Shown piece after piece: positions 1 through 64,000 of a stretch of 64,000 nt of DNA. The DNA comes from Natronosalvus vescus (GTDB taxonomy: Archaea > Halobacteriota > Halobacteria > Halobacteriales > Natrialbaceae), in the NCBI RefSeq assembly GCF_023973145.1, contig NZ_CP099546.1, positions 806,001 through 870,000 of the forward strand, in the 5' to 3' direction. Numbering within the stretch: position 1 is the stretch's first letter; each line of letters starts with the position of its first letter. The position numbers and the translations under genes were made by a program. A model generated the notes under the pieces. The model worked only from the letters and a program-made list of their open reading frames with translations, did not search any database and was not told the DNA's origin.

Positions 1-813
1 CGTCGCAGCCGGATTGGCGACGCCCTTTCCAGCGATATCGGGGGCGCTGCCGTGTACCGGTTCGAACAACCCGCCGCCGGGGCCGAGGTTGGCCGAGGGC
101 AACACGCCCAGCCCGCCGACGAGTCCCGCGGCGAGATCCGAGAGCACGTCGCCGGCGAGATTCGGCATGACCGCGAGTTCGAACGTCTCGGGGGTGAGAC
201 AGACGTGCGTCGCGAAGGCGTCCATGAGTACCTCTTCGGTCGGAACATCGTTCTCCTTGGCGACCGCGAGTACGGCGTCTCTGAACCGCCCGTCGGTCTC
301 GCGCATCACGTTCGCCTTGTGAACGACGTGCAGCGTCTCCACGTCGTGGGTTCTCGCGTACTCGCAGGCGAACTCGGCCAGCCGCGTCGCTGCCGACGTA
401 CTCGAGACGCGCGTCAGCGTCGAGAGGTCGTCACTTAGGCGTGTCTCGTGGCCAGCATAGACGCCTTCCGTGTTCTCACGCAGGATGACCAGATCCAGGT
501 CGGGACACAGCACGTCGGTTCCGGCGACCGCTCGAGCGGGCCGGACGTTGACGAAGGAGTCGATGGCGTTTCGCAGGGGGATGACGACGTCGGCCGCCGT
601 CTCGCCGACGGCACCCAGGAGGGTTGCATCAGCCCCCAGTACGGCCGTCCGCGTCTCCGCGGGGAGGGCCGTCCCCGTCCGCTCGCGAACGGCATCACCC
701 GCATCGACCTCGACGAACTCGAGATTGCCGACGGCCTCGAGCACGTCGACGGCCGCGGGGACGACCTCCTGGCCGACACCGTCGCCTGGGATGACGGCGA
801 TGCGGTCTGTCAT
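1..813 (-). CDS. Isocitrate/isopropylmalate dehydrogenase family protein (3' end outside window)
   Basis: This is an NAD(P)-dependent beta-decarboxylating dehydrogenase for a 2-hydroxyacid. About 271 residues are visible and the C-terminus lies beyond the left edge. I translated it by hand from the ATG at 813. It opens [18 protein letters not shown], has the substrate and metal motif [12 protein letters not shown] near the middle, and near the edge the nucleotide motif [23 protein letters not shown] resembles the isocitrate, homoisocitrate or tartrate branches more than classical LeuB, so the substrate is open. It starts 43 bases after the aldehyde dehydrogenase gene ends on the same strand, so a two-gene catabolic operon is likely. 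The family is secure, the substrate is not. Confidence 0.85.
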
Positions 814-856
814 CCGAGAACCTCCCGTGGCGGTTCGATCGTTGCGATCCCGATCA

Positions 857-2329
857 TCAGGCACCCGGGAGGTTCCCGCCGCCGTCACCGATGTTGATGG
901 CGACGTTTTTCGACTGCACGTAGGACTCGAGCGCTTCCAGCCCCTTCTCCCGGCCGATTCCGCTCCGTTTGTAGCCGCCGAAGGGGGTCTGCTGAGTGTC
1001 GACGAACCAGTCGTTGACGTAGACGTTCCCGGCCTCGAGGCGACGTGCCAGGCGGCCCGCCCGGGAGACGTCGCTCGTGAATATCCCGGAGACGAGGCCG
1101 TAGTCGACGTCGTTCGCGATCTCGAGTGCCTCGGCTTCGGTGCTGAAGGGTATCACACAGAGCACGGGGCCGAAGATCTCCTCCTGGGCGATCCGCATCT
1201 CCGAGGAAACGTCGGTGAACACCGTCGGCGGAACGAAGTAGCCGCGGCGATCCGGCGGGGTGCCGCCGGTGGCGAGGGTCGCCCCCTCTGATTGCCCGAC
1301 GTCGATATAGCTCGTCACCTTCTCGTACTGCTCGGCGGAGGCGAGTGGCCCCATGTCGGCGTCTTCATCGCCGGGGGCGAGTTCGTAGTCGTCCGCGAGG
1401 GAGACGATCCGCTCGACGAACTCGTCGTAGACGGACTCGTGGATCAGGGCCCGGTCGGCGGCCGAACACACCTGTCCCGCGTTCGTGAAGATGGCCGTCG
1501 CGACCGTCTCAGCGGTTGCCTCGAGGTCGGCGTCCGGGAAGACGAGTGCCGGGTTCTTCCCACCGAGTTCGAGCGTGACGGGCGTGATCGTCTCGGCGGC
1601 CGTCCGCATGATGGTCTGGCCGGTCGGCACGCTGCCGGTGAAGGTGATCGTGTCGATCCCCTCGTGGGACGTGACGGCGGCCCCGGTCTCGCCACCGCCG
1701 GGGACGACGTTGATCAGGCCGTCCGGGACGTCCGTCTCCGCACACAGTTCCGCGAGGCGAAGGGAACTCAGCGGGGTCTGGGGGGCCGGTTTGAGGACGA
1801 CCGCGTTCCCGCCGACCAGCGCGGGTGCGGTGCCGCGGGCGAACAGGTTCCCGGGGAAGTTCCACGGCGTGATCTGGGCGCTCACCCCGTAGGGCTCTCG
1901 GATGGTGAAGTCGAGTTTATCGGGGCCGAGCGGGATGCTCCGTCCCTCGAGTTTGTCCGTAAACCCCGCGTAGTACTCGAAGTACCGGGCGGCGCTCTCG
2001 ATGTCGCTTTTCGCCTGGGAGAGCGGCTTCCCCTGATCGAGGCTCTCGAGGGCGGCCAGTTCGCCCAGGTGGTCGCGTATCTGCTGGCCGATCGCGTAGA
2101 CGAGCCGACCGCGCTCGGCCGGGGGCATCTCTCGCCACTCCGCGAACGCCTCGCGGGCCGCGGCGACGGCTGCGTCGACGTCCGGTTCCGTACACCGTGC
2201 AACGGTGGTGAACGCCTCCTCGGTGGCCGGATTCACCACCTCGTCGTAGCTGTCGTCCGCTGGCGGCGTCCACGCCCCGTCGATGAACGGGTCGTACGCC
2301 GACTCGAGGTCGAGGTCTCCTGGGTGCAT
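857..2329 (-). CDS. NAD(P)-dependent aldehyde dehydrogenase
   Basis: It oxidises an aldehyde to the acid with NAD(P)+ in the cytosol. The 490 residues are full length for the ALDH superfamily. Visible motifs are PWNFPG around residue 156 (Asn157 of the oxyanion hole), ELGGKNP with general base Glu254, and GQVCSA with catalytic Cys288. The sequence resembles the succinate-semialdehyde and betaine-aldehyde groups, but I cannot fix the substrate. The isocitrate/isopropylmalate-type dehydrogenase follows 43 bases downstream, so the two may act in one degradation route. The upstream 270 bases are AT-rich relative to the genome and hold the likely promoter. Confidence 0.93.
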
Positions 2330-2599
2330 GGTCGTCTCTTCCCCCCCAGCTATATCACTTCTTGGAAAATTGTACTTTTACTCACCAATGTTCTCTGGAT
2401 GGTGGTATACTAAGAAATGTTTTCTACGGGCTCATGAGAATGGGCTAATTATTTCATCGAATGGTGGCAACTGCCTTTGCAGTGACGGTGGCGTCCCGCC
2501 GAACGTACCCGAGTGGGCGGGACGGAGTCAGTCGATCCTCGCGGTCGAGTGACCATCCGAGTCGACGGTCATGTCGAGAGGTCGAGCACCCAAACTCGC

Positions 2600-3037
2600 T
2601 CACTCCCGAGGCGAATCGTCCTCGGGTACCTCCCGTTCGTAGGTCGTGATCGGTACCACGGTCGATCCAGCGGGTTCGCCGGTGATCGTCGCCGAGACGG
2701 TGGTCTCCTCGAGATCCGTGTTCGACTCGAGCGGCTCGTAGCCGTCGTCGGTTGCCACCGCGACGGCTACGTTGGTCGGACTTGCTCCCGGCGGCAGTGC
2801 CGAGGGGTCGTACGGCAGCTCGAGACGAAGCACGTCCAGTCCGCCGACGGTGTCGATGGCGTTCAGGTCGACGGGATCGCCCAGGGCACCCGGCGGGGCG
2901 TCGGCGTCGCTCTCGATGAGGGTGACGGCGTCGGGGACATCGTCGGCGATGAGCGAGAGTCTGGCGGTGTCCCCACCCGATTCCGGTTCCAGTGTGCTCT
3001 CGACGATTCGGTCTGAATCGTAGCCAGGGATCGTCAT
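2600..3037 (-). CDS. Conserved hypothetical acidic protein, beta-sandwich-like
   Basis: This is a 145-residue acidic protein that I do not recognise. It is rich in beta-type alternation and Val/Thr, and one stretch (LRLELPYDPSALPPGASPTN) looks like a domain found in secreted haloarchaeal surface proteins. There is no signal peptide, transmembrane segment or lipobox, so it would be cytosolic as read, or it is a fragment of a once larger exported protein. It stands alone between the aldehyde dehydrogenase promoter and a universal stress gene on the same strand. The ATG at 3037 is the only good start. Confidence 0.6.
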   Translation of the reverse strand: MTIPGYDSDRIVESTLEPESGGDTARLSLIADDVPDAVTLIESDADAPPGALGDPVDLNAIDTVGGLDVLRLELPYDPSALPPGASPTNVAVAVATDDGYEPLESNTDLEETTVSATITGEPAGSTVVPITTYEREVPEDDSPRE

Positions 3038-3154
3038 ACAGCCGATCCGGTCGCGACCCGCTAAAGCGTTGAGCCAGCCATCGCGTGCTTGCGGTCGGCT
3101 AATCGATTAGGCGTTGACTTCGTCCTCACGGCGCGGTGGCGTCGACGCCTCGAC

Positions 3155-3613
3155 TCACACTGAAAGCACGGGTTGGCTCGCGTACGAGAGCACGTACTCG
3201 GCGGCCTTCTCGAGTACCTCCGTGGGGGCGTCGGTGACGGACTCCCGTGGGAGGACGATGAAATCCGCGTCGATCGAATCCGCCGCGTCGAGAACGACGC
3301 TGCCGGGGTGGCGGGTTTTGATCGAGGGCGAGAAGCCGTGGGCGACGGAGGTCGTGTACGGGACGTCGTAGGCGTCGGTGACGCCGGCGACCTCCTCGAG
3401 GAAGCCCTGGGTGTTGTCGGCGACCTCCTGTTCGTCGACGACGCCCGAGTCCATTCCCTGGACGACCTCACGGCCGAGGACGAACAGGACGTGCACGGAG
3501 GCGTCGTAGCGGTCGGCGACGGCGACGGCGTACTCGACGGCGGTGGCTGAGTCCTCGCTGCCGTCCACGGGGGCGAGGACGGTTTCGACGCGGAACGGAT
3601 CGCTGACGTCCAT
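3155..3613 (-). CDS. Universal stress protein family, degenerate nucleotide site
   Basis: This 152-residue UspA-fold protein begins VETVLAPVDGSEDSATAVEYA at residues 9-29, the classical first strand and helix of the family. The ATP-binding stretch expected near the C-terminus, G-x2-G-x9-G-S/T, is absent; the region reads ESVTDAPTEVLEKAAEYVLS instead. It therefore looks like a non-nucleotide-binding Usp paralogue with an unknown partner. Another Usp gene lies 247 bases away in the divergent direction and keeps the motif. A T-rich TATA-like box sits about 33 bases upstream of the start. Confidence 0.85.
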   Translation of the reverse strand: MDVSDPFRVETVLAPVDGSEDSATAVEYAVAVADRYDASVHVLFVLGREVVQGMDSGVVDEQEVADNTQGFLEEVAGVTDAYDVPYTTSVAHGFSPSIKTRHPGSVVLDAADSIDADFIVLPRESVTDAPTEVLEKAAEYVLSYASQPVLSV

Positions 3614-3831
3614 ACCTCATCTGGGGATGCGGGGAGCAAAAAAACCCACTCACCGAGGGGCGAGTGTTGCTGCGGGTAGGCGTAGTGACTCCCCTCGTTC
3701 GAACCCCACCGCTCGAGTTCGACTCGCCGTTGGCGTCGACGATCATCGTTCGGTACGACGAGTGTCCTCGAGTGTAGGGGTTGTACAGGACTGCCCGCGT
3801 TCACCACCATTTCTCGAGCGAGTCGGGTGCG

Positions 3832-3837
3832 TTTATA
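3832..3837 (+). promoter_or_regulatory. TATA box of the second universal stress gene
   Basis: TTTATA is centred about 26 bases before the ATG at 3861. This spacing puts transcription start at or next to the start codon, so the mRNA is probably leaderless, as is common in haloarchaea. Confidence 0.6.
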
Positions 3838-3860
3838 CGCTCCGACGAGAATGGTGAAGC

Positions 3861-4319
3861 ATGTTCGATACGGTCGTCGTCGCAACGGACGGCTCAGAGA
3901 GCGTCGAACGAGCGGTCGACGTCGCGCTGGATCTGGCGGGCCGGTTCGGGGCCGACGTACACGCCCTCTCGGTCGTCGACGCCGGCGAGGTAGACGCATC
4001 ACCGGAACAGCTCCGCGAGGAACTCCGAACCGCCCTCGAGACCCACGCCGAGGGCGCCCTCTCGAAAATCCGCGATCAGGCCGGCCCCGGCATTACGACT
4101 GCCGTCCGCGAGGGGCGACCCGCGCCGGAGATCAGTACCTACGCGCGGGAGGTCCACGCCGATGTCATCGTCACCGGCACCCGCGGTCGTCACGGCGAGA
4201 ACCGATTGTTACTCGGGAGCGTCGCCGAACGCATCGTGCGAACCTCACCGATTCCCGTCTTGACGGTGCGTCAACTCCCGGACGAGGAACCGGCGAGTGA
4301 CGCCGATGCAGTCGCCTGA
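3861..4319 (+). CDS. Universal stress protein, ATP-binding type
   Basis: This 152-residue UspA-family protein has an intact nucleotide motif: GTRGRHGENRLLLGS fits G-x2-G-x9-G-S. The N-terminus MFDTVVVATDGSESVERAVD is the standard Usp first strand. It probably forms a cytosolic dimer that binds ATP or another nucleotide under stress. The start is supported by a TATA box 26 bases upstream. It is divergent from the degenerate Usp gene at 3155-3613. The last ten residues form a short acidic tail. Confidence 0.92.
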   Translation: MFDTVVVATDGSESVERAVDVALDLAGRFGADVHALSVVDAGEVDASPEQLREELRTALETHAEGALSKIRDQAGPGITTAVREGRPAPEISTYAREVHADVIVTGTRGRHGENRLLLGSVAERIVRTSPIPVLTVRQLPDEEPASDADAVA

Positions 4320-4474
4320 TTCGGATCCTTACCCACTCGTTTATATTTTCTCTCGTGCGTCACACACTCGAGCACTACCCAACCGCTACGCCACTCGAGT
4401 TCTGCGACGAGCCACTTGAGTCAGCCCACTCGAGAGACCGGCGGTTACTTCCCCCCAGACTACACAGACACCGT

Positions 4475-5737
4475 ATGGACGAGGATCTCATTTCGAGTTC
4501 GAATCTCCCGCTCGCCCGGAAATCCGTCATCCCTGGCACCGGGTTCTTTCTCCCGGACGACGTCGAGGACGGCCTCGAGGAGAAGGAGGCACAGGCGGCC
4601 CTCGCCGGTGCGGATGTCGCCGTAATCGCCGACGCCGACGCCGATGGCCTTGCCTGTGTGGCACTCATTCGGGAGGCCTACGACGACGTGCAGGTGGTAC
4701 CGGAACCACCCGTTGACGACGAGGAGATGGACGACGCAGCGGACGTGGAGGCAATCACCGAGTCGACTGACGCGGGGACGGACGTTCCCCCCGAACCGGA
4801 ACCTGACGTCGACCCGCTCGAGGAACCCGAGCCGACCCCCCACCGCGTCGCCTTGCTCCCGGCAAGCCCCCACAACGTCGAGGACACCATCCAGCGGGTC
4901 GCCGACTACGCTAACCCGGGGATCGACTGCTACGTGTGTGACCTCTGTCCGGACAAGTACGAGTACGTCGAGACCGAACTCGAGGCGCTGCTCGAGGTTG
5001 TCGACGATGTCTCGTGGTACGACCACCATCAGTGGGACGAGGACGTCGCCGAGGCCGTCAGGGAGGCGGGCGTCGACCTCGTCGTCGGCGACTCGGAAGA
5101 GGAGTGTACCGCGGACGTGGCGCTTCGCTCCCTCGCGTACGACTTCGACGAGCGTTTCGAGACGCTGGCGGCGGTCACCCGTGACCACGACCTCTGGCTG
5201 CGCGAGGATCCGCGTAGCGACGACCTGGCGGATTACGCCTACTGGACGGATGCGGCGGAGTACGTCGAAGTCGTCAGGGAGTACGGCGTCGACCTCCCCG
5301 AGTGGGTGCAGGCATTCCTCACCGAACGACGAGTCGAGAAGCAAGGGCTCATCGACCGGGCCGTCGCTCGCGCGGAGTTCCGCGAGGTCGGCGGCTACAC
5401 CGTCGGCGTCACCTACGGCCGCTGTTCACAGAACGAGGTTGCCGAAGCCATGCGCGAACAGGATGCTGACGCGTCGGTGATCGTCAAACCGGCTGGTTCA
5501 GCCTCCATTCGGGGCACCGACGCCTTCGAGCGCTGTCACGAGGTGGCGGGGCGGCTCAACGGCGGTGGCCACCCGAAGGCTGCAGGCTGTAAACCAGACA
5601 TCTACGACGACATGCTGGATTACGCCCAGCACTGGACGACCCGCGGCGCGGTCGCCAAGCAAGTGATTCTCGACGCGTTCGAAGCGGTGCTCGAGGAAGC
5701 GGACGAGGTCGACGGGAGCGACGAATCCGAAAACTGA
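4475..5737 (+). CDS. DHH-family phosphoesterase (RecJ-like)
   Basis: This 420-residue DHH/DHHA1 phosphoesterase would hydrolyse phosphodiester bonds of nucleic acid or a dinucleotide with Mn2+. Motif I is VIADADADG at residues 50-58. The DHH signature WYDHHQW is near residue 181, and the DHHA1 motif GGGHPKAAG is near residue 362. A very acidic, proline-rich insert around residues 90-120 separates the first strands. I chose the ATG at 4475 because the protein aligns from there. An in-frame GTG at 4355 would add 40 unlikely residues, and a TATA box at about 4338-4349 would give a leader near 100 bases. It could be a GAN/RecJ-type exonuclease or a nano-RNase. Confidence 0.88.
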   Translation: MDEDLISSSNLPLARKSVIPGTGFFLPDDVEDGLEEKEAQAALAGADVAVIADADADGLACVALIREAYDDVQVVPEPPVDDEEMDDAADVEAITESTDAGTDVPPEPEPDVDPLEEPEPTPHRVALLPASPHNVEDTIQRVADYANPGIDCYVCDLCPDKYEYVETELEALLEVVDDVSWYDHHQWDEDVAEAVREAGVDLVVGDSEEECTADVALRSLAYDFDERFETLAAVTRDHDLWLREDPRSDDLADYAYWTDAAEYVEVVREYGVDLPEWVQAFLTERRVEKQGLIDRAVARAEFREVGGYTVGVTYGRCSQNEVAEAMREQDADASVIVKPAGSASIRGTDAFERCHEVAGRLNGGGHPKAAGCKPDIYDDMLDYAQHWTTRGAVAKQVILDAFEAVLEEADEVDGSDESEN

Positions 5738-5997
5738 GCCGATCGACCCCGTTTCGTGGATCGATTTACTGTTCACTTTCTATAGTATATTGGTGCAAAA
5801 ACGGTAGTATTGGAACGACGATAATGCGGATAGCGACTCGAGTACGAACCGGCCACACTTTCGCCCGACGCGAAACGAACTGCCGGTAGTGGATCACCGG
5901 ATCGATCGAACTGCATCGATCCGTAACCACCCGTGGCTCGAGGAGCGGGAGATAGCGATCTGATGGAAAACAGCCCCCAAACGCCTCAAAAATGGTG

Positions 5998-6576
5998 CTA
6001 CGGTGCTTCGCTCGTCTCGATGGAGAACTCCCCGCGCGGGTAGGCGACGCAGGTGAGGACGTACCCCTCCGACATCTCGTTCTCGTCGAGCATCTGCTGG
6101 TCGTCGTGTTCGACGAGTTCGTTCGCGTCGCCGGAGATTTTCCCGGAACAGGAGACACAGCTCCCCTCGCGGCAGGCGTACGGCAGATCCCAGCCCTGTT
6201 CTTCGCCCTGGTCGAGCAGCGGCTCGTTGTTGGCCACTTCGATCGTCTCGCCCTCCTTGACGAACTCGACTTCGTAGTACTCGATCTCGTCCTCGGGAAT
6301 GTCGCCGGGGCCGGATTCGGCTTCGGCCTCGCCGCCTTCCTCGAGTTCCGCGCCGGCTTCGCCACCGCCGACGGCTGCGACCGCTCCACCGCCACCGATC
6401 GCGCGGTTCATCGGCTCCGGAAAGTCGGTCTCGGGAACGCTCTGTGCACGGTGCTCGAGTACCTCCTGGGTGAGATCCTCGGTCGGGCGCCACGGGGTGC
6501 CGCGGGTGAAATGAAGGACGACTGCCCCCACGGTCAGGGCGATCCCGATAATGAGCCCGATCTGGCTATAGTCCAT
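5998..6576 (-). CDS. Membrane-anchored [2Fe-2S] ferredoxin
   Basis: This 192-residue protein carries electrons through a plant-type [2Fe-2S] cluster. Residues 6-24 form one membrane helix (IGLIIGIALTVGAVVLHFT), followed by a Gly/Glu-rich flexible linker (about 60-95) and a ferredoxin domain. Cluster ligands are Cys135, Cys140, Cys143 (CREGSCVSC) and Cys176. The acidic, helix-inserted style matches halophilic ferredoxins. The ferredoxin domain follows the helix, so it faces the cytoplasm if the positive-inside rule holds. A TATA-like ATAAAT about 27 bases upstream indicates a leaderless mRNA. The redox partner is not encoded next to it. Confidence 0.9.
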   Translation of the reverse strand: MDYSQIGLIIGIALTVGAVVLHFTRGTPWRPTEDLTQEVLEHRAQSVPETDFPEPMNRAIGGGGAVAAVGGGEAGAELEEGGEAEAESGPGDIPEDEIEYYEVEFVKEGETIEVANNEPLLDQGEEQGWDLPYACREGSCVSCSGKISGDANELVEHDDQQMLDENEMSEGYVLTCVAYPRGEFSIETSEAP

Positions 6577-6653
6577 ATGCGAGGGATTTGGGTGCAGTGA
6601 TTTATGTGTGTTGCTCTTTGATCGGCAGCTTGCTCAGAATCAGTTGGCCGATT

Positions 6654-7553
6654 TCACTCCCGGCGCTGTACTTCGTGACGACCGAAGCCATAGCGCATGC
6701 GGTTGGCCAGACGCCGCGAGAACCGCCCGTCGTCGGCTCGAGAGCCAAATCGCTCGGAGAGCGCGGTGTAGATGAGCGGCAGCGGCACCTCCTGGGCGAG
6801 CCCCTCCTGGACTGTCCAGGTGCCCGTCGAGCCGCCTTCGATCCGGTCGGCGACGTCGCCGAGGTCGGTGCCTTCCTCACGGAATGCCTCCTCACAGAGT
6901 TCGAGCAGCCACGAGCGGATGACCGCGCCGTTGTTCCACACTGAGGCAACGGCCTCGAGGTCGAGGTCGTAGCGGCCCTCGTGGAGCAGTTCGAACCCCT
7001 CGCCGTAGGCTTGCATCAGCGCGTACTCGACCCCGTTGTGTACCATCTTGACGTAGTGTCCCGAGCCGGCCGGCCCCATCCGGGCGTGGCCATCCGGGCC
7101 GGTTGCGACGGCGTCGAACGCCGGCTCGAGTTCCTCGTAGGCCCACTCGGGGCCGCCGATCATGAGGGAAAAGCCAAGTTCCGCACCGGCGGGGCCGCCC
7201 GACGTGCCACAGTCGAGATACGCCGCCGGGCAGGCCTCCGCGCGACGAACGGACTCCTCGTAGTAGGAGTTCCCCCCGTCGACGACGACGTCGTCTGCCT
7301 CGATGAGGGGTTCGAGTTCCTCGAGGGTCGCATCGACCGGCGCACCGGCGGGCACCATCAACCAGAGGCGCTTCTCGCTGCCGAGGTGGTCACACAGCTC
7401 CGCGATGGAGTCCGCGGGGGTCGCGCCTGCCGCCGCGGCGGCCTCGATTGCCGCCTCGTCGAGGTCGAACGCCACGACGTCGTGACCGGCCGCGAGGACG
7501 CGGTCGACGACGATCTGGCCCATCCGTCCGAGTCCGATTACGCCGAGTTCCAT
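6654..7553 (-). CDS. gnd: 6-phosphogluconate dehydrogenase (decarboxylating), short form
   Basis: It oxidatively decarboxylates 6-phosphogluconate to ribulose 5-phosphate with NAD(P)+ in the pentose phosphate pathway. The 299 residues match the short YqeC-type form rather than the 470-residue enteric enzyme. Motifs are GLGRMG at residues 6-11 (dinucleotide fold), DCGTSGGPAGAE in the substrate site and KMVHNGVEYALMQ with the catalytic Lys. I chose the ATG at 7553 because the Rossmann strand begins there; an upstream in-frame extension of 61 residues is low-complexity and unlike the family. A TATA-like ATAAAC near 7620 would leave a leader of about 40 bases. Confidence 0.92.
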   Translation of the reverse strand: MELGVIGLGRMGQIVVDRVLAAGHDVVAFDLDEAAIEAAAAAGATPADSIAELCDHLGSEKRLWLMVPAGAPVDATLEELEPLIEADDVVVDGGNSYYEESVRRAEACPAAYLDCGTSGGPAGAELGFSLMIGGPEWAYEELEPAFDAVATGPDGHARMGPAGSGHYVKMVHNGVEYALMQAYGEGFELLHEGRYDLDLEAVASVWNNGAVIRSWLLELCEEAFREEGTDLGDVADRIEGGSTGTWTVQEGLAQEVPLPLIYTALSERFGSRADDGRFSRRLANRMRYGFGRHEVQRRE

Positions 7554-7786
7554 GGCCAGTGGTGCGCGCGGATGTGTGGTAGGGGTTGCGGTTTCCGGGA
7601 GCGACTCGCTGCTCGATGCGTTTATGGGAGCGCCTACTGGAACACCTCTCGAAGGATACGGGGACGTCGTGTCCGACAGTGCTAGGTGGTGCTGGATCAG
7701 TGGTGGCAGTGCAGCTACCATCCGGAGTCGTGACACGACACGCCAGCAACTGGTGTCGGGTGGTGGGTGGCGCTGGAACGCGGGAG

Positions 7787-8077
7787 TCAGGGCGACCCGA
7801 CGCGTTCACAGCCCGTGATCGCGTCCGCCACGTCGTCCGATAACTCGGTGTCTCGAGGTGTGTCCGGTTCCGGCTCAGGTTTCGGCCGATCCGATTTCGG
7901 TTCCAGTTCCGGTTTTGGTCTCGAGTACGTGGTCGTTCCAGCGGCGTACAGCCGCTGGTGGAGGTCGTTGACGATCGCAGCCGCCGTGTAGCCACATCGG
8001 CTGCACACCGTCTCGCCTGCTCGCCCATCCCATTCGAGCCTGTGTTCTCCGGCGTCACAGGCCGATTCCGTCCCCAT
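7787..8077 (-). CDS. Small zinc-finger protein with charged tail
   Basis: This is a 96-residue protein. Its first half carries a probable zinc site: Cys8, His13, then CSRC, in the order C-x4-H-x12-C-x2-C. The second half is a low-complexity Lys/Pro/Glu tail (RPKPELEPKSDRPKPEPEP). Small one-zinc-finger proteins of this type are numerous in haloarchaea, and their targets are mostly unknown. I chose the ATG at 8077; another in-frame ATG lies two codons upstream at 8083. It stands alone on the minus strand between gnd and a lipoprotein gene. Confidence 0.7.
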   Translation of the reverse strand: MGTESACDAGEHRLEWDGRAGETVCSRCGYTAAAIVNDLHQRLYAAGTTTYSRPKPELEPKSDRPKPEPEPDTPRDTELSDDVADAITGCERVGSP

Positions 8078-8250
8078 GAGCATCGATCTGGGGTGGGTCG
8101 ACCTTAGCTGTTCGCCAACCTCGAGACCACGTAGGCGATTACTTCAGAGTAAGTCGATTCGGCTCAGTAACTGGCTCACGAACGTCGGGGCTCGGCGATT
8201 CGAATGGCTCCCACACCGTTCATCCGGCGACCCTACCGACCCCTTCACTC

Positions 8251-8907
8251 TCAGTGTTCGACGCCCTCGATCATCCGTAGAACTGTCTCCGACTCGGTCT
8301 CGATCCCTAGCGGTCGTGGGTAGACGGCGACCCCGATCACGAAGTCGTCGCCGTGGGCCACGGGTTCGGTGAGCTGGAGGGTAACCGGCATCGAGAGCCC
8401 CTGCTCGAGGAAAGTCGCTCGAGCGTGGTAGCGAACCAGTGGTGTCGACGAACCGAGGACGGTCACGGACGTCTCGTCGACTCGAGACACGTCCCGAACG
8501 TCTCCGTAGTGATCCTGGATCAACTCGACCAGGTCGTCGGTGTCGTAGTCGCCGACGGGATTGAACGTCCGGCCGAGTAGCGACACTTGCGGCGTGGTCA
8601 ACACGACGACGACGGCGGCCTGTGCTCGGGTGAGGCCGAGGTCGTCGAGCGCCACTGCCCGGTCGTACTCTGCGTACCAGTTTCGGGCTTCGATGGTTCG
8701 CTCGAAACCGAATCGGCCGACCGTCTCCTGGATGACGAGCTCTTCGACGGTTCGCTCGGCGTAGCCGGTCGTCGAGAGGACGTCCGGTGAGATGGTCGCC
8801 GCAGACGACGAGAGGACGTCACCGGAACGCTCGAGACAGCCGGCACTGACGGCTACTACGCCCGTGCCAGTTGCTGCCAGAAACTGTCGTCGCGACGTGA
8901 ACGTCAT
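8251..8907 (-). CDS. Tat-exported lipoprotein, DUF6517-like
   Basis: This 218-residue surface lipoprotein has a twin-arginine signal (TSRRQFLAAT, Arg6-Arg7) and a lipobox ending at Cys24 (AVSAGC). The mature part has mixed alpha/beta character with no enzyme motif that I know. I believe the family is the haloarchaeal DUF6517 group, but that is from memory. I chose the ATG at 8907 because it places the twin arginines close to the N-terminus; the longer in-frame start adds nine residues. The role on the outer face of the membrane is unknown. Confidence 0.75.
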   Translation of the reverse strand: MTFTSRRQFLAATGTGVVAVSAGCLERSGDVLSSSAATISPDVLSTTGYAERTVEELVIQETVGRFGFERTIEARNWYAEYDRAVALDDLGLTRAQAAVVVVLTTPQVSLLGRTFNPVGDYDTDDLVELIQDHYGDVRDVSRVDETSVTVLGSSTPLVRYHARATFLEQGLSMPVTLQLTEPVAHGDDFVIGVAVYPRPLGIETESETVLRMIEGVEH

Positions 8908-9461
8908 CACCAGAGGCAGGTGCCGAGCCAGCAAATCCCCTTCGGTTTCGGCGAGTCGCGTTCGTCGGGGTTCTGTCGTGTTGCGGTGGGGTTACTGGTA
9001 CGTGGTCTCGAGAGCGTCGATACGGTACTCTATCGACCAGGGTTTGTAGGCCGACGATGGCGTGACTACAGGCTGATCGACGTCGTGAAAAAGCAACGGT
9101 GTACGCGATCCCCCCAGGATCGCCCGTTGTGATGGTGGATTTCCCCCATTGCGCGCCCACGTCCGCCGAACTCCAGCAACCTGTGGTCGCGGCGGTCGTG
9201 GTGAGCAGCATCCTGCCTAACGTGCTGCTAACGGCTCCTACCATGGAGTGGCATATAATTGTACATGATTGTCAGTCGGCGCGGTAGATGGCTGAACTGT
9301 TCACAACGGATGCCTGAAGACGACGCTGTCGAGGCATGGACAGCTTGAATGTCCAGCTCTTGGATACGAGGGGCGCTGCAATCCAGTGATTGCTTCGATT
9401 GACAATGTTCTCGACGTCTGTTGAAACCGTTCGTCACGGCAATTCAATCTTCGTCGGGGAG
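8908..9461. other. 554-base stretch without a supported gene
   Basis: No convincing gene lies between the lipoprotein start and the end of argF. Open frames here are short and lack promoters or family features. The part from about 9230 to 9440 is less GC-rich than its surroundings. Its minus-strand frame is Gln/Ser/His-rich and unlike the acidic native proteins, so it may be a decayed insertion. I could not match it to a named element. Confidence 0.45.
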
Positions 9462-10427
9462 TCACTCGAGCAACCAGCTCAACACGGCTTTCTGGGCATG
9501 CAACCGGTTTTCCGCCTGGTCGAACACGATCGACCGCTCGCTCTCGAGTACCGCGTCGGTGATCTCCTCGCCCCGATGGGCCGGCAGACAGTGCATCACC
9601 GCGGCCTCCGGCGCGTGCTCGAGCAGTTCCATGTTGACCTGAAAGCCCTCGAACGCCCGGAGTCGGATCTCGCGTTCGTCCTCCTGACCCATGCTGACCC
9701 AGACGTCGGTGTAGATGACGTTCGCATCCGATACGGCGTCAACGGGGTCGTGGGTCGTCGTCGGCGCGGTTCCGAGTTTGGCTGCCCGCTCGAGCACCGA
9801 CTCGTCGATGCCGTGGTCGGGCGGGGTCGCAACGGTGAGATCGATGCCGGCGAGCGCACAGCCGAGGACGAACGACTGGGCGACGTTGTTCCCATCGCCG
9901 ATCCACGTGGCCGACACCGAATCGAGGTCGGCGAAGCGTTCGCGGATCGTCAACAGGTCGGCCAGCGTCTGGCAGGGGTGGGCGTCGTCGGTCAACCCGT
10001 TGATGATCGGCACGTCGGTGTACTCTGCGAGCACCTCGATGTTCTCGTGTTTGAACACGCGTGCCATTATCGCGTCGACGTACCGTGAGAGCGTTCTCGA
10101 GGTGTCTTTCATCGGCTCGCCGCGCCCGAGCTGGATGTCGTCGGCCCCGAGGAAGATGGCGTGGCCGCCGAGATGGGTCATTCCGGTCTCGAAGGAGACG
10201 CGGGTTCGCGTACTCGGCTTCTGGAACAGCATGCCGAGCGTCTGTCCGGCCAGATCCTCGTGGCCGTAGCCGCGTTTCGTCGCCAGCTTGTAATCGGCGG
10301 CCAGGTCGAGCACGGTGAACAGCTCCGAACGGGAGAGGTCGTCGATATCGAGGAGGTGTCGAACCCCCGAGCCGTCGGTGACGGCGAAGTGTCTCGAGTG
10401 GGCCGGTACCGTCTCGTTCCCCGTCAC
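9462..10427 (-). CDS. argF: Ornithine carbamoyltransferase
   Basis: It condenses ornithine with carbamoyl phosphate to citrulline, the first step after the LysW-bound stage of arginine synthesis. The 321 residues are normal. The carbamoyl-phosphate motif STRTR is at residues 72-76 and the ornithine motif HCLPAHRGEE is near residue 280. The ATG overlaps the end of argE/lysK by four bases, so translation is coupled. It is the last gene of the seven-gene lysW operon. There is no obvious T-rich terminator after it. Confidence 0.97.
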   Translation of the reverse strand: MTGNETVPAHSRHFAVTDGSGVRHLLDIDDLSRSELFTVLDLAADYKLATKRGYGHEDLAGQTLGMLFQKPSTRTRVSFETGMTHLGGHAIFLGADDIQLGRGEPMKDTSRTLSRYVDAIMARVFKHENIEVLAEYTDVPIINGLTDDAHPCQTLADLLTIRERFADLDSVSATWIGDGNNVAQSFVLGCALAGIDLTVATPPDHGIDESVLERAAKLGTAPTTTHDPVDAVSDANVIYTDVWVSMGQEDEREIRLRAFEGFQVNMELLEHAPEAAVMHCLPAHRGEEITDAVLESERSIVFDQAENRLHAQKAVLSWLLE

Positions 10428-11575
10428 GCTGCCTCACCCCGCAGGCGGCCGGCCACGTCCTCGAGGATCCCGATCGAGCGCTCGAACGCCGACAGCGAGA
10501 GGCGCTCGTCGGGCGCGTGATCGAGAGCCGAGTTCCCTGGCCCGTAGGTAACCATCGGGCAGTCCCACGCGCTGGCGTAGATGTTCATGTCGCTGGTGCC
10601 GGTCTTCCGGAGGAGCCGCGGCTTTCCGCCCTGGTCTCGAATCGCGACCCGAAACGCACGTGCGACCGTGGTTCGTGGGCTCTCCATCACTGGCGGGATC
10701 GTCTCCTTCCAGGAGATGGTGCCGACTTCGAGGGCGGCCTCGGCGGTCTCCCTGACGCTATCGGCGTCAAGATTCGGCGGGATTCGTAGTTGAGCCTCGA
10801 GCGTCGCCTCGACGGAGAGGCCGTCGTCGCTGGTGCCGCCCTCGAGGGAAACGGGTTTGGCCGTCACTTGCTCGAAGACGGGTTCATAATCTTCTTCGTC
10901 GAACGCATCCTCGACGGCCGACCACCACCGAATCGCCTGCTGGATGGCGTTTGGCTCGGGTCGAGAGGTGTGTCCCGACTCGCTGGTCGCGACGTACGTG
11001 CCGGCGAGGAAGCCGCGATAGCCGAGGGTAATGCCGTCGACGCCGGATGGTTCGCCATTGACGACAGCCTCTGGGACGTCGCGGTCGGTCACGAGATGAC
11101 GTGCGCCGCGGGAGTCAGTCTCTTCCCCGGCGACACCGACGAAGGAGACGCCGGCGTTGACGGCCGCGACGGCCATTGCCGCCAGCGGGCCGGTAGCGTC
11201 TACGCTGCCGCGACCCCAGAGCACGTCTTCGCCCGCGTTCGCGACCTCGTCGTCCGTATCGACGGTCTCGACGCGAACCGGAATCTCCCCGGGAACCGTG
11301 TCGACGTGCGAGGTCAGAAGCACGGCGTCGTCCGCCGGTGCGCGAACGTTGCCGACGTCGTCGACCCAGACCTCGCGGTCGTGTTCGTCGAAGAACGCGA
11401 CGAGCACCTCGGCGGCCGCCGCTTCCTCCCAGGAGGGCGACGGCGTCGAGACGAGGTCGATCAGGAGGTCGCGAGCGGACTCGAGCGAGACGGCGGTATC
11501 GTCGTCCCCGGTCGCGACGTCTGTGTTCGTCTCCGGATCAGTGCGAGCGGTCGCGGTTGGCTCGCCTCCGTTCAC
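10424..11575 (-). CDS. lysK: LysW-ornithine (and possibly LysW-lysine) hydrolase
   Basis: This M20 metallopeptidase-fold hydrolase releases ornithine from the LysW carrier protein, and it may also release lysine. The 383 residues carry the metal ligands: SHVDTVPGE (His), GRGSVDATGP (bridging Asp), AGEETDSRG (general-base Glu pair) and NGEPSGVDG. The N-terminal 30 residues form an acidic extension before the core. Start and stop overlap the neighbouring genes by four bases (ATGA). It is often named argE in haloarchaea, but the presence of LysW makes LysK the better mechanistic name. Confidence 0.92.
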   Translation of the reverse strand: MNGGEPTATARTDPETNTDVATGDDDTAVSLESARDLLIDLVSTPSPSWEEAAAAEVLVAFFDEHDREVWVDDVGNVRAPADDAVLLTSHVDTVPGEIPVRVETVDTDDEVANAGEDVLWGRGSVDATGPLAAMAVAAVNAGVSFVGVAGEETDSRGARHLVTDRDVPEAVVNGEPSGVDGITLGYRGFLAGTYVATSESGHTSRPEPNAIQQAIRWWSAVEDAFDEEDYEPVFEQVTAKPVSLEGGTSDDGLSVEATLEAQLRIPPNLDADSVRETAEAALEVGTISWKETIPPVMESPRTTVARAFRVAIRDQGGKPRLLRKTGTSDMNIYASAWDCPMVTYGPGNSALDHAPDERLSLSAFERSIGILEDVAGRLRGEAA

Positions 11576-12738
11576 GATTGACTCGCCTCCGTCGGTGCGA
11601 GAATCGATTCGAGCGCAGCGACCAGTTCGTCGGCGTGTTTGCGCTCGAGCACGAGCGGTGGGAGCAGCCGAACGACCGTTCGACCCGCCGGAAGGGCGAG
11701 TATCTGGTGCTCGAGGGCGAGGTCTCGGAGCACGCGGTTGGCACCTCGTTTGACCTCGATGCCGACCATCAGGCCTTCCCCGCGGACGTCGCGAAGCGGT
11801 ACGTCGGACGCCTCGAGTTCGGCCTGCAGGTAGTCGCCGACGTCGGCGGCGTTGCCCGCCAGCTGCTCGTCGACGAGGACGTCGATGGTGGCGTTGGCCG
11901 CGGCGCAGACGACCGGGTTGCCCGAGAACGTCGACCCGTGGGGGCCGGCCTCCTCGGCAATCCAGTCAGCACAGAGGGTGGCTCCGAGGGGAAGTCCGCT
12001 GGCGAGTCCCTTCGCCGTCGTGAGGATATCGGGCGTGACGCCGTCTCCGGCGATTCCCTCGTTCTGGCAGGCCCACGTGGTTCCCGTGCGGCCGAGTCCC
12101 GTCTGGATCTCGTCGAAGATCAGCGCCGTGTTCGTGTCCGCGGTAATCTCGCGAGCGGCCGCGAGGTAGCCCGCGGGCGCTGGATTGATCCCGCCTTCGC
12201 CCTGGATCGGCTCGAGGATCACCGCGGCGGTGTCGTCGTCGACGGCCGCCTCGAGTTCGTCGCTATCGCCGTAGGTGACGAACTCGACGTCCTCGAGCAG
12301 CGGTTCGAACGGCTTCTTGTACTTCGGTTTCCAGGTGGCCGAGAGCGTTCCGGCGGTGCGGCCGTGGAACGCGCGCGTGGCGGCGACGAGCTTCGTCCCA
12401 CCGGTGGCGCTGCGGGCGAACTTGAGGGCCGCCTCGTTCGCCTCGGTTCCGGAGTTACAGAGCCAGACGTTCTCGAGGACGCCGGGAGCGAGCGCGGCCA
12501 GCCTAGTGTGGAGGTCGGTTCGAGCCTTTACGGGGTAGGAGGCCTGCACGAACAGCAACTCGGCGGCCTGTTCTTTCACTGCCTCGACGACCTGTGGATG
12601 ACAGTGGCCAGTCGGCGTACAGGCGTAACTCGCACCGAAGTCGAGGTAGTCGGTGCCGTCCTCGCTCGTGAGCGTGACGCCTTCGCCCGACTCGATGGTG
12701 ATCGGTTTCTCGGAGAAGACGAAGCTGTACTCGCTCAT
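11572..12738 (-). CDS. argD: LysW-linked acetylornithine/aminoadipate-semialdehyde aminotransferase
   Basis: This class III PLP aminotransferase of 388 residues transfers an amino group from glutamate to the LysW-bound glutamate semialdehyde. Visible motifs are the cofactor aspartate region ALIFDEIQTGLGRTG and the PLP lysine in TTAKGLASGLPLG. Both junctions with neighbours overlap by four bases. LysJ (lysine) and ArgD (arginine) are the same family; in this operon it serves arginine and perhaps both. Confidence 0.95.
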   Translation of the reverse strand: MSEYSFVFSEKPITIESGEGVTLTSEDGTDYLDFGASYACTPTGHCHPQVVEAVKEQAAELLFVQASYPVKARTDLHTRLAALAPGVLENVWLCNSGTEANEAALKFARSATGGTKLVAATRAFHGRTAGTLSATWKPKYKKPFEPLLEDVEFVTYGDSDELEAAVDDDTAAVILEPIQGEGGINPAPAGYLAAAREITADTNTALIFDEIQTGLGRTGTTWACQNEGIAGDGVTPDILTTAKGLASGLPLGATLCADWIAEEAGPHGSTFSGNPVVCAAANATIDVLVDEQLAGNAADVGDYLQAELEASDVPLRDVRGEGLMVGIEVKRGANRVLRDLALEHQILALPAGRTVVRLLPPLVLERKHADELVAALESILAPTEASQS

Positions 12739-13649
12739 TGGCCGGTCACCTCGAGCGTGGCATTGGCGTTGTCGGTTTCAGTCTCGTCATCCAATCCCAG
12801 CGCGCCAGGCGTGATCGTCGTCCCGTGCCCATCGAGTGCGTTCGTGACGGGGTCGTTCGCGTTTGCGTCGGCGACGACGACCGACGTGGAACCGGTCTCG
12901 AGAGCCTCTTTGGCGGCCATGACCTTCTTCGTCATGAACCCCTCCGCGGCGTCTTCGACGGCGGCGAACGCGTCTTCGGTCGTCGCCTCTTCGATCCTCG
13001 TCGCTTCGTCGTCGGGATCGGCGTAGATCCCCGAGACGTCGGTCAGGAGCACGAGGTCGGCCTGAAGCGCTCCTGCGACTGCTGCAGCGGTACGGTCGGC
13101 GTCGGCGTTGACTGCGGTGTATCCCCCATCCTTCTCGGCACCGAGGACGGGGCCGCCCACGACCGGAACGTAGCCACCGTCGAGAAGCGTCTCGAGGAGG
13201 TCGGCGTTGACGTCCTCGATCGTTCCGGAGTGGTCGCCGCGTTTGATCTTCTTCTTGCCGTCCTCTTTCACGCGAACGGCGGACTTGCGTTTCCCAGCCA
13301 GCAGTTTGCCGTCGAGCCCCGAGAGGCCGACGGCGTCGACGCCCTGGTTCTGCAGCCCTTCGACCAGTTCGGTGTTGAGCTTCCCGGGCATGACCATCTT
13401 GAAGACCTCCATGGTTCGTTCGTCGGTGAACCGACCGACGATTCCGCCCGGCGTCTCGACGTAGGTCGGTTCCTCGCCGAGGGCCTCGAGCGTCTCGTCG
13501 ACGGCCGTCGAGCCGCCGTGCACGACGACGACCGACGCGCCGTTGGTGATGAGGTGGGCTACGTCGGCGAGCGCCCCCGCGGGGTCGACCGCGCGAGCCC
13601 CGCCGATTTTGACGACGACCGTCTCGCCCTCGACGGTGACACTCGTCAT
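12735..13649 (-). CDS. argB: LysW-glutamate/aminoadipate kinase (amino acid kinase family)
   Basis: It phosphorylates the side-chain carboxylate of the LysW-bound glutamate (or aminoadipate) with ATP. The 304-residue amino acid kinase fold begins VVVKIGGARAVD, has the glycine-rich VVHGGSTAVDETLEALG near residue 45, and continues with typical NAGK motifs. LysZ is the equivalent name in lysine synthesis. Its ATG directly abuts the argC stop codon, and its stop overlaps the argD start by four bases. Acidic loops and a C-terminal acidic tail fit salt-in adaptation. Confidence 0.95.
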   Translation of the reverse strand: MTSVTVEGETVVVKIGGARAVDPAGALADVAHLITNGASVVVVHGGSTAVDETLEALGEEPTYVETPGGIVGRFTDERTMEVFKMVMPGKLNTELVEGLQNQGVDAVGLSGLDGKLLAGKRKSAVRVKEDGKKKIKRGDHSGTIEDVNADLLETLLDGGYVPVVGGPVLGAEKDGGYTAVNADADRTAAAVAGALQADLVLLTDVSGIYADPDDEATRIEEATTEDAFAAVEDAAEGFMTKKVMAAKEALETGSTSVVVADANANDPVTNALDGHGTTITPGALGLDDETETDNANATLEVTGQ

Positions 13650-14735
13650 CTACGGTGCCCCCACGGGATGGAGCCCCGCGAACTCGAGTCCGGCGGTCTC
13701 CTCGAGTCCCAGTGCGACGTTGGCGGCGTGGACGGCCTGACCGGCCGATCCCTTCATCATGTTGTCGATGGCAGAGAAGACGACGATCCGCTTGTTTGTG
13801 GGATCGAGTTCGAAGCCGACTTCGGCGTAGTTCGTGCCCGCGACGGCCTTGGGTTCGGGGTAGCGATAGACGCCGGATCCGCCGGCGGCCATGCGGACGA
13901 ACGGTTCGTCCTCGTACGTTTCACGGTAGGCTTTCCAGAGGTCTCCTTTCGAGACTGGACTCGAGGGAAAGACGTGGCTCGTCGCGCTCGCGCCGCGAAC
14001 CATGTCCACGGCGTGGCAGGTGAACGCGACCGAGGTGCCGAGGAACTGCTCGATCTCAGCTTCGTGGCGGTGTCCCGTCGGCGCGTACGGGCGAACGACG
14101 CCCGAGCGCTCGGGATGAGAGGAGGCCTCGCCACCGCCGGCACCGCCCTCCGAAGAGCCGACTTTCACGTCGACGACGATCTGTTCCCCACCGTCGAGCA
14201 CCCCGTGTTCGAACAGCGGGTACAGTCCCAGAATCGTCGCCGTGGCGTTACAGCCACCGCCGGCGATCAATTCGGCGCCCGCGAGATTCTCGCGGTTGAT
14301 CTCGGGGAGGGCGTACTCGGCTTTCTCGAGGTATTCTGGACTGACGTGCCCGTCGTACCACTCGTCGTACTGTTCTTCAGTATCGAGACGAAAGTCTGCC
14401 GAGAGGTCGACGACCGTCTCAGCGACGTCGAAGAACTCGTCGATCTGGCCCATCGAGACGCCGTGCGGCGTCGCCGCGAACAGAACGTCGACGCTCTCGA
14501 GATCCGTCGGGTCGCTAAAGCGCAGATCGCTCCCGCGAAGTGGCGGATGCTTCGAGCCGACGCTCTTGCCAGCGGCCGATCGACTCGTAGCCTGCTGAAT
14601 CTCGAAATTCGGATGGCCGGCGAGGAGGCGTAGCAGTTCGCCGCCCGTGAAGCCGGTGCCGCCGACGACGGAGGCGGTGACGGTCTCGCTGTCGGTCGCC
14701 GTCGCGTCGTTGGTGGCCTGTGCCCCCGTCGACAT
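13650..14735 (-). CDS. argC: LysW-glutamyl-phosphate/aminoadipyl-phosphate reductase
   Basis: It reduces the LysW-bound acyl phosphate to the semialdehyde with NADPH. The 361 residues include GGTGFTGGELLRLL (nucleotide fold, after about 23 disordered N-terminal residues), the catalytic cysteine in AGGGCNATATILGLYPL, and the HEAEIEQFLG segment of the ArgC family. LysY is the lysine-pathway name. The ATG overlaps the last base of the argX stop codon, so the two are coupled. Confidence 0.95.
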   Translation of the reverse strand: MSTGAQATNDATATDSETVTASVVGGTGFTGGELLRLLAGHPNFEIQQATSRSAAGKSVGSKHPPLRGSDLRFSDPTDLESVDVLFAATPHGVSMGQIDEFFDVAETVVDLSADFRLDTEEQYDEWYDGHVSPEYLEKAEYALPEINRENLAGAELIAGGGCNATATILGLYPLFEHGVLDGGEQIVVDVKVGSSEGGAGGGEASSHPERSGVVRPYAPTGHRHEAEIEQFLGTSVAFTCHAVDMVRGASATSHVFPSSPVSKGDLWKAYRETYEDEPFVRMAAGGSGVYRYPEPKAVAGTNYAEVGFELDPTNKRIVVFSAIDNMMKGSAGQAVHAANVALGLEETAGLEFAGLHPVGAP

Positions 14736-15616
14736 CAGGCGGTCACCTCGAGTGTCGCGTCGTCTTTCTCAGACTCGACTCTCGCCTCGAGCCAGTCGAC
14801 GACGGCCGCGGGCACGTCCACGTCGACGGCGTCGGTGAGCGCCTTGAACTCGACGGTGTGGTTAACTTCGTGAACCGTGTACCCGCCTGCCGTTTCCATG
14901 AGATCGATACCGAGCAGCCCACCGCCGACGGCATCGCTGGCCTTCGCGACCAGCTCAAGCGCCTCGTCGTCGAGCTCGAAAACCTCGGTTTCGGCCCCCT
15001 TCGCGGCGTTCGTCAGCCAGTGTTCGGAGGAGCGAGCCATCGCCGCGATGGGGTCGCCGTCGACGGCCAGCACGCGGATGTCGCGGCCGGGCTTCTCGAC
15101 GAACTCCTGGACGTAGAACACCTTGTGCTCGTAGTGACCCAGGGTCGCCTTGTGTTCGAGGATCGCCTCGGCGGCGTCCCGGGAGTCGATTTTGGCCATC
15201 AAGCGGCCCCAGGAACCCACGACGGGTTTCAGGACGCAGGGATACCCGAACGATTCGATGGCCTCGAGCGCGCTATCCTTGGTGAACGCGACCTTCGTCG
15301 CGGGCGTGGGCAGGCCCGCGGACTCGAGCGCGAGACTGTTTTTCACCTTGTCGGCACACACCTCCGCCGTCTCGTTGCTGTTAACCACGGGAATCCCGTA
15401 GGCTTCACAGAACCGCGTGGCGTAGAGGCTGCGGCTGGTGGCGAGACAGCGGTCGACGACGACGTCGAGGTCGGCGAACGTCTCGCCGGCTTCGCTGATG
15501 TCGAAGGTCTGTTTGCGGACGTCGATCTTCTCGACCTCGTGGCCGCGCTCGCGAAGCTCGTTCAGGAGGAGCTTCTCGTCTTTGCGGATCCGGGAGTAGA
15601 GTATTCCTACGTTCAT
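14735..15616 (-). CDS. argX: LysW-glutamate (aminoadipate) ligase, ATP-grasp
   Basis: This ATP-grasp ligase of 293 residues joins the alpha-amino group of glutamate (or aminoadipate) to the C-terminal Glu of LysW, so the intermediate is protected on a protein. It begins MNVGILYSRIRKDEKLL and carries PCVLKPVVGSWGRLM and VHEVNHTVEFKAL, which match LysX/ArgX. An upstream in-frame start would add 21 residues that do not fit the family, so I chose the ATG at 15616. It follows lysW by 55 bases. Deciding Glu versus aminoadipate needs comparison with ArgX and LysX of known specificity. Confidence 0.93.
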   Translation of the reverse strand: MNVGILYSRIRKDEKLLLNELRERGHEVEKIDVRKQTFDISEAGETFADLDVVVDRCLATSRSLYATRFCEAYGIPVVNSNETAEVCADKVKNSLALESAGLPTPATKVAFTKDSALEAIESFGYPCVLKPVVGSWGRLMAKIDSRDAAEAILEHKATLGHYEHKVFYVQEFVEKPGRDIRVLAVDGDPIAAMARSSEHWLTNAAKGAETEVFELDDEALELVAKASDAVGGGLLGIDLMETAGGYTVHEVNHTVEFKALTDAVDVDVPAAVVDWLEARVESEKDDATLEVTA

Positions 15617-15671
15617 GCGAACCACCCGTGAGCGTGAGCTTGGAGCAACTGTGTTGCGACTGTGTGCAAGG

Positions 15672-15836
15672 TCACTCACCCCAGTCCTCTTCGAGCTCAG
15701 GGGCTCGCTCGAGGACTGGCGGCTCGGTGTCGATCACTTCGAGTTCGGCTCCGCAGGTGGTGCAGTCGACGATTTCTCCCACTTCCAGATCGTCGTGCAG
15801 GGTCACGTCGGCCCCACACTCAACGCATTCTGTCAT
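15672..15836 (-). CDS. lysW: LysW amino-group carrier protein
   Basis: This 54-residue gene encodes the small acidic protein on which arginine precursors are built. Hand translation from the ATG at 15836 gives a zinc ribbon, CVECG near the N-terminus and CTTCG near residue 28, and the C-terminus EDWGE. In this family the EDWGE tail ends in the Glu to which substrates are attached. It leads the operon, with argX 55 bases downstream. A GAGGAG Shine-Dalgarno-like run is just before the start and a TATA-like element is about 30 bases upstream. It is easily missed by length cut-offs. Confidence 0.97.
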   Translation of the reverse strand: MTECVECGADVTLHDDLEVGEIVDCTTCGAELEVIDTEPPVLERAPELEEDWGE

Positions 15837-15839
15837 TGT

Positions 15840-15870
15840 ACTCCTCTCTCGGCGGTGATTGGACTTAAAC
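15840..15870 (-). promoter_or_regulatory. Promoter of the lysW arginine operon
   Basis: On the minus strand the sequence reads TTTAAGTCCA about 25-32 bases before the lysW ATG, in the position of a TATA box, followed by GAGAGGAG close to the start. The same ten bases TTTAAGTCCA occur in the same position ahead of argG (18834-18843). Confidence 0.55.
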
Positions 15871-16035
15871 CCTTCGAAACTACCAGAAAAATTATGTGAC
15901 TTATACTACGCTCTAAGAGCGGTGAAAAGGCAATTTTTACGCAAATCCAATTTTGATTATCATCGAAGTGGTATGTTGTCCCCGGGCGGGGACGGCGGCG
16001 AAACCGGCGGTCGTCGCCGCAGCGGCACTCTGGCT

Positions 16036-17571
16036 TCACACATAGCCCGTCACCTCCGATCGCAGGTTGGCATGGGCGTCGTCGAGATCGTCCTCGAGCG
16101 CCTGTACGGCTTCTGTATCCGACTCGAGGGCGTTAGCCGCCGACTCGAGCTGGCTCGAGACGGCTTCGGGGGCCGGCCCGCCGGTCGAGTCGCGACTCGC
16201 CACGCTCTGGGCGGGATCGAGCGCCGATTCGACGGCCTCGGGGTCGACGTAACCCTCGAGAGGTTCCTCGAGGACGTCCGCCGCGGCGGCGTGGATTGCG
16301 TCGTAATCCGCCCCGTGTTCGGCCGCGTGACTCGCGCCTTCACCGCTCGTTCGTTCCGCGGCGCGTTCCGCCGCGCGAGCCACAATCTCGTGCGCCGTCC
16401 GGAACGGCAACCCGTTGGCCGCGAGCAAATCCGCGACGCCGGTCGCCGTCGAGAAGCCGGCACCCGCCTCCGCGGCGAGCGCTTCGGCGTTCCAGTCGGC
16501 CGTCGCCACCGCACCTGCGGCGACGCGGCTCGCCTCTGACACGGCGTCGACCGTCGACCAGGCGTGGGGGGTCGCCCGCTGCAGGTCGCGGTTGTACGCC
16601 CGGGGAAGCCCCTTGAGCGTCGTCGTCAGTCCCTGGACGCCGGCCGCGGCGTCGCCCGCGACCGCCCGAACCAGCTCGAGCGTATCCGGATTCTTCTTCT
16701 GGGGCATGATCGATGACGTCGAGGAGTAGTCATCGGAGAGGTAGACGAATCCGCGGTTCGCGAAGATGATCACGTCCTCGGCCAGGCCGGATAGCGTCGT
16801 CGCGAGCGTCGACAGCGCCTGGACGGTCTCGAGCAGGAAGTCCCGACTCGAGGAGGCGTCCATCGAGTTCTCGAGCACGCCGTCGAAGCCGAGCAGGTGG
16901 GCAGTCCGCTCGCGGTCGATGTCGAACGTCGTTCCCGCGAAGGCGGCCCCGCCCAGCGGCGAGACGTTGGTTCGCGCGTACGCCCCGAGCAGGCGTTCCG
17001 TGTCGCGGCGAACCGCTTGCTCGTAGGACAGCGCCCAGTGACCAACGGTGATCGGCTGGGCGGGCTGGAGATGGGTGTAGCCGGGCATCGTCGTCTCGAC
17101 GTGCTCGCTCGCGACGTCGGCGAGCGCCTCGCGAAGCGCGAGCGTCGCCTCGAGCGCCGCGATGACGTCCTCGCGCAGGCGGTAGCGGATGCAGGTGGCG
17201 ACCTCGTCGTTGCGACTTCGGGCGGTGTGCATCTTCCCGCCGTCAGCACCGATTTCGTCGATCACTGCGGTCTCGATGGCCTCGTGGACGTCTTCGCCCT
17301 CAGGGAGCGCTGCGTGGCCGTCGACCTCGATGGCGTCGAGCGCGTGCAGCACGTCTCCGGCCGTCTCGTCGTCGATGACGTCACACTCAGCGAGCATTAC
17401 CACGTGGGCGCGGTCAACCGCGAGGTCTGCAGCGAAGATACGCTCGTCGGCCGCGAGCGACGAGAGGAATCCCCGCGCGGGCCCGCCGCTGAACCGGTCG
17501 CGGCGAACGACGCTGTCGGCGCCGTTATCGTTCTCGAGCGCCGCGTCGTCCAGGGTATCCTCTTCGGTCAT
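16036..17571 (-). CDS. argH: Argininosuccinate lyase
   Basis: It splits argininosuccinate into arginine and fumarate, the last step of arginine synthesis. The 511-residue protein of the fumarase/aspartase superfamily carries the signature SSIMPQKKNPDTLEL and the HTARSRNDEV motif near residue 110. The C-terminal part is long and Ala-rich. The ATG at 17571 is two bases past the argG stop, and a GTG at 17577 overlapping that stop is an alternative start. It ends 200 bases before lysW, so argG-argH and the lysW unit may be separate transcripts. Confidence 0.96.
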   Translation of the reverse strand: MTEEDTLDDAALENDNGADSVVRRDRFSGGPARGFLSSLAADERIFAADLAVDRAHVVMLAECDVIDDETAGDVLHALDAIEVDGHAALPEGEDVHEAIETAVIDEIGADGGKMHTARSRNDEVATCIRYRLREDVIAALEATLALREALADVASEHVETTMPGYTHLQPAQPITVGHWALSYEQAVRRDTERLLGAYARTNVSPLGGAAFAGTTFDIDRERTAHLLGFDGVLENSMDASSSRDFLLETVQALSTLATTLSGLAEDVIIFANRGFVYLSDDYSSTSSIMPQKKNPDTLELVRAVAGDAAAGVQGLTTTLKGLPRAYNRDLQRATPHAWSTVDAVSEASRVAAGAVATADWNAEALAAEAGAGFSTATGVADLLAANGLPFRTAHEIVARAAERAAERTSGEGASHAAEHGADYDAIHAAAADVLEEPLEGYVDPEAVESALDPAQSVASRDSTGGPAPEAVSSQLESAANALESDTEAVQALEDDLDDAHANLRSEVTGYV

Positions 17572-17573
17572 CC

Positions 17574-18809
17574 TCACTCCTCGTCGGTTTCGGCTCCGCC
17601 GTCGGTCGCCATCTCGAGTGACTCCTCACCATCGGTCTCGAGTGACTTGTTCGCCAGACGGCGCTGGAAGCCGTGGTACTTCGCGACGCCCGTGGCGTCC
17701 TCCTGTGTGATCTTGCCGACTGTCTCGGTGTCGAAGGAGGCGTGGGCCGCCGAGTACGCCGCGTATTTGCTGTCGCGGGCGACGGCGCGAGCCTGGCCAC
17801 CCTCGAACTTGATCGTCACCGTTCCGGTGACGCGCTTCTGGGTTTCGGCGATGAACCCCTCCAGCGCGCCCACGAGCGGGGCGTCGACCAGCCCCTCGTA
17901 GCCTTTCTGGGCCCACTGGTTGTCGACCTGGGTTTTGAACTGACGTTCCTCCTGGGTCAGGACGAGGCTCTCGAGGGACTCGTGGGCGTTGAGCAGCGTC
18001 GTCGCCGCGGGGTGTTCGTAGTTCTCTCTGACCTTGAGCCCGAGCATGCGGTCTTCCATCACGTCCGTGCGACCGACGCCGTGGGAACCGGCGACTTCGT
18101 TCAGGTGCTCGATGAGGGCTACCGGTTCCATCTCCTCGCCGTCGAGGGCGACGGGATAGCCGTTCTCGAATTCGATCTCGACGAGTTCCGTCTCGCCGGT
18201 TGGCTCTTCGGTCCACTCGTAGATGTCCGCCGGTGGGATGTAGTTGGGGTTCTCGAGTTTGTCCCCCTCGACGGAGCGACTCCAGAGGTTGGTGTCGATC
18301 GACCAGTCGCCCTCGTTGCCCCCCTCGACGGGGAGGTTCTTCTCGGCGGCGTACTCTTGTTCCCACGTACGCGTGAGGCCGAGTTCGCGGATGGGCGCGA
18401 TGACCTCGAGGTCGGAGTCGCGCCAGACGGCTTCGAAGCGAAGTTGGTCGTTACCCTTGCCGGTACAGCCGTGGGCGATGCCCGTACAGCCGTGTTCTTC
18501 GGCGACCTCGAGAATCTTGGTCGCGATGACCGGGCGGGCGAGTGCGGTTCCGAGCGGATACCCCTGGTAGGTCGCGTTCGCGCGAACGCCGTCGAGACAG
18601 AGCTGGGCGAACTCCGCTCGCGCGTCGACGACGTAGTGTTCGAGGCCGAGGGCCTCGGCGGTCTCTTTGGCTTCGGCGAATTCCGAAGCTGGCTGACCGA
18701 CGTCTACCGTGACGCCGATAACGTCGTCGTATCCGTATTCTTCCTCGAGCAGCGGGACGCAGATGGTCGTGTCCAGGCCGCCCGAAAACGCGAGTGCAAC
18801 GCGTGTCAT
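17574..18809 (-). CDS. argG: Argininosuccinate synthase
   Basis: It ligates citrulline and aspartate with ATP to argininosuccinate. The 411 residues begin with the N-type pyrophosphatase loop AFSGGLDTTICVPLL at residues 7-21. Further motifs are the GCTGKGNDQLRFE stretch and VTVDVGQ. The start is well supported: a TATA-like TTTAAGTCCA sits about 25-35 bases upstream. argH follows with overlapping or nearly touching codons. The protein ends in an acidic low-complexity tail. Confidence 0.97.
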   Translation of the reverse strand: MTRVALAFSGGLDTTICVPLLEEEYGYDDVIGVTVDVGQPASEFAEAKETAEALGLEHYVVDARAEFAQLCLDGVRANATYQGYPLGTALARPVIATKILEVAEEHGCTGIAHGCTGKGNDQLRFEAVWRDSDLEVIAPIRELGLTRTWEQEYAAEKNLPVEGGNEGDWSIDTNLWSRSVEGDKLENPNYIPPADIYEWTEEPTGETELVEIEFENGYPVALDGEEMEPVALIEHLNEVAGSHGVGRTDVMEDRMLGLKVRENYEHPAATTLLNAHESLESLVLTQEERQFKTQVDNQWAQKGYEGLVDAPLVGALEGFIAETQKRVTGTVTIKFEGGQARAVARDSKYAAYSAAHASFDTETVGKITQEDATGVAKYHGFQRRLANKSLETDGEESLEMATDGGAETDEE

Positions 18810-18833
18810 GTCGTACTCGAATACATCGGGAGG

Positions 18834-18843
18834 ATGGACTTAA
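18834..18843 (-). promoter_or_regulatory. TATA-like promoter element of argG-argH
   Basis: On the minus strand TTTAAGTCCA lies about 25-35 bases before the argG ATG. It is identical to the element ahead of lysW, so the two arginine transcripts may share a promoter-proximal control site or only a common TATA form. Confidence 0.5.
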
Positions 18844-19214
18844 ATTCGTTGGTTTAGGATTTGGAATTTATTGACAGAGCGGACGCTAACCGGGAAAAAC
18901 AGGGTTTCCTGCAAAGTTGCAATATACCGAGGTCAGGGGATGGAGTAATAGTGGGCCTAAAGGCCCGGTCGTCGTCGTGGGGCGACAGCGCTCGAGCTAC
19001 CGAGAACAGCGAGTACGGTAGTGGCGAGGTCGCTCATCTGGGAGTACCTAAACGACTCGAGCTATTAAAGGCTACTGGGTGGGCAAATGTTACAGTTCCT
19101 GTACTGACATGGTCGACACGAGTTGTGAGCAACTCAATAGCTGCTGTACGGATGCACTGTCGATCGTCGACGGTGTGGCGGGCAATCGGCTGTAACGGCG
19201 CACACCGATTTCTA
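18844..19214. other. 371-base intergenic region between the membrane regulator and argG
   Basis: No gene is supported. It holds the upstream part of the argG promoter and a compact inverted repeat, GGGCCT and AGGCCC with a two-base gap, at 18953-18966. A plus-strand TATTAAAGG at about 19064 looks promoter-like but has no gene after it. No T-tract terminator is evident behind the membrane regulator gene. Confidence 0.4.
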
Positions 19215-20594
19215 TCAGGGCTGGTCGTCGTCCTCGGTCGTCTCCCCGTTTCCGATCGCTGGCTCGACGGACTCCGAAAGAGTCAACACGTTTTCACGAC
19301 CGATCCGGAACGCGTCGATATCGCCGGACTCGCGAAGGCCGCCGACGACCTGGCTGGTTTTAGCCTCCGTCCACTCGAGTTCGGCGGCGACCTTCTGTTG
19401 TTTCATGCGGCCGCCGTGGCGCTCGAGGAGTTGAAGGACGCGCTCTTCGTTGCTCAGCAGATCGTCTGGCGGGGTGACCGGTTGTGGTGTGGTCGGTTCG
19501 CCGGATTCCACCGACGATTCCGACCAGGTGTGTGGCGGCAACTGCTCGATGTCGCCGTCTCGAAGGATGAACCAGCCAAGCAGTGCTGCCGCCGCGAGCA
19601 CGAATAGGCTCCCGAATCCGAGCCAGGACAGCGGAATCAGTGGCTCCGCACTGGATTCGTCCTCGCTCTGACTCGCCGTCTGCTCCATCAACTCGATGAT
19701 GGGTTCTCCCTCGAGGAAGTCGGTCTGGTCGCCGTTCCAGATGGCGGCCCTGTCACGTCGGTCGTCGGGGAACGGCTCGATCATCGTATCTTCGTACTCC
19801 ATCGGCCAGGTGACGACCAGTTGCGTCCGGTCGTCGAGTTCGATATGACCGAACGCGTCACCGACCTCGATCCGGTTGAGTTCCACTCGTGCGAACTCCT
19901 CCCAGTGGAATTGGAAGCGGACGTACCCCGTCTCCTGTGGCGTCGAGGTTTCCTCGAGTGTGACCTGATGGCCGCGGGCTGACATCTCCCGCCCGGTCAC
20001 ATCCGCCGCCTGTTCGACACGCTCTGACCAGTTCTCCTCGAGCAGTTCGAGGTGCCGTTCGGGGTCGTTTTCGATCTCGTCGCGCACGGATTCCCAGCGG
20101 TCGCTGGCGTTTTCGTCGCCGTCGAGCCGGTACCGGTACTCGAGCGTCCAGGTGGCCGTTCCGTTTTCGTAGATCTGAACGTTGATCGCGAGTTCGTCGT
20201 ATCCCGTCGGTGTCGCGCCGAAACTCGAGGTGTCGTTTTCGGTGATGACGGTCTCATTGCCGTTCGTGGTCTCATTGCCGTTCGTGGTCTCGTTGCCGTT
20301 CGTAGTCTCGTTGCCGTCCCCATTGGCATCCGTTGCACTCTCGTTTCCGTCATCTGTCTCGTTGAGCGCACCCAGGGACGTTGCTATCGGAAGCGCGTCC
20401 AGTGAACCGACGATCTGGCCGCTCTCGGAGTCACCTTCCATCGTCACTTCATCGATTCCGTTGCTGCCGGGATGTGCACCCATCCCAGCCTCGTATACTC
20501 CGGAATCAGCCGCCGCGACCGATGGGAAGCCCGTACAGAGACACCCGAGCACGACGAGCACCATGAGGAGCGCTCGGTGCTCCCTCGCATCCAT
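19215..20594 (-). CDS. Membrane-bound winged-helix regulator with glycan-rich stalk
   Basis: This 459-residue protein probably senses something outside the cell and acts on DNA inside. A signal sequence occupies residues 8-28. A low-complexity Asn/Thr stalk spans residues 78-122, a beta-rich extracellular domain about 130-300, and one membrane helix 323-344. A cytoplasmic winged-helix domain (LLSNEERVLQLLERHGGRMK onward) spans 380-440. The stalk holds seven N-x-S/T sequons in 45 residues and three more follow. The start at 20594 fits a TATA-like ATTTAT at 20615-20620 and a leaderless mRNA; longer in-frame starts lack support. I recognise the haloarchaeal DUF/HTH membrane-protein architecture but not its signal or target. 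Confidence 0.85.
   Translation of the reverse strand: MDAREHRALLMVLVVLGCLCTGFPSVAAADSGVYEAGMGAHPGSNGIDEVTMEGDSESGQIVGSLDALPIATSLGALNETDDGNESATDANGDGNETTNGNETTNGNETTNGNETVITENDTSSFGATPTGYDELAINVQIYENGTATWTLEYRYRLDGDENASDRWESVRDEIENDPERHLELLEENWSERVEQAADVTGREMSARGHQVTLEETSTPQETGYVRFQFHWEEFARVELNRIEVGDAFGHIELDDRTQLVVTWPMEYEDTMIEPFPDDRRDRAAIWNGDQTDFLEGEPIIELMEQTASQSEDESSAEPLIPLSWLGFGSLFVLAAAALLGWFILRDGDIEQLPPHTWSESSVESGEPTTPQPVTPPDDLLSNEERVLQLLERHGGRMKQQKVAAELEWTEAKTSQVVGGLRESGDIDAFRIGRENVLTLSESVEPAIGNGETTEDDDQP
20251..20316 (-). repeat. 18-base tandem repeat coding NETTNG units
   Basis: About 3.6 copies of an 18-base unit (plus strand GTCTCATTGCCGTTCGTG, with G replacing A in later copies) lie head to tail inside the regulator gene. 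Each copy encodes Asn-Glu-Thr-Thr-Asn-Gly on the minus strand and adds one glycosylation sequon. Confidence 0.9.
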
Positions 20595-20923
20595 TGCCCG
20601 GTAATGGCATGGCCGGATAAATAGGTCTTTCCGACCTGTTGGTCGTTCTGTGTGTTGGCTGATATACTGACTGGCGTCTTCCCTCGTTGTTACCAGCCAC
20701 TGTTGAAACCGGTCTCCGCGAACCTGCCCTGGTGGTTCCAGGCCACCGGTTAGGCGGTGAATCGTGACGGCCATCGACCAGGCCACCTCCCGACGAACGC
20801 AACGGTTTACAGAGAGGTCATCCATCGAACGCAACGGCTTTTGGAGACCTGACTCGAGCGCCAACTGTGAAAAAACTACACAACTGCCCCCGAGAACCGA
20901 CCGGAACCGTCACTGTGGACGGT
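20595..20923. other. 329-base intergenic region upstream of the membrane regulator
   Basis: This separates the membrane regulator start from the end of elp3. The minus-strand ATTTAT at 20615-20620 is the likely TATA box of the regulator. Nothing else is recognisable; the open frames here are extensions of neighbours without start support. Confidence 0.45.
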
Positions 20924-22633
20924 TTACCGCCGTGACTGGAGTCGCTTGCTGACGTACGGTCCATCCTGGTGGTAGCCGAGTTTGTTCCGGTAGTACTCGC
21001 GTGCGCCGATCCCCGAGATGACGCTCACCTTGTCGTAGCCCGCCCCCGCCGCGAGTTCCTCGGCCCGTTCCATCAGTTGCGTGCCGTAGCCCTGATGTTG
21101 ATGCTGGTCACCCTCACTCTCGTCGCCGACCGAGACCTCGCTGCCGTAGACGTGTAGCTCCCGAACCAGGGCCGCGTTCTCGAGTTCTGGCCGAACGGGA
21201 TCTACGTCGGACGAGTCCGACGAGGATCGCCTCGCTTCGCTCGCCTCACCGTTCGGGAACCGGAGTCGACAGAACCCGATCAGGAGATCCTGTTCGAAGT
21301 CCTCGATCGAGATGAAGTGTTCGGTGCCGCCACAGGCCTCGTAGGTCATCACGTCGAGGTCGATCTCTTCGGGTTCGGCGTCGTTCATGCCGACTTCACG
21401 ACAGCGGATACACTCACACGTCCAGCCGTGTTCGTCCATCCGCTGACGGGCGAGTTGCCGGAGGTTCGACTTCCAGACGCCGGCGTCGATGAAGTCCGCC
21501 GGGATGTCCCGCTGGACGCGCTGAAGGCGGGTGTACCGCGGAATCATGTCCTTAATTTCGGCGACGAGGTCGGCGGCTTCCTCGTTCGTCAGGGGCTCGT
21601 ACTCGTCGTTGTACCACCAGTCGTACGTTGCCGTCCCCCGAACGACGAGGGTCGGATAGATCTTGAGGTAGTCCGGTCGCCACTGGGTCGATTCGAACAG
21701 CTCCCGGAAGTCCTCGAGACACATTTCCTTGCTCATTCCCGGCTGGCCAGGCATCATGTGGAAGCCGACCTTGAAGGCCGAGTCCCGGAGGCGGCGGTTC
21801 GCGTCGATGGAGTCCTGGGTGCCATGGCCGCGGTGCATCTCCCGGTTGATGCGCTCGTAGGTCGTCTGGACGCCGACTTCGACCTTCGTCCCCCCTAACT
21901 CGAGCATTCGATCGATCTGTTCGGGGTCACACCAGTCGGGTTTCGTCTCGAACGTCGTTCCGATATTTCGTACCGAGTTCGTTTCGTTCTCGGCGATCAC
22001 GTCCTCGAGGTACCGCCACTCGTACGCCGTTGGATCTTGTGCGAAGCTCTCGCCCTCTGCGGGCTCGGGCGCTTTGTCGACGTCGTAGTCGTTCATCGCC
22101 TCGAGGGCGCGCTTGACGAACCACTCCTGGTAGTCGTGGCTGCGGGCGGTCATCGTCCCACCCATCAGGATCAACTCGACTTTGTCGACGGGGTGGCCGA
22201 TCTCGCGCAGTTGCTCGAGGCGGAGGGTCACCTGCCCATAGGGGTCGTAATCGTTCTGGACGCCGCGGGCGGCGGCTGGCTCCTGTCCCGTGTAACTCTG
22301 CGAGGACGAGAACTCCGAGTCCGGCCCGCCGGGACAGTACAGACACTTCCCGTGGGGACAGCGCTCGGGGCTGGTCATGATCGCGACGGGGGAGACGCCC
22401 GAGGCCGTCCGGACGGGTTTGCGCTGGAGTACCGCCTCGAGTTCCTCGCGGTGTTCCTGGGGAGCGTAATCGAGCAGTTCGGAGTTCTTGGGCACCTTGG
22501 GCGCGGAGTGTTCCGAACACGCCGCTAACTTGGCCTTCTCGACCTCGTCACGTTCGATCTCTCCCTCGAGAATGCGCTCGATCAGGGTCTCACAGACCGC
22601 CTCGAGCGCGGCTGACTCGCTGGCACCGCTCAT
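20924..22633 (-). CDS. elp3: tRNA uridine(34) acetyltransferase Elp3 (radical SAM/GNAT)
   Basis: It makes the carboxymethyl group on the wobble uridine of tRNAs, the chemistry known for archaeal Elp3. The 569 residues hold the radical SAM cluster cysteines C92, C97 and C100 in CPHGKCLYC, then LILMGGTMTAR, GVQTTYERI and MMPGQPG motifs. A C-terminal GNAT acetyltransferase domain (about 430-569) ends in YYRNKLGYHQDGPYVSK. I chose the ATG at 22633 because residues upstream are unlike the family. A minus-strand TTAACC sits about 31 bases upstream. It is a single gene. Confidence 0.95.
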   Translation of the reverse strand: MSGASESAALEAVCETLIERILEGEIERDEVEKAKLAACSEHSAPKVPKNSELLDYAPQEHREELEAVLQRKPVRTASGVSPVAIMTSPERCPHGKCLYCPGGPDSEFSSSQSYTGQEPAAARGVQNDYDPYGQVTLRLEQLREIGHPVDKVELILMGGTMTARSHDYQEWFVKRALEAMNDYDVDKAPEPAEGESFAQDPTAYEWRYLEDVIAENETNSVRNIGTTFETKPDWCDPEQIDRMLELGGTKVEVGVQTTYERINREMHRGHGTQDSIDANRRLRDSAFKVGFHMMPGQPGMSKEMCLEDFRELFESTQWRPDYLKIYPTLVVRGTATYDWWYNDEYEPLTNEEAADLVAEIKDMIPRYTRLQRVQRDIPADFIDAGVWKSNLRQLARQRMDEHGWTCECIRCREVGMNDAEPEEIDLDVMTYEACGGTEHFISIEDFEQDLLIGFCRLRFPNGEASEARRSSSDSSDVDPVRPELENAALVRELHVYGSEVSVGDESEGDQHQHQGYGTQLMERAEELAAGAGYDKVSVISGIGAREYYRNKLGYHQDGPYVSKRLQSRR

Positions 22634-23045
22634 CGATATGGTATCACCGTGGCGGCCGGTTAAGGGTATCGCCTCGGTGATAGGGGTGGTAATCGGGTCA
22701 AGGGGTGCTCTCGATTCGTGGCAGGCGACCTTTTCGACACGAGTCGCTCTGGTTCGGCCACGAACTGGAGCCGACTCCGGAACGACAGGAAGAAAGACCT
22801 TCTTTCCATTCACACAGGGCTGGTGTCGACGCAGTGTGCGCGATTTTGAACACCGTCCACCACTGGCCAACCTGTTGAAATATCGCATATATAATGGTTG
22901 CACGCTGGACAATCGACGATTGTACTGGGCTGAACTGTCGGCCGCAGCACGGTTGTTTTCCCCGAACCGTTGTGTTGTTCTATTGATTTATTTTGTTGAA
23001 CTCCACAACAAATGATTGATATTCATCCACCTCCTTTTTTGTGCC
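22634..23045. promoter_or_regulatory. Divergent promoter region between elp3 and the KaiC-like gene
   Basis: This holds 412 bases with no gene. Two TATA-like elements point toward the KaiC-like gene: CATATATAAT at about 22887-22896 and GATTTATT at about 22985-22992. Just after the second is a 7-base inverted repeat, TTTGTTG (22992-22998) and CAACAAA (23006-23012), separated by seven bases. Its position next to the TATA box suits an operator or a transcript-leader hairpin. Confidence 0.5.
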
Positions 23046-24512
23046 GTGAATACAGACCTCTCCCCCATCGGCAGCGGCATTGACGGATTGGACGACATCC
23101 TTTCGGGGGGGTTCGTCCCGGGCCGGATGTACCTCGTCCACGGTCAGCCCGGTTCCGGAAAAACGATGCTCGGCATACACTTCCTCGAGGAAGGGCTAAA
23201 GCAAGGGGAGACAGCGTTGTTCGTCCACGGGGAGGAGTCCCGTGAGGAAATCCTCGCGAACGGCGCGGCACTTAACGTCGATATTAGCGATGCGTTCTTT
23301 CTGGATCTAGGCCCGGATTCTGCGTTTTTTACGGAAGATTACTCGTACGACCTCGTCGAACCCAGCGAGATCGAACAGGATCGGTACACGCAGGACATTT
23401 ACGAGGCGATCCGGGAGATCGACCCGGATCGGGTCGTCATCGATCCGATCACGCAACTTCGGTACGTCGAGGCCGATGAGTATCAGTTCCGAAAGCGGAT
23501 TCTCTCGTTTATGCGATTTCTCAAGGAGCGCAACGTAACCGTCCTCACGACGGCGACACCGTCGTCCGACGTGTACAACACCGAGATTCAATCGCTCAGC
23601 GACGGCATCGTCGCGTTGCGGCGAGCGGAAAACGGCCAACGTCGTATCGACGTGACGAAACATCGCGCGCTCGGACAGAAAGAGGGCGATAACGGAATGA
23701 AGATACGCGAGAACGGTATCGAGGTCTACCCCCGACTCGATCCCCACATGGGTGAGCGCCCATTCGAGACCGAGTTACTCACGTTTGGGATCGACCAGCT
23801 GGACGATTTGACCGGTGGCGGGTTCGACCGCGGCTCGGTGACGTTCATCAGCGGGCCGACGGGTGCCGGGAAGACCTCGACCGGGACGCACTTGCTGGCG
23901 AAGGCTGCCGGGAAGGGACTTCGCTCAGTGGTGTACCTGTTCGAGGAGGATTTCCAGACGTACACGCACCGTTCGGAGTCGATCGGACTCCCTATTTCGG
24001 AGCTACAGTCGAACGATTTGCTCTCTGCCGTCGAAATCAAGCCGCGAACCTACTCGAGCGAGGAGTTCGCTCACATGGTCGTCGACGACATCGAGGAGAA
24101 CGGGACGGATATCGTGATGATCGACGGGATCGACGGCTATACGACGGCTATTCAGGGCGCTGAAAGCGATCTGATCAGGAAATACCACGCACTCACCAGG
24201 TATCTGAAACAACACGGCGTGACGACGATCACGACGAACGAGATTCCCGAAATTACGGGTATCACCTCCGCGACGGACAACAATCTCAGCTACGTCGCTG
24301 ACAACATCATGTTCCTGAGCTACGTCGAAATGGACGGGAGCCTTCGAAAGGTCGTTGGCATGTTGAAAAAGCGATCGGGAGCGTTCGAACACAACCTCAG
24401 GGAGTTCACGATCACTGCCGACGGAATCGAGGTGGGTGACTCCCTGACTGGCCTGTACGGCATCTTGCAAGGGACGCCACGAGACAACGGTCGGATGGGG
24501 TCATCGGAGTAA
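23046..24512 (+). CDS. KaiC/RAD55-type double-domain ATPase
   Basis: This protein of 488 residues has two RecA-like KaiC domains. Domain 1 has the P-loop GQPGSGKT at 33-40, the catalytic acidic pair in HGEESREE and Walker B RVVIDP. Domain 2 has GPTGAGKT near 270-277, FEEDFQTYTHR and Walker B DIVMIDGIDGY. A Ser/Thr-rich loop (GITSATDNN) lies where cyanobacterial KaiC is phosphorylated. The start is a GTG at 23046 (VNTDLSPIG), which aligns with the family; a TTG 30 bases upstream is weaker. A histidine kinase starts 28 bases downstream, so they are probably one signalling unit. No kaiA or kaiB is nearby, so clock function is not implied. Confidence 0.92.
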   Translation: MNTDLSPIGSGIDGLDDILSGGFVPGRMYLVHGQPGSGKTMLGIHFLEEGLKQGETALFVHGEESREEILANGAALNVDISDAFFLDLGPDSAFFTEDYSYDLVEPSEIEQDRYTQDIYEAIREIDPDRVVIDPITQLRYVEADEYQFRKRILSFMRFLKERNVTVLTTATPSSDVYNTEIQSLSDGIVALRRAENGQRRIDVTKHRALGQKEGDNGMKIRENGIEVYPRLDPHMGERPFETELLTFGIDQLDDLTGGGFDRGSVTFISGPTGAGKTSTGTHLLAKAAGKGLRSVVYLFEEDFQTYTHRSESIGLPISELQSNDLLSAVEIKPRTYSSEEFAHMVVDDIEENGTDIVMIDGIDGYTTAIQGAESDLIRKYHALTRYLKQHGVTTITTNEIPEITGITSATDNNLSYVADNIMFLSYVEMDGSLRKVVGMLKKRSGAFEHNLREFTITADGIEVGDSLTGLYGILQGTPRDNGRMGSSE

Positions 24513-24540
24513 GCTGTACGGACAATTGTGCCCTCCATAC

Positions 24541-25623
24541 ATGAGCACGATCCAACTACTCATCGACGGTGACGGGAATCGGGAGGCGATCCGCGAACTG
24601 CTCGCGGGCCAGTACGAAGTACTCACTGAGCAGTCTGCGACGGACGCTGATCTGTACATCGTCGACGACACCTCGTTTCCGAACCACTACGAGCATCTGA
24701 GCGACTGTATCGAAGCGAGTGAGCCAGTCTTCTGTCCGGTCATCCTCATTCGTCGGACTGTACATATGTCTCGGCTGTCACTCCCGAAACCCGACGAACA
24801 CGACGGGCCGCTCCTCGTCGACGACATCGTGGATGCACCCGTCGATCAGAATCAACTGTTTCGACGGATCAACACCCTCCTGATTCGGCGGAACCAGTCC
24901 GCACAACTCCAGCACTACGTCTCGAGGCTCGAGGAATCGAACGCCCGGTTAGAGCAGTTCGCCTACGCGGCCTCACACGACCTCCAGGAGCCGCTTCGGA
25001 TGGTCACGAGCTACTTACAGCTCATCGAGAGCCGGTACGGCGACGAGTTCGACGAGGACGGCGAGGAGTTCCTTGAGTTTGCCATCGACGGTGCCGACCG
25101 AATGCGGTCGATGATCGAGGGACTACTCGAGTACTCACGAGTGGATACCGAGGGGAACCCGCTCAAGCCGACCGACATGAATGACGTCGTCGAAGACGTC
25201 CGGATGAACCTGGAGATGAAGATCGACGATCACGAGGCCCAGATCGAAGTCGATTCGTTACCGGTCGTCAATGGCGACGAATACCAGCTCCGACAGCTTC
25301 TCCAGAACGTCCTCTCGAACGCGATCGAGTACAGCGGCGACGAGCCACCACGCATACGGATCGCTGCCAACCGGAACGGTACGCACTGGAAACTCTCGGT
25401 GACGGACAACGGGATCGGTATCGACCCCGACGACCAGGATCGAATCTTCGAGGTGTTCCAGCGACTCCACAGCCGGGACGAGCATCCGGGTACGGGGATT
25501 GGGCTCGCCCTCTGTAAGCGGATCATCGAACGACACGGCGGCGACATCTGGGTCGACTCCGAACCCGGCGAGGGGTCGACGGTGACGTTTACACTCCCAC
25601 CGGCTGAACAATCGGCCGTTTGA
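24541..25623 (+). CDS. Histidine kinase with N-terminal pseudo-receiver domain
   Basis: This soluble sensor kinase has 360 residues and no membrane segment. Residues 1-115 form a receiver-like alpha/beta domain with VDDTSF where the acceptor aspartate region would be. A short coiled segment (LQHYVSRLEESNARLEQF) leads to the H-box SHDLQEPLR with His146. The N-box QNVLSNAIEYS, G1 DNGIGID, F-box and G2 GTGIGLAL follow in order. It lies 28 bases after the KaiC-like gene, so KaiC may be its input. No response regulator is encoded in the window; the likely target is elsewhere or KaiC itself. Confidence 0.92.
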   Translation: MSTIQLLIDGDGNREAIRELLAGQYEVLTEQSATDADLYIVDDTSFPNHYEHLSDCIEASEPVFCPVILIRRTVHMSRLSLPKPDEHDGPLLVDDIVDAPVDQNQLFRRINTLLIRRNQSAQLQHYVSRLEESNARLEQFAYAASHDLQEPLRMVTSYLQLIESRYGDEFDEDGEEFLEFAIDGADRMRSMIEGLLEYSRVDTEGNPLKPTDMNDVVEDVRMNLEMKIDDHEAQIEVDSLPVVNGDEYQLRQLLQNVLSNAIEYSGDEPPRIRIAANRNGTHWKLSVTDNGIGIDPDDQDRIFEVFQRLHSRDEHPGTGIGLALCKRIIERHGGDIWVDSEPGEGSTVTFTLPPAEQSAV

Positions 25624-25710
25624 TGGTGAACGTTGTAACAGTGTGCCATCGTTTGCCGGCATCGAAGTAGGCAAACGGTGGTACGTGACGGCAACGATCC
25701 CTGTGAGTCG

Positions 25711-26511
25711 TTAGCGAAGCAGCTCTCGAACCGTCCGTTTCAACGAGACGAACGCCTGCTCATCGATATCCCGCGGCCGCTCGAGGTCGACTGGAACGAT
25801 CTCTCGGACGTCACCCGGTTCGGTACCGCCCATCACGACGATTCGATCGGCGAGCGTCACCGCCTCCTCGACGTTGTGGGTGACGAAGAGGATCGTCTTC
25901 CCGGTCGTCCGCCAGATCTCGAGCAGTTCTTCGTGGAGCATCGCCCGTGTCTGGGCGTCGAGCGCGCCGAACGGTTCGTCCATGAGGAGGATATCGGGAT
26001 CGACGGCCAGCGCGCGGGCGATTGCCACCCGCTGTTTCATGCCGCCACTCAACTGAGATGGATAGGTGTCTTCGTGCCCGGAGAGTCCCACAAGGTCGAT
26101 GAGCCGGCGCGACCGTCGTTCGCACTCGTCGTCGGTGTACGAGCCGTGCTCGAGCCCGAAGCGAACGTTGCCACGAACCGTTCGCCACGGGAACAGGTGG
26201 TACTCCTGGAAGACGATGCCGAGGTTGGGTGTCGGCCCAGTGACCGCCTCGTCTCTGAGTCGAACTTCGCCGTCAGTCGGTCTCTCGAGCCCCGCGATGA
26301 GCCGGAACAGCGAGGTCTTCCCGCAGCCGGAGGGGCCGACGATGACGACGAACTCGCCTTCTTCGACCGCGAAGGAGACCTCCTCGAGCGCGGTTATCGA
26401 TCCCTGCTCGCTGTCGTACCGCTTGCTTACCCCGTCGACGTCAACGAGCGGTGTCGAATCGGGGCGTTCCAGACAGTCGTCCGCAGACGCCGATTCGCTC
26501 AGTTCTGCCAT
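25711..26511 (-). CDS. NitT/TauT-type ABC transporter ATP-binding protein
   Basis: This is the ATPase of an importer for a small anion or organic compound such as nitrate, sulfonate, taurine or a pyrimidine precursor. The 266 residues contain Walker [10 protein letters not shown], signature [16 protein letters not shown], Walker [16 protein letters not shown] and the H-loop VTHNVEEAV. The PFGALD form of Walker B is typical of SsuB/TauB. The ATG at 26511 lies inside the end of the permease gene (13-base overlap), so expression is coupled. It is the last gene of a three-gene unit. Confidence 0.94.
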
Positions 26512-27329
26512 GCGATCACCCGCTGGCTGACCGAACGGAAGGCCGCGTCGACGATCAGGTAGACGATGCTGAGGACGAGGATATACGCGATCACGCGATC
26601 GACGCGTAAGTTGTCTCCGGCGCGGATGATCTGTCGACCGATGCCTGAGACGCCGAAAATCTCGGCGGCGACGACCAGCATCCAGCATCGGCCGATCCCG
26701 GTTCGAACGCCGGTGAGGATCGCGGGAAGCGCGGCCGGAATTACGACCGACCGGAGCAATTTCAGGTTGTGCTGCACCCCGAGACTGCGTGCCACGTCGA
26801 CGAGTTCAGTCGAGACGTTCTCGACGGCGCCGTAGGTCGCGTAGAAGTTGATCCACAGCGCGCCGACGGCCACGATGAACGCCGCGCCGGTGTGATTGAT
26901 GCCGAACCAGGCGATCGCGAAGCCGATCAACGCTAGCGGCGGTACCGGACGGAGGAGGCGAACGATCGGTGCCATGGCGTCGTCGACCAGTTCACTCCAT
27001 CCCATGGCAACGCCGAGGCCGATGCCGACGAGCGTGCCGACGATCGTCCCGGGAATCCAGTGGAGCATGCTGTCTCGGAGCGCCACGAGCATCGTCCCGC
27101 CCCGGAGTTCATTCAGGAACGCGGCGGCGACGGCGTCCGGCGCCGGAAGGATGTACGGTGGCTGGGTGAACGAGACCGCCCACCAGAGGCCGACGAAGGC
27201 GACGATGCCGAAGAGTCCACGGCCGACCCGCCGGCCGGTTGGGAGCCGATCGACCACCGCTCCGGCACCCGACCTGCCGCTCACCAGGCCGGCGTCGGTT
27301 GCGTTCGCGGTCTGTCTATCAGCACCCAT
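26499..27329 (-). CDS. NitT/TauT-type ABC transporter permease
   Basis: This is an inner-membrane permease of 276 residues with about six helices. The coupling motif region reads [27 protein letters not shown] (the EAA-like loop) near residues 180-205, a SsuC/TauC trait. The N-terminal 35 residues are disordered. The ATG at 27329 follows the binding-protein stop by two bases; a GTG at 27335 overlapping that stop is the alternative. Its 3' end overlaps the ATPase gene. Confidence 0.93.
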
Positions 27330-27331
27330 AC

Positions 27332-28360
27332 TCACGCAACCTCGTCGTACACTGACGTGTCGAAGATGTCCTCGAGGTCGAGGTAGTCGTCGGTCTGTCC
27401 GTTCCGATGGGCGAACTCCGCGAAGATCTCCGTGCCGTTCTCGATTTCGCGCGGATCGGTCACGAAGTTCGACAGCGGCGACTCGAGCGCCTGCTGTGCT
27501 CGCTCGAGCGGCATCCCGATCCCCTCGCTGACGTGTTCGGCCGTCTCCCCGGGGTTATCGTTGATGAACTCGGTGGCACGGCGGTGTTGCTCGAGGAACT
27601 CGCGAGCCACCTCACTTTCGCGAACCTCGTCACTCATCAGGGTCACCGCCGCGGGTTGGCCGGGCATGATCTCTGCCGCCGTCAGAAACGTCGACACCGA
27701 TGACTCCTCTTCCTGGGCGATCGTCGGCACCGGTTCCATGATGCTGGTACCGTCGATCTCGTCGTTGGCGATCGCCTGCCAGACCGCACTCGCACCGTTG
27801 ATCTCGATGATCTCGGTGGCCTCCTCGGGTTCGAGGCCGACGTCGGTCTCGAGCCAGTAGCGCAGGAGGACGTCGGGAACGGAACCCTGGGGAAAGGTAC
27901 CGAACCGGAACGGTGTGCCACGTTCGTCCGTCCAGCGCTCGAAGGCGTCCGCGCCGTGGTCGGCCCACAGTTGCTGGAAGTCGTCGTGAGCCATGATTGC
28001 CATCGGTTCGGTGATGTTCGCCGCGGTCACTTTCGCGGGTATTCCCCGGTCGATGACGATCATCGAGGGAACGATGCCGAACATCGCGACGTCGATCTCG
28101 CCGCCCCCGTAGGCCTGCACGATCGCCGGGCCGTCGGTGAACTCGCGGGCGTCGACGTCGACGCTTAGTTCGTCGAGGTATCCTTCCCCGTCCATGACGA
28201 AGTACTGGAGATCGGGGTAGATCGGCATATACGCCAGCGTGAGTTCCTCGAGATCGCTCCCGAGACAACCCGCTAAACCAGCCGTGCCGGCGGCGACGGC
28301 GCCGCCGACTCCCTGAAGGTAGTTACGTCGAGAATACACACGAGTATCATCGGTAGTCAT
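27332..28360 (-). CDS. ABC transporter substrate-binding lipoprotein, NitT/TauT type
   Basis: This is a periplasm-equivalent solute receptor of 342 residues tethered to the outer face of the membrane. It has a twin-arginine signal (Arg11-Arg12 in SRRNYLQ) and a lipobox with Cys32 (GLAGC). The type II periplasmic fold continues with YMPIYPDLQYFVMDGEGYL and DVAMFGIVPSMIV, as in SsuA/ThiY-like proteins. The ligand cannot be read. No metabolic enzyme for sulfonates, nitrate or pyrimidines is in the same unit, so substrate assignment stays open. It leads the operon. Confidence 0.9.
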   Translation of the reverse strand: MTTDDTRVYSRRNYLQGVGGAVAAGTAGLAGCLGSDLEELTLAYMPIYPDLQYFVMDGEGYLDELSVDVDAREFTDGPAIVQAYGGGEIDVAMFGIVPSMIVIDRGIPAKVTAANITEPMAIMAHDDFQQLWADHGADAFERWTDERGTPFRFGTFPQGSVPDVLLRYWLETDVGLEPEEATEIIEINGASAVWQAIANDEIDGTSIMEPVPTIAQEEESSVSTFLTAAEIMPGQPAAVTLMSDEVRESEVAREFLEQHRRATEFINDNPGETAEHVSEGIGMPLERAQQALESPLSNFVTDPREIENGTEIFAEFAHRNGQTDDYLDLEDIFDTSVYDEVA

Positions 28361-28833
28361 TACCGTCACGTACCGGGCGGGGGTGTTTCTCAGGCCCGGT
28401 GGCGGAAAGGTTCGTCCGTATCACTGGCGCCCGAAAACGCCGCCGGTTCGCAAAACCCGGTGACTTTACCGATTTATTGGAAAATCTGTCTCGAAGCGAC
28501 GTCATAGATCGGCGCAATATCAGCCGCTAGTACCCGTCGTTCCCGGTCTGATTTATCACGAAGAAAGTACGACGTGCCCACGGTTGGGTTGCAGGCTCGT
28601 CCCGAGCATCTCGTGTCGGTGCTCGAGCACGCAGCGGCCGCTCGAGGATCCCATCGGCGGGTGCCTCTCGACGGGGAGGCGAATCCATCTCGTTACTGGC
28701 TCTATCTTTCGAAGTTGGTATACTATCTGTATCAAAGCACTATAGTGATCAAACTATGTTGATTTCGGGAAATGCGACGCTCGAGACGCCGATGGTCTCT
28801 GTAGCTGGGATCTCCGAAACCGGGCGTGGATTC
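28361..28833. other. 473-base intergenic region with an AT-rich palindrome
   Basis: No gene is supported. It contains the start region of the ABC operon and an AT-rich segment at about 28700-28770. The perfect 10-base palindrome CACTATAGTG at 28738-28747 sits between GTATACTATC and TGATCAAAC. A TATA-like AATAAATC on the minus strand near 28474-28481 could serve the ABC operon with a leader of about 90 bases. Confidence 0.4.
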
Positions 28834-29202
28834 TCACCGATCCGCCTGGTTCTCAACCCAGTCGATGACCGCCTCGGCGGGAATGAACCCCTCTGCGCGC
28901 CGGTCGACCGGCTCCCCGTCGACGAACACCACCAACAGGGGAACGCTCCGCACGTCGAACCGCTCGATCAGGGGCGGGTCGTCCCGAGGGTTGATCGTCC
29001 CGACAGCAGCGTCGGTCGCCTGGGCGACGCCAGTGAGTACTGGTTCCATCGAGGCGCAGATGCCACACCCCGACGTGTAGAACTCGAGTAAGACGACTGG
29101 GTGAGCGTCGACGAACGCCTCGAGCTCGGCTTCGGTCTCGAGCGCGACGGGTCGTTCAGGGGTTTCCTCGAGCGGCAGTTCAGTGTCTGTATCGGGAGTC
29201 AT
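28834..29202 (-). CDS. Thioredoxin
   Basis: This 122-residue cytosolic thioredoxin-fold reductant has the active site CGIC at Cys46-Cys49 in FYTSGCGICA. The central residues GI differ from the GP of classical thioredoxin, so its redox potential and partners may differ. The cis-Pro motif is SVPLLVVF. The first 20 residues are an acidic extension. I chose the ATG at 29202 because it starts just before the fold. It stands alone, divergent from the geranylgeranyl reductase gene. Confidence 0.9.
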   Translation of the reverse strand: MTPDTDTELPLEETPERPVALETEAELEAFVDAHPVVLLEFYTSGCGICASMEPVLTGVAQATDAAVGTINPRDDPPLIERFDVRSVPLLVVFVDGEPVDRRAEGFIPAEAVIDWVENQADR

Positions 29203-29314
29203 ACCTTCGGTAGGGGGCCGAGCTACCAAGGTGTTCCGCCGATTGGACGCGACAACTATCACGGCGCGCCGACATTCAGGCACTTTAATAGGGGTCGCTG
29301 AGTCCCAACGCTGT

Positions 29315-30697
29315 ATGGAACGCGTTGACGTCGCGATCGTCGGCGGTGGGCCTGCGGGCGCCTCGGCAGCAGAGCGCGCCGCCGCCCACGGCGCCGAGAC
29401 GATCCTCTTCGAACAGGGTGTACCTCGAGAAGACCGCGAGGGCCTCGGTCCGGATTCGACCGACGCCGCCGGGATGCTCGACTACTGGATCGACATTATG
29501 GACTTCGACTACGAGGAGATTCCCGACGAAGTCATCCTCCGGGAACTCGAGGGCACCGAGTTCATCGGCCCCTCGAGTCGCGTCCACCTTCGGACGACGG
29601 GCATGGACGCCCGCTATCCGAAGTTCGGCTACACCTTCCACCGCGCCCGGATGGACGACTGGCTCCACGAGCGGGCAACAGAGGCGGGAGCCGACCTGCG
29701 TGTCGGGACGGGCGTGAAGAACCTCGAGAGTGACCTCTCGGGGGCCGAACCGATCCACACGCTCACGCTCTCCGATGGGGAGCAACTCGAGGCGACCCAC
29801 GTAATCCTCGCTGACGGCCCACAGCGTCGGATCACGCTGAACGCGCTGGATCAGTTTCTGGTGGGCAAGAGCGTCTCGGATCACCTCTCACCACCGAAGG
29901 CCAACCACATTGCCTACCAGGAGTATCGCGAGTTCCCCGAGGAGCTCTTCACGGAGTTCGAGGACACCCTCAAGTTCTGGTGGGGGTACATGCCCGGGGA
30001 AACGGCCTACCCGTGGATCTTCCCCAACGACGGTACCGTCGCCCGCGTCGGCCTGACGATGCCCATCGGGATGACCCTCGAGGACGTGCCCCACCCCGAT
30101 TCGTACAAGCTCCTGAAGCCGAGCGACGACGGGATTCCGACCGGGAGCGAGTACATCCGCCGCCTGCTCGAACTTGAGTACGGCGACGAGTACGACATCG
30201 AGGAGGACATCCCGATCGTCGAGGATCGCGGGAAGTCGAAGGGAACCGAAACGTATCCGATCTCCTCGACGCGTCCGATCGAGTCGCCCGTCGGTGCCAA
30301 CATCGCCGTCGCCGGCGGCGCGATGGGGACGACCTCGGCGTTTCACGAGGGCGGCTACCACGTGGCCGTCCGCACGGGCAAGATCGCCGGCCGACTCGCG
30401 GCGACGGACGGCCTCGAGCACTACAACGACGTCTGGAAGCGGGCGATCGGCGACGAGATCCTCCGGAACGTCGCGTTCGCGGACATCGTCAAGGACTACG
30501 AACCCGACGACTGGGACTGGGCGTTCGACGTCGTCAGCGGCATGCAGGGCTCGAGCGACGGGGGCGGCTCCATCCTCGATAAGAAGTACTCGAAGGGGAT
30601 CGGGGCGACGAAGATCCTCACCGCGTACAAAAAGCGGAAGTTCACATATCGAAACGGGAAATACGTCCAGTTGGCCGAAGACGAGTACGTGTACTGA
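29315..30697 (+). CDS. Geranylgeranyl reductase family flavoprotein
   Basis: This FAD-dependent reductase of 460 residues saturates isoprenoid double bonds, most likely of archaeal membrane lipids (digeranylgeranylglycerophospholipid) or of quinone side chains. The FAD Rossmann motif GGGPAGAS is at residues 10-17 and the family segments VILADGPQ and PVGANIAVAGGAMG follow. TTTAAT about 28 bases before the ATG indicates a leaderless mRNA. It stands alone, divergent from thioredoxin. Several paralogues usually exist in haloarchaea, so the exact lipid substrate is uncertain. Confidence 0.88.
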   Translation: MERVDVAIVGGGPAGASAAERAAAHGAETILFEQGVPREDREGLGPDSTDAAGMLDYWIDIMDFDYEEIPDEVILRELEGTEFIGPSSRVHLRTTGMDARYPKFGYTFHRARMDDWLHERATEAGADLRVGTGVKNLESDLSGAEPIHTLTLSDGEQLEATHVILADGPQRRITLNALDQFLVGKSVSDHLSPPKANHIAYQEYREFPEELFTEFEDTLKFWWGYMPGETAYPWIFPNDGTVARVGLTMPIGMTLEDVPHPDSYKLLKPSDDGIPTGSEYIRRLLELEYGDEYDIEEDIPIVEDRGKSKGTETYPISSTRPIESPVGANIAVAGGAMGTTSAFHEGGYHVAVRTGKIAGRLAATDGLEHYNDVWKRAIGDEILRNVAFADIVKDYEPDDWDWAFDVVSGMQGSSDGGGSILDKKYSKGIGATKILTAYKKRKFTYRNGKYVQLAEDEYVY

Positions 30698-30709
30698 CGG
30701 AGACTACTT

Positions 30710-32011
30710 TTACCGCTCGCTCGAGAGCCGTGCCATCGCCGCCGCGAGCACCCGCGTTGCGGTCGCACAGTCCTCCCAGTCGGTCCACTCGAGCGGGCTG
30801 TGGGAGTAACCGCCACGGGAGGGCGCAAAGAGCATCCCGGTATCGGTGACGCGGGCGACGTTCATCGCGTCGTGGGCCGCTCCCGAGTGAAGTGAAAGCG
30901 AGTCGACGCCTAACGCGGTCGCCTCGGACTCGAGTGCCTGCTGACAGCGCTCGCTCATCGCGGCTGGATCGACCTCGAGGTGGCGTTCCATCGTCGTTGC
31001 CACTCCGCGTTTGCCCTCGAGAGCCTCGAGAACCGTCTCGGCTTCGGTGAGCAACTCGCGCATGACGTCGCCGTCGACGTCCCGAATGTCGACGCCGAGG
31101 TCGACAGTGCCCGGGATCACGTTCGTCGCGTTCGGGCTGACGGTACAGTTCCCGACGGTTGCGACCGCGGTGTTGTCACCCGCCTCGGCCGCGTGATTCC
31201 CCGCCGCCTCGAGGGCCAGAACGAACTCGCTGGCCGCGGCGAGGGCGTCGGTTCGGTCGGTCATCGCGGTCGCACCGGCGTGGTTGGCCTTGCCTCGGAT
31301 CTGAACGCTCGAGTGGGAGATGCCCGTGATAGCGGTTACGACGCCCACGGAGACGTCGTGAGACTCGAGAACCGTATCCTGTTCGACGTGCAGTTCCAGG
31401 AAGGCGTCCCACTCGCTGGCGTCGAGGCGGCCCTCGCCCCGGTAGCCGATGTCTTCGAGGGCCCGCTCGAGGGTTCGTCCACCGTCTCGCTCGCCGTTTT
31501 GCGTCTCGCGACCGTCGCGATCCAGCGCGCCGCCGTCGGTCAGTGCCAGGGCGTTTTCGACCGATCGCTGTCCCGTCGCGACCGACGACCCGAGCAACCC
31601 GCCGGCGAAGGTGGCCCCCTCCTCCTCGGTGAACGAGACGACTGTCAGCGGGCGGGCCGGCTCGAATCCGGATTCCTGCAGCGAGCGAATCGCCTCGAGG
31701 GCGGCGTACACGCCGAGTTGGCCGTCGAAGATGCCGCCCTCGGGAACCGAGTCGAGGTGGCTGCCAGCCGCGACCGGGGCCTCCCCGGGGTTGGCGCTCG
31801 GGGGTGTCCAGGTTCCGGTCAGGTTGCCGACGGCGTCGACGCTGACGTCCAGGCCGGCCCCCTCGAGTCGCTCGATGAGCCTATCTCGGGCGTCACGGTT
31901 CGCTTCACTCCCGGTGAGAACCGTTCGGCCGCGCCCTTCGTCGGCCTCGATCGCCCCAATTGATGCGGATTCCTCGAGGTCGGATCGAAGTCGTCCCGTA
32001 TCGATTTCCAT
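30710..32011 (-). CDS. M20-family amidase/hydantoinase-type hydrolase (N-carbamoyl amino acid or allantoate hydrolase)
   Basis: This 433-residue Zn-dependent amidohydrolase removes a carbamoyl or ureido group. Metal ligands are visible in AGSHLDSVPEGGIFDGQLGV (His and bridging Asp), EEEGATFAGGLLGS (Glu pair) and HVEQDTVLES. The substrate-loop VVTAITGISHSSVQIRG and the C-terminal HSGAAHDAMNVARV fit N-carbamoyl-L-amino acid hydrolase or allantoate amidohydrolase. I chose the ATG at 32011; longer starts lack family sequence. It is convergent with the geranylgeranyl reductase gene (12-base gap). No hydantoinase is next to it. Confidence 0.9.
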   Translation of the reverse strand: MEIDTGRLRSDLEESASIGAIEADEGRGRTVLTGSEANRDARDRLIERLEGAGLDVSVDAVGNLTGTWTPPSANPGEAPVAAGSHLDSVPEGGIFDGQLGVYAALEAIRSLQESGFEPARPLTVVSFTEEEGATFAGGLLGSSVATGQRSVENALALTDGGALDRDGRETQNGERDGGRTLERALEDIGYRGEGRLDASEWDAFLELHVEQDTVLESHDVSVGVVTAITGISHSSVQIRGKANHAGATAMTDRTDALAAASEFVLALEAAGNHAAEAGDNTAVATVGNCTVSPNATNVIPGTVDLGVDIRDVDGDVMRELLTEAETVLEALEGKRGVATTMERHLEVDPAAMSERCQQALESEATALGVDSLSLHSGAAHDAMNVARVTDTGMLFAPSRGGYSHSPLEWTDWEDCATATRVLAAAMARLSSER

Positions 32012-32204
32012 GGTTGTCTCTCGTCTCCCAGGTGAATGTGTATTGTGCCCGGGGGCGTTCGCGCCTACCAGTCGGTGTTGGGCACTCCCTCGAGCGAGAT
32101 GAACGAACCCCCTTCCCGATGGGTGTCGAACCGAGCCAAACGACCGTCCTCGAGTCAATCGACCACCACGATTTTTCATCTCCGGGCACGTCTCCCCGAC
32201 CAGC

Positions 32205-32702
32205 ATGTCCGTCGAACACGATATCCGCTCGTTCGTCGACAATCTGGTGTACGAGCAGACGCAGGTACACGACCACGGGGTCGATCTGACGGTCAGCGCC
32301 ATCTACCGGGTCGCAGGCCCGGGCGCACTCGACTTCGGTGGCGACGAACTCGAGGACGCCGACCTCGAGCCAGTCCCCACTGAACCGAGAGACCCCGAGG
32401 ACGACTACGAGTGGTGGAACCTCGAGGGAGGCCAGTACGTCGTTCAGTACAACGAGTTCCTAACCGAGACCGACGAGTCGCTCGTGTTACAGCCGCGAAA
32501 CGAACTGCTGGCACGCGGCGGCTCCCATCCGACGGTGCACGTCGTCTCCCATCTCCCGCTATTGCCACTGTCGGTTCCCGAGGGCGGGTTGTCGATCAAG
32601 GAGAACGCCCGGATTTCGACGCTGCTGTGGCCGGCGGGCGGTGACGCCGGTGGTGCGGGATCGGCCGAACCCGTCGACACTCGAGGCGACACGAACCGAT
32701 AG
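32205..32702 (+). CDS. dCTP deaminase/dUTPase-fold family protein
   Basis: This 165-residue protein resembles the trimeric dCTP deaminase/dUTPase fold. QYVVQYNEFL followed by LVLQPRNELLARGGSH corresponds to the strand-turn with the R-N/S-x-L motif, and VSEHPTVHV-like beta strands lead on. I do not see a complete catalytic set, so it may be a binding or regulatory member. The C-terminus is Gly/Asp-rich. The start has a T-rich TATA-like element about 31 bases upstream. The gene is isolated between two unrelated transcription units. Confidence 0.6.
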   Translation: MSVEHDIRSFVDNLVYEQTQVHDHGVDLTVSAIYRVAGPGALDFGGDELEDADLEPVPTEPRDPEDDYEWWNLEGGQYVVQYNEFLTETDESLVLQPRNELLARGGSHPTVHVVSHLPLLPLSVPEGGLSIKENARISTLLWPAGGDAGGAGSAEPVDTRGDTNR

Positions 32703-32893
32703 GATCCGAATACTACTGGCAGGATGGTGGAGTGGCTCCCCAGTACCGACCGTGGCGATGAGCTGTATCCCCTCTTGCTGCCGTCTGTCACCTCGAGCAT
32801 CGTCTGTACGCCAGGTGGTGTCCGATCGGCCTGGATCTGTACCCTCGATTTCGTTTCCGTTCGTTTAATTGACGGTGACTCCTTCGAACGGCT

Positions 32894-33889
32894 GTGAACG
32901 TCATCGAGAAGTACCAGACGGTGGTCGTCGTGCTGGCGATCGTCGGTGGCGTTCTCGTCGGGCAGGTTACTGGCGTTCCCGGCCTCGCCGAACGACTCAT
33001 CCTCCCGTTTCTGCTGGTCATGCTGGTCGGAGCGTTTCTCCAAATCCCGCTGGGCAACCTGCGAAAGGCGTTCAGGAATCGCCGCGTCGTCGGGCTGAGC
33101 CTCCTGGTCAACTTCGTCTGGAACCCGCTGTTCGCCGTCGTGCTCGGCTTCGTCTTTCTCCGCGAGCATCCGGCGCTGTGGGTCGGGCTGATTATGCTCA
33201 TGGTGACGCCGTGCACCGACTGGTACCTCATCTTCACCGACATCGCCGACGGCGACGTCCCACTCGCGACGTCGTTGTTGCCGTACAACCTCGTCCTCCA
33301 GCTGGTTCTCCTGCCGGTGTATCTCTACCTGTTCGCCGGGGAACTCGTCACGCTGCCCGTCGAGACGTTGGTCGAAAGCGTCGTGCTCGTACTCGTCGTT
33401 CCGCTCGTCGTCGCTGCGATAGGTCGGGTAACCCTGCCGAAACTGATGGGGGAGACGTACTTCACGTCTACCCTCTTGCCGGCCCTCGGGCCGGTGCAGA
33501 TACTCTTTCTCGCGCTCGCAATCGCGGCGATGTTCGCCTCACAGGGGGACGTCATCCTCGACAATCCCGGCGTATTGCTTCTCCTCGCGATCCCCGTGAT
33601 CGCCTTCTACGCGATCAATTTTGCCCTCGGGATCGGCATTGGACGGCTCGCCGCGTTCAGCTACGAGGAGGTCGTCTGTTTCAACTGTACGATCCTCTCG
33701 CGCAACTCGCCGACGGCGCTCGCGATCGCGGTCGTTGCCTTTCCACACGAACCGCTCATCCCGCTGGCGCTGGTGATCGGGCCACTGCTCGAGTTGCCAC
33801 TGCTCAGCGTCGTTTCGAACCTCCTCCTGGAACTACGGGAGCGAGAGCTATGGGGGCGAACGGAGGCGCTTTCGAGCGGGATGGAGTAG
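32894..33889 (+). CDS. Acr3/BASS-type membrane transporter (arsenic-resistance family)
   Basis: This integral membrane protein of 331 residues has about ten helices. It belongs to the bile acid:Na+ symporter superfamily, with closest resemblance to Acr3 arsenite permeases. Helix breaks such as MVTPCTDWYLIFT (a conserved Cys in the fourth helix) and FNCTILSRNSPTALAIA are the family hallmarks. No ArsR, ArsC or ArsA gene is adjacent, so arsenite export is an inference from family only. The start codon is GTG at 32894. A remnant of an IS200/IS605-type end begins 27 bases after its stop. Confidence 0.85.
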   Translation: MNVIEKYQTVVVVLAIVGGVLVGQVTGVPGLAERLILPFLLVMLVGAFLQIPLGNLRKAFRNRRVVGLSLLVNFVWNPLFAVVLGFVFLREHPALWVGLIMLMVTPCTDWYLIFTDIADGDVPLATSLLPYNLVLQLVLLPVYLYLFAGELVTLPVETLVESVVLVLVVPLVVAAIGRVTLPKLMGETYFTSTLLPALGPVQILFLALAIAAMFASQGDVILDNPGVLLLLAIPVIAFYAINFALGIGIGRLAAFSYEEVVCFNCTILSRNSPTALAIAVVAFPHEPLIPLALVIGPLLELPLLSVVSNLLLELRERELWGRTEALSSGME

Positions 33890-33915
33890 CGAGGGGATCG
33901 AACGCTGGTACGCCA

Positions 33916-33945
33916 TTGACCTCCTCCCGCGCCTGAAGTCGCGGG
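33916..33945 (-). mobile_element. Right-end remnant of an IS200/IS605-family element
   Basis: Read on the minus strand, this is a hairpin (CCCGCG, 8-base loop, CGCGGG) directly followed by GAGGAGG and TCAA. A GC hairpin followed by GGGAGGAGGTCAA matches the right end I remember for haloarchaeal IS200/IS605 (TnpB-carrying) elements. TCAA is the right-end cleavage motif known from IS608. No tnpA or tnpB is nearby; the BtpA gene ends only 20 bases from the hairpin, so the body has been lost. Confidence 0.6.
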
Positions 33946-33964
33946 TATGCGCTCGCACTATGTA

Positions 33965-34780
33965 TCAGACCGCCTCGAGCAACGCCCGCACTTTCTCGCT
34001 CGAGACCCGATTCGTCGTCTCTCTCCCTTCTTTCAACGCCGTGCCGACGATAGCGCCGTCGGCACCGACATCGAAACAGTCGCCGATCGAGTCGGGGGTG
34101 ACGCCGCTGCCGACGAACACCGGTACCTCCTGCTCGAGCGCGGCGACCGCCTCCACGACCCGTTCGACGTCCTCAAGCGGCGTCACCTGCCCCGTCCCGC
34201 TGCCGGAGACGATCAGGCCATCAGCCCGCCCGCGGGCAGTCGTCTCGATGGCGGTCTGCTCGAGCCCTGCCTCGCCGAGCGGCGTCGCGTGTTTGACGTG
34301 GACGTCGGCGAGGATAGCCACGTCGGCCTCGAGTCGGTCGCGGAGCCGAACGGTCTCGTGAGCGCGGCCTTCGACGATTCCCTGGTCGGTCGCGGCGGCC
34401 CCGACGTGGACGTTGACGCGGACGAACGACGCACCCGCGGCGGCGGCAATCGACAACGCGGCTTCGGCGTCGTTGCGGAGGACGTTGATCCCAACCGGGA
34501 CGTCCACGGCGGCGGTCAGCGTCGTCGCCAGCGCGGTCATCTCGGTGACGGTGTGCGTCGGTACCTCGTCGGGAAAGAAGGGCGAATCACCGAAGTTCTC
34601 GACGACGATGCCGTCGACACCGCCGTCCTCGAGCGCCGCGGCGTCCTCGAGCATCCGCGTTCTGATCGCCTCGCGAGAGCCCTCGTAGTCGGGAGCGCCC
34701 GGGAGCGCCGGAAGATGTACCATGCCGAGGATCGGGCGATCGTTTCCGAACGTCTCGATGAGCGTGTCGGTGTCGTCCAT
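33965..34780 (-). CDS. BtpA/SgcQ family TIM-barrel protein
   Basis: This 271-residue protein belongs to the BtpA family, first tied to photosystem I stability in cyanobacteria; most archaeal members have no known job. Its barrel strands include ILGMVHLPALPGAP, GIVVENFGDSPF, SFVRVNVHVGAA and GADGAIVGTALKEG, the last resembling a phosphate-binding loop. A minus-strand GATTTATGCC about 27 bases upstream gives a leaderless mRNA. It is convergent with the Acr3-like transporter, with the IS605 remnant between them. Confidence 0.9.
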   Translation of the reverse strand: MDDTDTLIETFGNDRPILGMVHLPALPGAPDYEGSREAIRTRMLEDAAALEDGGVDGIVVENFGDSPFFPDEVPTHTVTEMTALATTLTAAVDVPVGINVLRNDAEAALSIAAAAGASFVRVNVHVGAAATDQGIVEGRAHETVRLRDRLEADVAILADVHVKHATPLGEAGLEQTAIETTARGRADGLIVSGSGTGQVTPLEDVERVVEAVAALEQEVPVFVGSGVTPDSIGDCFDVGADGAIVGTALKEGRETTNRVSSEKVRALLEAV

Positions 34781-35013
34781 ACTCCTGATGCTTGTCGATA
34801 CGGCATAAATCGCATCGATGTCCCGCTTCGCCGCTTCACTGCCTCCGATCCGTCCCGCTCGAGACGGCGGTATAGGGGAGGACGGATCTGTCGCTCAGCT
34901 CCTTCGTACTCGGCCCGAGGCTGTACGCCCGGTAACACCGTCACCGCCAGCGACTCCGGCAAACACGTCGGCCTCCGGGGTTGTTATTCCTCTCGAGACG
35001 AAAGCGTCGAGCG

Positions 35014-36105
35014 ATGACGAACCTATTTTCCCCACTCACGCTGCGCGATCTCGAGGTGCCCAATCGGATCGCTGTCTCGCCGATGTGTCAGTACTCCTCG
35101 CCGACTGACGGACTGGCCCGGGAGTGGCATCGCGTCCACCTCGGGAGTCGAGCCGTTGGCGGGGCCGGGCTGGTGATGGCCGAGGCGACCGCCGTCGAGG
35201 CCAGGGGGCGCATCTCGACGCACGATCTGGGTATCTGGAGCGACGAGCACGCCGCCGCGCTCGAGCCGATCACCGAGTTCATCCGCGCGCAGGGTTCGGT
35301 GCCGGCGATCCAGCTCGCCCACGCCGGCCACAAAGCCAGCAAGAACCAGCCCTGGAAGGGGAACGTGCCCGTCCACCCCGACGAGGGAGGCTGGGAGGTG
35401 CTCTCCCCGTCGCCGGAAGCGTACCCCTTCGAGAACGAACCCCACGAGATGCGACGAGCGACCCAGGACGACATCGAGGCCGTGATCAAGGCCTTCCGCG
35501 AGAGTGCCGAACGATCGCTCGAGGCCGGATTCCAGGTCGCGGAGGTACACGCCGCCCACGGCTACCTCCTCCATCAGTTCCTCTCGCCGGTGACGAACCG
35601 CCGGAAGGACGACTACGGCGGGAGCTTCGAGAACCGCACCCGGATCGTGCGGGAGGCGACGGCTGCCGTCCGCGACGTCTGGCCCGAAGAGTGGCCGGTG
35701 TTCGTCCGGATCTCGGGTTCCGACTGGCTCGACGACCGGGAATCCTGGGATCTCGAGCAATCGAAGCGCCTCGCCCGCGACCTCGTCGACCTGGGGGTCG
35801 ACCTGATCGACGTGAGCTCCGGCGGCATCCACCCCGACCAGCAGGGACCGACCGGGCCGAACTACCAGGTACCCCTCGCGGAGGGAATCGGCGACGCCGT
35901 CGGCGACGACATCGCCGTCGGTGCCGTCGGCGGCATCACCCAGCCAGAGCAAGCTGACGCCATCGTCCGGAACGACCGGGCCGACCTCGTGCTCGTCGCT
36001 CGAGAGTTCCTGCGTGACCCGTATTTCCCGCTTCGATGGGCCGACGATCTCGAGCTCGAGGGGCCCGAGTGGCCGGTACAGTACCGGCGTGCGGTGGGGA
36101 AGTAA
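35014..36105 (+). CDS. Old-yellow-enzyme family NADH:flavin oxidoreductase (YqjM-like)
   Basis: This FMN-dependent ene-reductase of 363 residues reduces activated C=C bonds with NAD(P)H. It carries SPMCQYSS with Cys25 (the YqjM-type regulatory cysteine) and Tyr27. HAGHKASK follows, then the substrate-binding HAAHGYLLHQFLSPVTN and DDYGGSFENRTR. The natural substrate is unknown. I chose the ATG at 35014, where the family alignment begins. A TATA-like GTTATTCC is about 30 bases upstream. Confidence 0.93.
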   Translation: MTNLFSPLTLRDLEVPNRIAVSPMCQYSSPTDGLAREWHRVHLGSRAVGGAGLVMAEATAVEARGRISTHDLGIWSDEHAAALEPITEFIRAQGSVPAIQLAHAGHKASKNQPWKGNVPVHPDEGGWEVLSPSPEAYPFENEPHEMRRATQDDIEAVIKAFRESAERSLEAGFQVAEVHAAHGYLLHQFLSPVTNRRKDDYGGSFENRTRIVREATAAVRDVWPEEWPVFVRISGSDWLDDRESWDLEQSKRLARDLVDLGVDLIDVSSGGIHPDQQGPTGPNYQVPLAEGIGDAVGDDIAVGAVGGITQPEQADAIVRNDRADLVLVAREFLRDPYFPLRWADDLELEGPEWPVQYRRAVGK

Positions 36106-36186
36106 TCCCCCTCGATCCGACGGTAATGTTGTCTCCTGGTTCTCGAGCGTTCGATACCGACAGCCGTGGCGACAATCAGTTCCCGC

Positions 36187-36750
36187 TCACTCGCCGTCCC
36201 ACTTGATCGAACAGCCCTGGGACGGCTTCCACTCGAGGTCGACGTCCTCGCCGGCGAGGACGGCGTCGATGGCCTCGCGAATGTGGAATCGCGTCGGCTC
36301 GTCGTCGGGGTTCAGGGCGTCGTCGAGGCGACCCTGGTAGACGAGGCGGAACTCCTCGTCGTCGCACTCGAACAGGAACGGGTCGGGCGTACAGACCGCA
36401 CCGTAGGCCGTCGCCACCGCCTGGGTGGAATCGCGGAGGTAGGCGTCGTAGGAGATCGTTCCATCCTCGACGAGTTCCTGCATCGCCGAGAAGGAGTCCT
36501 CGGGGTACTCATCGGCGTCGTTCGGGTTGATGCCGACGACGGCGACGTCGTCGTACTCCGCCGCCAACTCGTTGAGCAGGTCGAACTTCGCCTTCGCGTA
36601 CGGGCAGTGATTGCAGGTGAACACGACCAGCAGTGCCTCGTTGTCGGCGAACGACGAGAGCGTGTAGGTTTCACCGTCGACGCCCTCGAGTGCGAAACTG
36701 GGGGCGGCGTCGCCAGCCTCGAGTTCGGACTCGGACTCTTGTAGTACCAT
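36187..36750 (-). CDS. Thioredoxin-fold (redoxin-like) protein
   Basis: This 187-residue cytosolic protein has an AhpC/TSA-like thioredoxin fold and the motif [10 protein letters not shown] (Cys46 and Cys49, CNHC). That CxxC-P-Y form belongs to a distinct redoxin-domain group, not to classical thioredoxin. A second pair of cysteines (AVCTPDPF and FECDD) follows the fold. I chose the ATG at 36750. It is divergent from the thrS leader, 145 bases away. The partner is unknown. Confidence 0.85.
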
Positions 36751-36862
36751 GCCGACCGCTACTGGACGTTTCCCCTTAAGCGGTGTGTTCTCGGCCAACG
36801 AGAGAGGCGGGCGGCCACTGTTGGACGGCGGCGACGTCACCGACTCGCGCACCATCACAACG

Positions 36863-36870
36863 TTTTTATC
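36863..36870 (+). promoter_or_regulatory. TATA box of the thrS leader transcript
   Basis: TTTTTATC is centred about 30 bases before the ATG at 36896. This predicts transcription starting within a few bases of that ATG, about 250 bases ahead of thrS. Confidence 0.5.
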
Positions 36871-36895
36871 CCACTCGAGACTACCCCGAGTTACG

Positions 36896-36937
36896 ATGGT
36901 AGGTGTCTGCTTTACAGGGCCGTCCGCCCGCTTTTAA
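36896..36937 (+). CDS. Candidate 13-codon leader ORF of thrS
   Basis: A short open frame, [13 protein letters not shown], begins at the predicted transcription start of the thrS transcript and ends 203 bases before thrS. It contains one threonine codon (ACA). Its first codons lie in the left arm of an inverted repeat whose right arm follows its stop. It could be an attenuator peptide or a chance frame in a structured RNA leader. Ribosome profiling or conservation would decide. Confidence 0.4.
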
Positions 36938-36983
36938 TCCCCACCTACCGCTTGCTGTGTCGGAACGAACCCGTCAGCGAGCG
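36898..36983 (+). promoter_or_regulatory. Structured leader RNA ahead of thrS (two stems)
   Basis: Stem 1 pairs GGTAGGTG (36898-36905) with CACCTACC (36942-36949), and encloses a small inner stem GGGC/GCCC (36917-36920 with 36926-36929). Stem 2 pairs CGCTTGCTG (36949-36957) with CAGCGAGCG (36975-36983), nine pairs including one G-U. The arms are adjacent, sharing base 36949, so stems 1 and 2 could compete at their junction. Confidence 0.45.
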
Positions 36984-37090
36984 GTGTACGCGACGCCCGC
37001 GGGATCGACCGAGAGGCGCCGCTTCTCCACCGTTGATCCAGTCACACGAGGACACCACCCGAACGAATCCACCGACCGATAGCACGCGCC

Positions 37091-37133
37091 ACAGACCGCA
37101 CACACCACACAGACCGCACACACCGCACACACC
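37091..37133 (+). repeat. CA-rich direct repeat just before thrS
   Basis: The 16-base unit ACAGACCGCACACACC occurs at 37091-37106 and again at 37109-37124, with a shorter GCACACACC after it. The thrS ATG follows at 37141. The segment is nearly free of G on the plus strand and should be unstructured. Confidence 0.75.
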
Positions 37134-37140
37134 AGATACA

Positions 37141-39102
37141 ATGTCAGAACCCGACTCATCAGACGCAGAATCAGCACAGTCACCGATCGCCGTCGTCCTC
37201 CCGGACGGGTCCGAACTCGAGGTCGGCCCCGACGCCACCGTCGAGGACTGCGCCTACGCAATCGGCCCCGGCCTCGGCCGCGACACGATCGCCGGCAAAC
37301 TCGACGGCGAACTCGTCGCTAAAGAGGAACCCGCCTATGATGGCGCGAAACTCGAGATCGTCACCGACCAGTCAAACGAGTACCTCGACGTCCTCCGACA
37401 CTCCGCGGCCCACTGTCTCGCCCAGGCCGTCGAGCGCCACTTCGACGACGTAAAACTCGCTATCGGCCCGCCAACGGAGGAGGGCTTTTACTACGATTTC
37501 GACGATCTCGACGTCGACGAGAGTGACTTCGCGGCCCTCGAGGCTGAGATCGAGGCCATCATCGACGCCGACTACGAGATCGAACGCGAGGAGGTTTCGA
37601 TCGAAGAAGCCGAGGAACGGCTGGCCGACGAACCCTACAAACTCGAGTTGCTCGAGGAGTTAGCCGAGGAGGGTGAGTCGGTCACCTTCTACAGCCAGGG
37701 TGAGTGGGAGGATCTTTGTGCCGGCCCACACGTCGACTCGACGGGCGAGATCGGCGTCGTCAAACTGCTCGAGATCGCCGGTGCCTACTGGCGCGGGGAC
37801 GAGGAGAACCCGATGCAGACCCGGATTTACGGAACGGCGTTCGAGGACGAGAGCGACCTCGAGGCCTACCTCACGCGTCGCGAGGAGGCCAAAGAGCGCG
37901 ACCACCGCAAGATCGGCAACGAGATGGATTTGTTCTCGATCCAGGACGTGACGGGGCCGGGGCTGCCGCTGTATCACCCGCCGGGGAAGACGATCCTCAA
38001 GGAACTCGAGGCGTTCGTCGAGGAGATCAACGAGGACGCGGGCTACGACTACGTCGAGACGCCTCACGTTTTCAAGACGAAGCTCTGGGAGCGATCGGGT
38101 CACTACGAGAACTACGCCGACGACATGTTCCTCTTCGAGGTGGGCGACGACGAGTTCGGCCTCAAGCCGATGAACTGTCCGGGCCACGCCGCCATCTTCC
38201 AGGATCACTCCTGGAGCTATCGCGACCTCCCGATCCGGTACGCCGAGAACGGCAAGGTCTACCGGAAGGAACAGCGCGGCGAACTCTCCGGGCTCTCCCG
38301 CGTCTGGGCGTTCACGATCGACGACGGCCACCTGTTCATCCGCCCCGACCAGATCGAACAGGAGGTCGAAGCGATCATGGACGCCATCGACGAGGTGCTC
38401 TCGACGTTCGACCTCGAGTACGAGGTCGCGCTCGCGACCCGGCCGGAGAAGTCGGTTGGCTCGGACGAGATCTGGGAGCGTGCGGAGTCACAACTCGAGA
38501 ACGTTCTCGAGAAACGTAACGTCGACTACGACCTCGAGGCCGGTGACGGCGCGTTCTACGGACCGAAGATCGACTACGCCTTCAAAGACGCCATCGGGCG
38601 TAGCTGGGACGGGCCCACGGTGCAACTCGACTTCAACATGCCCGAACGCTTCGACCTCGACTACGTCGGGAAGGACAACGACGAGCACAAGCCGGTGATG
38701 ATCCACCGGGCGCTGTACGGCAGCTACGAGCGCTTCTTCATGATGCTCATCGAGCACTACGAGGGGAACTTCCCGTTCTGGCTCGCCCCCGAGCAGGTAC
38801 GCGTCCTCCCGATCTCGGACGCCAACCTCGGCTACGCCCACCGCGTCGCCAACGAGTTCGACGACTTCCGCATCGAGGTCGACCACCGCGACAGCACGCT
38901 CGAGCGCAAGATCCGGGCGGCTCACGACGATCGCGTCCCGTACCAGATCATCGTCGGTGACAACGAGGAGGAGGCGGGTACCATCTCGGTTCGCGACCGC
39001 TTCGAGGCCCAGGAGTACGACGTCTCGATCGACGAATTCAGCGCCCACCTTGAGGCCGAGCGCGACGAGAAACGCTCGGAACCGGATTTCCTGGCCGACT
39101 GA
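37141..39102 (+). CDS. thrS: Threonyl-tRNA synthetase, bacterial-type editing domain
   Basis: It attaches threonine to tRNA-Thr. The 653 residues comprise a TGS domain (about 17-76) and an N2 editing domain with HSAAH at 87-91 plus the later [10 protein letters not shown]. The catalytic core has motif 2 in [18 protein letters not shown], the zinc cysteine in PMNCPGHA, and a C-terminal anticodon-binding domain. This layout is the bacterial type, not the archaeal D-Tyr-deacylase-like type. The start at 37141 fits the TGS domain. It is preceded by a leader of about 245 bases with stems and a short ORF, so it may be regulated after initiation. Confidence 0.96.
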
Positions 39103-39230
39103 GTGGTGTCCCTGCTCGAGCACTACCACGTCTGATCGTTCGGTTCAGTATTCTCACGGTGGCCGGGAGATGTACCCGCACTGATCTCACCCTCACGTTC
39201 CCACAAGTGTGATCAATCCTCGAGATAATT

Positions 39231-39240
39231 ACATCGATGT
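39231..39240. promoter_or_regulatory. Palindrome at the gfcR promoter
   Basis: The perfect 10-base palindrome ACATCGATGT is immediately upstream of an AT-rich element (ATTCATAATT, 39241-39250). That element is centred about 28 bases before the gfcR ATG. The palindrome lies where a TFB-recognition element would be, so it is a candidate operator, perhaps for autoregulation. Confidence 0.4.
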
Positions 39241-39272
39241 ATTCATAATTGTGCACTCGTGAGTATACCGGT

Positions 39273-39983
39273 ATGAACCGAGCCGAAAAAGCCGCGCTCC
39301 AGCTCCGGGCGGTCGACGTGTTGTGTATGCTCAAGGAGACCCGAACGTACGACGAACTCGCCGAGCGAACGGGGCTGCCGGCAGGTGATCTCAACCGGTA
39401 CGTTAACGGACACGTCCTCCCCGGTACTGACCGCGCTCACAAGATTGTCGAGGACGTCGGTCACGACGCGCTCGCGGCCGAACTCGAGGCGCGCATTCGG
39501 GTCGACGACGAGGGCTACGTCGACAACTCCGGCGCCGTCTTCGACCAGCCGTTCCTCGAACTCGTCGCCCCCGTCGTCGCCGAATCGTTCGACTTCGACC
39601 GTCCCGACGTCGTCCTGACGGCAGCAACCGACGGTATCACCCTCGCCGCCTCGCTCGCCAGCTACTACGGCACCCGGTGTGCCTACGCGAAAAAGCGCAA
39701 GGAGACGGCCGTCGAGGAGTTCATCGAAGCCCGCGAGCGCCTCGAGTCGGGGATCGAACTCACCTACTACCTGCCGGCGGCGGCCATCGACGAGGACGAC
39801 TGCGTACTCGTCGTCGACGACCTGATCCGGTCGGGGGAAACCCAGGAACTGCTGCTCGACATCGTCGACGCCGCCGGGGCCGACATTGCGGGGGTCTTTG
39901 CGCTCATCGCGGCTGGTTCGGACGGGATCGACCGGGCACAGGCGCGAACCGACGCGCCGGTCGGCTCGTTGACGACGGTCTGA
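39273..39983 (+). CDS. gfcR: GfcR-like transcriptional regulator (HTH plus phosphoribosyltransferase domain)
   Basis: This regulator of 236 residues fuses an N-terminal HTH to a phosphoribosyltransferase-like domain. The HTH (TYDELAERTGLPAGDLNRYVNG, about residues 25-50) matches a Xre-type reader. The second domain contains VLVVDDLIRSGETQELLLDI, a PRPP-binding loop. GfcR of Haloferax volcanii, known as the glucose/fructose catabolism regulator, has this architecture; I infer orthology. A TATA-like element about 28 bases upstream makes it leaderless. It lies between thrS and cytidine deaminase; the latter is convergent. Confidence 0.82.
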   Translation: MNRAEKAALQLRAVDVLCMLKETRTYDELAERTGLPAGDLNRYVNGHVLPGTDRAHKIVEDVGHDALAAELEARIRVDDEGYVDNSGAVFDQPFLELVAPVVAESFDFDRPDVVLTAATDGITLAASLASYYGTRCAYAKKRKETAVEEFIEARERLESGIELTYYLPAAAIDEDDCVLVVDDLIRSGETQELLLDIVDAAGADIAGVFALIAAGSDGIDRAQARTDAPVGSLTTV

Positions 39984-40029
39984 GTGCACCTCGAGACGGT
40001 TCTCGCAACCGATTCTCCGTCTCGAGTGG

Positions 40030-40422
40030 TCACTTGAGCATTTCTTCGGTAATCGTATTCGGCAGGAGTTCCCCGAGTGTGTACTCCCTGGGGGGATCGT
40101 CGTCGCCTTCGTCACAGAGAATCACGAGGTCGTCGTTCGCGAACTCCACCAGCGTCTGGCGACACATACCACAGGGTGTGACGCCGTCCCGGCGTCCCGA
40201 ACTCACGGCGAGTCGGGTGAACTCCCGGTGACCGTTCTTGACCGCCTCGGCGATGGCGACTTCCTCGGCGTGGAGGCTGTTGCTGTAGTTGGCGTTCTCG
40301 AGGTTACAGCCGACGAAGACTTCGCCGTCGGCGGTCTCGAGGGCGGCCCCGACCCGGTACTCAGAGTAAGGGACGTGGGCTCGCGATTGGATCTCACGAG
40401 CGGCATCGATCAGCGCGTCCAT
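40030..40422 (-). CDS. cdd: Cytidine deaminase
   Basis: It deaminates cytidine and deoxycytidine to uridine in the pyrimidine salvage route. The 130-residue protein is tetramer-type in length. The catalytic motif SLHAEEVAI (His51, Glu53) and the zinc pair PCGMC (Cys84, Cys87) are present. His51 occupies the place that tetrameric enzymes usually fill with Cys (CAE), so the zinc ligand set is His-Cys-Cys as in the dimeric type. It is convergent with gfcR (46-base gap). Confidence 0.94.
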   Translation of the reverse strand: MDALIDAAREIQSRAHVPYSEYRVGAALETADGEVFVGCNLENANYSNSLHAEEVAIAEAVKNGHREFTRLAVSSGRRDGVTPCGMCRQTLVEFANDDLVILCDEGDDDPPREYTLGELLPNTITEEMLK

Positions 40423-40544
40423 GGCTCGAGATTGGCCGGAGGCGACAAAGGGTTCCCGGTGTCTGGATCGAGGGCGGTAAACCCATTCCCAGTGAGTGGG
40501 AGTGAGTACCGGGGTGTATGATACTGTGTAGACAAGTGTTTGCT

Positions 40545-40895
40545 ATGAGCCACTCAACCATCCAGCACCACCCGTGTGGTATCAGCGACGGGGAGGACGG
40601 GTGCAAACCCGAGCAGATAATCACACTCCTCGCCGAGAACACCGCCCGCCAGCTATTTCTCCACGCGGACGGTCCGACGACCGTCCAGGAGTTCTGTGAC
40701 GAACTCGACGTGGCGATGACGACTGCCTACCGAACCGTCGAACGACTCGAGGATGCAGGACTATTGAAACGACAGCCACCAACCGCCTCACCACAGACGT
40801 ACGTCAGAGCGAGCGAACACGTCACAATTACGTACGAAAATCCGGTACGGATCTCGTGCGTGAAAGGCGGCGTTCCGGTGTACTGTGAGCTCTGA
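40545..40895 (+). CDS. Small winged-helix transcriptional regulator
   Basis: This 116-residue protein has a winged HTH at about residues 25-85 (TTVQEFCDELDVAMTTAYRT and the wing LLKRQPPTA). The arrangement is ArsR/MarR-like. The N-terminal Cys/His-rich segment (HHPCGISDGEDGC) and the C-terminal Cys pair (SCVKGGVPVYC) could bind metal, which is an inference. It has no obvious neighbour to control: glmM lies convergent downstream and cytidine deaminase is divergent upstream. I chose the ATG at 40545 over an in-frame start 27 bases earlier. Confidence 0.75.
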   Translation: MSHSTIQHHPCGISDGEDGCKPEQIITLLAENTARQLFLHADGPTTVQEFCDELDVAMTTAYRTVERLEDAGLLKRQPPTASPQTYVRASEHVTITYENPVRISCVKGGVPVYCEL

Positions 40896-40934
40896 GCGGA
40901 ATTTTGGAACTGGTCACGCTCACACGCACACCCA

Positions 40935-42323
40935 CTAAGCGTCAATATTTCGTTGAATCACTGCCTTCGCGTCGGCAACCAGCGCATCAACGTCGTCGCT
41001 CTCGGCGTAGAGTCGGACGTAGGGTTCGGTGCCGCTCGGGCGGACGAGAATCCAGGCGCTATCGGGGAACTCGAGTCGGATCCCGTAATCCGTGTCGACC
41101 GTCGCCTCCTCGAACGCCGCCGGTAGCGCCGTCTCGAGGGCGGCCATCGCGGACTCCTTTGCGTCTTCCGGGCAGTCGATCGAGACCTTTCGGTACGGCC
41201 GCTCTGAAACGGGTTCGCGGAGGCTGTCGAGCGATCCGGCCTCGAGCGTGAGTGCACTGATTACCGCGGCGCTGGTTACGCCGTCGATCCAGCCGCCGAA
41301 GGCGGTGTGGATGTGTTTCCAGGGTTCAGCGGCGAAGACGACTTCCGTCCCCGTCCGGTCGTCGTCGCCATCGGAATCAGTACCGTCGGCCGCCTCGACG
41401 CGATCGATCCCCTCGTGGAGGGCCCCCAGTCGAACCCGCTCGACGCGGCCGCCAGCCTCGCGAACGAGTTCGTCGATGCGGGCGGAGGCGTTCGGCGTCG
41501 TCACCACGACCGGGTCGTCGACGCTCGCCGTCCCGACGTAGTGGGCGGCGACGAGGGCCAGAATCGTGTCCTCGTGGACGACCTCGCCGGACGGCTCGAG
41601 GACGACCAGTCGATCCGCATCGCCGTCGTGCGCGAGACCGAGGTCGAACTCCCCAGCAGCGAGAAACGACGAAAAGTCGGTCAGCGTCTCCGCGGTCGGT
41701 TTGCTCGGTCGACCCGGGAAGTGGCCGTCGACGGTGGCGTTGATCGTGACGACGTCGGCTCCGAGGCGCCCGAGCACCTGTGGCGTCGCCAGCGATCCGA
41801 CGCCGTTCCCGCAGTCGACGGCGACGTTGAGTCCCTCGAGGGGGCGCTCCTCCTCACCGAACCGGCTACGGACGTACGCGGCGACGGCACCCTGGTAGTT
41901 GTCGAGGACGTCGCTGCGCCGGGACGAGCCCCACTCGTCCCAAGAGGCTTGCACTGGGTTGTCCACGAGTTCCTCGACCATCTCCTCGGCTTCGCGATCG
42001 TACTCGACGCCGTCGACGAACAGCTTGATCCCGTTGTCCGCGGGCGGATTGTGGCTCGCGGTGACCATCACGCCACGTCGGCCCTGGGAGGCGAAGGCGA
42101 GTCCCGGAGTCGGCACCTGTCCGACCCGTTCGACGTCTGCGCCGGCGCTCTCGAGGCCGGCCTCGAGGGCAGCGGTGAGAGCTTCCCCGGTCTCGCGGCC
42201 GTCCCGACCGAGGACGAACGTCTCGCCTGGCGAGCCAGCTGCCTGTCCGACCGCGAGCGCGAGTGCGGGCGTTATCGCCTCGGCGACCGGCCCGCGGATC
42301 CCGGCGGTTCCAAACAAGGTCAT
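40935..42323 (-). CDS. glmM: Phosphoglucosamine mutase
   Basis: It interconverts glucosamine 6- and 1-phosphate for UDP-GlcNAc synthesis, probably feeding protein glycosylation. The 462 residues of the alpha-D-phosphohexomutase superfamily carry the phosphoserine motif VMVTASHNPP with Ser90. The metal loop DGDADR near residue 240 and the phosphate-binding RPSGTEPYVR near the C-terminus follow. An Asp-rich insert (TDSDGDDD) sits near residue 325. The substrate is inferred from resemblance to GlmM; phosphomannomutase activity is possible. It is convergent with the winged-helix gene. Confidence 0.9.
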   Translation of the reverse strand: MTLFGTAGIRGPVAEAITPALALAVGQAAGSPGETFVLGRDGRETGEALTAALEAGLESAGADVERVGQVPTPGLAFASQGRRGVMVTASHNPPADNGIKLFVDGVEYDREAEEMVEELVDNPVQASWDEWGSSRRSDVLDNYQGAVAAYVRSRFGEEERPLEGLNVAVDCGNGVGSLATPQVLGRLGADVVTINATVDGHFPGRPSKPTAETLTDFSSFLAAGEFDLGLAHDGDADRLVVLEPSGEVVHEDTILALVAAHYVGTASVDDPVVVTTPNASARIDELVREAGGRVERVRLGALHEGIDRVEAADGTDSDGDDDRTGTEVVFAAEPWKHIHTAFGGWIDGVTSAAVISALTLEAGSLDSLREPVSERPYRKVSIDCPEDAKESAMAALETALPAAFEEATVDTDYGIRLEFPDSAWILVRPSGTEPYVRLYAESDDVDALVADAKAVIQRNIDA

Positions 42324-42446
42324 GGGGGTGTGTTGCTCGAGGAGCTACTTATCGACACCGTCTCCGTCACTCGGGGATCTGGTTCGCAGTCGGTTAGCAC
42401 TGTGATGGCGTCGTTCACGTCCGGGAATCGGAATCGAGTCGGTCCT

Positions 42447-43073
42447 CTACGGCCGATCCAGATACGTCATCGCTTCCTCGTCGCTCACCTGGCCGAAGTC
42501 CCGGTAGAACTGTCCGACCGCCTGGAACCAGCGCGGCGTCTGCAACGCGAACACCTCGTCGGCTTCGGTCTCGAGGCGCGATACCGAGTCGGGCGAGCCG
42601 ACGGGAACGGCGAGCATCACGAACTCGCAGTCGGCCGCCCGCACCTGTCGCAGGCAGGCGATGGCCGTCGCCCCGGTCGCCACGCCGTCGTCGACGATGA
42701 CGACGCGCTTTCCCTCGAGATCCGGGAGGTCGTCGCCGTCCCGATAGCGGGCGGCTTTGGTCGCGGCGTTCTCGGCTTCCCGCTCTCGCGTGTCTTCGAT
42801 GATCGCGTCATCGACGTTGAGGTGTGCGATGACCGACTCGTTCAGCCAGACGGAGCCATCGCTCGCGACCGCGCCGAGGGCGAGTTCGGGGTTCGACGGC
42901 GCACCCAGCTTGCGCGCCACGACGACGTCGAGGTCGGCCTCGAGCGCATCGGCGACCGGTCGAGCGATGGGGAGTGCACCCCGCGGAATTCCGAGGACGA
43001 CGTCGGCCTCGATCCCCCGTTCTACCAGCGCGTCGGCCAGTTGGTTCCCGGCGTCGGTTCTGTCGTCGAACAT
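42447..43073 (-). CDS. Phosphoribosyltransferase-family protein
   Basis: This 208-residue protein has a type I PRTase fold. VVLGIPRGALPIARPVADAL opens the fold, and KRVVIVDDGVATGATAIACL holds the 13-residue PRPP-binding loop. The hood region lacks features that would name the base, so orotate, hypoxanthine or a regulatory role remain possible. The acidic C-terminal part contains FYRDFGQVSDEEAMTYL, a trait of a widespread bacterial and archaeal group of unknown function. It stands alone between glmM and the DUF5799 gene. Confidence 0.85.
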   Translation of the reverse strand: MFDDRTDAGNQLADALVERGIEADVVLGIPRGALPIARPVADALEADLDVVVARKLGAPSNPELALGAVASDGSVWLNESVIAHLNVDDAIIEDTREREAENAATKAARYRDGDDLPDLEGKRVVIVDDGVATGATAIACLRQVRAADCEFVMLAVPVGSPDSVSRLETEADEVFALQTPRWFQAVGQFYRDFGQVSDEEAMTYLDRP

Positions 43074-43211
43074 GGAGTCTCGAGCATTCTACCACGTCGT
43101 TCCATTTGATCGTTGGCCACGCAGCCGATGGCCGTGGAGCCGATGGGACAAAGCCGCTGTGGCTCTGTCGGCGAGGGAAACGCTGATACGAGCACCGGAC
43201 AATGATCGGCT

Positions 43212-43658
43212 ATGGGAACAGAGTGGACGGATCGGATCGTCGGCGAGCGAATGACCGTCGATCGGGAGTTCTCGACGCGGATCCAGAGCTCCCGCTTTAC
43301 GAGCCAGGAGTGGAGCCTGATCATGACCGCGACGGAGTTCGAGATCGAGAACCCCGACGACCCCGAGGCGGCCCGGATCGTCGCCAACACCGAGAAGGTC
43401 GAACAGATTCTCCCCGAACTCGAGAACGTTCGCTCGCAGGTGGGCGCGATGGGCGGTGACCCTGGCGCTGGCTCGAGTTCGAGCGGTGGCATCGTCTCCT
43501 CGATCAAGGGTGCACTTGGCATGGGCGGTGGCGGTGGAAGCTACGACGAGGAACGCGAGGCCGCCGAGACGCTGACTCAGGAGTACGCCGACGAACTACA
43601 GTCCCAGCTCGAGTCGAAAGGTCGCTGGGAACAGGTTCGATCGCTAGCTGCCGAGTAA
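43212..43658 (+). CDS. DUF5799-like conserved haloarchaeal protein
   Basis: This 148-residue cytosolic protein has a conserved N-terminal part (WTDRIVGERMTVDREFS, then FTSQEWSLIMTATEFEIENP). A flexible Gly/Ser linker (about 85-110) and a helical tail follow. I believe it belongs to DUF5799, a haloarchaea-specific family without known function; the name is from memory. A single good ATG at 43212 is 138 bases from the divergent phosphoribosyltransferase gene. Confidence 0.7.
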   Translation: MGTEWTDRIVGERMTVDREFSTRIQSSRFTSQEWSLIMTATEFEIENPDDPEAARIVANTEKVEQILPELENVRSQVGAMGGDPGAGSSSSGGIVSSIKGALGMGGGGGSYDEEREAAETLTQEYADELQSQLESKGRWEQVRSLAAE

Positions 43659-43911
43659 CCCGGGACGTCAGAGGGATTATTGTCGTCACGCACCACCGAT
43701 CGCCGAGTCCTGGTAGGCGATCGACGGTACATTGGTACATCGTTGCCTATCAGTCGTCAGCACGACACAACGCTTTCTCGAGTTCGGTCTGTGGCTTCCA
43801 CGTGGTCGCCAGCAGTGTCGGAACAAACGCGGGCAATGGAGGCATGGCGCGATCCACCGGCCGGCGACGGAAGCCACAGCACCTTTAGGGCTGCCCCGCA
43901 ACGAGGCAGTC

Positions 43912-44202
43912 ATGGCAGACGACGTCGAGACCACGACCTTTTCGATCGAAACGGCAGACGGCGACACAGACGAGGTAACGCTTCCTTCGGGGCTAGTCGA
44001 CCTGCTCGCCGAAGGTGACCAGACCCAGGCCGAGACCGTCGGCGACATCACGTTGTTGTCCTTCGCGAGCCGCGCCCACCACATCGTCCACCACGGCGAG
44101 GAGCCGAGCGAGGAACTCGAAGCCCAGGAAGCGCGTGCGATGGAGCTGTTCGAGGAGCGCTTCGGCGTCACTTTCGCGGAAGCGACGGGACATCACCACT
44201 AG
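43912..44202 (+). CDS. Small acidic conserved protein with histidine-rich tail
   Basis: This 96-residue protein reads MADDVETTTFSIETADGDTD and ends in GHHH. Two central His residues (SRAHHIVHHGEEPS) suggest metal contact, but no known motif is complete. I do not recognise a function. The ATG at 43912 is favoured because upstream codons lack conservation signals. It precedes the bioYMN operon by 227 bases, which hold the bioY control region. Confidence 0.65.
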   Translation: MADDVETTTFSIETADGDTDEVTLPSGLVDLLAEGDQTQAETVGDITLLSFASRAHHIVHHGEEPSEELEAQEARAMELFEERFGVTFAEATGHHH

Positions 44203-44384
44203 CTCGATATTCGCGCTCGAACCGACTCGTGTCGACCGCTGACCAGTCGGTCGAGATCCCTTTTCCAGGCCGCGTGGCGATGCTCACGACGAGGCTGTAC
44301 TGTCTGTGAGTTCGACCCCCTCTTCGAGTTCCGCTGTGGCTGAACCGGACGGGTATCACACGATGTGACCGAACAACACACGCG

Positions 44385-44418
44385 CTCGTAAACCGAACAG
44401 TTAAACACGGTTTACGAG
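44385..44418 (+). promoter_or_regulatory. BirA-type operator over the bioY TATA box
   Basis: An 11-base perfect inverted repeat, CTCGTAAACCG (44385-44395) and CGGTTTACGAG (44408-44418), is separated by 12 bases. Its core GTAAACC-N14-GGTTTAC matches the BirA box described for biotin genes of bacteria and archaea (TTGTAAACC-N14/16-GGTTTACAA). TTAAA in the spacer (44401-44405) is about 27 bases before the bioY ATG and serves as a TATA box. A bound repressor would block it. Confidence 0.8.
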
Positions 44419-44429
44419 ACAGTCGAGGT

Positions 44430-45014
44430 ATGGCGACATCCACCAACTCCGTCAACCTCGTCGACGGCGACGTCGCGCAGTCGTTCGCTCGAGCGGCCGT
44501 GCTCGCGGCGCTGATCAGCGCGACGGCGTACGTCTCGATCCCGATTCCGTTCTCACCCGTCCCGTTCACCCTGCAGGTGTTGTTCGTGTGCCTCGCCGGC
44601 CTCGCACTCGGCCCCGTCTGGGGCCCTGTGTCGATGCTCCTGTATGTCACCGCCGGCGCGGTCGGACTCCCGGTGTTCGCGAACGGCGCGGGCGGTCTCG
44701 GCGTCATCGCCGGTCCCACGGGTGGCTACCTCCTCTCCTATCCAATCGCGGCGTTTGTGATCGGACTCTTCGTCCACCGGGGGACGACGCTGCGCGATCC
44801 GGCTACAGTTTCGTTGCCGACGCTGGTCGTGAGCGTCGTCGCCGGACTCGTCCTCGTATACGGGATTGGCGTTCCCTGGTTCGGCTGGGTGCAGAACGTT
44901 GGGATGGCCGAGGCCGTCGTCGTAGCTATGGTACCCTACCTCCCGTTCGATCTGGTGAAACTCGCGGCAGCCATCGCTATCGTCCGTAGCGGTAGACTGT
45001 CGATCGGCAACTGA
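44430..45014 (+). CDS. bioY: Biotin ECF transporter substrate-binding component BioY
   Basis: This is the membrane S component that captures biotin, with 194 residues and about six helices. The typical BioY start (VLAALISATAYVSIPIPFSPVPFTLQVLFV) matches residues 26-55. GPVWGPVSMLLYVTAGAVGLPVFANGAGG follows with the conserved GLPVF...GGLG pattern. It is the first gene of bioY-bioM-bioN, with bioM only four bases downstream. A BirA-type operator covers its promoter, so biotin surplus should switch it off. Confidence 0.96.
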   Translation: MATSTNSVNLVDGDVAQSFARAAVLAALISATAYVSIPIPFSPVPFTLQVLFVCLAGLALGPVWGPVSMLLYVTAGAVGLPVFANGAGGLGVIAGPTGGYLLSYPIAAFVIGLFVHRGTTLRDPATVSLPTLVVSVVAGLVLVYGIGVPWFGWVQNVGMAEAVVVAMVPYLPFDLVKLAAAIAIVRSGRLSIGN

Positions 45015-45018
45015 GCCG

Positions 45019-45729
45019 ATGCTCGAGTTCCGATCGGTTTGCCACGAAATCGTCGGCGTCACCGTCCTCAAGGACGTCTCGCTCGAGATCGACGACGAGG
45101 CGTTCGTCGTCCTCGTCGGCGCAAACGGCAGCGGAAAAACCACCCTGTTGCGCCACTGCAACGGGCTGCTCGAGCCGACGTCCGGAGCGGTGCTGGTCGA
45201 CGGCACCCCCGTCCATTACGACCTGGTCGCCGCCCGAACGGCCGTCGGGATGGTCTTTCAACACCCGCGCGATCAGTTCGTCGCGGCGACGATTGGCGAG
45301 GACATCGCCTTCGGCCCGGAAAACCTGGGCCTCGAGCGTGCCGAGATCGACGACCGCGTCACGGCGGCACTCGATGCCGTCCGGCTCGAGGGGCGGGAAT
45401 CGGATCGTATCGACACCCTCTCCGGCGGCGAACAGTCCCGCGTGGCCATCGCCGGCGCGCTCGCGATGGAACCGACGCACCTCCTGCTCGACGAGCCGTT
45501 CACCGGCCTCGACGAGCCCGCTCGCCGGTCGGTGCTCGAGCGGCTGGAATCGCTCTCGCAGGCGGGGACGGGAATCGTCGTCGCGACGCACGATCTTCGG
45601 GACGTCGTCCCCCTGGCCGATCGGGTCGTCGGAATGCGCGACGGCCAGGTTGTGATCGACGATCGGCCAGAGGCAGCGCTCGAGGCGCTCGCGGAACTCG
45701 ACGTCCGCGTTCCAACGGAGGTCGATTGA
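45019..45729 (+). CDS. bioM: Biotin ECF transporter ATPase BioM
   Basis: This is the cytosolic ATPase of the biotin energy-coupling-factor transporter, with 236 residues. Walker A is GANGSGKTTLL, the Q-loop is FQHPRDQF, the signature is LSGGEQSRVAIAGALAM and Walker B is LLLDEPFTGLDEPARR. The LSGGEQ and GANGSGKTT forms are normal for EcfA-like ATPases. Only one ATPase gene is present, as in BioMNY systems. It starts four bases after bioY and bioN starts ten bases after its stop. Confidence 0.95.
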   Translation: MLEFRSVCHEIVGVTVLKDVSLEIDDEAFVVLVGANGSGKTTLLRHCNGLLEPTSGAVLVDGTPVHYDLVAARTAVGMVFQHPRDQFVAATIGEDIAFGPENLGLERAEIDDRVTAALDAVRLEGRESDRIDTLSGGEQSRVAIAGALAMEPTHLLLDEPFTGLDEPARRSVLERLESLSQAGTGIVVATHDLRDVVPLADRVVGMRDGQVVIDDRPEAALEALAELDVRVPTEVD

Positions 45730-45739
45730 GGAGACTACC

Positions 45740-46444
45740 GTGCTCGCCTACGAACCCGACGACACGCTCGCCCATCGGCTGGATCCGCGATCGAAACTCG
45801 CCGTCCAGATCGGTTTCGCCGTCGCTGCCATCGTCCATCCGACCCCGCGAGCGCTCACCGTATTGACGCTGCTCGCACTGGCACTCCTGTGGTCGGCCCG
45901 CGTGTCGATCCAGCGAGCACTCGTCGCGTACCGATTCGCCTTTCCGCTCTTGCTCGCGGCTCCACTGGTCAGCGCGATCACCATCGGGAGTCCGTGGATC
46001 GATCCGCGGCAGGCGCTCGAGCCGGCGCTCGCGAGCTACCGGATCGTGTTGATTCTGCTCGTCAGCGCCGCCTACATTCGATCGACGCCGGTTCGTGCCT
46101 CGCGAGCGGCAATCCAGCGAACGTTTCCGGGGAAACCCGGGCAGCTCATCGGGATGGGCGTCGCGCTCGTGTTTCGATTTCTTCCGCTCCTCCGATCCGA
46201 CCTGCGGACGATTCGAGATGCCTCCGCGGCCCGGCTCGGAACCGAACGCGGGCAGCTCGAGCGGGTAACCCATCTCGGAACCGTGGCGATCGAGCGAGCT
46301 TTTCGGCGGGCCGACCGGCTCTCCCTCGCCCTCCAGGCGCGCTGTTTCGCGTGGAACCCGACGCTGCCACCGCTGTCGTTCACGCGACTGGACGCGCCGG
46401 CACTCGCGCTGGCGGTTGTGTTGGTAGCATCGGCACTGTTGTGA
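45740..46444 (+). CDS. bioN: Biotin ECF transporter transmembrane coupling protein BioN
   Basis: This is the EcfT-like coupling membrane protein linking BioY to BioM, with 234 residues and about five helices. The N-terminal half has long hydrophobic segments. The C-terminal coupling helices contain RDASAARLGTERGQLER and LALQARCFAWNP. In the usual EcfT the second motif is ARG; here it reads ARC. The start codon is GTG at 45740. It ends convergent with the lipoate-ligase family gene, 19 bases away. Confidence 0.93.
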   Translation: MLAYEPDDTLAHRLDPRSKLAVQIGFAVAAIVHPTPRALTVLTLLALALLWSARVSIQRALVAYRFAFPLLLAAPLVSAITIGSPWIDPRQALEPALASYRIVLILLVSAAYIRSTPVRASRAAIQRTFPGKPGQLIGMGVALVFRFLPLLRSDLRTIRDASAARLGTERGQLERVTHLGTVAIERAFRRADRLSLALQARCFAWNPTLPPLSFTRLDAPALALAVVLVASALL

Positions 46445-46463
46445 GTGGACTCTGCCGGAAGGC

Positions 46464-47183
46464 TCAGGCCGAACTGATCTCCTCGTAAACCGGGTCGCCG
46501 TCGCCGACGAGGGCGTCCTCGAGACGCTTTCGAAGCCGATCGGGGTCGGCCGTCCCGCCACCGTTGGCAACGCTTCCGACCGACGTCGGATCGAAAGGGA
46601 CGTCGAGCGCGTCGTAGACCTCTTCGAGGACGGCCGCGAGCTCGACCGCGGCGTCGACGATGATGATGCCCGAGACGAGCGCGCCATCGCTGCGGACGCG
46701 CTGGGCGATGCCGACGACCTTCCGGAGCGAGCCGTCCGCTGACGTGAGCGAAATCGAGTGCGCACCCGGACAGAACGAGTCCGCGGGTTCGCCCCGAACC
46801 GGCTCGAGACCCAGGCCCTCGAGCACCCCTTCGACGTCGTTCGTCAGTCGTTCGTAGCGCTCGTCGGTGCCTCGCCGGAAGTCCGCGACCGGTTCCGCGC
46901 GGACGAACGCCAGCGCGTTCGTCCCGTCGTAGGCGACCGCCCGGCCGCCGACGCTTCGTTCGACAGGGGGGAAGTCGTGTTCGCGCGCCCGGTTTCGGGC
47001 TCGTTCGTATCCCTCGAGTCGCGCGTCCCGACGGCCGAAGGCGATCTGGCGGTGGGGCGCCCAGACGCGGACGGCCCGCTCGCCGGCAGCGGCGAACTCG
47101 AGGAGACGCTCGCTCTCGACCCGGTCGACCTCGATGGTCGATGCGCGGCCACGGAGCACCCGGACGGACTCGGGGAGTTCCAT
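46464..47183 (-). CDS. Lipoate-protein ligase/octanoyltransferase family protein
   Basis: It transfers lipoate, octanoate or a related acyl group to a lysine of an acceptor protein, or binds such groups. The 239-residue protein has PVERSVGGRAVAYD (residues 74-86), which corresponds to the RRxSGGG loop but with GGR. Lys155 of KVVGIAQ is the conserved lipoate-binding lysine. Cys138 in SFCPGAHS occupies the place where LipM-type octanoyltransferases keep their catalytic cysteine. The ATG at 47183 or the GTG at 47192 are both possible starts. It is divergent from the M23-like gene by 54 bases. Confidence 0.82.
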   Translation of the reverse strand: MELPESVRVLRGRASTIEVDRVESERLLEFAAAGERAVRVWAPHRQIAFGRRDARLEGYERARNRAREHDFPPVERSVGGRAVAYDGTNALAFVRAEPVADFRRGTDERYERLTNDVEGVLEGLGLEPVRGEPADSFCPGAHSISLTSADGSLRKVVGIAQRVRSDGALVSGIIIVDAAVELAAVLEEVYDALDVPFDPTSVGSVANGGGTADPDRLRKRLEDALVGDGDPVYEEISSA

Positions 47184-47237
47184 AGCCGACACTGCGAGCC
47201 GAACTATCTAAACCCCGGCGACACCGACTCGAGGGTG

Positions 47238-48188
47238 ATGACGCGGACGGTCACGCTGGGCCTCGACGTGCTCGAGCGATACACACGGTTTTCGCTCTAC
47301 AACTCGCCGTACCCGGCTCACGACGACGGCTGTGCGATCGATCTCTATCCCGGTACCCTGCGGGATGGCCGGACGACCTGGGCACCCAGCCCCGTTTCAG
47401 GAACCGTCCTCGAGACCCGAACCGTTCGCGCGCCACCGAAACCGTACGCGCCCGAACACGACCACCTGATTCTCATCGAGTGTGATGACTCTGGCCCGCT
47501 CGAGGGGCTGGTGACTCGTGTCCTTCACGTCGACCCCATTGTCGAGGCAGGCATGACCGTCGAGGCCGGGGACTCCCTCGGTCGCCTCGTCCGAGCCGGC
47601 TTCTTCGCCCCCTGGGTCGACAACCACCTGCACGTCGGGTTTCGCACACCGGAGCAACACCTGCATCGGGCAACCGGCTCGCTGCCGATCGAGCTGGGGC
47701 TCGAAGTGACGCCACTCGAGTGGGACGGCACCGGAACGGTCGTCGAAACGGGCGAAACCTACGCGGTTCTCGACGCGCCGCGCCATCCCGACCCGGGTAA
47801 CGGATTCGTCGGGATCGCTGCTGACTGCGGTAGCGTCTTGGACGGCGGGATTCCCCACTACGACGGCGGTGGTGTCCTCGGTCAGGACAGCGATCGGGAT
47901 CGGGACAACGGCGACGGCGGGAGTCGACTCAACGGCGAGAGCGACGTTCGACTCAACGGCGACCGACTCGGCGTCAGCCAGGGACGGACGGTCACCTGGG
48001 ACGACGTCACCGTCACCGTCGACGATACGCCGATCACCGGCCTCTCGTGTTTCTGCGCTCGAGACGACGGCTTCGGCGCGAAGCTCATCTGTCCGAATCG
48101 GCCCTTCGAGGTGGGGTCGGACGTACGGGTACGCGTCGAGCGGACTGGAAATGAAGATCTCGAGTCCAGAGATGGTGGTCTCGAGTGA
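47238..48188 (+). CDS. M23-peptidase-like (lipoyl-hybrid fold) cytosolic protein
   Basis: This 316-residue protein lacks a signal peptide. Residues 24-150 follow the M23 lysostaphin-type fold. VLHVDPIVEAGMTVEAGDSLG (95-115) matches the M23 strand with the catalytic His97. NHLHVGFR (129-136) matches the HxH metal motif (His130, His132), and AHDDGCAID (27-35) is where the first His and Asp ligands would be (His28, Asp35). The spacing of the first pair is longer than usual. The N-terminus also has a lipoyl-like GTVLET turn. The C-terminal half is polyacidic. It shares a 54-base gap with a lipoate-ligase-like gene. Confidence 0.65.
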   Translation: MTRTVTLGLDVLERYTRFSLYNSPYPAHDDGCAIDLYPGTLRDGRTTWAPSPVSGTVLETRTVRAPPKPYAPEHDHLILIECDDSGPLEGLVTRVLHVDPIVEAGMTVEAGDSLGRLVRAGFFAPWVDNHLHVGFRTPEQHLHRATGSLPIELGLEVTPLEWDGTGTVVETGETYAVLDAPRHPDPGNGFVGIAADCGSVLDGGIPHYDGGGVLGQDSDRDRDNGDGGSRLNGESDVRLNGDRLGVSQGRTVTWDDVTVTVDDTPITGLSCFCARDDGFGAKLICPNRPFEVGSDVRVRVERTGNEDLESRDGGLE

Positions 48189-48257
48189 GGGGCGTACATA
48201 GAGACTTCGAGTGAGTACCGTGTCCCGTGGGCTCGAGCCCACTGAGCACTGTTCGAT

Positions 48258-49700
48258 TTACTCTTCTTGCAGCGTCTCCCCGTCGATCACACGCCCGACG
48301 AACAGCGGCGTCTCGGTCGGCCGATCACGGATGTAGAACAGGAACGGCCGGTCGACGACCATCTCGACGTGATCGGCTGGCGCGCTCTCGTCCATCGCGA
48401 CTGCCGTCGCCGCCGCGGCTTCGGTACCCTCCTCGTCGACCTCGATGAAGCTCTGGTGGATGATCTCGCTGATCTCGAGCCCGCCGTCGCCGTCGATTCC
48501 GCTGAAATCCCCCGCGAGCGGCATCCCGAGGTCTGCCATGACGTCGAGCAGGCTGAACCGCGACTCGATGCCGAATTTCGGCATGGTGAGATCGACCTGA
48601 GGAACTGTCGTCGCTTCGAGCAGCGTCGCCAGCCGGTCGACGGAAAACGCTTCCTCGAAGTCCTCGAACTCGCCGTCGGCGGGGAGAATCACGATCATGC
48701 TGGTCTCCTGGTTGGCGTAGGGGAGCTCGACGAGCTGGTGCCCCTCGATTTCGGCGTACGGGAGCTCGGTCGACTGGTACATGAGCTCGAGTTCGGTTTC
48801 GGAGCCGTCGAGACCCGTGAACGTCCCGGGAGACGTATCGGCGGGATCGAAGTCGTGACGCCACGGCGCGAGGAAGTAGATGGCGTTGGTCAACACGAGC
48901 CTGGTGAGACTGGAGATGTCCCCCGGTTGCAACAAATCCTCGATCCGGTCGTTCGTCCGCTCCTCGACCCACGCGTTGATCGTCTCTCGGGCGGCGTCGG
49001 TATCCCCCGAAAAGTCCACGAGTTGCATCCCGGCTCCGTAGTATGCCTCGAGCAGGTCGAGGAACTCCTCGCGAAACCCGTACCCCTCCTGGCCCCACAG
49101 GGCGTTTCCGGTGGCGAGTTGGAACGCCGGCGTGTCGTCGTTTTCGTCATCGTCGGCACCGTACGGCGTCTCGACCGATTCGCCGTCTTCGTTTCGGCGG
49201 GCGAACTCCGCCTCGAGCGCACCGAAAGCGGCGTGGATGTCGTCGCCCTCGAGGCGGAATTGCAGGGCCTCGGCCATCGCTTCGGCGGTCTCCCCGCGGG
49301 CGCCGGCGTAGGTCATCGCCAAGGCGACGGAGACGCTGTACGGCGAGACGAAGAGGTTCTGGGTCGGTGCCTCCCCGCGGAGTTGTGCCAGCAGCGTCAG
49401 CGAAAAGTCGACGTTCCCCCTGATCTGGGTCGCCAGCGCGTCGTCGTCGATGTCGGGATCGGTCACGAAATCGAGCTGTGGAAACGCCGGGACGTCGTAG
49501 TCGTCGAAGCCGTTTCCGTCCGGTTCAGGCGGCGAGGTGTCATCGATCGAGTCGCTATCGCCGTTTCCAGTTCCCGTATCGTCGGTGGCTGGATCGTCCT
49601 CACCGCTCAGACAGCCAGCCATCCCGGCGACGAGCGCGCCGGTGAGCGCGAGGACGTGCCGGCGGTCAATCGGTGGTGACGCACGAGTCGGTGTCTCCAT
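48258..49700 (-). CDS. Serpin-family protease inhibitor, Tat-type lipoprotein
   Basis: This 480-residue protein is a serine-protease inhibitor tethered to the outside of the membrane. The signal has Arg13-Arg14 and a lipobox ending at Cys30 (AGMAGC). The serpin fold is complete: NLFVSPYSVSVALAMTYAGARGET near residue 115, LTNAIYF, and the C-terminal VDRPFLFYIRD. The reactive loop hinge EEGTEAAAAT starts at residue 423 and fits an inhibitory serpin (P17 Glu, P15 Gly, P14 Thr, P12-P9 Ala). Counting places P1 at Ser439 and P1' at Ala440. The acidic linker of 40 residues between the lipid and the fold suits tethering. The targets could be secreted subtilisin-like proteases. Confidence 0.92.
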   Translation of the reverse strand: METPTRASPPIDRRHVLALTGALVAGMAGCLSGEDDPATDDTGTGNGDSDSIDDTSPPEPDGNGFDDYDVPAFPQLDFVTDPDIDDDALATQIRGNVDFSLTLLAQLRGEAPTQNLFVSPYSVSVALAMTYAGARGETAEAMAEALQFRLEGDDIHAAFGALEAEFARRNEDGESVETPYGADDDENDDTPAFQLATGNALWGQEGYGFREEFLDLLEAYYGAGMQLVDFSGDTDAARETINAWVEERTNDRIEDLLQPGDISSLTRLVLTNAIYFLAPWRHDFDPADTSPGTFTGLDGSETELELMYQSTELPYAEIEGHQLVELPYANQETSMIVILPADGEFEDFEEAFSVDRLATLLEATTVPQVDLTMPKFGIESRFSLLDVMADLGMPLAGDFSGIDGDGGLEISEIIHQSFIEVDEEGTEAAAATAVAMDESAPADHVEMVVDRPFLFYIRDRPTETPLFVGRVIDGETLQEE

Positions 49701-49876
49701 AGGTGAGACTCCGCAGGAACCGATAAACCCCTTTGGCAGACTGAAAGAACCATTTTACCGTCTGTGATGGTGTTACGTGCTGGCAATGTGCCGGCGTTCC
49801 CACGGTAGTACGCCCACACTGTGACCTCTTTACATCAACAGAAAGTGTTACGTCGCTCGAGGCGATAGAATACGTC

Positions 49877-50107
49877 GTGACTGCCGTAAACACTGACGTC
49901 CTCGTCGAGTTCGCGATACTTCTCATGTACACCATCATCGCGGGCATCCTCACGGCGATGGGTGCGGCTGCGGAGTACCTAAGCGTCCAGCAACTGGGTT
50001 CCGGGGAACTGGTCGCCGCTGTCTGGCTCGCTGCCCTCGGCGCGATTATGCTTTACGCGGGCATCTATGGAATCGGCTATCAGAAAGTACTCGTCCGTTT
50101 CGTCTAG
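49877..50107 (+). CDS. Small membrane protein, two helices
   Basis: This 76-residue protein has two hydrophobic segments (residues 9-32 and 45-68) and little else. The first segment is FAILLMYTIIAGILTAMGAAA and the second is VAAVWLAALGAIMLYAGIYG. I do not recognise it. The start codon is a GTG at 49877, since no in-frame ATG is suitably placed. It lies divergent from the serpin and convergent with the DRG GTPase gene, and its membrane location alone can be said. Confidence 0.6.
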   Translation: MTAVNTDVLVEFAILLMYTIIAGILTAMGAAAEYLSVQQLGSGELVAAVWLAALGAIMLYAGIYGIGYQKVLVRFV

Positions 50108-50198
50108 ACAACTGATGCTTTTCCGATGACTCGATGCTCTCGAGCGAGCGCTCAAATTCCGCGTTCGTTTGTTCACCAGTAGCGCGTGCGGTAGCGAA

Positions 50199-51308
50199 CT
50201 ACCGACGTAAAATCAGCTTGAGCACGTCTTCGTCCTCGAGCACGTGCTGGTCGCCGACCTGTTGCTGGTCGTGAGTGGCACTGGGCCCCGAAACGCGGGC
50301 GAACCGGAACCGCTCTTTCATCTCGCCGCCGAGTTTCTCGACGGCCTCCTCGATCGTCGACCCTGCCTGGATCACCAGCGGTTCCTCGTAATCGACACCG
50401 CGTCCCGGCTTGTCCATGTAGACCCGGATCAGGTCGAGGTTGTCCCACATCCGATCTTTCAGCGCCTCGAGCCCCTTCTCCTCTTCGGCGCTGATGAACG
50501 TCACCTCCTCGGGGTCGAGACCGCGCTCGCGTAGCTGTTCGTCGACGGTCTCCTTGTACTCGGGGGTGATCAGATCGACCTTGTTGACGCAGGTGATCGA
50601 CGGGATGTACTCCCGGTTCTCCATGAGTCCGTCGATGAGCCGGTCGATGTCGACCTTCTCTCCCAGATTGAGGTCGGCGTTGACGTACCCCTGATCGCGC
50701 AGCACCTCCTTGATCGTGTCCTCGTCGAGATCCTGGTCGGCGCTCGAGGTGATCTTGATCCCGTCTTTGATCTTCGGGCGGACGGTTACCCGCGGCGGCT
50801 CTTTGTCGACCCGGATGTTGATGTCGTACAGCTCTTCCTGGAGGCGGTCGTACTGTTCGATTTCGAACACCGAGAGGACGAAGAGGATGAGGTCGGCGTT
50901 TCGGACGACCGAGAGCACCTGTTTGCCGTCGCCTTTGCCGATCGCTGCCCCTTCGATCAGCCCGGGGACGTCGAGCATCTGGATGTTCGCTCCGCGGTGT
51001 TTGCACATCCCCGGGTTCACGTCGAGCGTGGTAAACTCGTACTCGCCAGTTTCGCTTTCGGCGTTCGTCAGCGAGTTCAGCATCGACGACTTGCCGACGC
51101 TCGGAAAGCCGACGAGGGCAACTGTCGCATCGCCGGTTTTTTCGACGGAGTAGCCGGTTCCACCGCCGGCCGAGGACTGATTCTGGAGTTTCTCCTTTTT
51201 CTCCGCGAGTTTGGACTTTAGCCGGCCGACGTGGGCCTCTGTCGACTTGTTGTAGGGCGTATTGGCGATCTCTTCTTCGATTGCATCGATCTCCTCCTCG
51301 AGCCCCAT
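50199..51308 (-). CDS. DRG-family GTPase (OBG-like)
   Basis: This GTPase of 369 residues is the archaeal counterpart of eukaryotic DRG proteins, linked to ribosomes and stress. It has an N-terminal coiled segment (EEIANTPYNKSTEAHVGRLKSKL). The G domain includes GFPSVGKSS (G1), DVPGLIEGA (G3) and VNKVD (G4). A C-terminal TGS domain occupies about residues 290-369. A six-residue insert is normal for this family. I chose the ATG at 51308; upstream in-frame residues are unlike the family. It is divergent from the small gene at 51482. Confidence 0.95.
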   Translation of the reverse strand: MGLEEEIDAIEEEIANTPYNKSTEAHVGRLKSKLAEKKEKLQNQSSAGGGTGYSVEKTGDATVALVGFPSVGKSSMLNSLTNAESETGEYEFTTLDVNPGMCKHRGANIQMLDVPGLIEGAAIGKGDGKQVLSVVRNADLILFVLSVFEIEQYDRLQEELYDINIRVDKEPPRVTVRPKIKDGIKITSSADQDLDEDTIKEVLRDQGYVNADLNLGEKVDIDRLIDGLMENREYIPSITCVNKVDLITPEYKETVDEQLRERGLDPEEVTFISAEEEKGLEALKDRMWDNLDLIRVYMDKPGRGVDYEEPLVIQAGSTIEEAVEKLGGEMKERFRFARVSGPSATHDQQQVGDQHVLEDEDVLKLILRR

Positions 51309-51481
51309 TCTACCTAGAGTCACCCGGCCGTGGCGAAAAACCCTTTCGACCTCACGCGGCGGGGAGGGTCGAGTCACAGCGATTCGTTCCTCGAGAGTGA
51401 TCCACTCGTTGGTACCGTTTGCAGGCTTACCGACACTTCGACACACATAAACGAGGGGCTTGTCATCCTCCGAGTGTACGC

Positions 51482-51685
51482 ATGCCAGATCCGTCGAGTT
51501 TGCGTGATAGTACCCAGATCGTTCTCCCCCAGGAGGCTCTCAGGGGCCTCGAGGCGCAACTCGACGAGGAGTTCACGGTCACGATTTTCCCGGAGGGTGA
51601 GCACCATTGTCGGATCATCGGTAGCCCGGTCGAGATCAAACAGGCGAGTGACTTTCTGGCGCGGCAGGGCGTGAGCGTGCCGTAA
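51482..51685 (+). CDS. Conserved 67-residue haloarchaeal protein (VNG_1110C-like)
   Basis: This short protein reads MPDPSSLRDSTQIVLPQEAL and ends RQGVSVP. I recognise it as the haloarchaeal VNG_1110C family from memory, which has no assigned function. A HRIIGSPVEIKQASDFL-like stretch suggests an alpha/beta unit that may bind nucleic acid, though that is a guess. A TATA-like ACATAAACG is about 34 bases upstream. It stands between the DRG GTPase and the DUF7344-like gene. Confidence 0.7.
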   Translation: MPDPSSLRDSTQIVLPQEALRGLEAQLDEEFTVTIFPEGEHHCRIIGSPVEIKQASDFLARQGVSVP

Positions 51686-51848
51686 TCCGTCGTACCCAAC
51701 TGACGGCCACACTATTCCCTGGTAGAAACGGTCGTTTTTCCTGGTAGAAAACAGTCGTTTCGACTTCGAGTACGAGGAGGAATCGAACTCGAGTCTGTCT
51801 CGAGTCAGTGACGGAACGCCGTTCGAGAGTAAATCGTCGGGGGAAATT

Positions 51849-52253
51849 TCACTTGTGCTCGTGCCCGTTATAGTGCTCGTCGCCTTCGTGCGGGGCAATC
51901 ACCGTTAACAGTTCCTGCCCCAGTTCTCCGGTCACGTCTCGAACCCGGTTCGTTTCGGAATCGTACGCGACCAACCCGGAGTCTTCCAGTTTCGGTAGAT
52001 GGATATGGTGGAGTGCCGTGTGGACACGTCGTCGATCGGCGTCGGTTGGGGGTTCCCCATCTAACGTATGTTCGGCAACGACGTTTGCGAGTTCGGAAAC
52101 CGCCATGGCTTGCTCGTCTGCGTCGTTCAGTAACCGAAGAATCGCCCGTCGCTGGTCGTTAGCTACCGCGAGGAGCACTGCTTCGGGAGTGGGTGCGCCC
52201 TCGCTTTCAAGAGTCTTGCTCGTCGAAGACGCATCACTCGTCGTGTGATCCAT
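51849..52253 (-). CDS. DUF7344-type winged-helix regulator
   Basis: This 134-residue protein is a small one-domain transcriptional regulator. The HTH (about residues 25-85) contains ANDQRRAILRLLNDADEQAM, VHTALHHIHLPKLEDSGLV and YDSETNRV, the pattern of haloarchaeal DUF7344 winged helices. The acidic Thr/Ser N-terminus is disordered and the C-terminus ends in a His-rich tail (HYNGHEHK). The upstream Bat-type gene ends 63 bases before its start on the same strand, so they may be co-transcribed. I chose the ATG at 52253, with a GTG at 52259 as alternative. Confidence 0.8.
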   Translation of the reverse strand: MDHTTSDASSTSKTLESEGAPTPEAVLLAVANDQRRAILRLLNDADEQAMAVSELANVVAEHTLDGEPPTDADRRRVHTALHHIHLPKLEDSGLVAYDSETNRVRDVTGELGQELLTVIAPHEGDEHYNGHEHK

Positions 52254-52316
52254 ATCCACCTAGTCTGGTGCAAGCCCCCTGAGGGCATCGCATGGTGGAT
52301 AAGGGTGACGGCCGTG

Positions 52317-52973
52317 TTAGTCCTCCGTCTTGGGAGGGATGATTGTGTAGGAAACGAGGGCGACAATCGCTCGGCGGAGTCGTTCCGTCACGGCTTGATC
52401 GGAAATCTCGAGTTCGTCCGCGAGTTCCTTCGTCGTACAGCCTCTGGGAATGTCGTAGTAGCCGTTCTGGACGGCGAGCGTAATCGCTTCGCGCTGGGGC
52501 TTGCTCAAACTGTACCACGGGCCAGCGTCGGGTTTCGTCGGGTTATACACCCGCGTGGCCTCCAACGAGACCTGTGCGTCTTCACAGTGTGACGTAAACT
52601 CGCTGAGTGCATCGTGGTTGGGAAATCGCAATTCGAACTCCCAGACGTCGGGAGTGCCGATGGCACTCAGGAGCTGACCATCCGTCTCTCTGATCGCTCG
52701 AAAGACGTGGTCGTGGTTCGCATCCCAATCGAGGGTAAAGAGCGCTCGATCCTCGAATACGTCCACTTCCGACGCGTCGTTGACTGCCGGATGCCGCTGG
52801 ACGTTCTCGAGAAACGAGTGGCGCGTGGTGTTGTGAATCCAGAACAGCGGAACGGTGGCTTCGCCGATCGGAACGAGCGTTTCGAGTTCGATGGAGGTGA
52901 CCCCTTCCACGTGAAGGATCCGTCCAAGTTCGAAGTCAGCAGATGGAATCTGGAATTCGACGATTACGCTCAT
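52317..52973 (-). CDS. Bat-type HTH regulator (bacterio-opsin activator-like)
   Basis: This 218-residue regulator has an N-terminal beta-rich domain and a C-terminal HTH of the Bat/TrmB-like class: SKPQREAITLAVQNGYYDIPRG precedes the helix pair ELADELEISDQAVTERLRRA. It is similar along its whole length to the product of the divergent gene at 53123-53761; both open with a short Met-x-x-x-x-Glu-Phe start. The two starts are 150 bases apart and share an intergenic control region. The signal and targets are unknown. Confidence 0.88.
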   Translation of the reverse strand: MSVIVEFQIPSADFELGRILHVEGVTSIELETLVPIGEATVPLFWIHNTTRHSFLENVQRHPAVNDASEVDVFEDRALFTLDWDANHDHVFRAIRETDGQLLSAIGTPDVWEFELRFPNHDALSEFTSHCEDAQVSLEATRVYNPTKPDAGPWYSLSKPQREAITLAVQNGYYDIPRGCTTKELADELEISDQAVTERLRRAIVALVSYTIIPPKTED

Positions 52974-53122
52974 TACTTCCCTGTCACAGTCGTTGGGTAT
53001 GCCCATACAAAACCGGGTGGCATGATACACCAAGCTATCTTATTTGACGACGCGGAATACCACAATCGAACCATGGCACACCACCCACGTGGACTATCGA
53101 CTGTCATGTCGAACTGGTCTGT

Positions 53123-53761
53123 ATGGCTACCGTGATGGAGTTTACGAGTCCGGCGGACGAGTTCCCGCTGGGGACGGTCTTCGAAAACCTACCGGCGGTA
53201 TCGGTCGAACTGGAACGACTCATCCCACACGAGACCTTAATCATCCCGTACTTCTGGGTGCGCGGCGCGGAGGCCGAGGATATCGAAGCCGCGTTCGAAG
53301 CACACGCCGGGGTGATCAACATCGAACTCATCGACAGCGTCGACGACGAGTATCTCCTGCGTGCGGAGTGGGAGGAGACGTATTTTGGCCTTCTGAGTGC
53401 CCTCGCCAGCGCTAACATCGCCGTCCTTTCCGGGGTCGGGACGAACGACGGCTGGCGGTTCGAGGTTCGCGGGGAGAATCGCGAGGCGGTCAGCGAGTTT
53501 CGAACGATCTGTCAGAACCACGATATTCCTATCGAGATCACTGCCGTACACGAGTTGCTCCCAGTTCAGGGCGATGGGTACGAACTGACTGAGACCCAGC
53601 GAGAAGCGCTGGTGTTGGCCTACGAACGTGGGTACTTCGATTCACCACGCGAGGCGTCACTCGAGGAAGTCGCTACGGAACTCGGCATCACCCAGCAGTC
53701 GCTGTCGTCCCGACTCAGACGTGGGCACAGACGGCTCATCGCCGGGACGCTCATCCGCTGA
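53123..53761 (+). CDS. Second Bat-type HTH regulator, divergent paralogue
   Basis: This 212-residue regulator is the counterpart of the divergent gene. The C-terminal HTH reads LTETQREALVLAYERGYFDSP, then LEEVATELGITQQSLSSRLRRG. The N-terminal half carries the same order of elements as the paralogue. The ATG at 53123 aligns with the paralogue start, which supports it; an internal ATG at 53135 is possible. The two arose by duplication and are now arranged head to head. Confidence 0.88.
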   Translation: MATVMEFTSPADEFPLGTVFENLPAVSVELERLIPHETLIIPYFWVRGAEAEDIEAAFEAHAGVINIELIDSVDDEYLLRAEWEETYFGLLSALASANIAVLSGVGTNDGWRFEVRGENREAVSEFRTICQNHDIPIEITAVHELLPVQGDGYELTETQREALVLAYERGYFDSPREASLEEVATELGITQQSLSSRLRRGHRRLIAGTLIR

Positions 53762-53789
53762 TGAGCAACTCCAGTCACGGCCACTGGCT

Positions 53790-53827
53790 GTATTAATACC
53801 TCCTGTATAATCAGTACTGCTTTTAAC
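53790..53827 (+). promoter_or_regulatory. AT-rich control region of the HalOD1 gene
   Basis: It contains the perfect palindrome GTATTAATAC (53790-53799), the palindrome CAGTACTG (53812-53819) and a TATA-like TTTTAACA (about 53820-53827). The TATA-like element is about 38 bases before the ATG at 53861. Confidence 0.4.
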
Positions 53828-53860
53828 ACGCGTCAAACCGTTAGGATAGGGTAGAACAGA

Positions 53861-54214
53861 ATGATTGCCACACAGTCGGGTGTCGAGTTGGAGTCGCTCG
53901 AGTATCAGCAGGACTCGAAGACGTATCGGGCCCAGTACGACCAGGACACGACAACCGCCAGTATGGCTGTCGTCGCGACAGTGACGAACGCCCTGGGGGT
54001 GGATCCGCTCGAACTGAATCCGCTTCACGACATCATCGACACTGATGCAGTAAATGAGTTGCTACGGGATCGAAACCTGCCGAACGGGTTCGTCCACCTC
54101 TCGTTTAGGTTCGCAGGGTGCGATATCTCGGTCTCAGGCGACGGCGTCGTGACAGCCACCCCTTCCGAACTGGACGGGGGCGCCAACGTGGACACAGGGG
54201 CCACACACGTATGA
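53861..54214 (+). CDS. HalOD1 output-domain protein
   Basis: This 117-residue single-domain protein matches HalOD1, the halobacterial output domain: YRAQYDQDTTTASMAVVATV (residues 22-41), then LGVDPLELNPLHDIIDTDAVNELL. HalOD1 proteins are often the output half of two-component systems in haloarchaea, but no kinase or receiver is encoded here. Its stop overlaps the start of the following 61-residue gene by four bases (ATGA), so the two are co-translated. Confidence 0.88.
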   Translation: MIATQSGVELESLEYQQDSKTYRAQYDQDTTTASMAVVATVTNALGVDPLELNPLHDIIDTDAVNELLRDRNLPNGFVHLSFRFAGCDISVSGDGVVTATPSELDGGANVDTGATHV

Positions 54215-54396
54215 CCACTACCGAGGACGCGCTCTCGTCCGACGAAGACTTCCAGGCAGAACTGCAAGCGCTCTTGCTTCGGGCGTACACCGCTGACATA
54301 GATCTCGAGGGCGGGTGGGACTGTCGAAACGGCGACGGTCATCCGGACTGGGACGTGATCGTCACCGAAGTTCGCAAACCCGACGAACAGGAGTAG
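54211..54396 (+). CDS. 61-residue acidic protein coupled to the HalOD1 gene
   Basis: This tiny acidic protein (MTTTEDALSSDEDFQAELQA onward) is translated from the ATG overlapping the HalOD1 stop codon. It has a WDCRNGDGHPDWDV stretch with Trp, Cys and His residues but no known motif. Its coupling to the HalOD1 gene suggests a partner role. I do not recognise the family. A downstream convergent gene ends six bases later. Confidence 0.65.
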   Translation: MTTTEDALSSDEDFQAELQALLLRAYTADIDLEGGWDCRNGDGHPDWDVIVTEVRKPDEQE

Positions 54397-54402
54397 TCGG
54401 GT

Positions 54403-54831
54403 TCAGTCCTGGATTCGACCGAGAAATGCCTCGAGGTAGTCCTCGATGCGGGTTGCGACGCGTTCGCTGTATTCCCAGAGCGCGGCGTTGAGTCGCTCTT
54501 CGGTTTCATCGTCGAGCCCCGTTCCGCCCTGGAGAACTGAGTCGGCGGTAATCTGTGGGTGGTACACACAGACGACCCCAAGTGGCATGTCCGAATCGGT
54601 GACACCGGCCGTGTGAATGCCGTACCGGTCGGTTCCCCAGACGCCGTCGCCGCCCTGTCGTTCCAGTGCTGAGTCGAGTGCGTCGAGACGCTGCACGTCG
54701 TCGTCGGTGAGAATTGATTCGTCCCCCTCGAACAGTTCATTGTATGCCGCCGTTCGAGCCCTGTTCGTCCATTCATCCAGGTGCGATTGTGCTCGTACGA
54801 CCAGTTGTCGGTCGTCTGCGTCCGTAGCCAT
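54403..54831 (-). CDS. Conserved hypothetical protein, helical
   Basis: This 142-residue acidic protein is predicted mostly helical. Its middle reads RYGIHTAGVTDSDMPLGVVCVYHP and its ends are rich in Leu, Glu and Arg. I do not recognise it. The gene is convergent with the HalOD1 pair (a gap of six bases), and the start is the ATG at 54831. No signal peptide or membrane segment is visible. Confidence 0.6.
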   Translation of the reverse strand: MATDADDRQLVVRAQSHLDEWTNRARTAAYNELFEGDESILTDDDVQRLDALDSALERQGGDGVWGTDRYGIHTAGVTDSDMPLGVVCVYHPQITADSVLQGGTGLDDETEERLNAALWEYSERVATRIEDYLEAFLGRIQD

Positions 54832-54997
54832 AGTCTCCTGACGACGAGCAGGTCAATAACCTTTGGAGGCCGGTTCGGGCTGTTTCGCTGTCTTCCAGCC
54901 GACGAGCCGTCTTCCAGGAATGCGTTCGTTTTTTCCAAACTACGCCCATTCGAGCGCCGACCACAGCGTTAACCCGTTCACCCACGTGTGTGTGAGT

Positions 54998-55375
54998 ATG
55001 GCAGACACGAAAAAGGGGCGAGAGAAGCAAGCTCATGACGCGGAAAAACGGCAACGAGAGCGGGAAGTGTCGGAAGCGCGTGACCGCGCTGACGAAGCCG
55101 AACCGTCGCGTGAGGAACGAATCGAGTGGGACGATCTCGACGAATCCGGCGAAACCGCACCCGAGTGTCACCGCCGCGGGTGTGCCGAACTGGCGGCGTT
55201 CGTGGTCGTCGAACGGTACCAGGAGGAGACCGGTCACGGTGCCGTCGAAGCAACGGCCGTCCTGTGTCGAGAACACACCGCCGAGGAGAGTCCCGTGAAT
55301 CTCGACGGGGCCTACGAGGACTACGTGTTTCGCGTACAACCGCTGGACGGGGCTGTCGAGACGGAGACAACGTAG
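54998..55375 (+). CDS. Conserved haloarchaeal protein with Cys/His cluster
   Basis: This 125-residue protein has a very charged N-terminal 45 residues, probably disordered or coiled. A compact domain then holds PECHRRGCAELAAFVVVERY, a later Cys in AVLCREHT and its His. The C-x4-C ... C-x2-H pattern suggests zinc. I do not know the family or its partner. The ATG at 54998 is favoured; upstream in-frame codons are unlike the rest. It lies divergent from the 54403-54831 gene. Confidence 0.6.
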   Translation: MADTKKGREKQAHDAEKRQREREVSEARDRADEAEPSREERIEWDDLDESGETAPECHRRGCAELAAFVVVERYQEETGHGAVEATAVLCREHTAEESPVNLDGAYEDYVFRVQPLDGAVETETT

Positions 55376-55432
55376 CTCGACGGCAAGTGACGACTCCGCT
55401 CCAGTTGGCCCACGCCCGGGCAGGACGAACTG

Positions 55433-56782
55433 CTAGCGTTCGGGGTGGGTCGGCCCGTCGAATCCCCCGCGAACCAGGGGTTTCGCGATGTGGCGGCGGG
55501 CACACGGCGGCACCTCGTACCAGCCGATCTCGAGGTCACGCTCGAGCCGACGGTCGACCTTCTCCTCGGCGCTGGTTCCACAGTCTCGACAGCGATAGCC
55601 CTGATTCCGGCCAGCGCTTTTCATGCGACGGCCACACGACGAACAGGTGGGAGTCACCCGCTCCGTACGGACGAGGTCGCGAACGGCGAATTTCTCGAGT
55701 TTGAGCGTCCCTCCCGATACCTCCCCACAGGCGGTGATCCGATCACCGACGTGCAGCGACCGGACGCGGTCGCGAAACCGTTTGGTGGGCTCGAAGGCGG
55801 CACACGTGAGTCGGGGGCTCGTTCCGGTAGCCGTCTCGTCAATTGGGGTGTTCGAGCCCTTGGCTCCGTCCCCAACGGCCGGTGGCTCGCCCGCAAGCTC
55901 GAAAAAGACGTGGCCGCCGCGACGGGTTGCCGGTTCGCTGGCGACCCACCCCTCGAGTCGGTAGGCGCGGCCGTCGATGGGTTCCGACGCAAATCGTAGC
56001 GAGCCGTGGTTGCGCAGATGGACGTCGGTACCCTGGTTCGTCACGAACAGCTGTCGTCCGTCGACCGGTTCGCTTTCGATCGTGTTGGCCACCGTCCGAA
56101 CGACCTCGGGGTCGTCGCCGCGGATGCCGTGTAAAATCGGCCCGGGCGTGTGTGGCACGCAGACGGTCTCTCCCTCGCCACGGTCGATTGTATCCCAGAC
56201 CGTCGGATAGCCGCGATCGGCCGCCGTGAAGACGCTCTCCTCGTCGACGGCTCGAGGGGTGCCCCACCGCGCTGGCTCGCGATAGGAGATGTACTCGTAG
56301 GTCCAATCCTCGAGCGCGGCCCAGGCACCGATGGCCGCGAGCGCGCCGATGCGGCCGCGGCCGTTTCCGAGCCCCCAGTGGCGGTACCCGCTGTCGGTCG
56401 CGACGGTGACGGCGTCCTCGATCGTCAACTGCTCGCGGATGGCGTCCATAGCGAACGACCGAACCCGATCGGGTACTGCGTCGGGGTCGTGATCGGCGAC
56501 GACGAGTCCTGGATTCGTCCGCTCGTCGGCGGTTTCCGATCGCTTCTCGAGGACGTCTCTTGCCACCGAAAACGCCACGTCGGGATCGTCCTCGATGTGG
56601 ATCGCCAGGGCGGCGTTCCCTCGCGTCTTGTACCGGACGGCCGGATTGAGCCGGACGAGTACCAGTCGGTCGACGGTGACGTCGTCTCGTTCGCTGAGCG
56701 CGGCGGCGATCTCTGTCGCGACGTAGGTCGTACACATCCCGCGCTCGCGGGAATCCGTATCGTCCAGCCCGACGACGGTCAT
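55433..56782 (-). CDS. tiaS: tRNA(Ile2) 2-agmatinylcytidine synthetase
   Basis: It attaches agmatine to the C2 of cytidine 34 of tRNA-Ile with ATP, so that the codon AUA is read as isoleucine; archaea need it. The 449 residues start VGLDDTDSRERGMCTTY and contain GLGNGRGRIGALA. An OB-fold-type domain follows, and a C-terminal zinc ribbon has CSSCGRR and YRCRDCG. TTAACC about 27 bases before the ATG predicts a leaderless transcript. The promoter region is shared with the divergent regulator. Confidence 0.96.
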   Translation of the reverse strand: MTVVGLDDTDSRERGMCTTYVATEIAAALSERDDVTVDRLVLVRLNPAVRYKTRGNAALAIHIEDDPDVAFSVARDVLEKRSETADERTNPGLVVADHDPDAVPDRVRSFAMDAIREQLTIEDAVTVATDSGYRHWGLGNGRGRIGALAAIGAWAALEDWTYEYISYREPARWGTPRAVDEESVFTAADRGYPTVWDTIDRGEGETVCVPHTPGPILHGIRGDDPEVVRTVANTIESEPVDGRQLFVTNQGTDVHLRNHGSLRFASEPIDGRAYRLEGWVASEPATRRGGHVFFELAGEPPAVGDGAKGSNTPIDETATGTSPRLTCAAFEPTKRFRDRVRSLHVGDRITACGEVSGGTLKLEKFAVRDLVRTERVTPTCSSCGRRMKSAGRNQGYRCRDCGTSAEEKVDRRLERDLEIGWYEVPPCARRHIAKPLVRGGFDGPTHPER

Positions 56783-56803
56783 CGGTGGAGGTAGCGGGGC
56801 GAT

Positions 56804-56852
56804 CGGTTAACCGGTTTCGTCTCGTCGGACGGCTGAAAAAGTTCTATATAAG
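56804..56852. promoter_or_regulatory. Shared promoter between tiaS and the COG1395-type regulator
   Basis: It contains the palindrome CGGTTAACCG (56804-56813), which overlaps the TATA position for tiaS, and a strong TATATA (56845-56850) about 28 bases before the ATG at 56876. The regulator could bind here and control its own operon and tiaS, but that is inferred only from position. Confidence 0.5.
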
Positions 56853-56875
56853 GATATCGCTCAGGAAGCCGTCGA

Positions 56876-57910
56876 ATGGCAGACAGCACGTCCCCACCAC
56901 TGGGGAAACGCTCATATGGGATGAGTGACTTACTTTCCCCTATGTCCCGATCCGCACTGGTCGGCAACGTCACCGCGATGCTCGAGGACGCAGGCTTTAC
57001 GGTGAGTGACCGGTGTGCGATTCGCCCAAAGAGCTTCGACATCGCTGCCCGCCGCGGTACGGATCTGGTTCTCGTCAAGATTCTGGGCAACGTCGACGCC
57101 TTCAACCAGGAAACCGGCCACGAGATGCGACGACTCGGCACTTACCTCGAGGCAACGCCACTGGTCATCGGTCTCCGCAGTCGCGACGAGGATCTAAAAC
57201 CGGACGTGGTGTACTTCCGCCACGGCGTCCCCGTGTTCAGCCCCGATACGGCGTACAACCTGTTCATCGAGGGCGTACCACCACTGATCTACGCCGCGCC
57301 TGGCGGCCTCTACGTCAACATCGACGGCGACTTGCTGGCCGACGAGCGTGAGTCCCGGGAGTGGAGTCTCGGTCGGCTGGCGAACGAACTCGGCGTCTCC
57401 CGCCGGACGGTCTCGAAGTACGAAGACGGCATGAACGCCTCCATCGAGGTGGCGATGGCGCTCGAGGATCTGTTCAACGCGCCGCTGACGAGCCCCGTCG
57501 ACGTGTTCGACGGCGCCGATTCGGTGTACGACCGAGAGACCCCGCCGGAGGAACCGGACGCCGACCCGGACGACGAGGAAGTCGTCGCGGTGTTGACCCG
57601 AGCGGGCTATCGCGTCCACCCGACGCTTCGTTCGCCGTTCAAAGCCGTCAGCCAGGACGAAGACGACGACGAGGACGTCGTCCTCACCGGTCACTCCCAG
57701 TTCACCAAGGCCGCCGAGAAACGCGCCAGGATCATGAGTTCGATCGGACACGTAACGCACACGCAGTCCGTCTACGTCGTCGACCGGGCCAAACAGGACG
57801 CCGTCGACGGTACCGCGCTCGTCGAACGCGAGGAACTCGAGGCGCTGGACGACGCCGCCGAACTCCGGAAGGTCATCCGCGAGCGTGCCGAGCGAGAAGA
57901 GGCGGCCTGA
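56876..57910 (+). CDS. COG1395-type transcriptional regulator
   Basis: This 344-residue protein has an N-terminal restriction-like alpha/beta domain (residues 23-140, [20 protein letters not shown]). A HTH follows ([22 protein letters not shown], about 160-181), and then a long acidic C-terminal region. This is the archaeal COG1395 architecture, with no confirmed target. The start could be 56876, 56921 or 56942: homologues often begin near [16 protein letters not shown], but the TATA box 28 bases before 56876 favours the longest form. It is divergent from tiaS. Confidence 0.8.
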
Positions 57911-57973
57911 GACGGTCTGCTGTCGTCTCTTACCGGTGATAGACCGGGTCGGCAATCACTGAAAAGTTACAGC

Positions 57974-57992
57974 AAACCGTATGAGACGGTTT
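57974..57992. other. Hairpin between the regulator and the RNA ligase-like gene
   Basis: AAACCGT (57974-57980), ATGAG and ACGGTTT (57986-57992) form a 7-base perfect inverted repeat with a 5-base loop, 63 bases after the regulator stop. No T-tract follows, so it is not a clear terminator; it may be a processing site or chance. Confidence 0.35.
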
Positions 57993-58071
57993 CTCGTCAT
58001 CCTGCGGGTACGGCACGACGGACACCAGCACACTCATACGAGTCAACGAACTACCTCGATCCACGATCTCC

Positions 58072-58572
58072 GTGTACAGCGTCAACGTCCCCGTCCCTGG
58101 ACGCGTGAAAGCCCTCGCGAGTGACCTGTATCCGTCGCTCGTCGGCTTCGACACCGTTCGGGAGACCCACTCCTGTCTGCTCAAGCGACTCGGCGACGAC
58201 CCGCAGGTCGCCCGCCTCCAGCAACGGGCACACCGCGCCCTCGAGGGGTCACCGGCCGTCGAAGCCGAAATTACGGGCATCGACTACTTCGAGGAGCCAC
58301 CGCTTGGCTCGACGCCGGTCGTCTACCTAGCCGTCGAGAGTCCCGGCCTCGAGCGCATCCACCGGACGCTAACCGAGGCGTTCGATCCCATCGAGGGGCT
58401 CGAGGGGCCGGATTACGTCCCTCACGTCACGCTCGCCAGGGGAGGCAATCTCGAGGCGGCGCGTCGGCTGGCCGACCGGGAGATCGAGCCGATCCGCTGG
58501 ACGGTCACCGAACTCGAGTTCTTCGACGGGACGTACCGACTGCCGGTGAGCCGCGTTTCCCTGCCCGCGTGA
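58072..58572 (+). CDS. 2H phosphoesterase (2'-5' RNA ligase-like)
   Basis: This 166-residue protein has the 2H phosphoesterase fold. The second motif is intact: PHVTLA with His118 and Thr120. The first motif reads THSCLL, so His33 is present but the usual Thr/Ser two residues later is Cys35. Catalytic activity is thus plausible but not certain; some relatives act on cyclic phosphodiesters. The start is a GTG at 58072, the only good frame start. It follows the regulator by 161 bases. Confidence 0.82.
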   Translation: MYSVNVPVPGRVKALASDLYPSLVGFDTVRETHSCLLKRLGDDPQVARLQQRAHRALEGSPAVEAEITGIDYFEEPPLGSTPVVYLAVESPGLERIHRTLTEAFDPIEGLEGPDYVPHVTLARGGNLEAARRLADREIEPIRWTVTELEFFDGTYRLPVSRVSLPA

Positions 58573-58673
58573 GTACGTCACCTCCCTGTTTTCGATAACT
58601 TACGTCAACGTTCGCTGAGCGGTGTCGACGGCTGCCAGGGTTCGGGCGGTGCCCTCCCCTCACTGCTCACCGC

Positions 58674-60872
58674 TTACGGTGCCGGCGGCTCCCCCTCGTA
58701 CCGGTCGTGATCGGCGTAGAAGTTGAGCATCGCGAACTTGAGTTTTTCCGGGTCGATGTCGATCAGTTCCTCGCGCTCCTCGTGCGGGAACGTCCCGTTG
58801 ACGCTGTACTTCCCGAGATCGGACTTCGCGCGCCTCGAGTAGCGTCTGTCGAGGAGAATTCGGACGCCGACGTCCTCGGGCGAGCGGATGACCCGGCCGA
58901 GCGCCTGGCGGGTCTTTCTGACGGTCGGAATTTCGACGGCGTAGCGCCAGCCGGTTTCGGTGCCGTCGAATGCGGTGTCGTAGGCCTCCTGGACTGCCTC
59001 GGCGCGATCGTCCAGGTGGGGGTAGGGAACGCCCACGACGAGCACCGTGTGTGCGTCGTGCCCGTCGAAACTCACTCCCTCGGCGAGCGTACCCCACAGT
59101 GAGGTGAAACAGACGGCGTGGTCGTCGGCGACGAACTGCTGGCGCAACTCCTCTGCGCCGACGCCGGGTTCGTCGAGGTAGACCGACGCCTCGGTTCGTC
59201 CCTCGAGGCATTCGGCGTACCGGGCCGCCTCGCCGTAGTTCGGGAAGAACGCGAGGGTGTTTCCGGGAGTCATCCTGACGGCGTCGTGGATGCCGTCTGC
59301 CACCGCGGCCTGCACCTCCGGATCGTCCCGTGCTGAGGCGAAGAGAGCCGGCGTCTCGACGGCGTAGGTGCGCCGACGCTCCGGGGGGAACTGGAGCCCG
59401 TACGCCATCGTGACGCACTCCTCGAGACCGAGGACGTTCTCTGTGACCTCGAAGGGCTGGAGGGTCGCGCTCATCAGGACGGTGCCGGAAACCTCCTCGA
59501 ACAGTTGGCCGGTGACGTGACGCGGGAGACAGCTGTAGAGTTCGGCGCGACCGTAGATTTCGTCGGTTCCGGAGTCCCGGCGGACGGAGACGACTGGATA
59601 CAGCCCCTGATCGCCGCCCTCGTTCATCCAGGCGTTGACGAACGCGCCGGCCTGGAGGGTCTGACACTCCGTTCGCGTGGCCGTTTCGCCCTCACGGTAG
59701 GCCTCCTCGTACTCCTCGTCGAGTTGCTGGCCGAGTTGCATCGCCGCCTCGAGATCTGGACCGATTCCCTGCCCGGCGTAGCGCTGGAGGAACTCAAGGG
59801 TGAGGTCGTCCCGGCGATCTTCGTTGCTGATCGGGACGTCCTCCCAGTTCTCGCCGATCCGTTCGCGCTCGCCGAAGCCGAAGCTATCCTCGTAGGTCTC
59901 GACGAGAGCATCGCGGAACGCCTCGAACACGTTCGCGGCGTCGTCGGCCCGTGGATCGCTCGCTTCGGCCAGTTCGTCGAGCGCCGAGTCGAACGTCCGT
60001 TCCGAGCAGGCGCGGCTGGCGTGGTCGCGGGCGGCGTCCTCGACGTTGTGGGCCTCGTCGAAGACGGCGATGACGTCCTCGGGGTCGCGACCCAACCAGC
60101 GGAAGAACTGCTCGCGGATCATCGGATCGAGCAGATGGTGGTAGTTACAGACGACCAGGTCGACGCCCTCGAGTCCCTCCTTCAGGAGTTCGTAGCCACA
60201 GAGTTCCCGCTGGTCGGCGTACTCGTAAATCTCGTCGGGGGTGCGGACGTCCTCGAACAGCCACTCGAAGAAGTCGTCGGTGGCCTCGGTATCGAGCAGG
60301 TTGTTTCGATAGTGATCACAGACGTTCGCCTCCTCGAGGTCGTCGATCCGTTCCTCGAGGCTCTCGAGTTCGTCCATGACGGCGCTGCGGGCGTCGGCGG
60401 CGGCGGCGCTGCCGCCCTGGCTCGCCTCGAGCAACTCGCGCTGGCGGCGCTCGAGCTGGGCGTAGTCGGATTCTGTGTCGACGAGCGCGCGGGTGTTGTC
60501 CCGCAACGCCTGACACTCCTCGTAGCCGACGTCGATGTGGCACATCGATGCCTTCCCCTTGAAGACGACTGCACGGATGGACTCCTCGCGGGTGATCGCT
60601 CGGGCTTCGGCGATGAACTGGCGCATCTGCTGGTGGACGTTCGTCGTGATGACCACCGTCTTCCCCTGCTCGCGGGCGACCTCGAGGGCGGGGACGAGCG
60701 CCGAGAGGGTCTTTCCGGTGCCACAGGCCCCCTCGAAGAGCACGTTCTGCCCGCGAACGAGGGTGTTGTAGATACGATCCATCGCCTCGCGTTGGTTTGC
60801 GTACGGCTCTTCGTAGGGGAAAAACCGCAGGTACTCGCCCACGTCTGACACGCTGGGTGGTTGGGTGCCCAT
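58674..60872 (-). CDS. XPD/DinG-type superfamily 2 DNA helicase
   Basis: This ATP-dependent helicase of 732 residues belongs to the XPD/DinG group. GACGTGKT (48-55) is the Walker A motif and VFDEAHNVED the DEAH box (near residue 286). Four cysteines between them are placed to hold a 4Fe-4S cluster: MCHIDVGYEECQ, VCDHY and LCGYE. The C-terminal RecA domain includes GRVIRSPEDVG. The ATG at 60872 begins directly before the family start. It is divergent from the DUF389 gene, with 116 bases between. Confidence 0.93.
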   Translation of the reverse strand: MGTQPPSVSDVGEYLRFFPYEEPYANQREAMDRIYNTLVRGQNVLFEGACGTGKTLSALVPALEVAREQGKTVVITTNVHQQMRQFIAEARAITREESIRAVVFKGKASMCHIDVGYEECQALRDNTRALVDTESDYAQLERRQRELLEASQGGSAAAADARSAVMDELESLEERIDDLEEANVCDHYRNNLLDTEATDDFFEWLFEDVRTPDEIYEYADQRELCGYELLKEGLEGVDLVVCNYHHLLDPMIREQFFRWLGRDPEDVIAVFDEAHNVEDAARDHASRACSERTFDSALDELAEASDPRADDAANVFEAFRDALVETYEDSFGFGERERIGENWEDVPISNEDRRDDLTLEFLQRYAGQGIGPDLEAAMQLGQQLDEEYEEAYREGETATRTECQTLQAGAFVNAWMNEGGDQGLYPVVSVRRDSGTDEIYGRAELYSCLPRHVTGQLFEEVSGTVLMSATLQPFEVTENVLGLEECVTMAYGLQFPPERRRTYAVETPALFASARDDPEVQAAVADGIHDAVRMTPGNTLAFFPNYGEAARYAECLEGRTEASVYLDEPGVGAEELRQQFVADDHAVCFTSLWGTLAEGVSFDGHDAHTVLVVGVPYPHLDDRAEAVQEAYDTAFDGTETGWRYAVEIPTVRKTRQALGRVIRSPEDVGVRILLDRRYSRRAKSDLGKYSVNGTFPHEEREELIDIDPEKLKFAMLNFYADHDRYEGEPPAP

Positions 60873-60988
60873 CGGATAAAAGGTCTCTGCTGAAAGTCTC
60901 CTTATCTGATATTTGGTGGGGTCGCCACGCGAGCAGGCGCGAGTACTCGGGGGGAGCTTTTTTCGTCCCACTCTCCGTCTCGACAGTC

Positions 60989-62263
60989 GTGCGTCTGGTT
61001 CAGATCACCATCCCAACGGGAAAACGCGATACGGTTCGTCGGTTGCTCGAGGACGAGGGACTCGAGTACACCATGACAGACGAAACGAGTCGGCGTGAGT
61101 TCGAAGCCGTTGCGTACGTCCCGCTTCCGCAGCCGGCCGTCGAACCGGTGATGGACAAACTCCGGGCGCTCGGTATGTCTGACGACGCTATTACCGTCGT
61201 CGTCGAGGCCAGCACGGTCGTCTCAGAGCGGTTCGAGGAACTCGCCGAGCGCTACGCCGAGGAGAACGACGAGGATCGAATCGGCCGCGAGGAGTTGCGA
61301 TCGAGCGCGGCCGATCTGATGCCGACGACGCGAAACTATCTCATCCTGACCATCGTGAGTGCCGTCGTCGCGACGGCCGGGCTGTTGCTCAATTCGGCCG
61401 CCGTCGTCGTCGGTTCGATGGTGATCGCGCCGCTGGTCGGCCCAGCGCTGTCCGCCAGCGTCGGCACCGTTATCGACGACCACGGCCTGCGGGTTCGGGG
61501 TGTGACGTTACAGGCGCTCGGAATCGGCTGTGCGATCGCCAGCGCCGCCATCTTCGCCGGCTTCGTCCAGATGGCGAATCTCGTCCCTCCAGGGATCGAG
61601 ATACTCGATATCGATCAGATTCGCGAACGCCTCGCGCCGGACTTTCTGGCGCTCGCCATCGCTCTCGGGGCCGGGGTCGCCGGAGCCGTGAGTCTCTCGA
61701 CGGGCGTCTCGGCGGCGATCGTCGGCGTCATGATCGCCGTTGCCCTGATCCCACCTGCCGCAGTCGTCGGGATCGCTCTCGCCTGGGGCGATACGACGCT
61801 CGCCCTCGGCTCAGGCGTGTTCGTTCTCGTCAACGTCCTCTCGATCAACATGGCAGCGCTCGCAGTACTCTGGTACCAGGGCTACCGACCGGAGACCTGG
61901 TTCCGCACTTCCACCGCTCGCGTGGAGACGTTGACCCGAATCGGCGTGCTCGCCGTCGTCATCCTCGTTCTCTCGGTGTTTCTTGCCGGCGTTACCTTCG
62001 CGAGTTACGAAGGTGCCCTCGCCGAAGAGGAGATCCGCGGTGAAGCCGCAGCAGTCATCGACGAACACCAGGGACTCGTCCTGATGGACGTGACCGTCGA
62101 ACAGAGCGACCATCCACTCCGTGGCACGCCGGAAACCGTCGTCCTCACGGTAGGCAAGGCTGAATCAGTCGATTCGCCGCCGATTGCACACGAACTGCAG
62201 GAACGACTCGAGTCGGAGCCACGGGTGGAGGTGCACTTCGTCGAGGTGCAGGTCAGAGAATGA
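60989..62263 (+). CDS. DUF389/TIGR00341-type membrane protein
   Basis: This 424-residue protein has a soluble N-terminal alpha/beta domain (residues 1-95). About six membrane helices follow from residue 112, and a soluble C-terminal domain (about 345-424) ends it. The DUF389 signature AVVVGSMVIAPLVGPALSASVG is near residue 135, and the helix pair FLALAIALGAGVAGAVSLS follows. Its function is unknown. A TATA-like CTTTTTTCG is about 29 bases before the GTG start, so the mRNA is probably leaderless. Confidence 0.9.
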   Translation: MRLVQITIPTGKRDTVRRLLEDEGLEYTMTDETSRREFEAVAYVPLPQPAVEPVMDKLRALGMSDDAITVVVEASTVVSERFEELAERYAEENDEDRIGREELRSSAADLMPTTRNYLILTIVSAVVATAGLLLNSAAVVVGSMVIAPLVGPALSASVGTVIDDHGLRVRGVTLQALGIGCAIASAAIFAGFVQMANLVPPGIEILDIDQIRERLAPDFLALAIALGAGVAGAVSLSTGVSAAIVGVMIAVALIPPAAVVGIALAWGDTTLALGSGVFVLVNVLSINMAALAVLWYQGYRPETWFRTSTARVETLTRIGVLAVVILVLSVFLAGVTFASYEGALAEEEIRGEAAAVIDEHQGLVLMDVTVEQSDHPLRGTPETVVLTVGKAESVDSPPIAHELQERLESEPRVEVHFVEVQVRE

Positions 62264-62389
62264 GCGGTTGAGAGACGACACGCGGAAGCGAGTCGGTGTT
62301 CAACCGCCCGCGTTCGAGGGGTGAACCGGAATTCCAACCTCGTGGGAACGAGCGACGGCCCCTACCCCCTTGGGCCCGAACGTGTTCAT

Positions 62390-62860
62390 ATGAACTCGAC
62401 CGACCGACTCTCTCGCCGACGAACGTTGCAACTGACTGGACTCGCCGGAACGGCGCTGCTCGCAGGCTGTCAGGCACCGGTTCAACAGACCGAACCCGAG
62501 GCTGACGACGCAGAGGGCGACGAACCAGTGGGATGGGAGAACGTCGAGGAGATCGTTCTCGAGGGACACTTCGACCACTGGATCGGCGTCGAACCGCCGG
62601 AGATCGCCGACGAGGAGAACCCCACGTTGGTGCTGTACGCCGGTCGCGAGTACGAACTGACCTGGGAGAACGGCGACGGTGACTTCCACAATCTCGTAAT
62701 TTGGGACGAGGACGATAACGCCCTCGAGGAGACCGACTACACGGACGAGGAGGGTGCGACTGAGACGCTGACGTTCGAAGCCAGTGAGGAGATGGTTCGG
62801 TTCGTCTGTGCACCACACGTGCCGACGATGGACGGAGCTATCGAGGTTCGAACCGAGTAA
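62390..62860 (+). CDS. Cupredoxin lipoprotein (halocyanin-like blue copper protein)
   Basis: This 156-residue electron carrier on the outer face of the membrane has a twin-arginine signal (Arg9-Arg10-Arg11) and a lipobox with Cys27 (LLAGC). An acidic linker of about 20 residues follows. The cupredoxin domain binds type 1 copper through His100 (FHNLVIW), Cys140, His143 and Met147 (VCAPHVPTM). The C-x2-H-x3-M spacing is normal. Its redox partner is not in the neighbourhood. A downstream gene ends 51 bases away on the other strand. Confidence 0.93.
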   Translation: MNSTDRLSRRRTLQLTGLAGTALLAGCQAPVQQTEPEADDAEGDEPVGWENVEEIVLEGHFDHWIGVEPPEIADEENPTLVLYAGREYELTWENGDGDFHNLVIWDEDDNALEETDYTDEEGATETLTFEASEEMVRFVCAPHVPTMDGAIEVRTE

Positions 62861-62910
62861 CAGCGGTCGTGAAATGAGGCAGGTGCTACACTCGAGCGCC
62901 AGCCTTGGCG

Positions 62911-63375
62911 TTACTCGTTGTCGTCGGTCTCCGGAACGGACAGCGCCACATCGGCCGGTGCATCGTGTGCACTCGAGGCCCGAACCCGGACGGTCGCATA
63001 CTCGAGGGCTTCCTCGAACGTCTCCGGGCCGTCGTACCGAGCGCCAAAGAGCGACATGAATCGCTGGGCGAGTTCGTTCGCCCGCTCGAACCGCAACACC
63101 GACCGGATCGTCTCGTGTTCGACGAAATCGAGTCCCGGGTAGGCCGTCGTCGTGATCGCGTACCCTGGTTGGTCGCCGCAGTCGATCGAGGCGGGTGCGA
63201 CCCTGAGGCGCAGGTCTCCGGCATCGTGACGGTAGGTCACGTACGCCATCTCCCGGTCGCGGTCGGCGGGCGTGTACTGGCGGGCGTGTTCGATCGTCCA
63301 GTCGGTGGCCACGTCCTCGTAAGCCATCGGAGGCGTTTCTTCGTGTTTCGTCTGGGGCACGTCCTCGCCGATCAT
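62911..63375 (-). CDS. Conserved hypothetical protein
   Basis: This 154-residue acidic protein is predicted to be an alpha/beta fold with no membrane segment. VATDWTIEHARQYTPADRDR and GYAITTTAYPGLDFVEHETI are the better conserved-looking parts. I do not recognise it. An internal Met near residue 17 (MAYEDVATDW) would start at about 63327 and could be the true start. It is convergent with the cupredoxin gene. Confidence 0.55.
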   Translation of the reverse strand: MIGEDVPQTKHEETPPMAYEDVATDWTIEHARQYTPADRDREMAYVTYRHDAGDLRLRVAPASIDCGDQPGYAITTTAYPGLDFVEHETIRSVLRFERANELAQRFMSLFGARYDGPETFEEALEYATVRVRASSAHDAPADVALSVPETDDNE

Positions 63376-63758
63376 CACTCACGTGTAACTCGCCGAAGAC
63401 GACGTTCGTACCGACTCGAGCAATATTCACGACGGATTCCATCAATTTTGATCTAACGTTGGGTTCTTGCTCCCTCTTCCCTCATATGTCCGCACATTCG
63501 TACACTCGTGTTCTGCTCTGGTGGGTTGTGCCTGGTGAGACGATCCACTATCCCGTGTTGTGTGGGTGCTGTCGTTTCCTCGGCGTGTCGCGTTAGGGGC
63601 CATACCCGGTCATTTGGCTGGGAGCGAATCGACCGGTTTTCTGTTGCTTTCTTCGACCGTAGTTGTTCGCTGTGAAACGATTCCAGGTGCGTATTTCGTC
63701 ACCGAAACGATGCTACAGACTGCGTAGTAAACTGATATGAATCCGTTCAATCGGCCGT
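63376..63758. other. 383-base intergenic region before the PQQ-repeat gene
   Basis: I see no gene. It holds the upstream region of the hypothetical gene and, on the plus strand, an AT-rich stretch near 63720-63740 that may be the promoter of the right-edge gene. No RNA gene, palindrome longer than eight bases or repeat is evident. Confidence 0.4.
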
Positions 63759-64000
63759 ATGAATCGATCAAGTCGACGCCGATTCCTGCACCGAACTGGG
63801 CTGACGATCGCCGCCGGCAGCGTCCTGGCTGCGTCTGGCGGTGGAGCAACCGCGGTCGCATCGTCGGCGAGGGCGGATAGCCACGACTGGCCCTCACTCG
63901 GCGGGAACCCGGGCAACAATCCCCTGGTTCCAACCGACCCACACCCGGGTGAGACGGCCGACGTCGCCTGGTCGTACGAGCACGGAGAACCGGGTGGATA
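63759..64000 (+). CDS. Tat-exported PQQ-repeat-type protein (3' end outside window)
   Basis: About 80 residues are visible by hand translation from the ATG at 63759. It begins MNRSSRRRFLHRTGL, a twin-arginine signal (Arg6-Arg7-Arg8), with a hydrophobic core up to about residue 40 and no lipobox Cys. The mature part starts HDWPSLGGNPGNNPLVP, an opening typical of haloarchaeal PQQ-like beta-propeller proteins, and continues VAWSYEHG. The protein probably folds outside the cell. The C-terminus lies beyond the window. Confidence 0.75.
   Translation, partial: MNRSSRRRFLHRTGLTIAAGSVLAASGGGATAVASSARADSHDWPSLGGNPGNNPLVPTDPHPGETADVAWSYEHGEPGG

Follow-up and report, generated by a model that had tools for sequence, protein, structure and literature searches.

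A probable leader-peptide attenuator ahead of the bacterial-type thrS of haloarchaea

Introduction

Why should a threonyl-tRNA synthetase gene be preceded by a promoter that lies far upstream of it and faces a reading frame of only 13 codons, and what could the RNA between the two do? The thrS gene of Natronosalvus vescus raises this question in a stretch of 64,000 nt (contig NZ_CP099546.1, positions 806,001 to 870,000), hereafter the window. Leader-peptide attenuation is a textbook bacterial mechanism; we argue, from comparison with other haloarchaea, that the thrS leader is probably such an attenuator, one with a leaderless start that senses Thr-tRNA(UGU), a device that is bacterial in principle and apparently unreported in archaea. 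The novelty claimed by the original prediction holds for the open-access literature, in which we found no report of attenuation or leader peptides in archaea (subscription papers lie mostly outside that coverage).

Results

The promoter faces a 13-codon uORF

The locus is laid out as follows, with the upstream open reading frame abbreviated to uORF:

36187-36741, minus strand: thioredoxin-like gene, the divergent neighbour; the region 36850-37140 separates it from thrS
36850-36869, plus strand: promoter, BRE-like CATCACAA plus TATA box TTTTTAT at 36863-36869, at a fixed distance from the uORF start
36896-36937, plus strand: leaderless uORF of 13 codons, ATG at 36896, stop codon TAA at 36935-36937; ATG, frame and stop are conserved
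36911-36916, plus strand: codon pair TTT ACA (Phe6-Thr7), invariant; ACA is the proposed sensing codon
37141-39102, plus strand: thrS, 653 aa; NCBIfam TIGR00418, 669.6 bits against a cutoff of 383.65

The product of thrS, the gene under the proposed control, is a bacterial-type threonyl-tRNA synthetase (ThrRS). The T-rich TATA box lies 278 nt upstream of the thrS ATG at 37141, and the uORF ATG 245 nt upstream. This arrangement of a distant TATA box facing a tiny ORF had been predicted, and both its coordinates and its spacing are borne out: the T-run begins at −32/−33 relative to the uORF ATG in 100 of 110 aligned leaders, a TATA-like box stands 20-38 nt upstream of that ATG in 105, and none of the 110 has such a box directly ahead of the thrS ATG. 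Judging by the promoter, the transcript would begin on the uORF ATG or only a few bases away from it.

A CA-rich repeat had also been described before the gene. It is present (37090-37134, an 18-nt unit in three overlapping direct copies), although it is no common element of the leaders, whose C/A-rich spacers differ. No tRNA or tRNA-like gene was found within the leader region, no Rfam family matched the leader even at E<=5, and no intrinsic terminator or U-tract was recognised on its plus strand.

The leader recurs ahead of bacterial-type thrS

More than 110 haloarchaeal genomes, drawn from several families, each carry one copy of the leader ahead of a bacterial-type thrS. A 121-nt stretch of leader that includes the uORF was matched in 86 of 342 genomes of the order, and a covariance model trained on 46 leaders matched 130 of 391 genomes of the class, again with one match per genome; except for the weakest model matches, which are not upstream of thrS, all checked loci lie immediately upstream of a bacterial-type thrS. 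A search allowing three mismatches found a single copy of the leader core in the source genome.

Weak model matches in five genomes (G322, G218, G032, G046 and G288) were rejected as thrS leaders; the true leader of G218 is L247, found by eye. L247 and L255 are the two leaders that the model scored as negative and that carry a rewritten version. Most of the other examined model-negative genomes with a bacterial-type thrS have a plain promoter beside the gene and lack a TTTACA uORF within the 330 nt inspected. The leader is missing from two same-family genomes (G199, locus L261; G342, locus L262), in which the only ThrRS found is of the archaeal type (28-30% identity); this suggests that the synthetase was replaced together with its leader.

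A Phe-Thr codon pair is invariant

The tiny leaderless ORF of the original prediction keeps its start, frame and stop among relatives. By alignment of the 110 leaders it is 10-18 codons long and always ends before thrS (97 TAA, 10 TGA and 3 TAG). Codons 12 and 13 vary mainly synonymously (CGN as CGC, CGT or CGA; TTY as TTC or TTT), and a long in-frame insertion inside the uORF of L219 and L220 preserves the ending RFTRA(F/V)ARF-stop. Because start, frame and stop are conserved, insertions stay in frame and changes are synonymous, we infer that the uORF is translated.

The proposed comparison of uORF codons gave a clear answer: TTT-ACA occupies codons 6-7 in 110 of 110 aligned leaders. The pair is also kept in four rewritten leaders (L219, L220, L247 and L255), and thus both where P1, the stem enclosing the uORF, is rewritten (L208, L247) and where the uORF is split by the long insertion. 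ACA is the rarest Thr codon, with a share of 1.5% in these thrS genes and of 3.9% in the window genes; TTT makes up 6% and 13% of Phe codons, respectively. Only one gene for tRNA-Thr(UGU) was found, and GGU and CGU isoacceptors are also present. As the invariant element is an in-frame Thr codon of the uORF, sensing by a stalled ribosome is indicated.

Two mutually exclusive helices involve the uORF

The structural elements are as follows:

36898-36905, plus strand: 5' arm of P1, GGTAGGTG, within the first codons of the uORF; 97% of cells are paired over 46 leaders
36942-36949, plus strand: 3' arm of P1, CACCTACC, just past the uORF stop; rewritten yet pairing in L208, L209 and L247
36917-36929, plus strand: predicted small hairpin GGGC-CGTCC-GCCC inside the uORF; 76.5% paired across leaders, in varying register
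36950-36982, plus strand: predicted stem-loop SL2 adjoining P1, with arms GCTTGCTG (36950-36957) and CAGCGAGC (36975-36982)
36902-36910, plus strand: codons 3-5, GGTGTCTGC, able to pair with a distal element (helix P2) instead of forming P1
37098-37106, plus strand: best local P2 partner, GCACACACC, with one mismatch and weak, inside the CA-rich repeat

Folding of the first 98 nt (36893-36990) returns exactly the P1 and SL2 stems (−36.6 kcal/mol, z = −2.33), the two stems of the original prediction, of which P1 is kept in relatives; the whole leader is not unusually stable (z = −1.49). Since folding alone is modest, conservation decides whether the leader is real, and it confirms a structured thrS leader with a uORF that is far from chance.

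The compensatory changes that had been proposed as a check were found for P1. Its 5' arm varies little over the 46 leaders; with 22 distinct arms, native duplexes reach −18.9 kcal/mol compared with −16.4 ± 0.5 kcal/mol for permuted pairings, a value attained in 0 of 20000 permutations when relatedness is ignored. The arms of L208 (CAGTAGGTG/CACCTACTG) and L247 (GTCGGTGATC/GATCACCGAC) are rewritten and still match, and P1 is, as judged from the aligned leaders, rebuilt by compensatory changes. SL2 is typical of the leader's own family, in whose alignment both arms change. In L201 (G093), an insertion with a long inverted repeat follows the uORF and separates the inner hairpin from the 3' arm of P1; the uORF and the P1 arm remain.

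P2 and P1 share codons 3-4 and are mutually exclusive. In relatives, a downstream GYRGAC(A/G)C element covaries with codons 3-5 (0 of 20000 permutations, relatedness ignored): the partner tracks codon 5 (CGC-GCG, TGC-GCA, CGT-ACG), and codons 3-5 score best among the 9-mers of the uORF. The distal partner is typically GCGGAC(A/G)C in the own family, about 95 nt from the ATG, and GCAGACACC in other families, about 75 nt away. P2 is weak in the window sequence and in TAC-type leaders, and the relatives' partners (GCGGACGCC, GCAGACACC) match better than the local one. Many own-family leaders (L024, L029, L031, L035 and others) have a third hairpin, GAACTTC-loop-GAAGTTC, after the distal element; it lies about 105-125 nt past the uORF start, and its loop varies in length, several of the differences being multiples of three.

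Spacer lengths favour multiples of three

The number of nucleotides from uORF to thrS is divisible by three in 86 of 110 leaders (30 of 47 distinct lengths), and 15 phase changes were counted on the ThrRS tree, compared with 28.6 ± 2.7 expected. The source genome is an exception, its 245 nt putting uORF and thrS in different frames (spacer 36938-37140). That the spacer extends ThrRS at its N terminus was considered and rejected: substitutions are spread evenly over the codon positions (50/45/49, vs. 117/98/507 in thrS), and the spacer of 7 of the 67 in-frame leaders contains an in-frame stop. Lacking codon-position bias, the spacer is not selected as protein. The frame bias is not predicted by the attenuator account.

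uORFs with cognate codons precede pheS and a second trpS

Other synthetase genes were screened for an ATG with a TATA-like box that opens 6-45 codons at most 400 nt upstream of the gene; the promoter pattern was widened for the final pheS/trpS screen, and the widened pattern was also applied to the controls. Ahead of pheS, 11 of 13 genomes, the own genome included, have a uORF that contains 3-5 Phe codons (as in ...SGFGFF...), lies 179-245 nt upstream and has its own TATA-like box, e.g. MASESHRRCVARQPAPRPGFGFFFAR:

L315 (own genome, near G000:C1:2130405, minus strand), L308, L309, L312, L313 and L316-L321: pheS uORF leaders

A second trpS is preceded by a uORF with 1-2 Trp codons in 4 of 5 genomes (e.g. 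MAFALEWRWRV...); the fifth leader, L330, has two Trp (MKPAPAWRWQPPS...) and missed the promoter rule. This second trpS is bacterial-like, and the uORFs of L325-L328 and L330 contain WRW or W plus a mostly conserved ADS motif. The ordinary archaeal trpS had no such uORF in 8 genomes, and control genes of eight other synthetases had no conserved uORF (3 scattered matches in 45 genes). Start mapping by dRNA-seq in Haloferax volcanii places uORFs before trpS HVO_A0127 (23 aa) and pheS HVO_2948 (26 aa), according to Table 2 of PMC4983044. Because Phe-codon uORFs stand before pheS and Trp-codon uORFs before the second trpS, the view that a stalled ribosome does the sensing at thrS is strengthened.

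Discussion

Comparison of sequences establishes the promoter position, the conservation of the uORF, the invariant Thr codon, P1, P2, the tie to bacterial-type thrS and the parallel uORFs; from these we infer translation of the uORF and stalling, with a presumed direction of the response and with either transcription or translation as the putative controlled step. A ribosome would begin leaderless on the 13-codon uORF once the 5' end emerges. When charged tRNA-Thr(UGU) is scarce, it would wait at codon 7, the rare ACA occupying the A site, and would there cover both the P1 5' arm (codons 1-4) and the P2 strand (codons 3-5), so that neither helix could form; both strands do lie under a ribosome placed at ACA, and its influence on them is our extrapolation. 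When Thr-tRNA is plentiful, the ribosome would reach the stop and leave, and P1 or P2 would close. The helix state would then set thrS expression, presumably higher under Thr-tRNA shortage.

How the helices might act on the gene differs in plausibility between leaders. No hairpin common to the leaders was found that sequesters the thrS start, and when folding was modelled with the ribosome placed on ACA or on the stop codon, no consistent change was seen there (accessibility 0.57 and 0.54, respectively, compared with 0.55 without a ribosome). L203 and L204 are the shortest leaders (72 nt); their P1 ends some 16 nt ahead of the thrS start, which makes translation control plausible in these two; the long leaders have more room. 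Besides these negative results and the weakness of P2 in the window, two features speak against an attenuator: bacterial attenuators usually repeat the codon and the thrS uORF has only one obligatory Thr codon, and the TTT before ACA is equally invariant.

UUUACA could, for that matter, be an RNA-binding motif. ThrRS would then bind the leader (UUUACA plus P1) and block its own translation as in E. coli, with the uORF incidental. Such autoregulation fits the occurrence of the leader only with bacterial-type ThrRS and the invariance of UUUACA outside the helices; we regard it as unlikely, because the uORF retains its start, frame and stop even where a long in-frame insertion interrupts it, and because cognate-codon uORFs also precede pheS and the second trpS. 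The proposal of an archaeal regulatory leader that mimics tRNA-Thr survives in part. The leader is structured, conserved and probably regulatory. The mimicry itself is not supported: the CGT triplet in the inner loop, noted as a Thr anticodon triplet that may be chance, occurs in only 36 of 110 leaders, no tRNA-like arm or hairpin is common to them all (P1 is, and mostly the inner hairpin), and what never varies is the in-frame Thr codon.

It is also conceivable, if rather improbable, that the uORF and P1 merely tune basal thrS expression through ribosome loading or stability of the mRNA 5' end, and that Thr is not sensed at all. A conserved promoter, uORF and 5' hairpin require no sensing, and the little predicted change at the thrS start agrees with such a constitutive role, which, however, leaves the invariance of a rare Thr codon and the cognate codons of the pheS and trpS uORFs unexplained.

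Direct binding of uncharged tRNA to the leader without a ribosome, as in a T-box, appears very improbable. UUACA is complementary to the anticodon of tRNA-Thr(UGU) and the two following A residues of its loop, and the two tRNA-Thr genes read have anticodon loops TTNGTAA; however, the absence of an Rfam match includes the T-box, and the kept frame and start of the uORF would be unneeded. That GC-rich stems and a random short ORF merely happen to lie behind an ordinary promoter, as the modest whole-leader folding score might allow, is refuted by conservation and covariation and has next to no probability left.

Leader-peptide attenuation is thus the reading we favour for thrS. We further consider it fairly likely that haloarchaea control synthetase genes by ribosome stalling on leaderless cognate-codon leader peptides (Thr for thrS, Phe for pheS, Trp for the second trpS), with a further uORF-gene frame link at thrS. 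If this is true, the link between translation and gene control in archaea becomes testable in genetically tractable strains, and the leader offers a natural reporter of tRNA charging.

Among known systems, the E. coli thrS operator mediates autoregulation by ThrRS through true anticodon mimicry of tRNA-Thr and has no uORF. It shares with the haloarchaeal leader a structured region before thrS of the same enzyme type; the latter, in contrast, has a uORF and no conserved anticodon-like loop. In bacteria, the leader-peptide attenuators that serve synthetase or amino-acid operons (E. coli pheM-pheST, trpL, thrL) likewise place a short cognate-codon ORF inside mutually exclusive helices ahead of the gene, whereas the thrS leader has no recognised U-tract terminator, a single Thr codon, a leaderless start and an archaeal host. 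Haloferax volcanii has uORFs in long 5'-UTRs, found upstream of trpS and pheS on mapped transcripts (Babski et al. 2016, PMC4983044); the table in that paper lists ORFs of 15-31 aa in leaders of 150-250 nt, without thrS, and the paper does not appear to propose attenuation. Mycobacteria offer the closest analogue, leaderless short ORFs of poly-cysteine type (Canestrari et al. 2020), which, as far as they are described in PMC9031893, act as attenuators. Those ORFs are bacterial and have contiguous cysteine codons, and the thrS leader is archaeal with one invariant rare ACA; its two exclusive stems covary across haloarchaeal families. On that description, both systems would have a short ORF that starts leaderless at the 5' end and contains codons of the amino acid being sensed, and in both the speed of the ribosome would control the downstream gene.

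Follow-up and report, generated by a model that had tools for sequence, protein, structure and literature searches.

The inverted repeat at the bioYMN promoter

What reads the inverted repeat that stands directly before bioY in this haloarchaeon, and what would its binding do to an archaeal promoter? The window (the whole stretch of 64,000 nucleotides that was analysed) holds the following features at this locus.

44385..44418 (+), predicted BirA-type operator, CTCGTAAACCG-N12-CGGTTTACGAG, a perfect inverted repeat that is kept in relatives
44394..44398 (+), BRE-like CGAAC, an inferred core promoter element whose first base is common with the left operator arm
44401..44405 (+), TATA-like TTAAA between the two operator arms, centred 27 bases upstream of the ATG at 44430
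44430..45014 (+), bioY, biotin ECF transporter S component, 194 amino acids (PF02632, 142.2 bits, E = 1.4e-41)
45019..45729 (+), bioM, ECF ATPase, 236 amino acids (PF00005, E = 3e-31)
45740..46444 (+), bioN, ECF T component, 234 amino acids (PF02361 CbiQ, E = 1.5e-18)

The three genes make up a BioYMN ECF biotin transporter, a BioY S component with a cognate ATPase and T component; bioM also matches ECF ATPase models (E = 2.4e-64), with a score under the curated cut-off. Convergent to bioYMN, at 46464-47192 (-), lies a gene for a lipoate-ligase-like protein (PF21948, E = 1.2e-9).

The original prediction described an 11-base perfect inverted repeat with the core GTAAACC-N14-GGTTTAC, and this is what the letters hold: the arms at 44385-44395 and 44408-44418 are 11 nt each, 100% complementary and separated by 12 nt, with GTAAACC at 44388-44394 and GGTTTAC at 44409-44415 enclosing 14 bases. 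The range of 44385-44430 given for it takes in the bases as far as the start codon; the inverted repeat stops at 44418, 12 bases before the bioY start (44430). Its likeness to BirA boxes in sequence and spacing also held, as core and N14 match the published consensus, TTGTAAACC-[N14/15]-GGTTTACAA, in an excerpt of PMC545781, and the site at 44385-44418 is an exact match to GTAAACC-N14/15-GGTTTAC.

A perfect repeat is unremarkable by itself, since about 0.9 perfect 11-bp inverted repeats with spacings of 4-30 are expected per 64 kb at this base composition (64% GC). For the exact 14-base BirA core at N14 the expectation is ∼8e-5 per 64 kb and 0.005 per 3.84-Mb genome, and the genome-wide search that the original prediction had proposed returned one exact site in the 3.84 Mb. 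When up to three mismatches are allowed, the window has two matches (0.76 expected) and the whole genome has 58 sites against 36 for a reversed-pattern control, so that the weaker genomic sites are mostly background. The site at 593580 (L093), with two mismatches and no recognisable biotin gene adjoining it in the ORF list, was taken as background. The exact BirA-box core is beyond chance, and it is the comparison with relatives that decides.

Conservation of the operator at bioY

bioY is present in 369 of the 391 genomes of the class. The palindrome was expected to be conserved before bioY of relatives, and it is, across the class and with the same spacing and position. Every one of the 30 loci that the bioY search yielded has an N14 site at ≤3 mismatches (29 of them at ≤1), which starts 42-43 bases before the homology-defined bioY start in 29 loci and at -21 in one. 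We extended the count to 78 loci from 48 genera: these 30, 40 picked by hand from the bioY list for breadth across genera (with few exceptions a single locus per genus; in some an exact site was known beforehand) and eight chosen for the BirA comparison, with the 27 loci retrieved through exact operator matches left out. The N14 arms occur at ≤1 mismatch in 56 of the 78 loci, at ≤2 in 68 and at ≤3 in 76; by genus, 42 of the 48 have a locus at ≤2 mismatches and 46 have one at ≤3. Halocatena salina and Halovivax asiaticus are named examples with a bioY site at ≤2 mismatches. Reversed arms gave 0/78 at ≤2 mismatches over the 17 spacings N6-N22, and the true arms at the other spacings of this range gave 0/78 at ≤1 mismatch and at most 2/78 at ≤2. 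The site directly before bioY of bioYMN is a class-wide feature of the promoter of this biotin gene. The ten loci with at least three mismatches at N14 comprise eight with three and two, G359 and G059, with five; G059 has a three-mismatch candidate at N13.

A class-wide pattern scan found exact sites in 96 of the 391 genomes, with reversed-control matches in three counted rows. Of 30 exact-site loci retrieved, 25 lie before bioY, four are at bioB and one is elsewhere. An exact BirA-type core with an N15 gap and an extra half-site adjoining is found at L063:1501-1529 (genome G256), and no biotin gene was recognised alongside it.

The operator logo was made from 102 of 105 loci (L112, L122 and L127 were dropped before counting) and leans to the consensus, because 27 of the 105 were retrieved via exact operator matches. 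The arms hold most of its information, and they covary: the pairing is A/T (GTA with TAC) in 72 operators, C/G (GTC with GAC) in 16, A/G in 12 and C/T and G/G in one each (n = 102; Fisher P = 3e-10 without phylogenetic correction, over the four A/C-T/G classes). The spacer is also conserved, with GAA(G/A) at positions 8-11 and TT(A/G)A(T/A) at positions 14-18 (T in 90/102 at position 15, A in 84/102 at position 17). This TATA-like element lies ∼28 bases before the start in the 102 bioY operators and is non-palindromic, and is thus not explained by a symmetric dimer. The TTAAA that the original prediction had noted in the spacer, 27 bases before the start, is where it was said to be and is kept in relatives.

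A study of Haloferax volcanii quotes, in the excerpt available, a haloarchaeal BRE 'CGAAA' and a TATA element 'TTWT', and puts 72% of the protein-coding transcripts as leaderless (PMC4983044). The two half-sites therefore stand on either side of the probable BRE and TATA of a leaderless gene. Judging by the position of the promoter, the bioY mRNA probably starts at or near 44430 and is leaderless.

The candidate regulator and biotin supply

An HTH-bearing biotin ligase was predicted to be encoded elsewhere in the genome, and such a gene is found.

L002:1237-2187, BirA, a 316-residue ORF with HTH_11 (residues 5-55), the BPL_LplA_LipB ligase domain (89-212) and BPL_C (269-312)

All three domains score above their Pfam cut-offs (PF08279, 49.2 bits; PF03099, 62.1 bits; PF02237, 48.0 bits), and an N-terminal HTH, a ligase and a C-terminal domain in one ORF form the architecture of a Group II (two-function) ligase. 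It is the sole PF03099 match, and hence the one biotin ligase, in the whole genome, and its HTH is the best of the 24 PF08279 (HTH_11) matches of the genome. The ligase model TIGR00121 matches above cut-off; TIGR00122, for the biotin operon repressor domain, gives 55.8 bits (E = 3e-15) where the curated cut-off is 70, and this protein also stays under the cut-offs of those full-length BirA repressor models to which it has a match. Escherichia coli BirA (1bia) aligns with this protein over residues 12-300 (2.5e-21), with SRAA, KH and LRD in common in the HTH. A published tree, as excerpted, contains several BirA sequences without positions considered important for regulation (PMC3199775). The region upstream of birA has no operator-like site (the best has five mismatches), and autoregulation by the operator is not supported.

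We scored the five best BirA candidates per genome. A BirA match is absent in 14 of the 391 genomes, and all 14 are also without bioY and without an exact operator (hypergeometric 1.8e-20, not corrected for phylogeny). An older, independent comparison of ten haloarchaea, in its accessible part, credits all but H. utahensis with both a biotin ligase and a BioY transporter (PMC3102087).

Coevolution of operator and HTH was considered, in a comparison that left out the 19 of 58 BirA rows for which no operator was retrieved. Nine genomes with a BirA row have the GTC form in both arms; the HTH reads SRNAVWKH in four, SRAA in four and SRTA in one. No conclusion was drawn: the four SRNAVWKH genomes are all from one family (f6), and SRAA is kept in four of the nine.

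That the organism would be a biotin importer agrees with its gene content. It looks like an importer without a biotin synthase, because bioYMN is present and no bioB scores above cut-off: the best bioB match of the genome has 27.5 bits against a cut-off of 225, and a search with haloarchaeal bioB at 1e-60 gave no match in this genome. In this it is like Natrialba magadii, which an excerpt of PMC3403918 describes as a biotin auxotroph with bioYMN.

The operator over the bioB start codon

Relatives of bioB are found at 1e-60 in 180 of the 391 genomes. From these we took 50 bioB loci (L218-L267), the 30 best matches and 20 chosen by genus, and in 49 of them the operator lies at exactly -19, with N14 and 0-2 mismatches, overlapping the start codon. 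The geometry is seen in the following example.

L067:1501-1528, bioB operator at -19, over the start codon

The one exception among the 50 is L236 (G215), with no operator site. At N13 or N15 none of the 50 loci has a site with fewer than three mismatches, and with reversed arms none has one with fewer than four. A BRE/TATA-like block is present at about -38 to -26 of bioB. Named species with a bioB site at ≤2 mismatches are Haloferax larsenii, Natronococcus occultus, Natrinema thermotolerans and Haladaptatus caseinilyticus.

In this position the right arm of the operator is coding sequence, (G/A)TG GTT TAC. Codon 2 of bioB is GTT in 49 of 49 genes, and elsewhere in the same genes GTT makes up 74 of 1366 valine codons. 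In L249 and in Haladaptatus caseinilyticus (L272) the half-site is GGTTGAC, and the protein therefore has Val-Asp instead of Val-Tyr. We think it likely that one BirA operator is used in two fixed geometries, enclosing the BRE and TATA at bioY (-42/-43) and, at a leaderless bioB (-19), lying over both the transcription start and the start codon. As the right half-site is protein-coding, it is then repressor binding, and not enzyme function, that would dictate the N-terminus M-V-Y-E-T of BioB.

Halomicrobium urmianum carries a distant type of bioB on a plasmid (L270:3989-4948; 45% identity), adjoining a gene for a PLP-dependent enzyme; no operator was found at this bioB, where the closest sequence has five mismatches.

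A gene between bioB and bioF (L268:5187-6215, L269:5115-6143, L272:4115-5182 and L273:4135-5187) is annotated as 'transcriptional regulator' or 'hypothetical'. The three tested (L268, L269 and L272) are BioU-like, with 315-329 bits to NF047886 (cut-off 600), and because of this match the gene is probably a mis-annotated biotin synthesis enzyme. This 'transcriptional regulator' of the bio operon in relatives was considered as a rival to BirA and set aside, as it appears to be a BioU-like enzyme and not a DNA-binding protein.

Proposed mechanism and alternatives

We are confident that the palindrome is the operator of BirA, which would repress the leaderless bioYMN by blocking TBP/TFB. Binding by BirA, biotinyl-AMP as effector, repression as the direction of control and TBP/TFB occlusion are modelled here on the bacterial BirA paradigm. 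With ample biotin, once no free apo-carboxylase acceptors are left, BirA loaded with biotinyl-5'-AMP would dimerise, and each of the two winged HTH domains of the dimer would bind one GTAAACC half-site. As the half-sites lie around the BRE and TATA and overlap them in part, TBP/TFB assembly would be blocked and transcription of the leaderless bioYMN mRNA would stop. When biotin is scarce, BirA would be occupied in biotinylating acceptors, the operator would be free and the importer would be made. At bioB, BirA-biotinyl-AMP would block at the start site rather than at the core promoter.

The palindrome might instead be bound by another HTH regulator (ArsR-, TrmB- or TetR-like, or an analogue of BioR or BioQ), with the HTH of BirA a relic. 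The genome is rich in HTH proteins, as its 24 PF08279 matches attest, and the TIGR00122 score of this BirA is under cut-off; nevertheless, the palindrome agrees with bacterial BirA sites in sequence and in N14 spacing, TcAACC variant included, and it is BirA that has the best HTH_11 match in the genome. Genomes without BirA also lack bioY and exact sites, which again speaks against a different regulator, and the eight proteins near bioY in the window that were scanned with Pfam gave no HTH family match. We consider such a regulator very unlikely. Slightly less probable still is that BirA binds but activates or merely tunes bioYMN. Sequence alone does not tell the direction of control, and the literature searched, as far as its accessible text goes, yielded no archaeal test; but the site covers the BRE and TATA in front of bioY, and at bioB the region where transcription probably starts, and each of these positions fits blocking and not activation.

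That the repeat is a chance palindrome, an RNA hairpin or a terminator has a negligible probability, even though about one perfect 11-bp inverted repeat of some spacing is to be expected per 64 kb. Conservation rules out a chance palindrome: where the repeat lies, how far apart its arms are and which bases it has are all kept, at ≤3 mismatches in 46 of the 48 genera. The only terminator-like match is a six-pair stem on the minus strand that uses one arm, and with a leaderless mRNA the palindrome would lie outside the transcript.

The BirA operator model could be tested directly. Haloferax is genetically tractable, and the conserved site is present in genus g43, whose bioB operator is letter-for-letter that of Haloferax larsenii and which is for this reason probably Haloferax. 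If the model is true, bioYMN would clearly exemplify the control of an archaeal TBP/TFB promoter by a repressor of bacterial type, and bioB would show a DNA operator leaving its imprint on the N-terminus of a protein.

Comparison with known systems

Operators of this kind are already known: publications give the BirA consensus and report it in front of bacterial biotin genes. The BirA biotin regulon was reportedly described by Rodionov et al. in 2002 (Genome Res 12:1507), under a title said to cover bacteria and archaea. That regulon and the haloarchaeal system share the palindromic GTAAACC-N14/15-GGTTTAC before biotin genes, bioY included, and an HTH-bearing ligase as the regulator. The haloarchaeal operators differ from bacterial BirA sites in the base outside the arm, which is mostly C (82/102, position 0) where the bacterial sites have T, and in having an archaeal BRE/TATA-like promoter in the spacer. 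Within the accessible text of the open-access literature searched, no paper describes BirA operators of haloarchaea or the placing of the operator over the bioB start codon, and none reports an experiment on whether BirA acts as a repressor in an archaeon.

Streptococcus suis is similar in having a single bioY importer, no biotin synthesis and a BirA site at the promoter, and its BirA is reported to shift the bioY promoter in gels in vitro, according to portions of PMC4877710. It differs in its bacterial promoter, in its GTTAACC-type arm and in that deletion of the BirA HTH did not significantly change expression of a bioY-promoter reporter (same portions of PMC4877710). The delta-proteobacterial BirA sites in the visible rows of Table 1 of PMC545781 have the same core and N14, and the GTCAACC/GGTTGAC form occurs among these published bacterial sites (as GTcAACC...GGTTgAC). 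The delta-proteobacterial sites in those rows lie at -63 to -182 of biosynthetic genes, whereas the haloarchaeal operators are at -42/-43 (bioY) or -19 (bioB).
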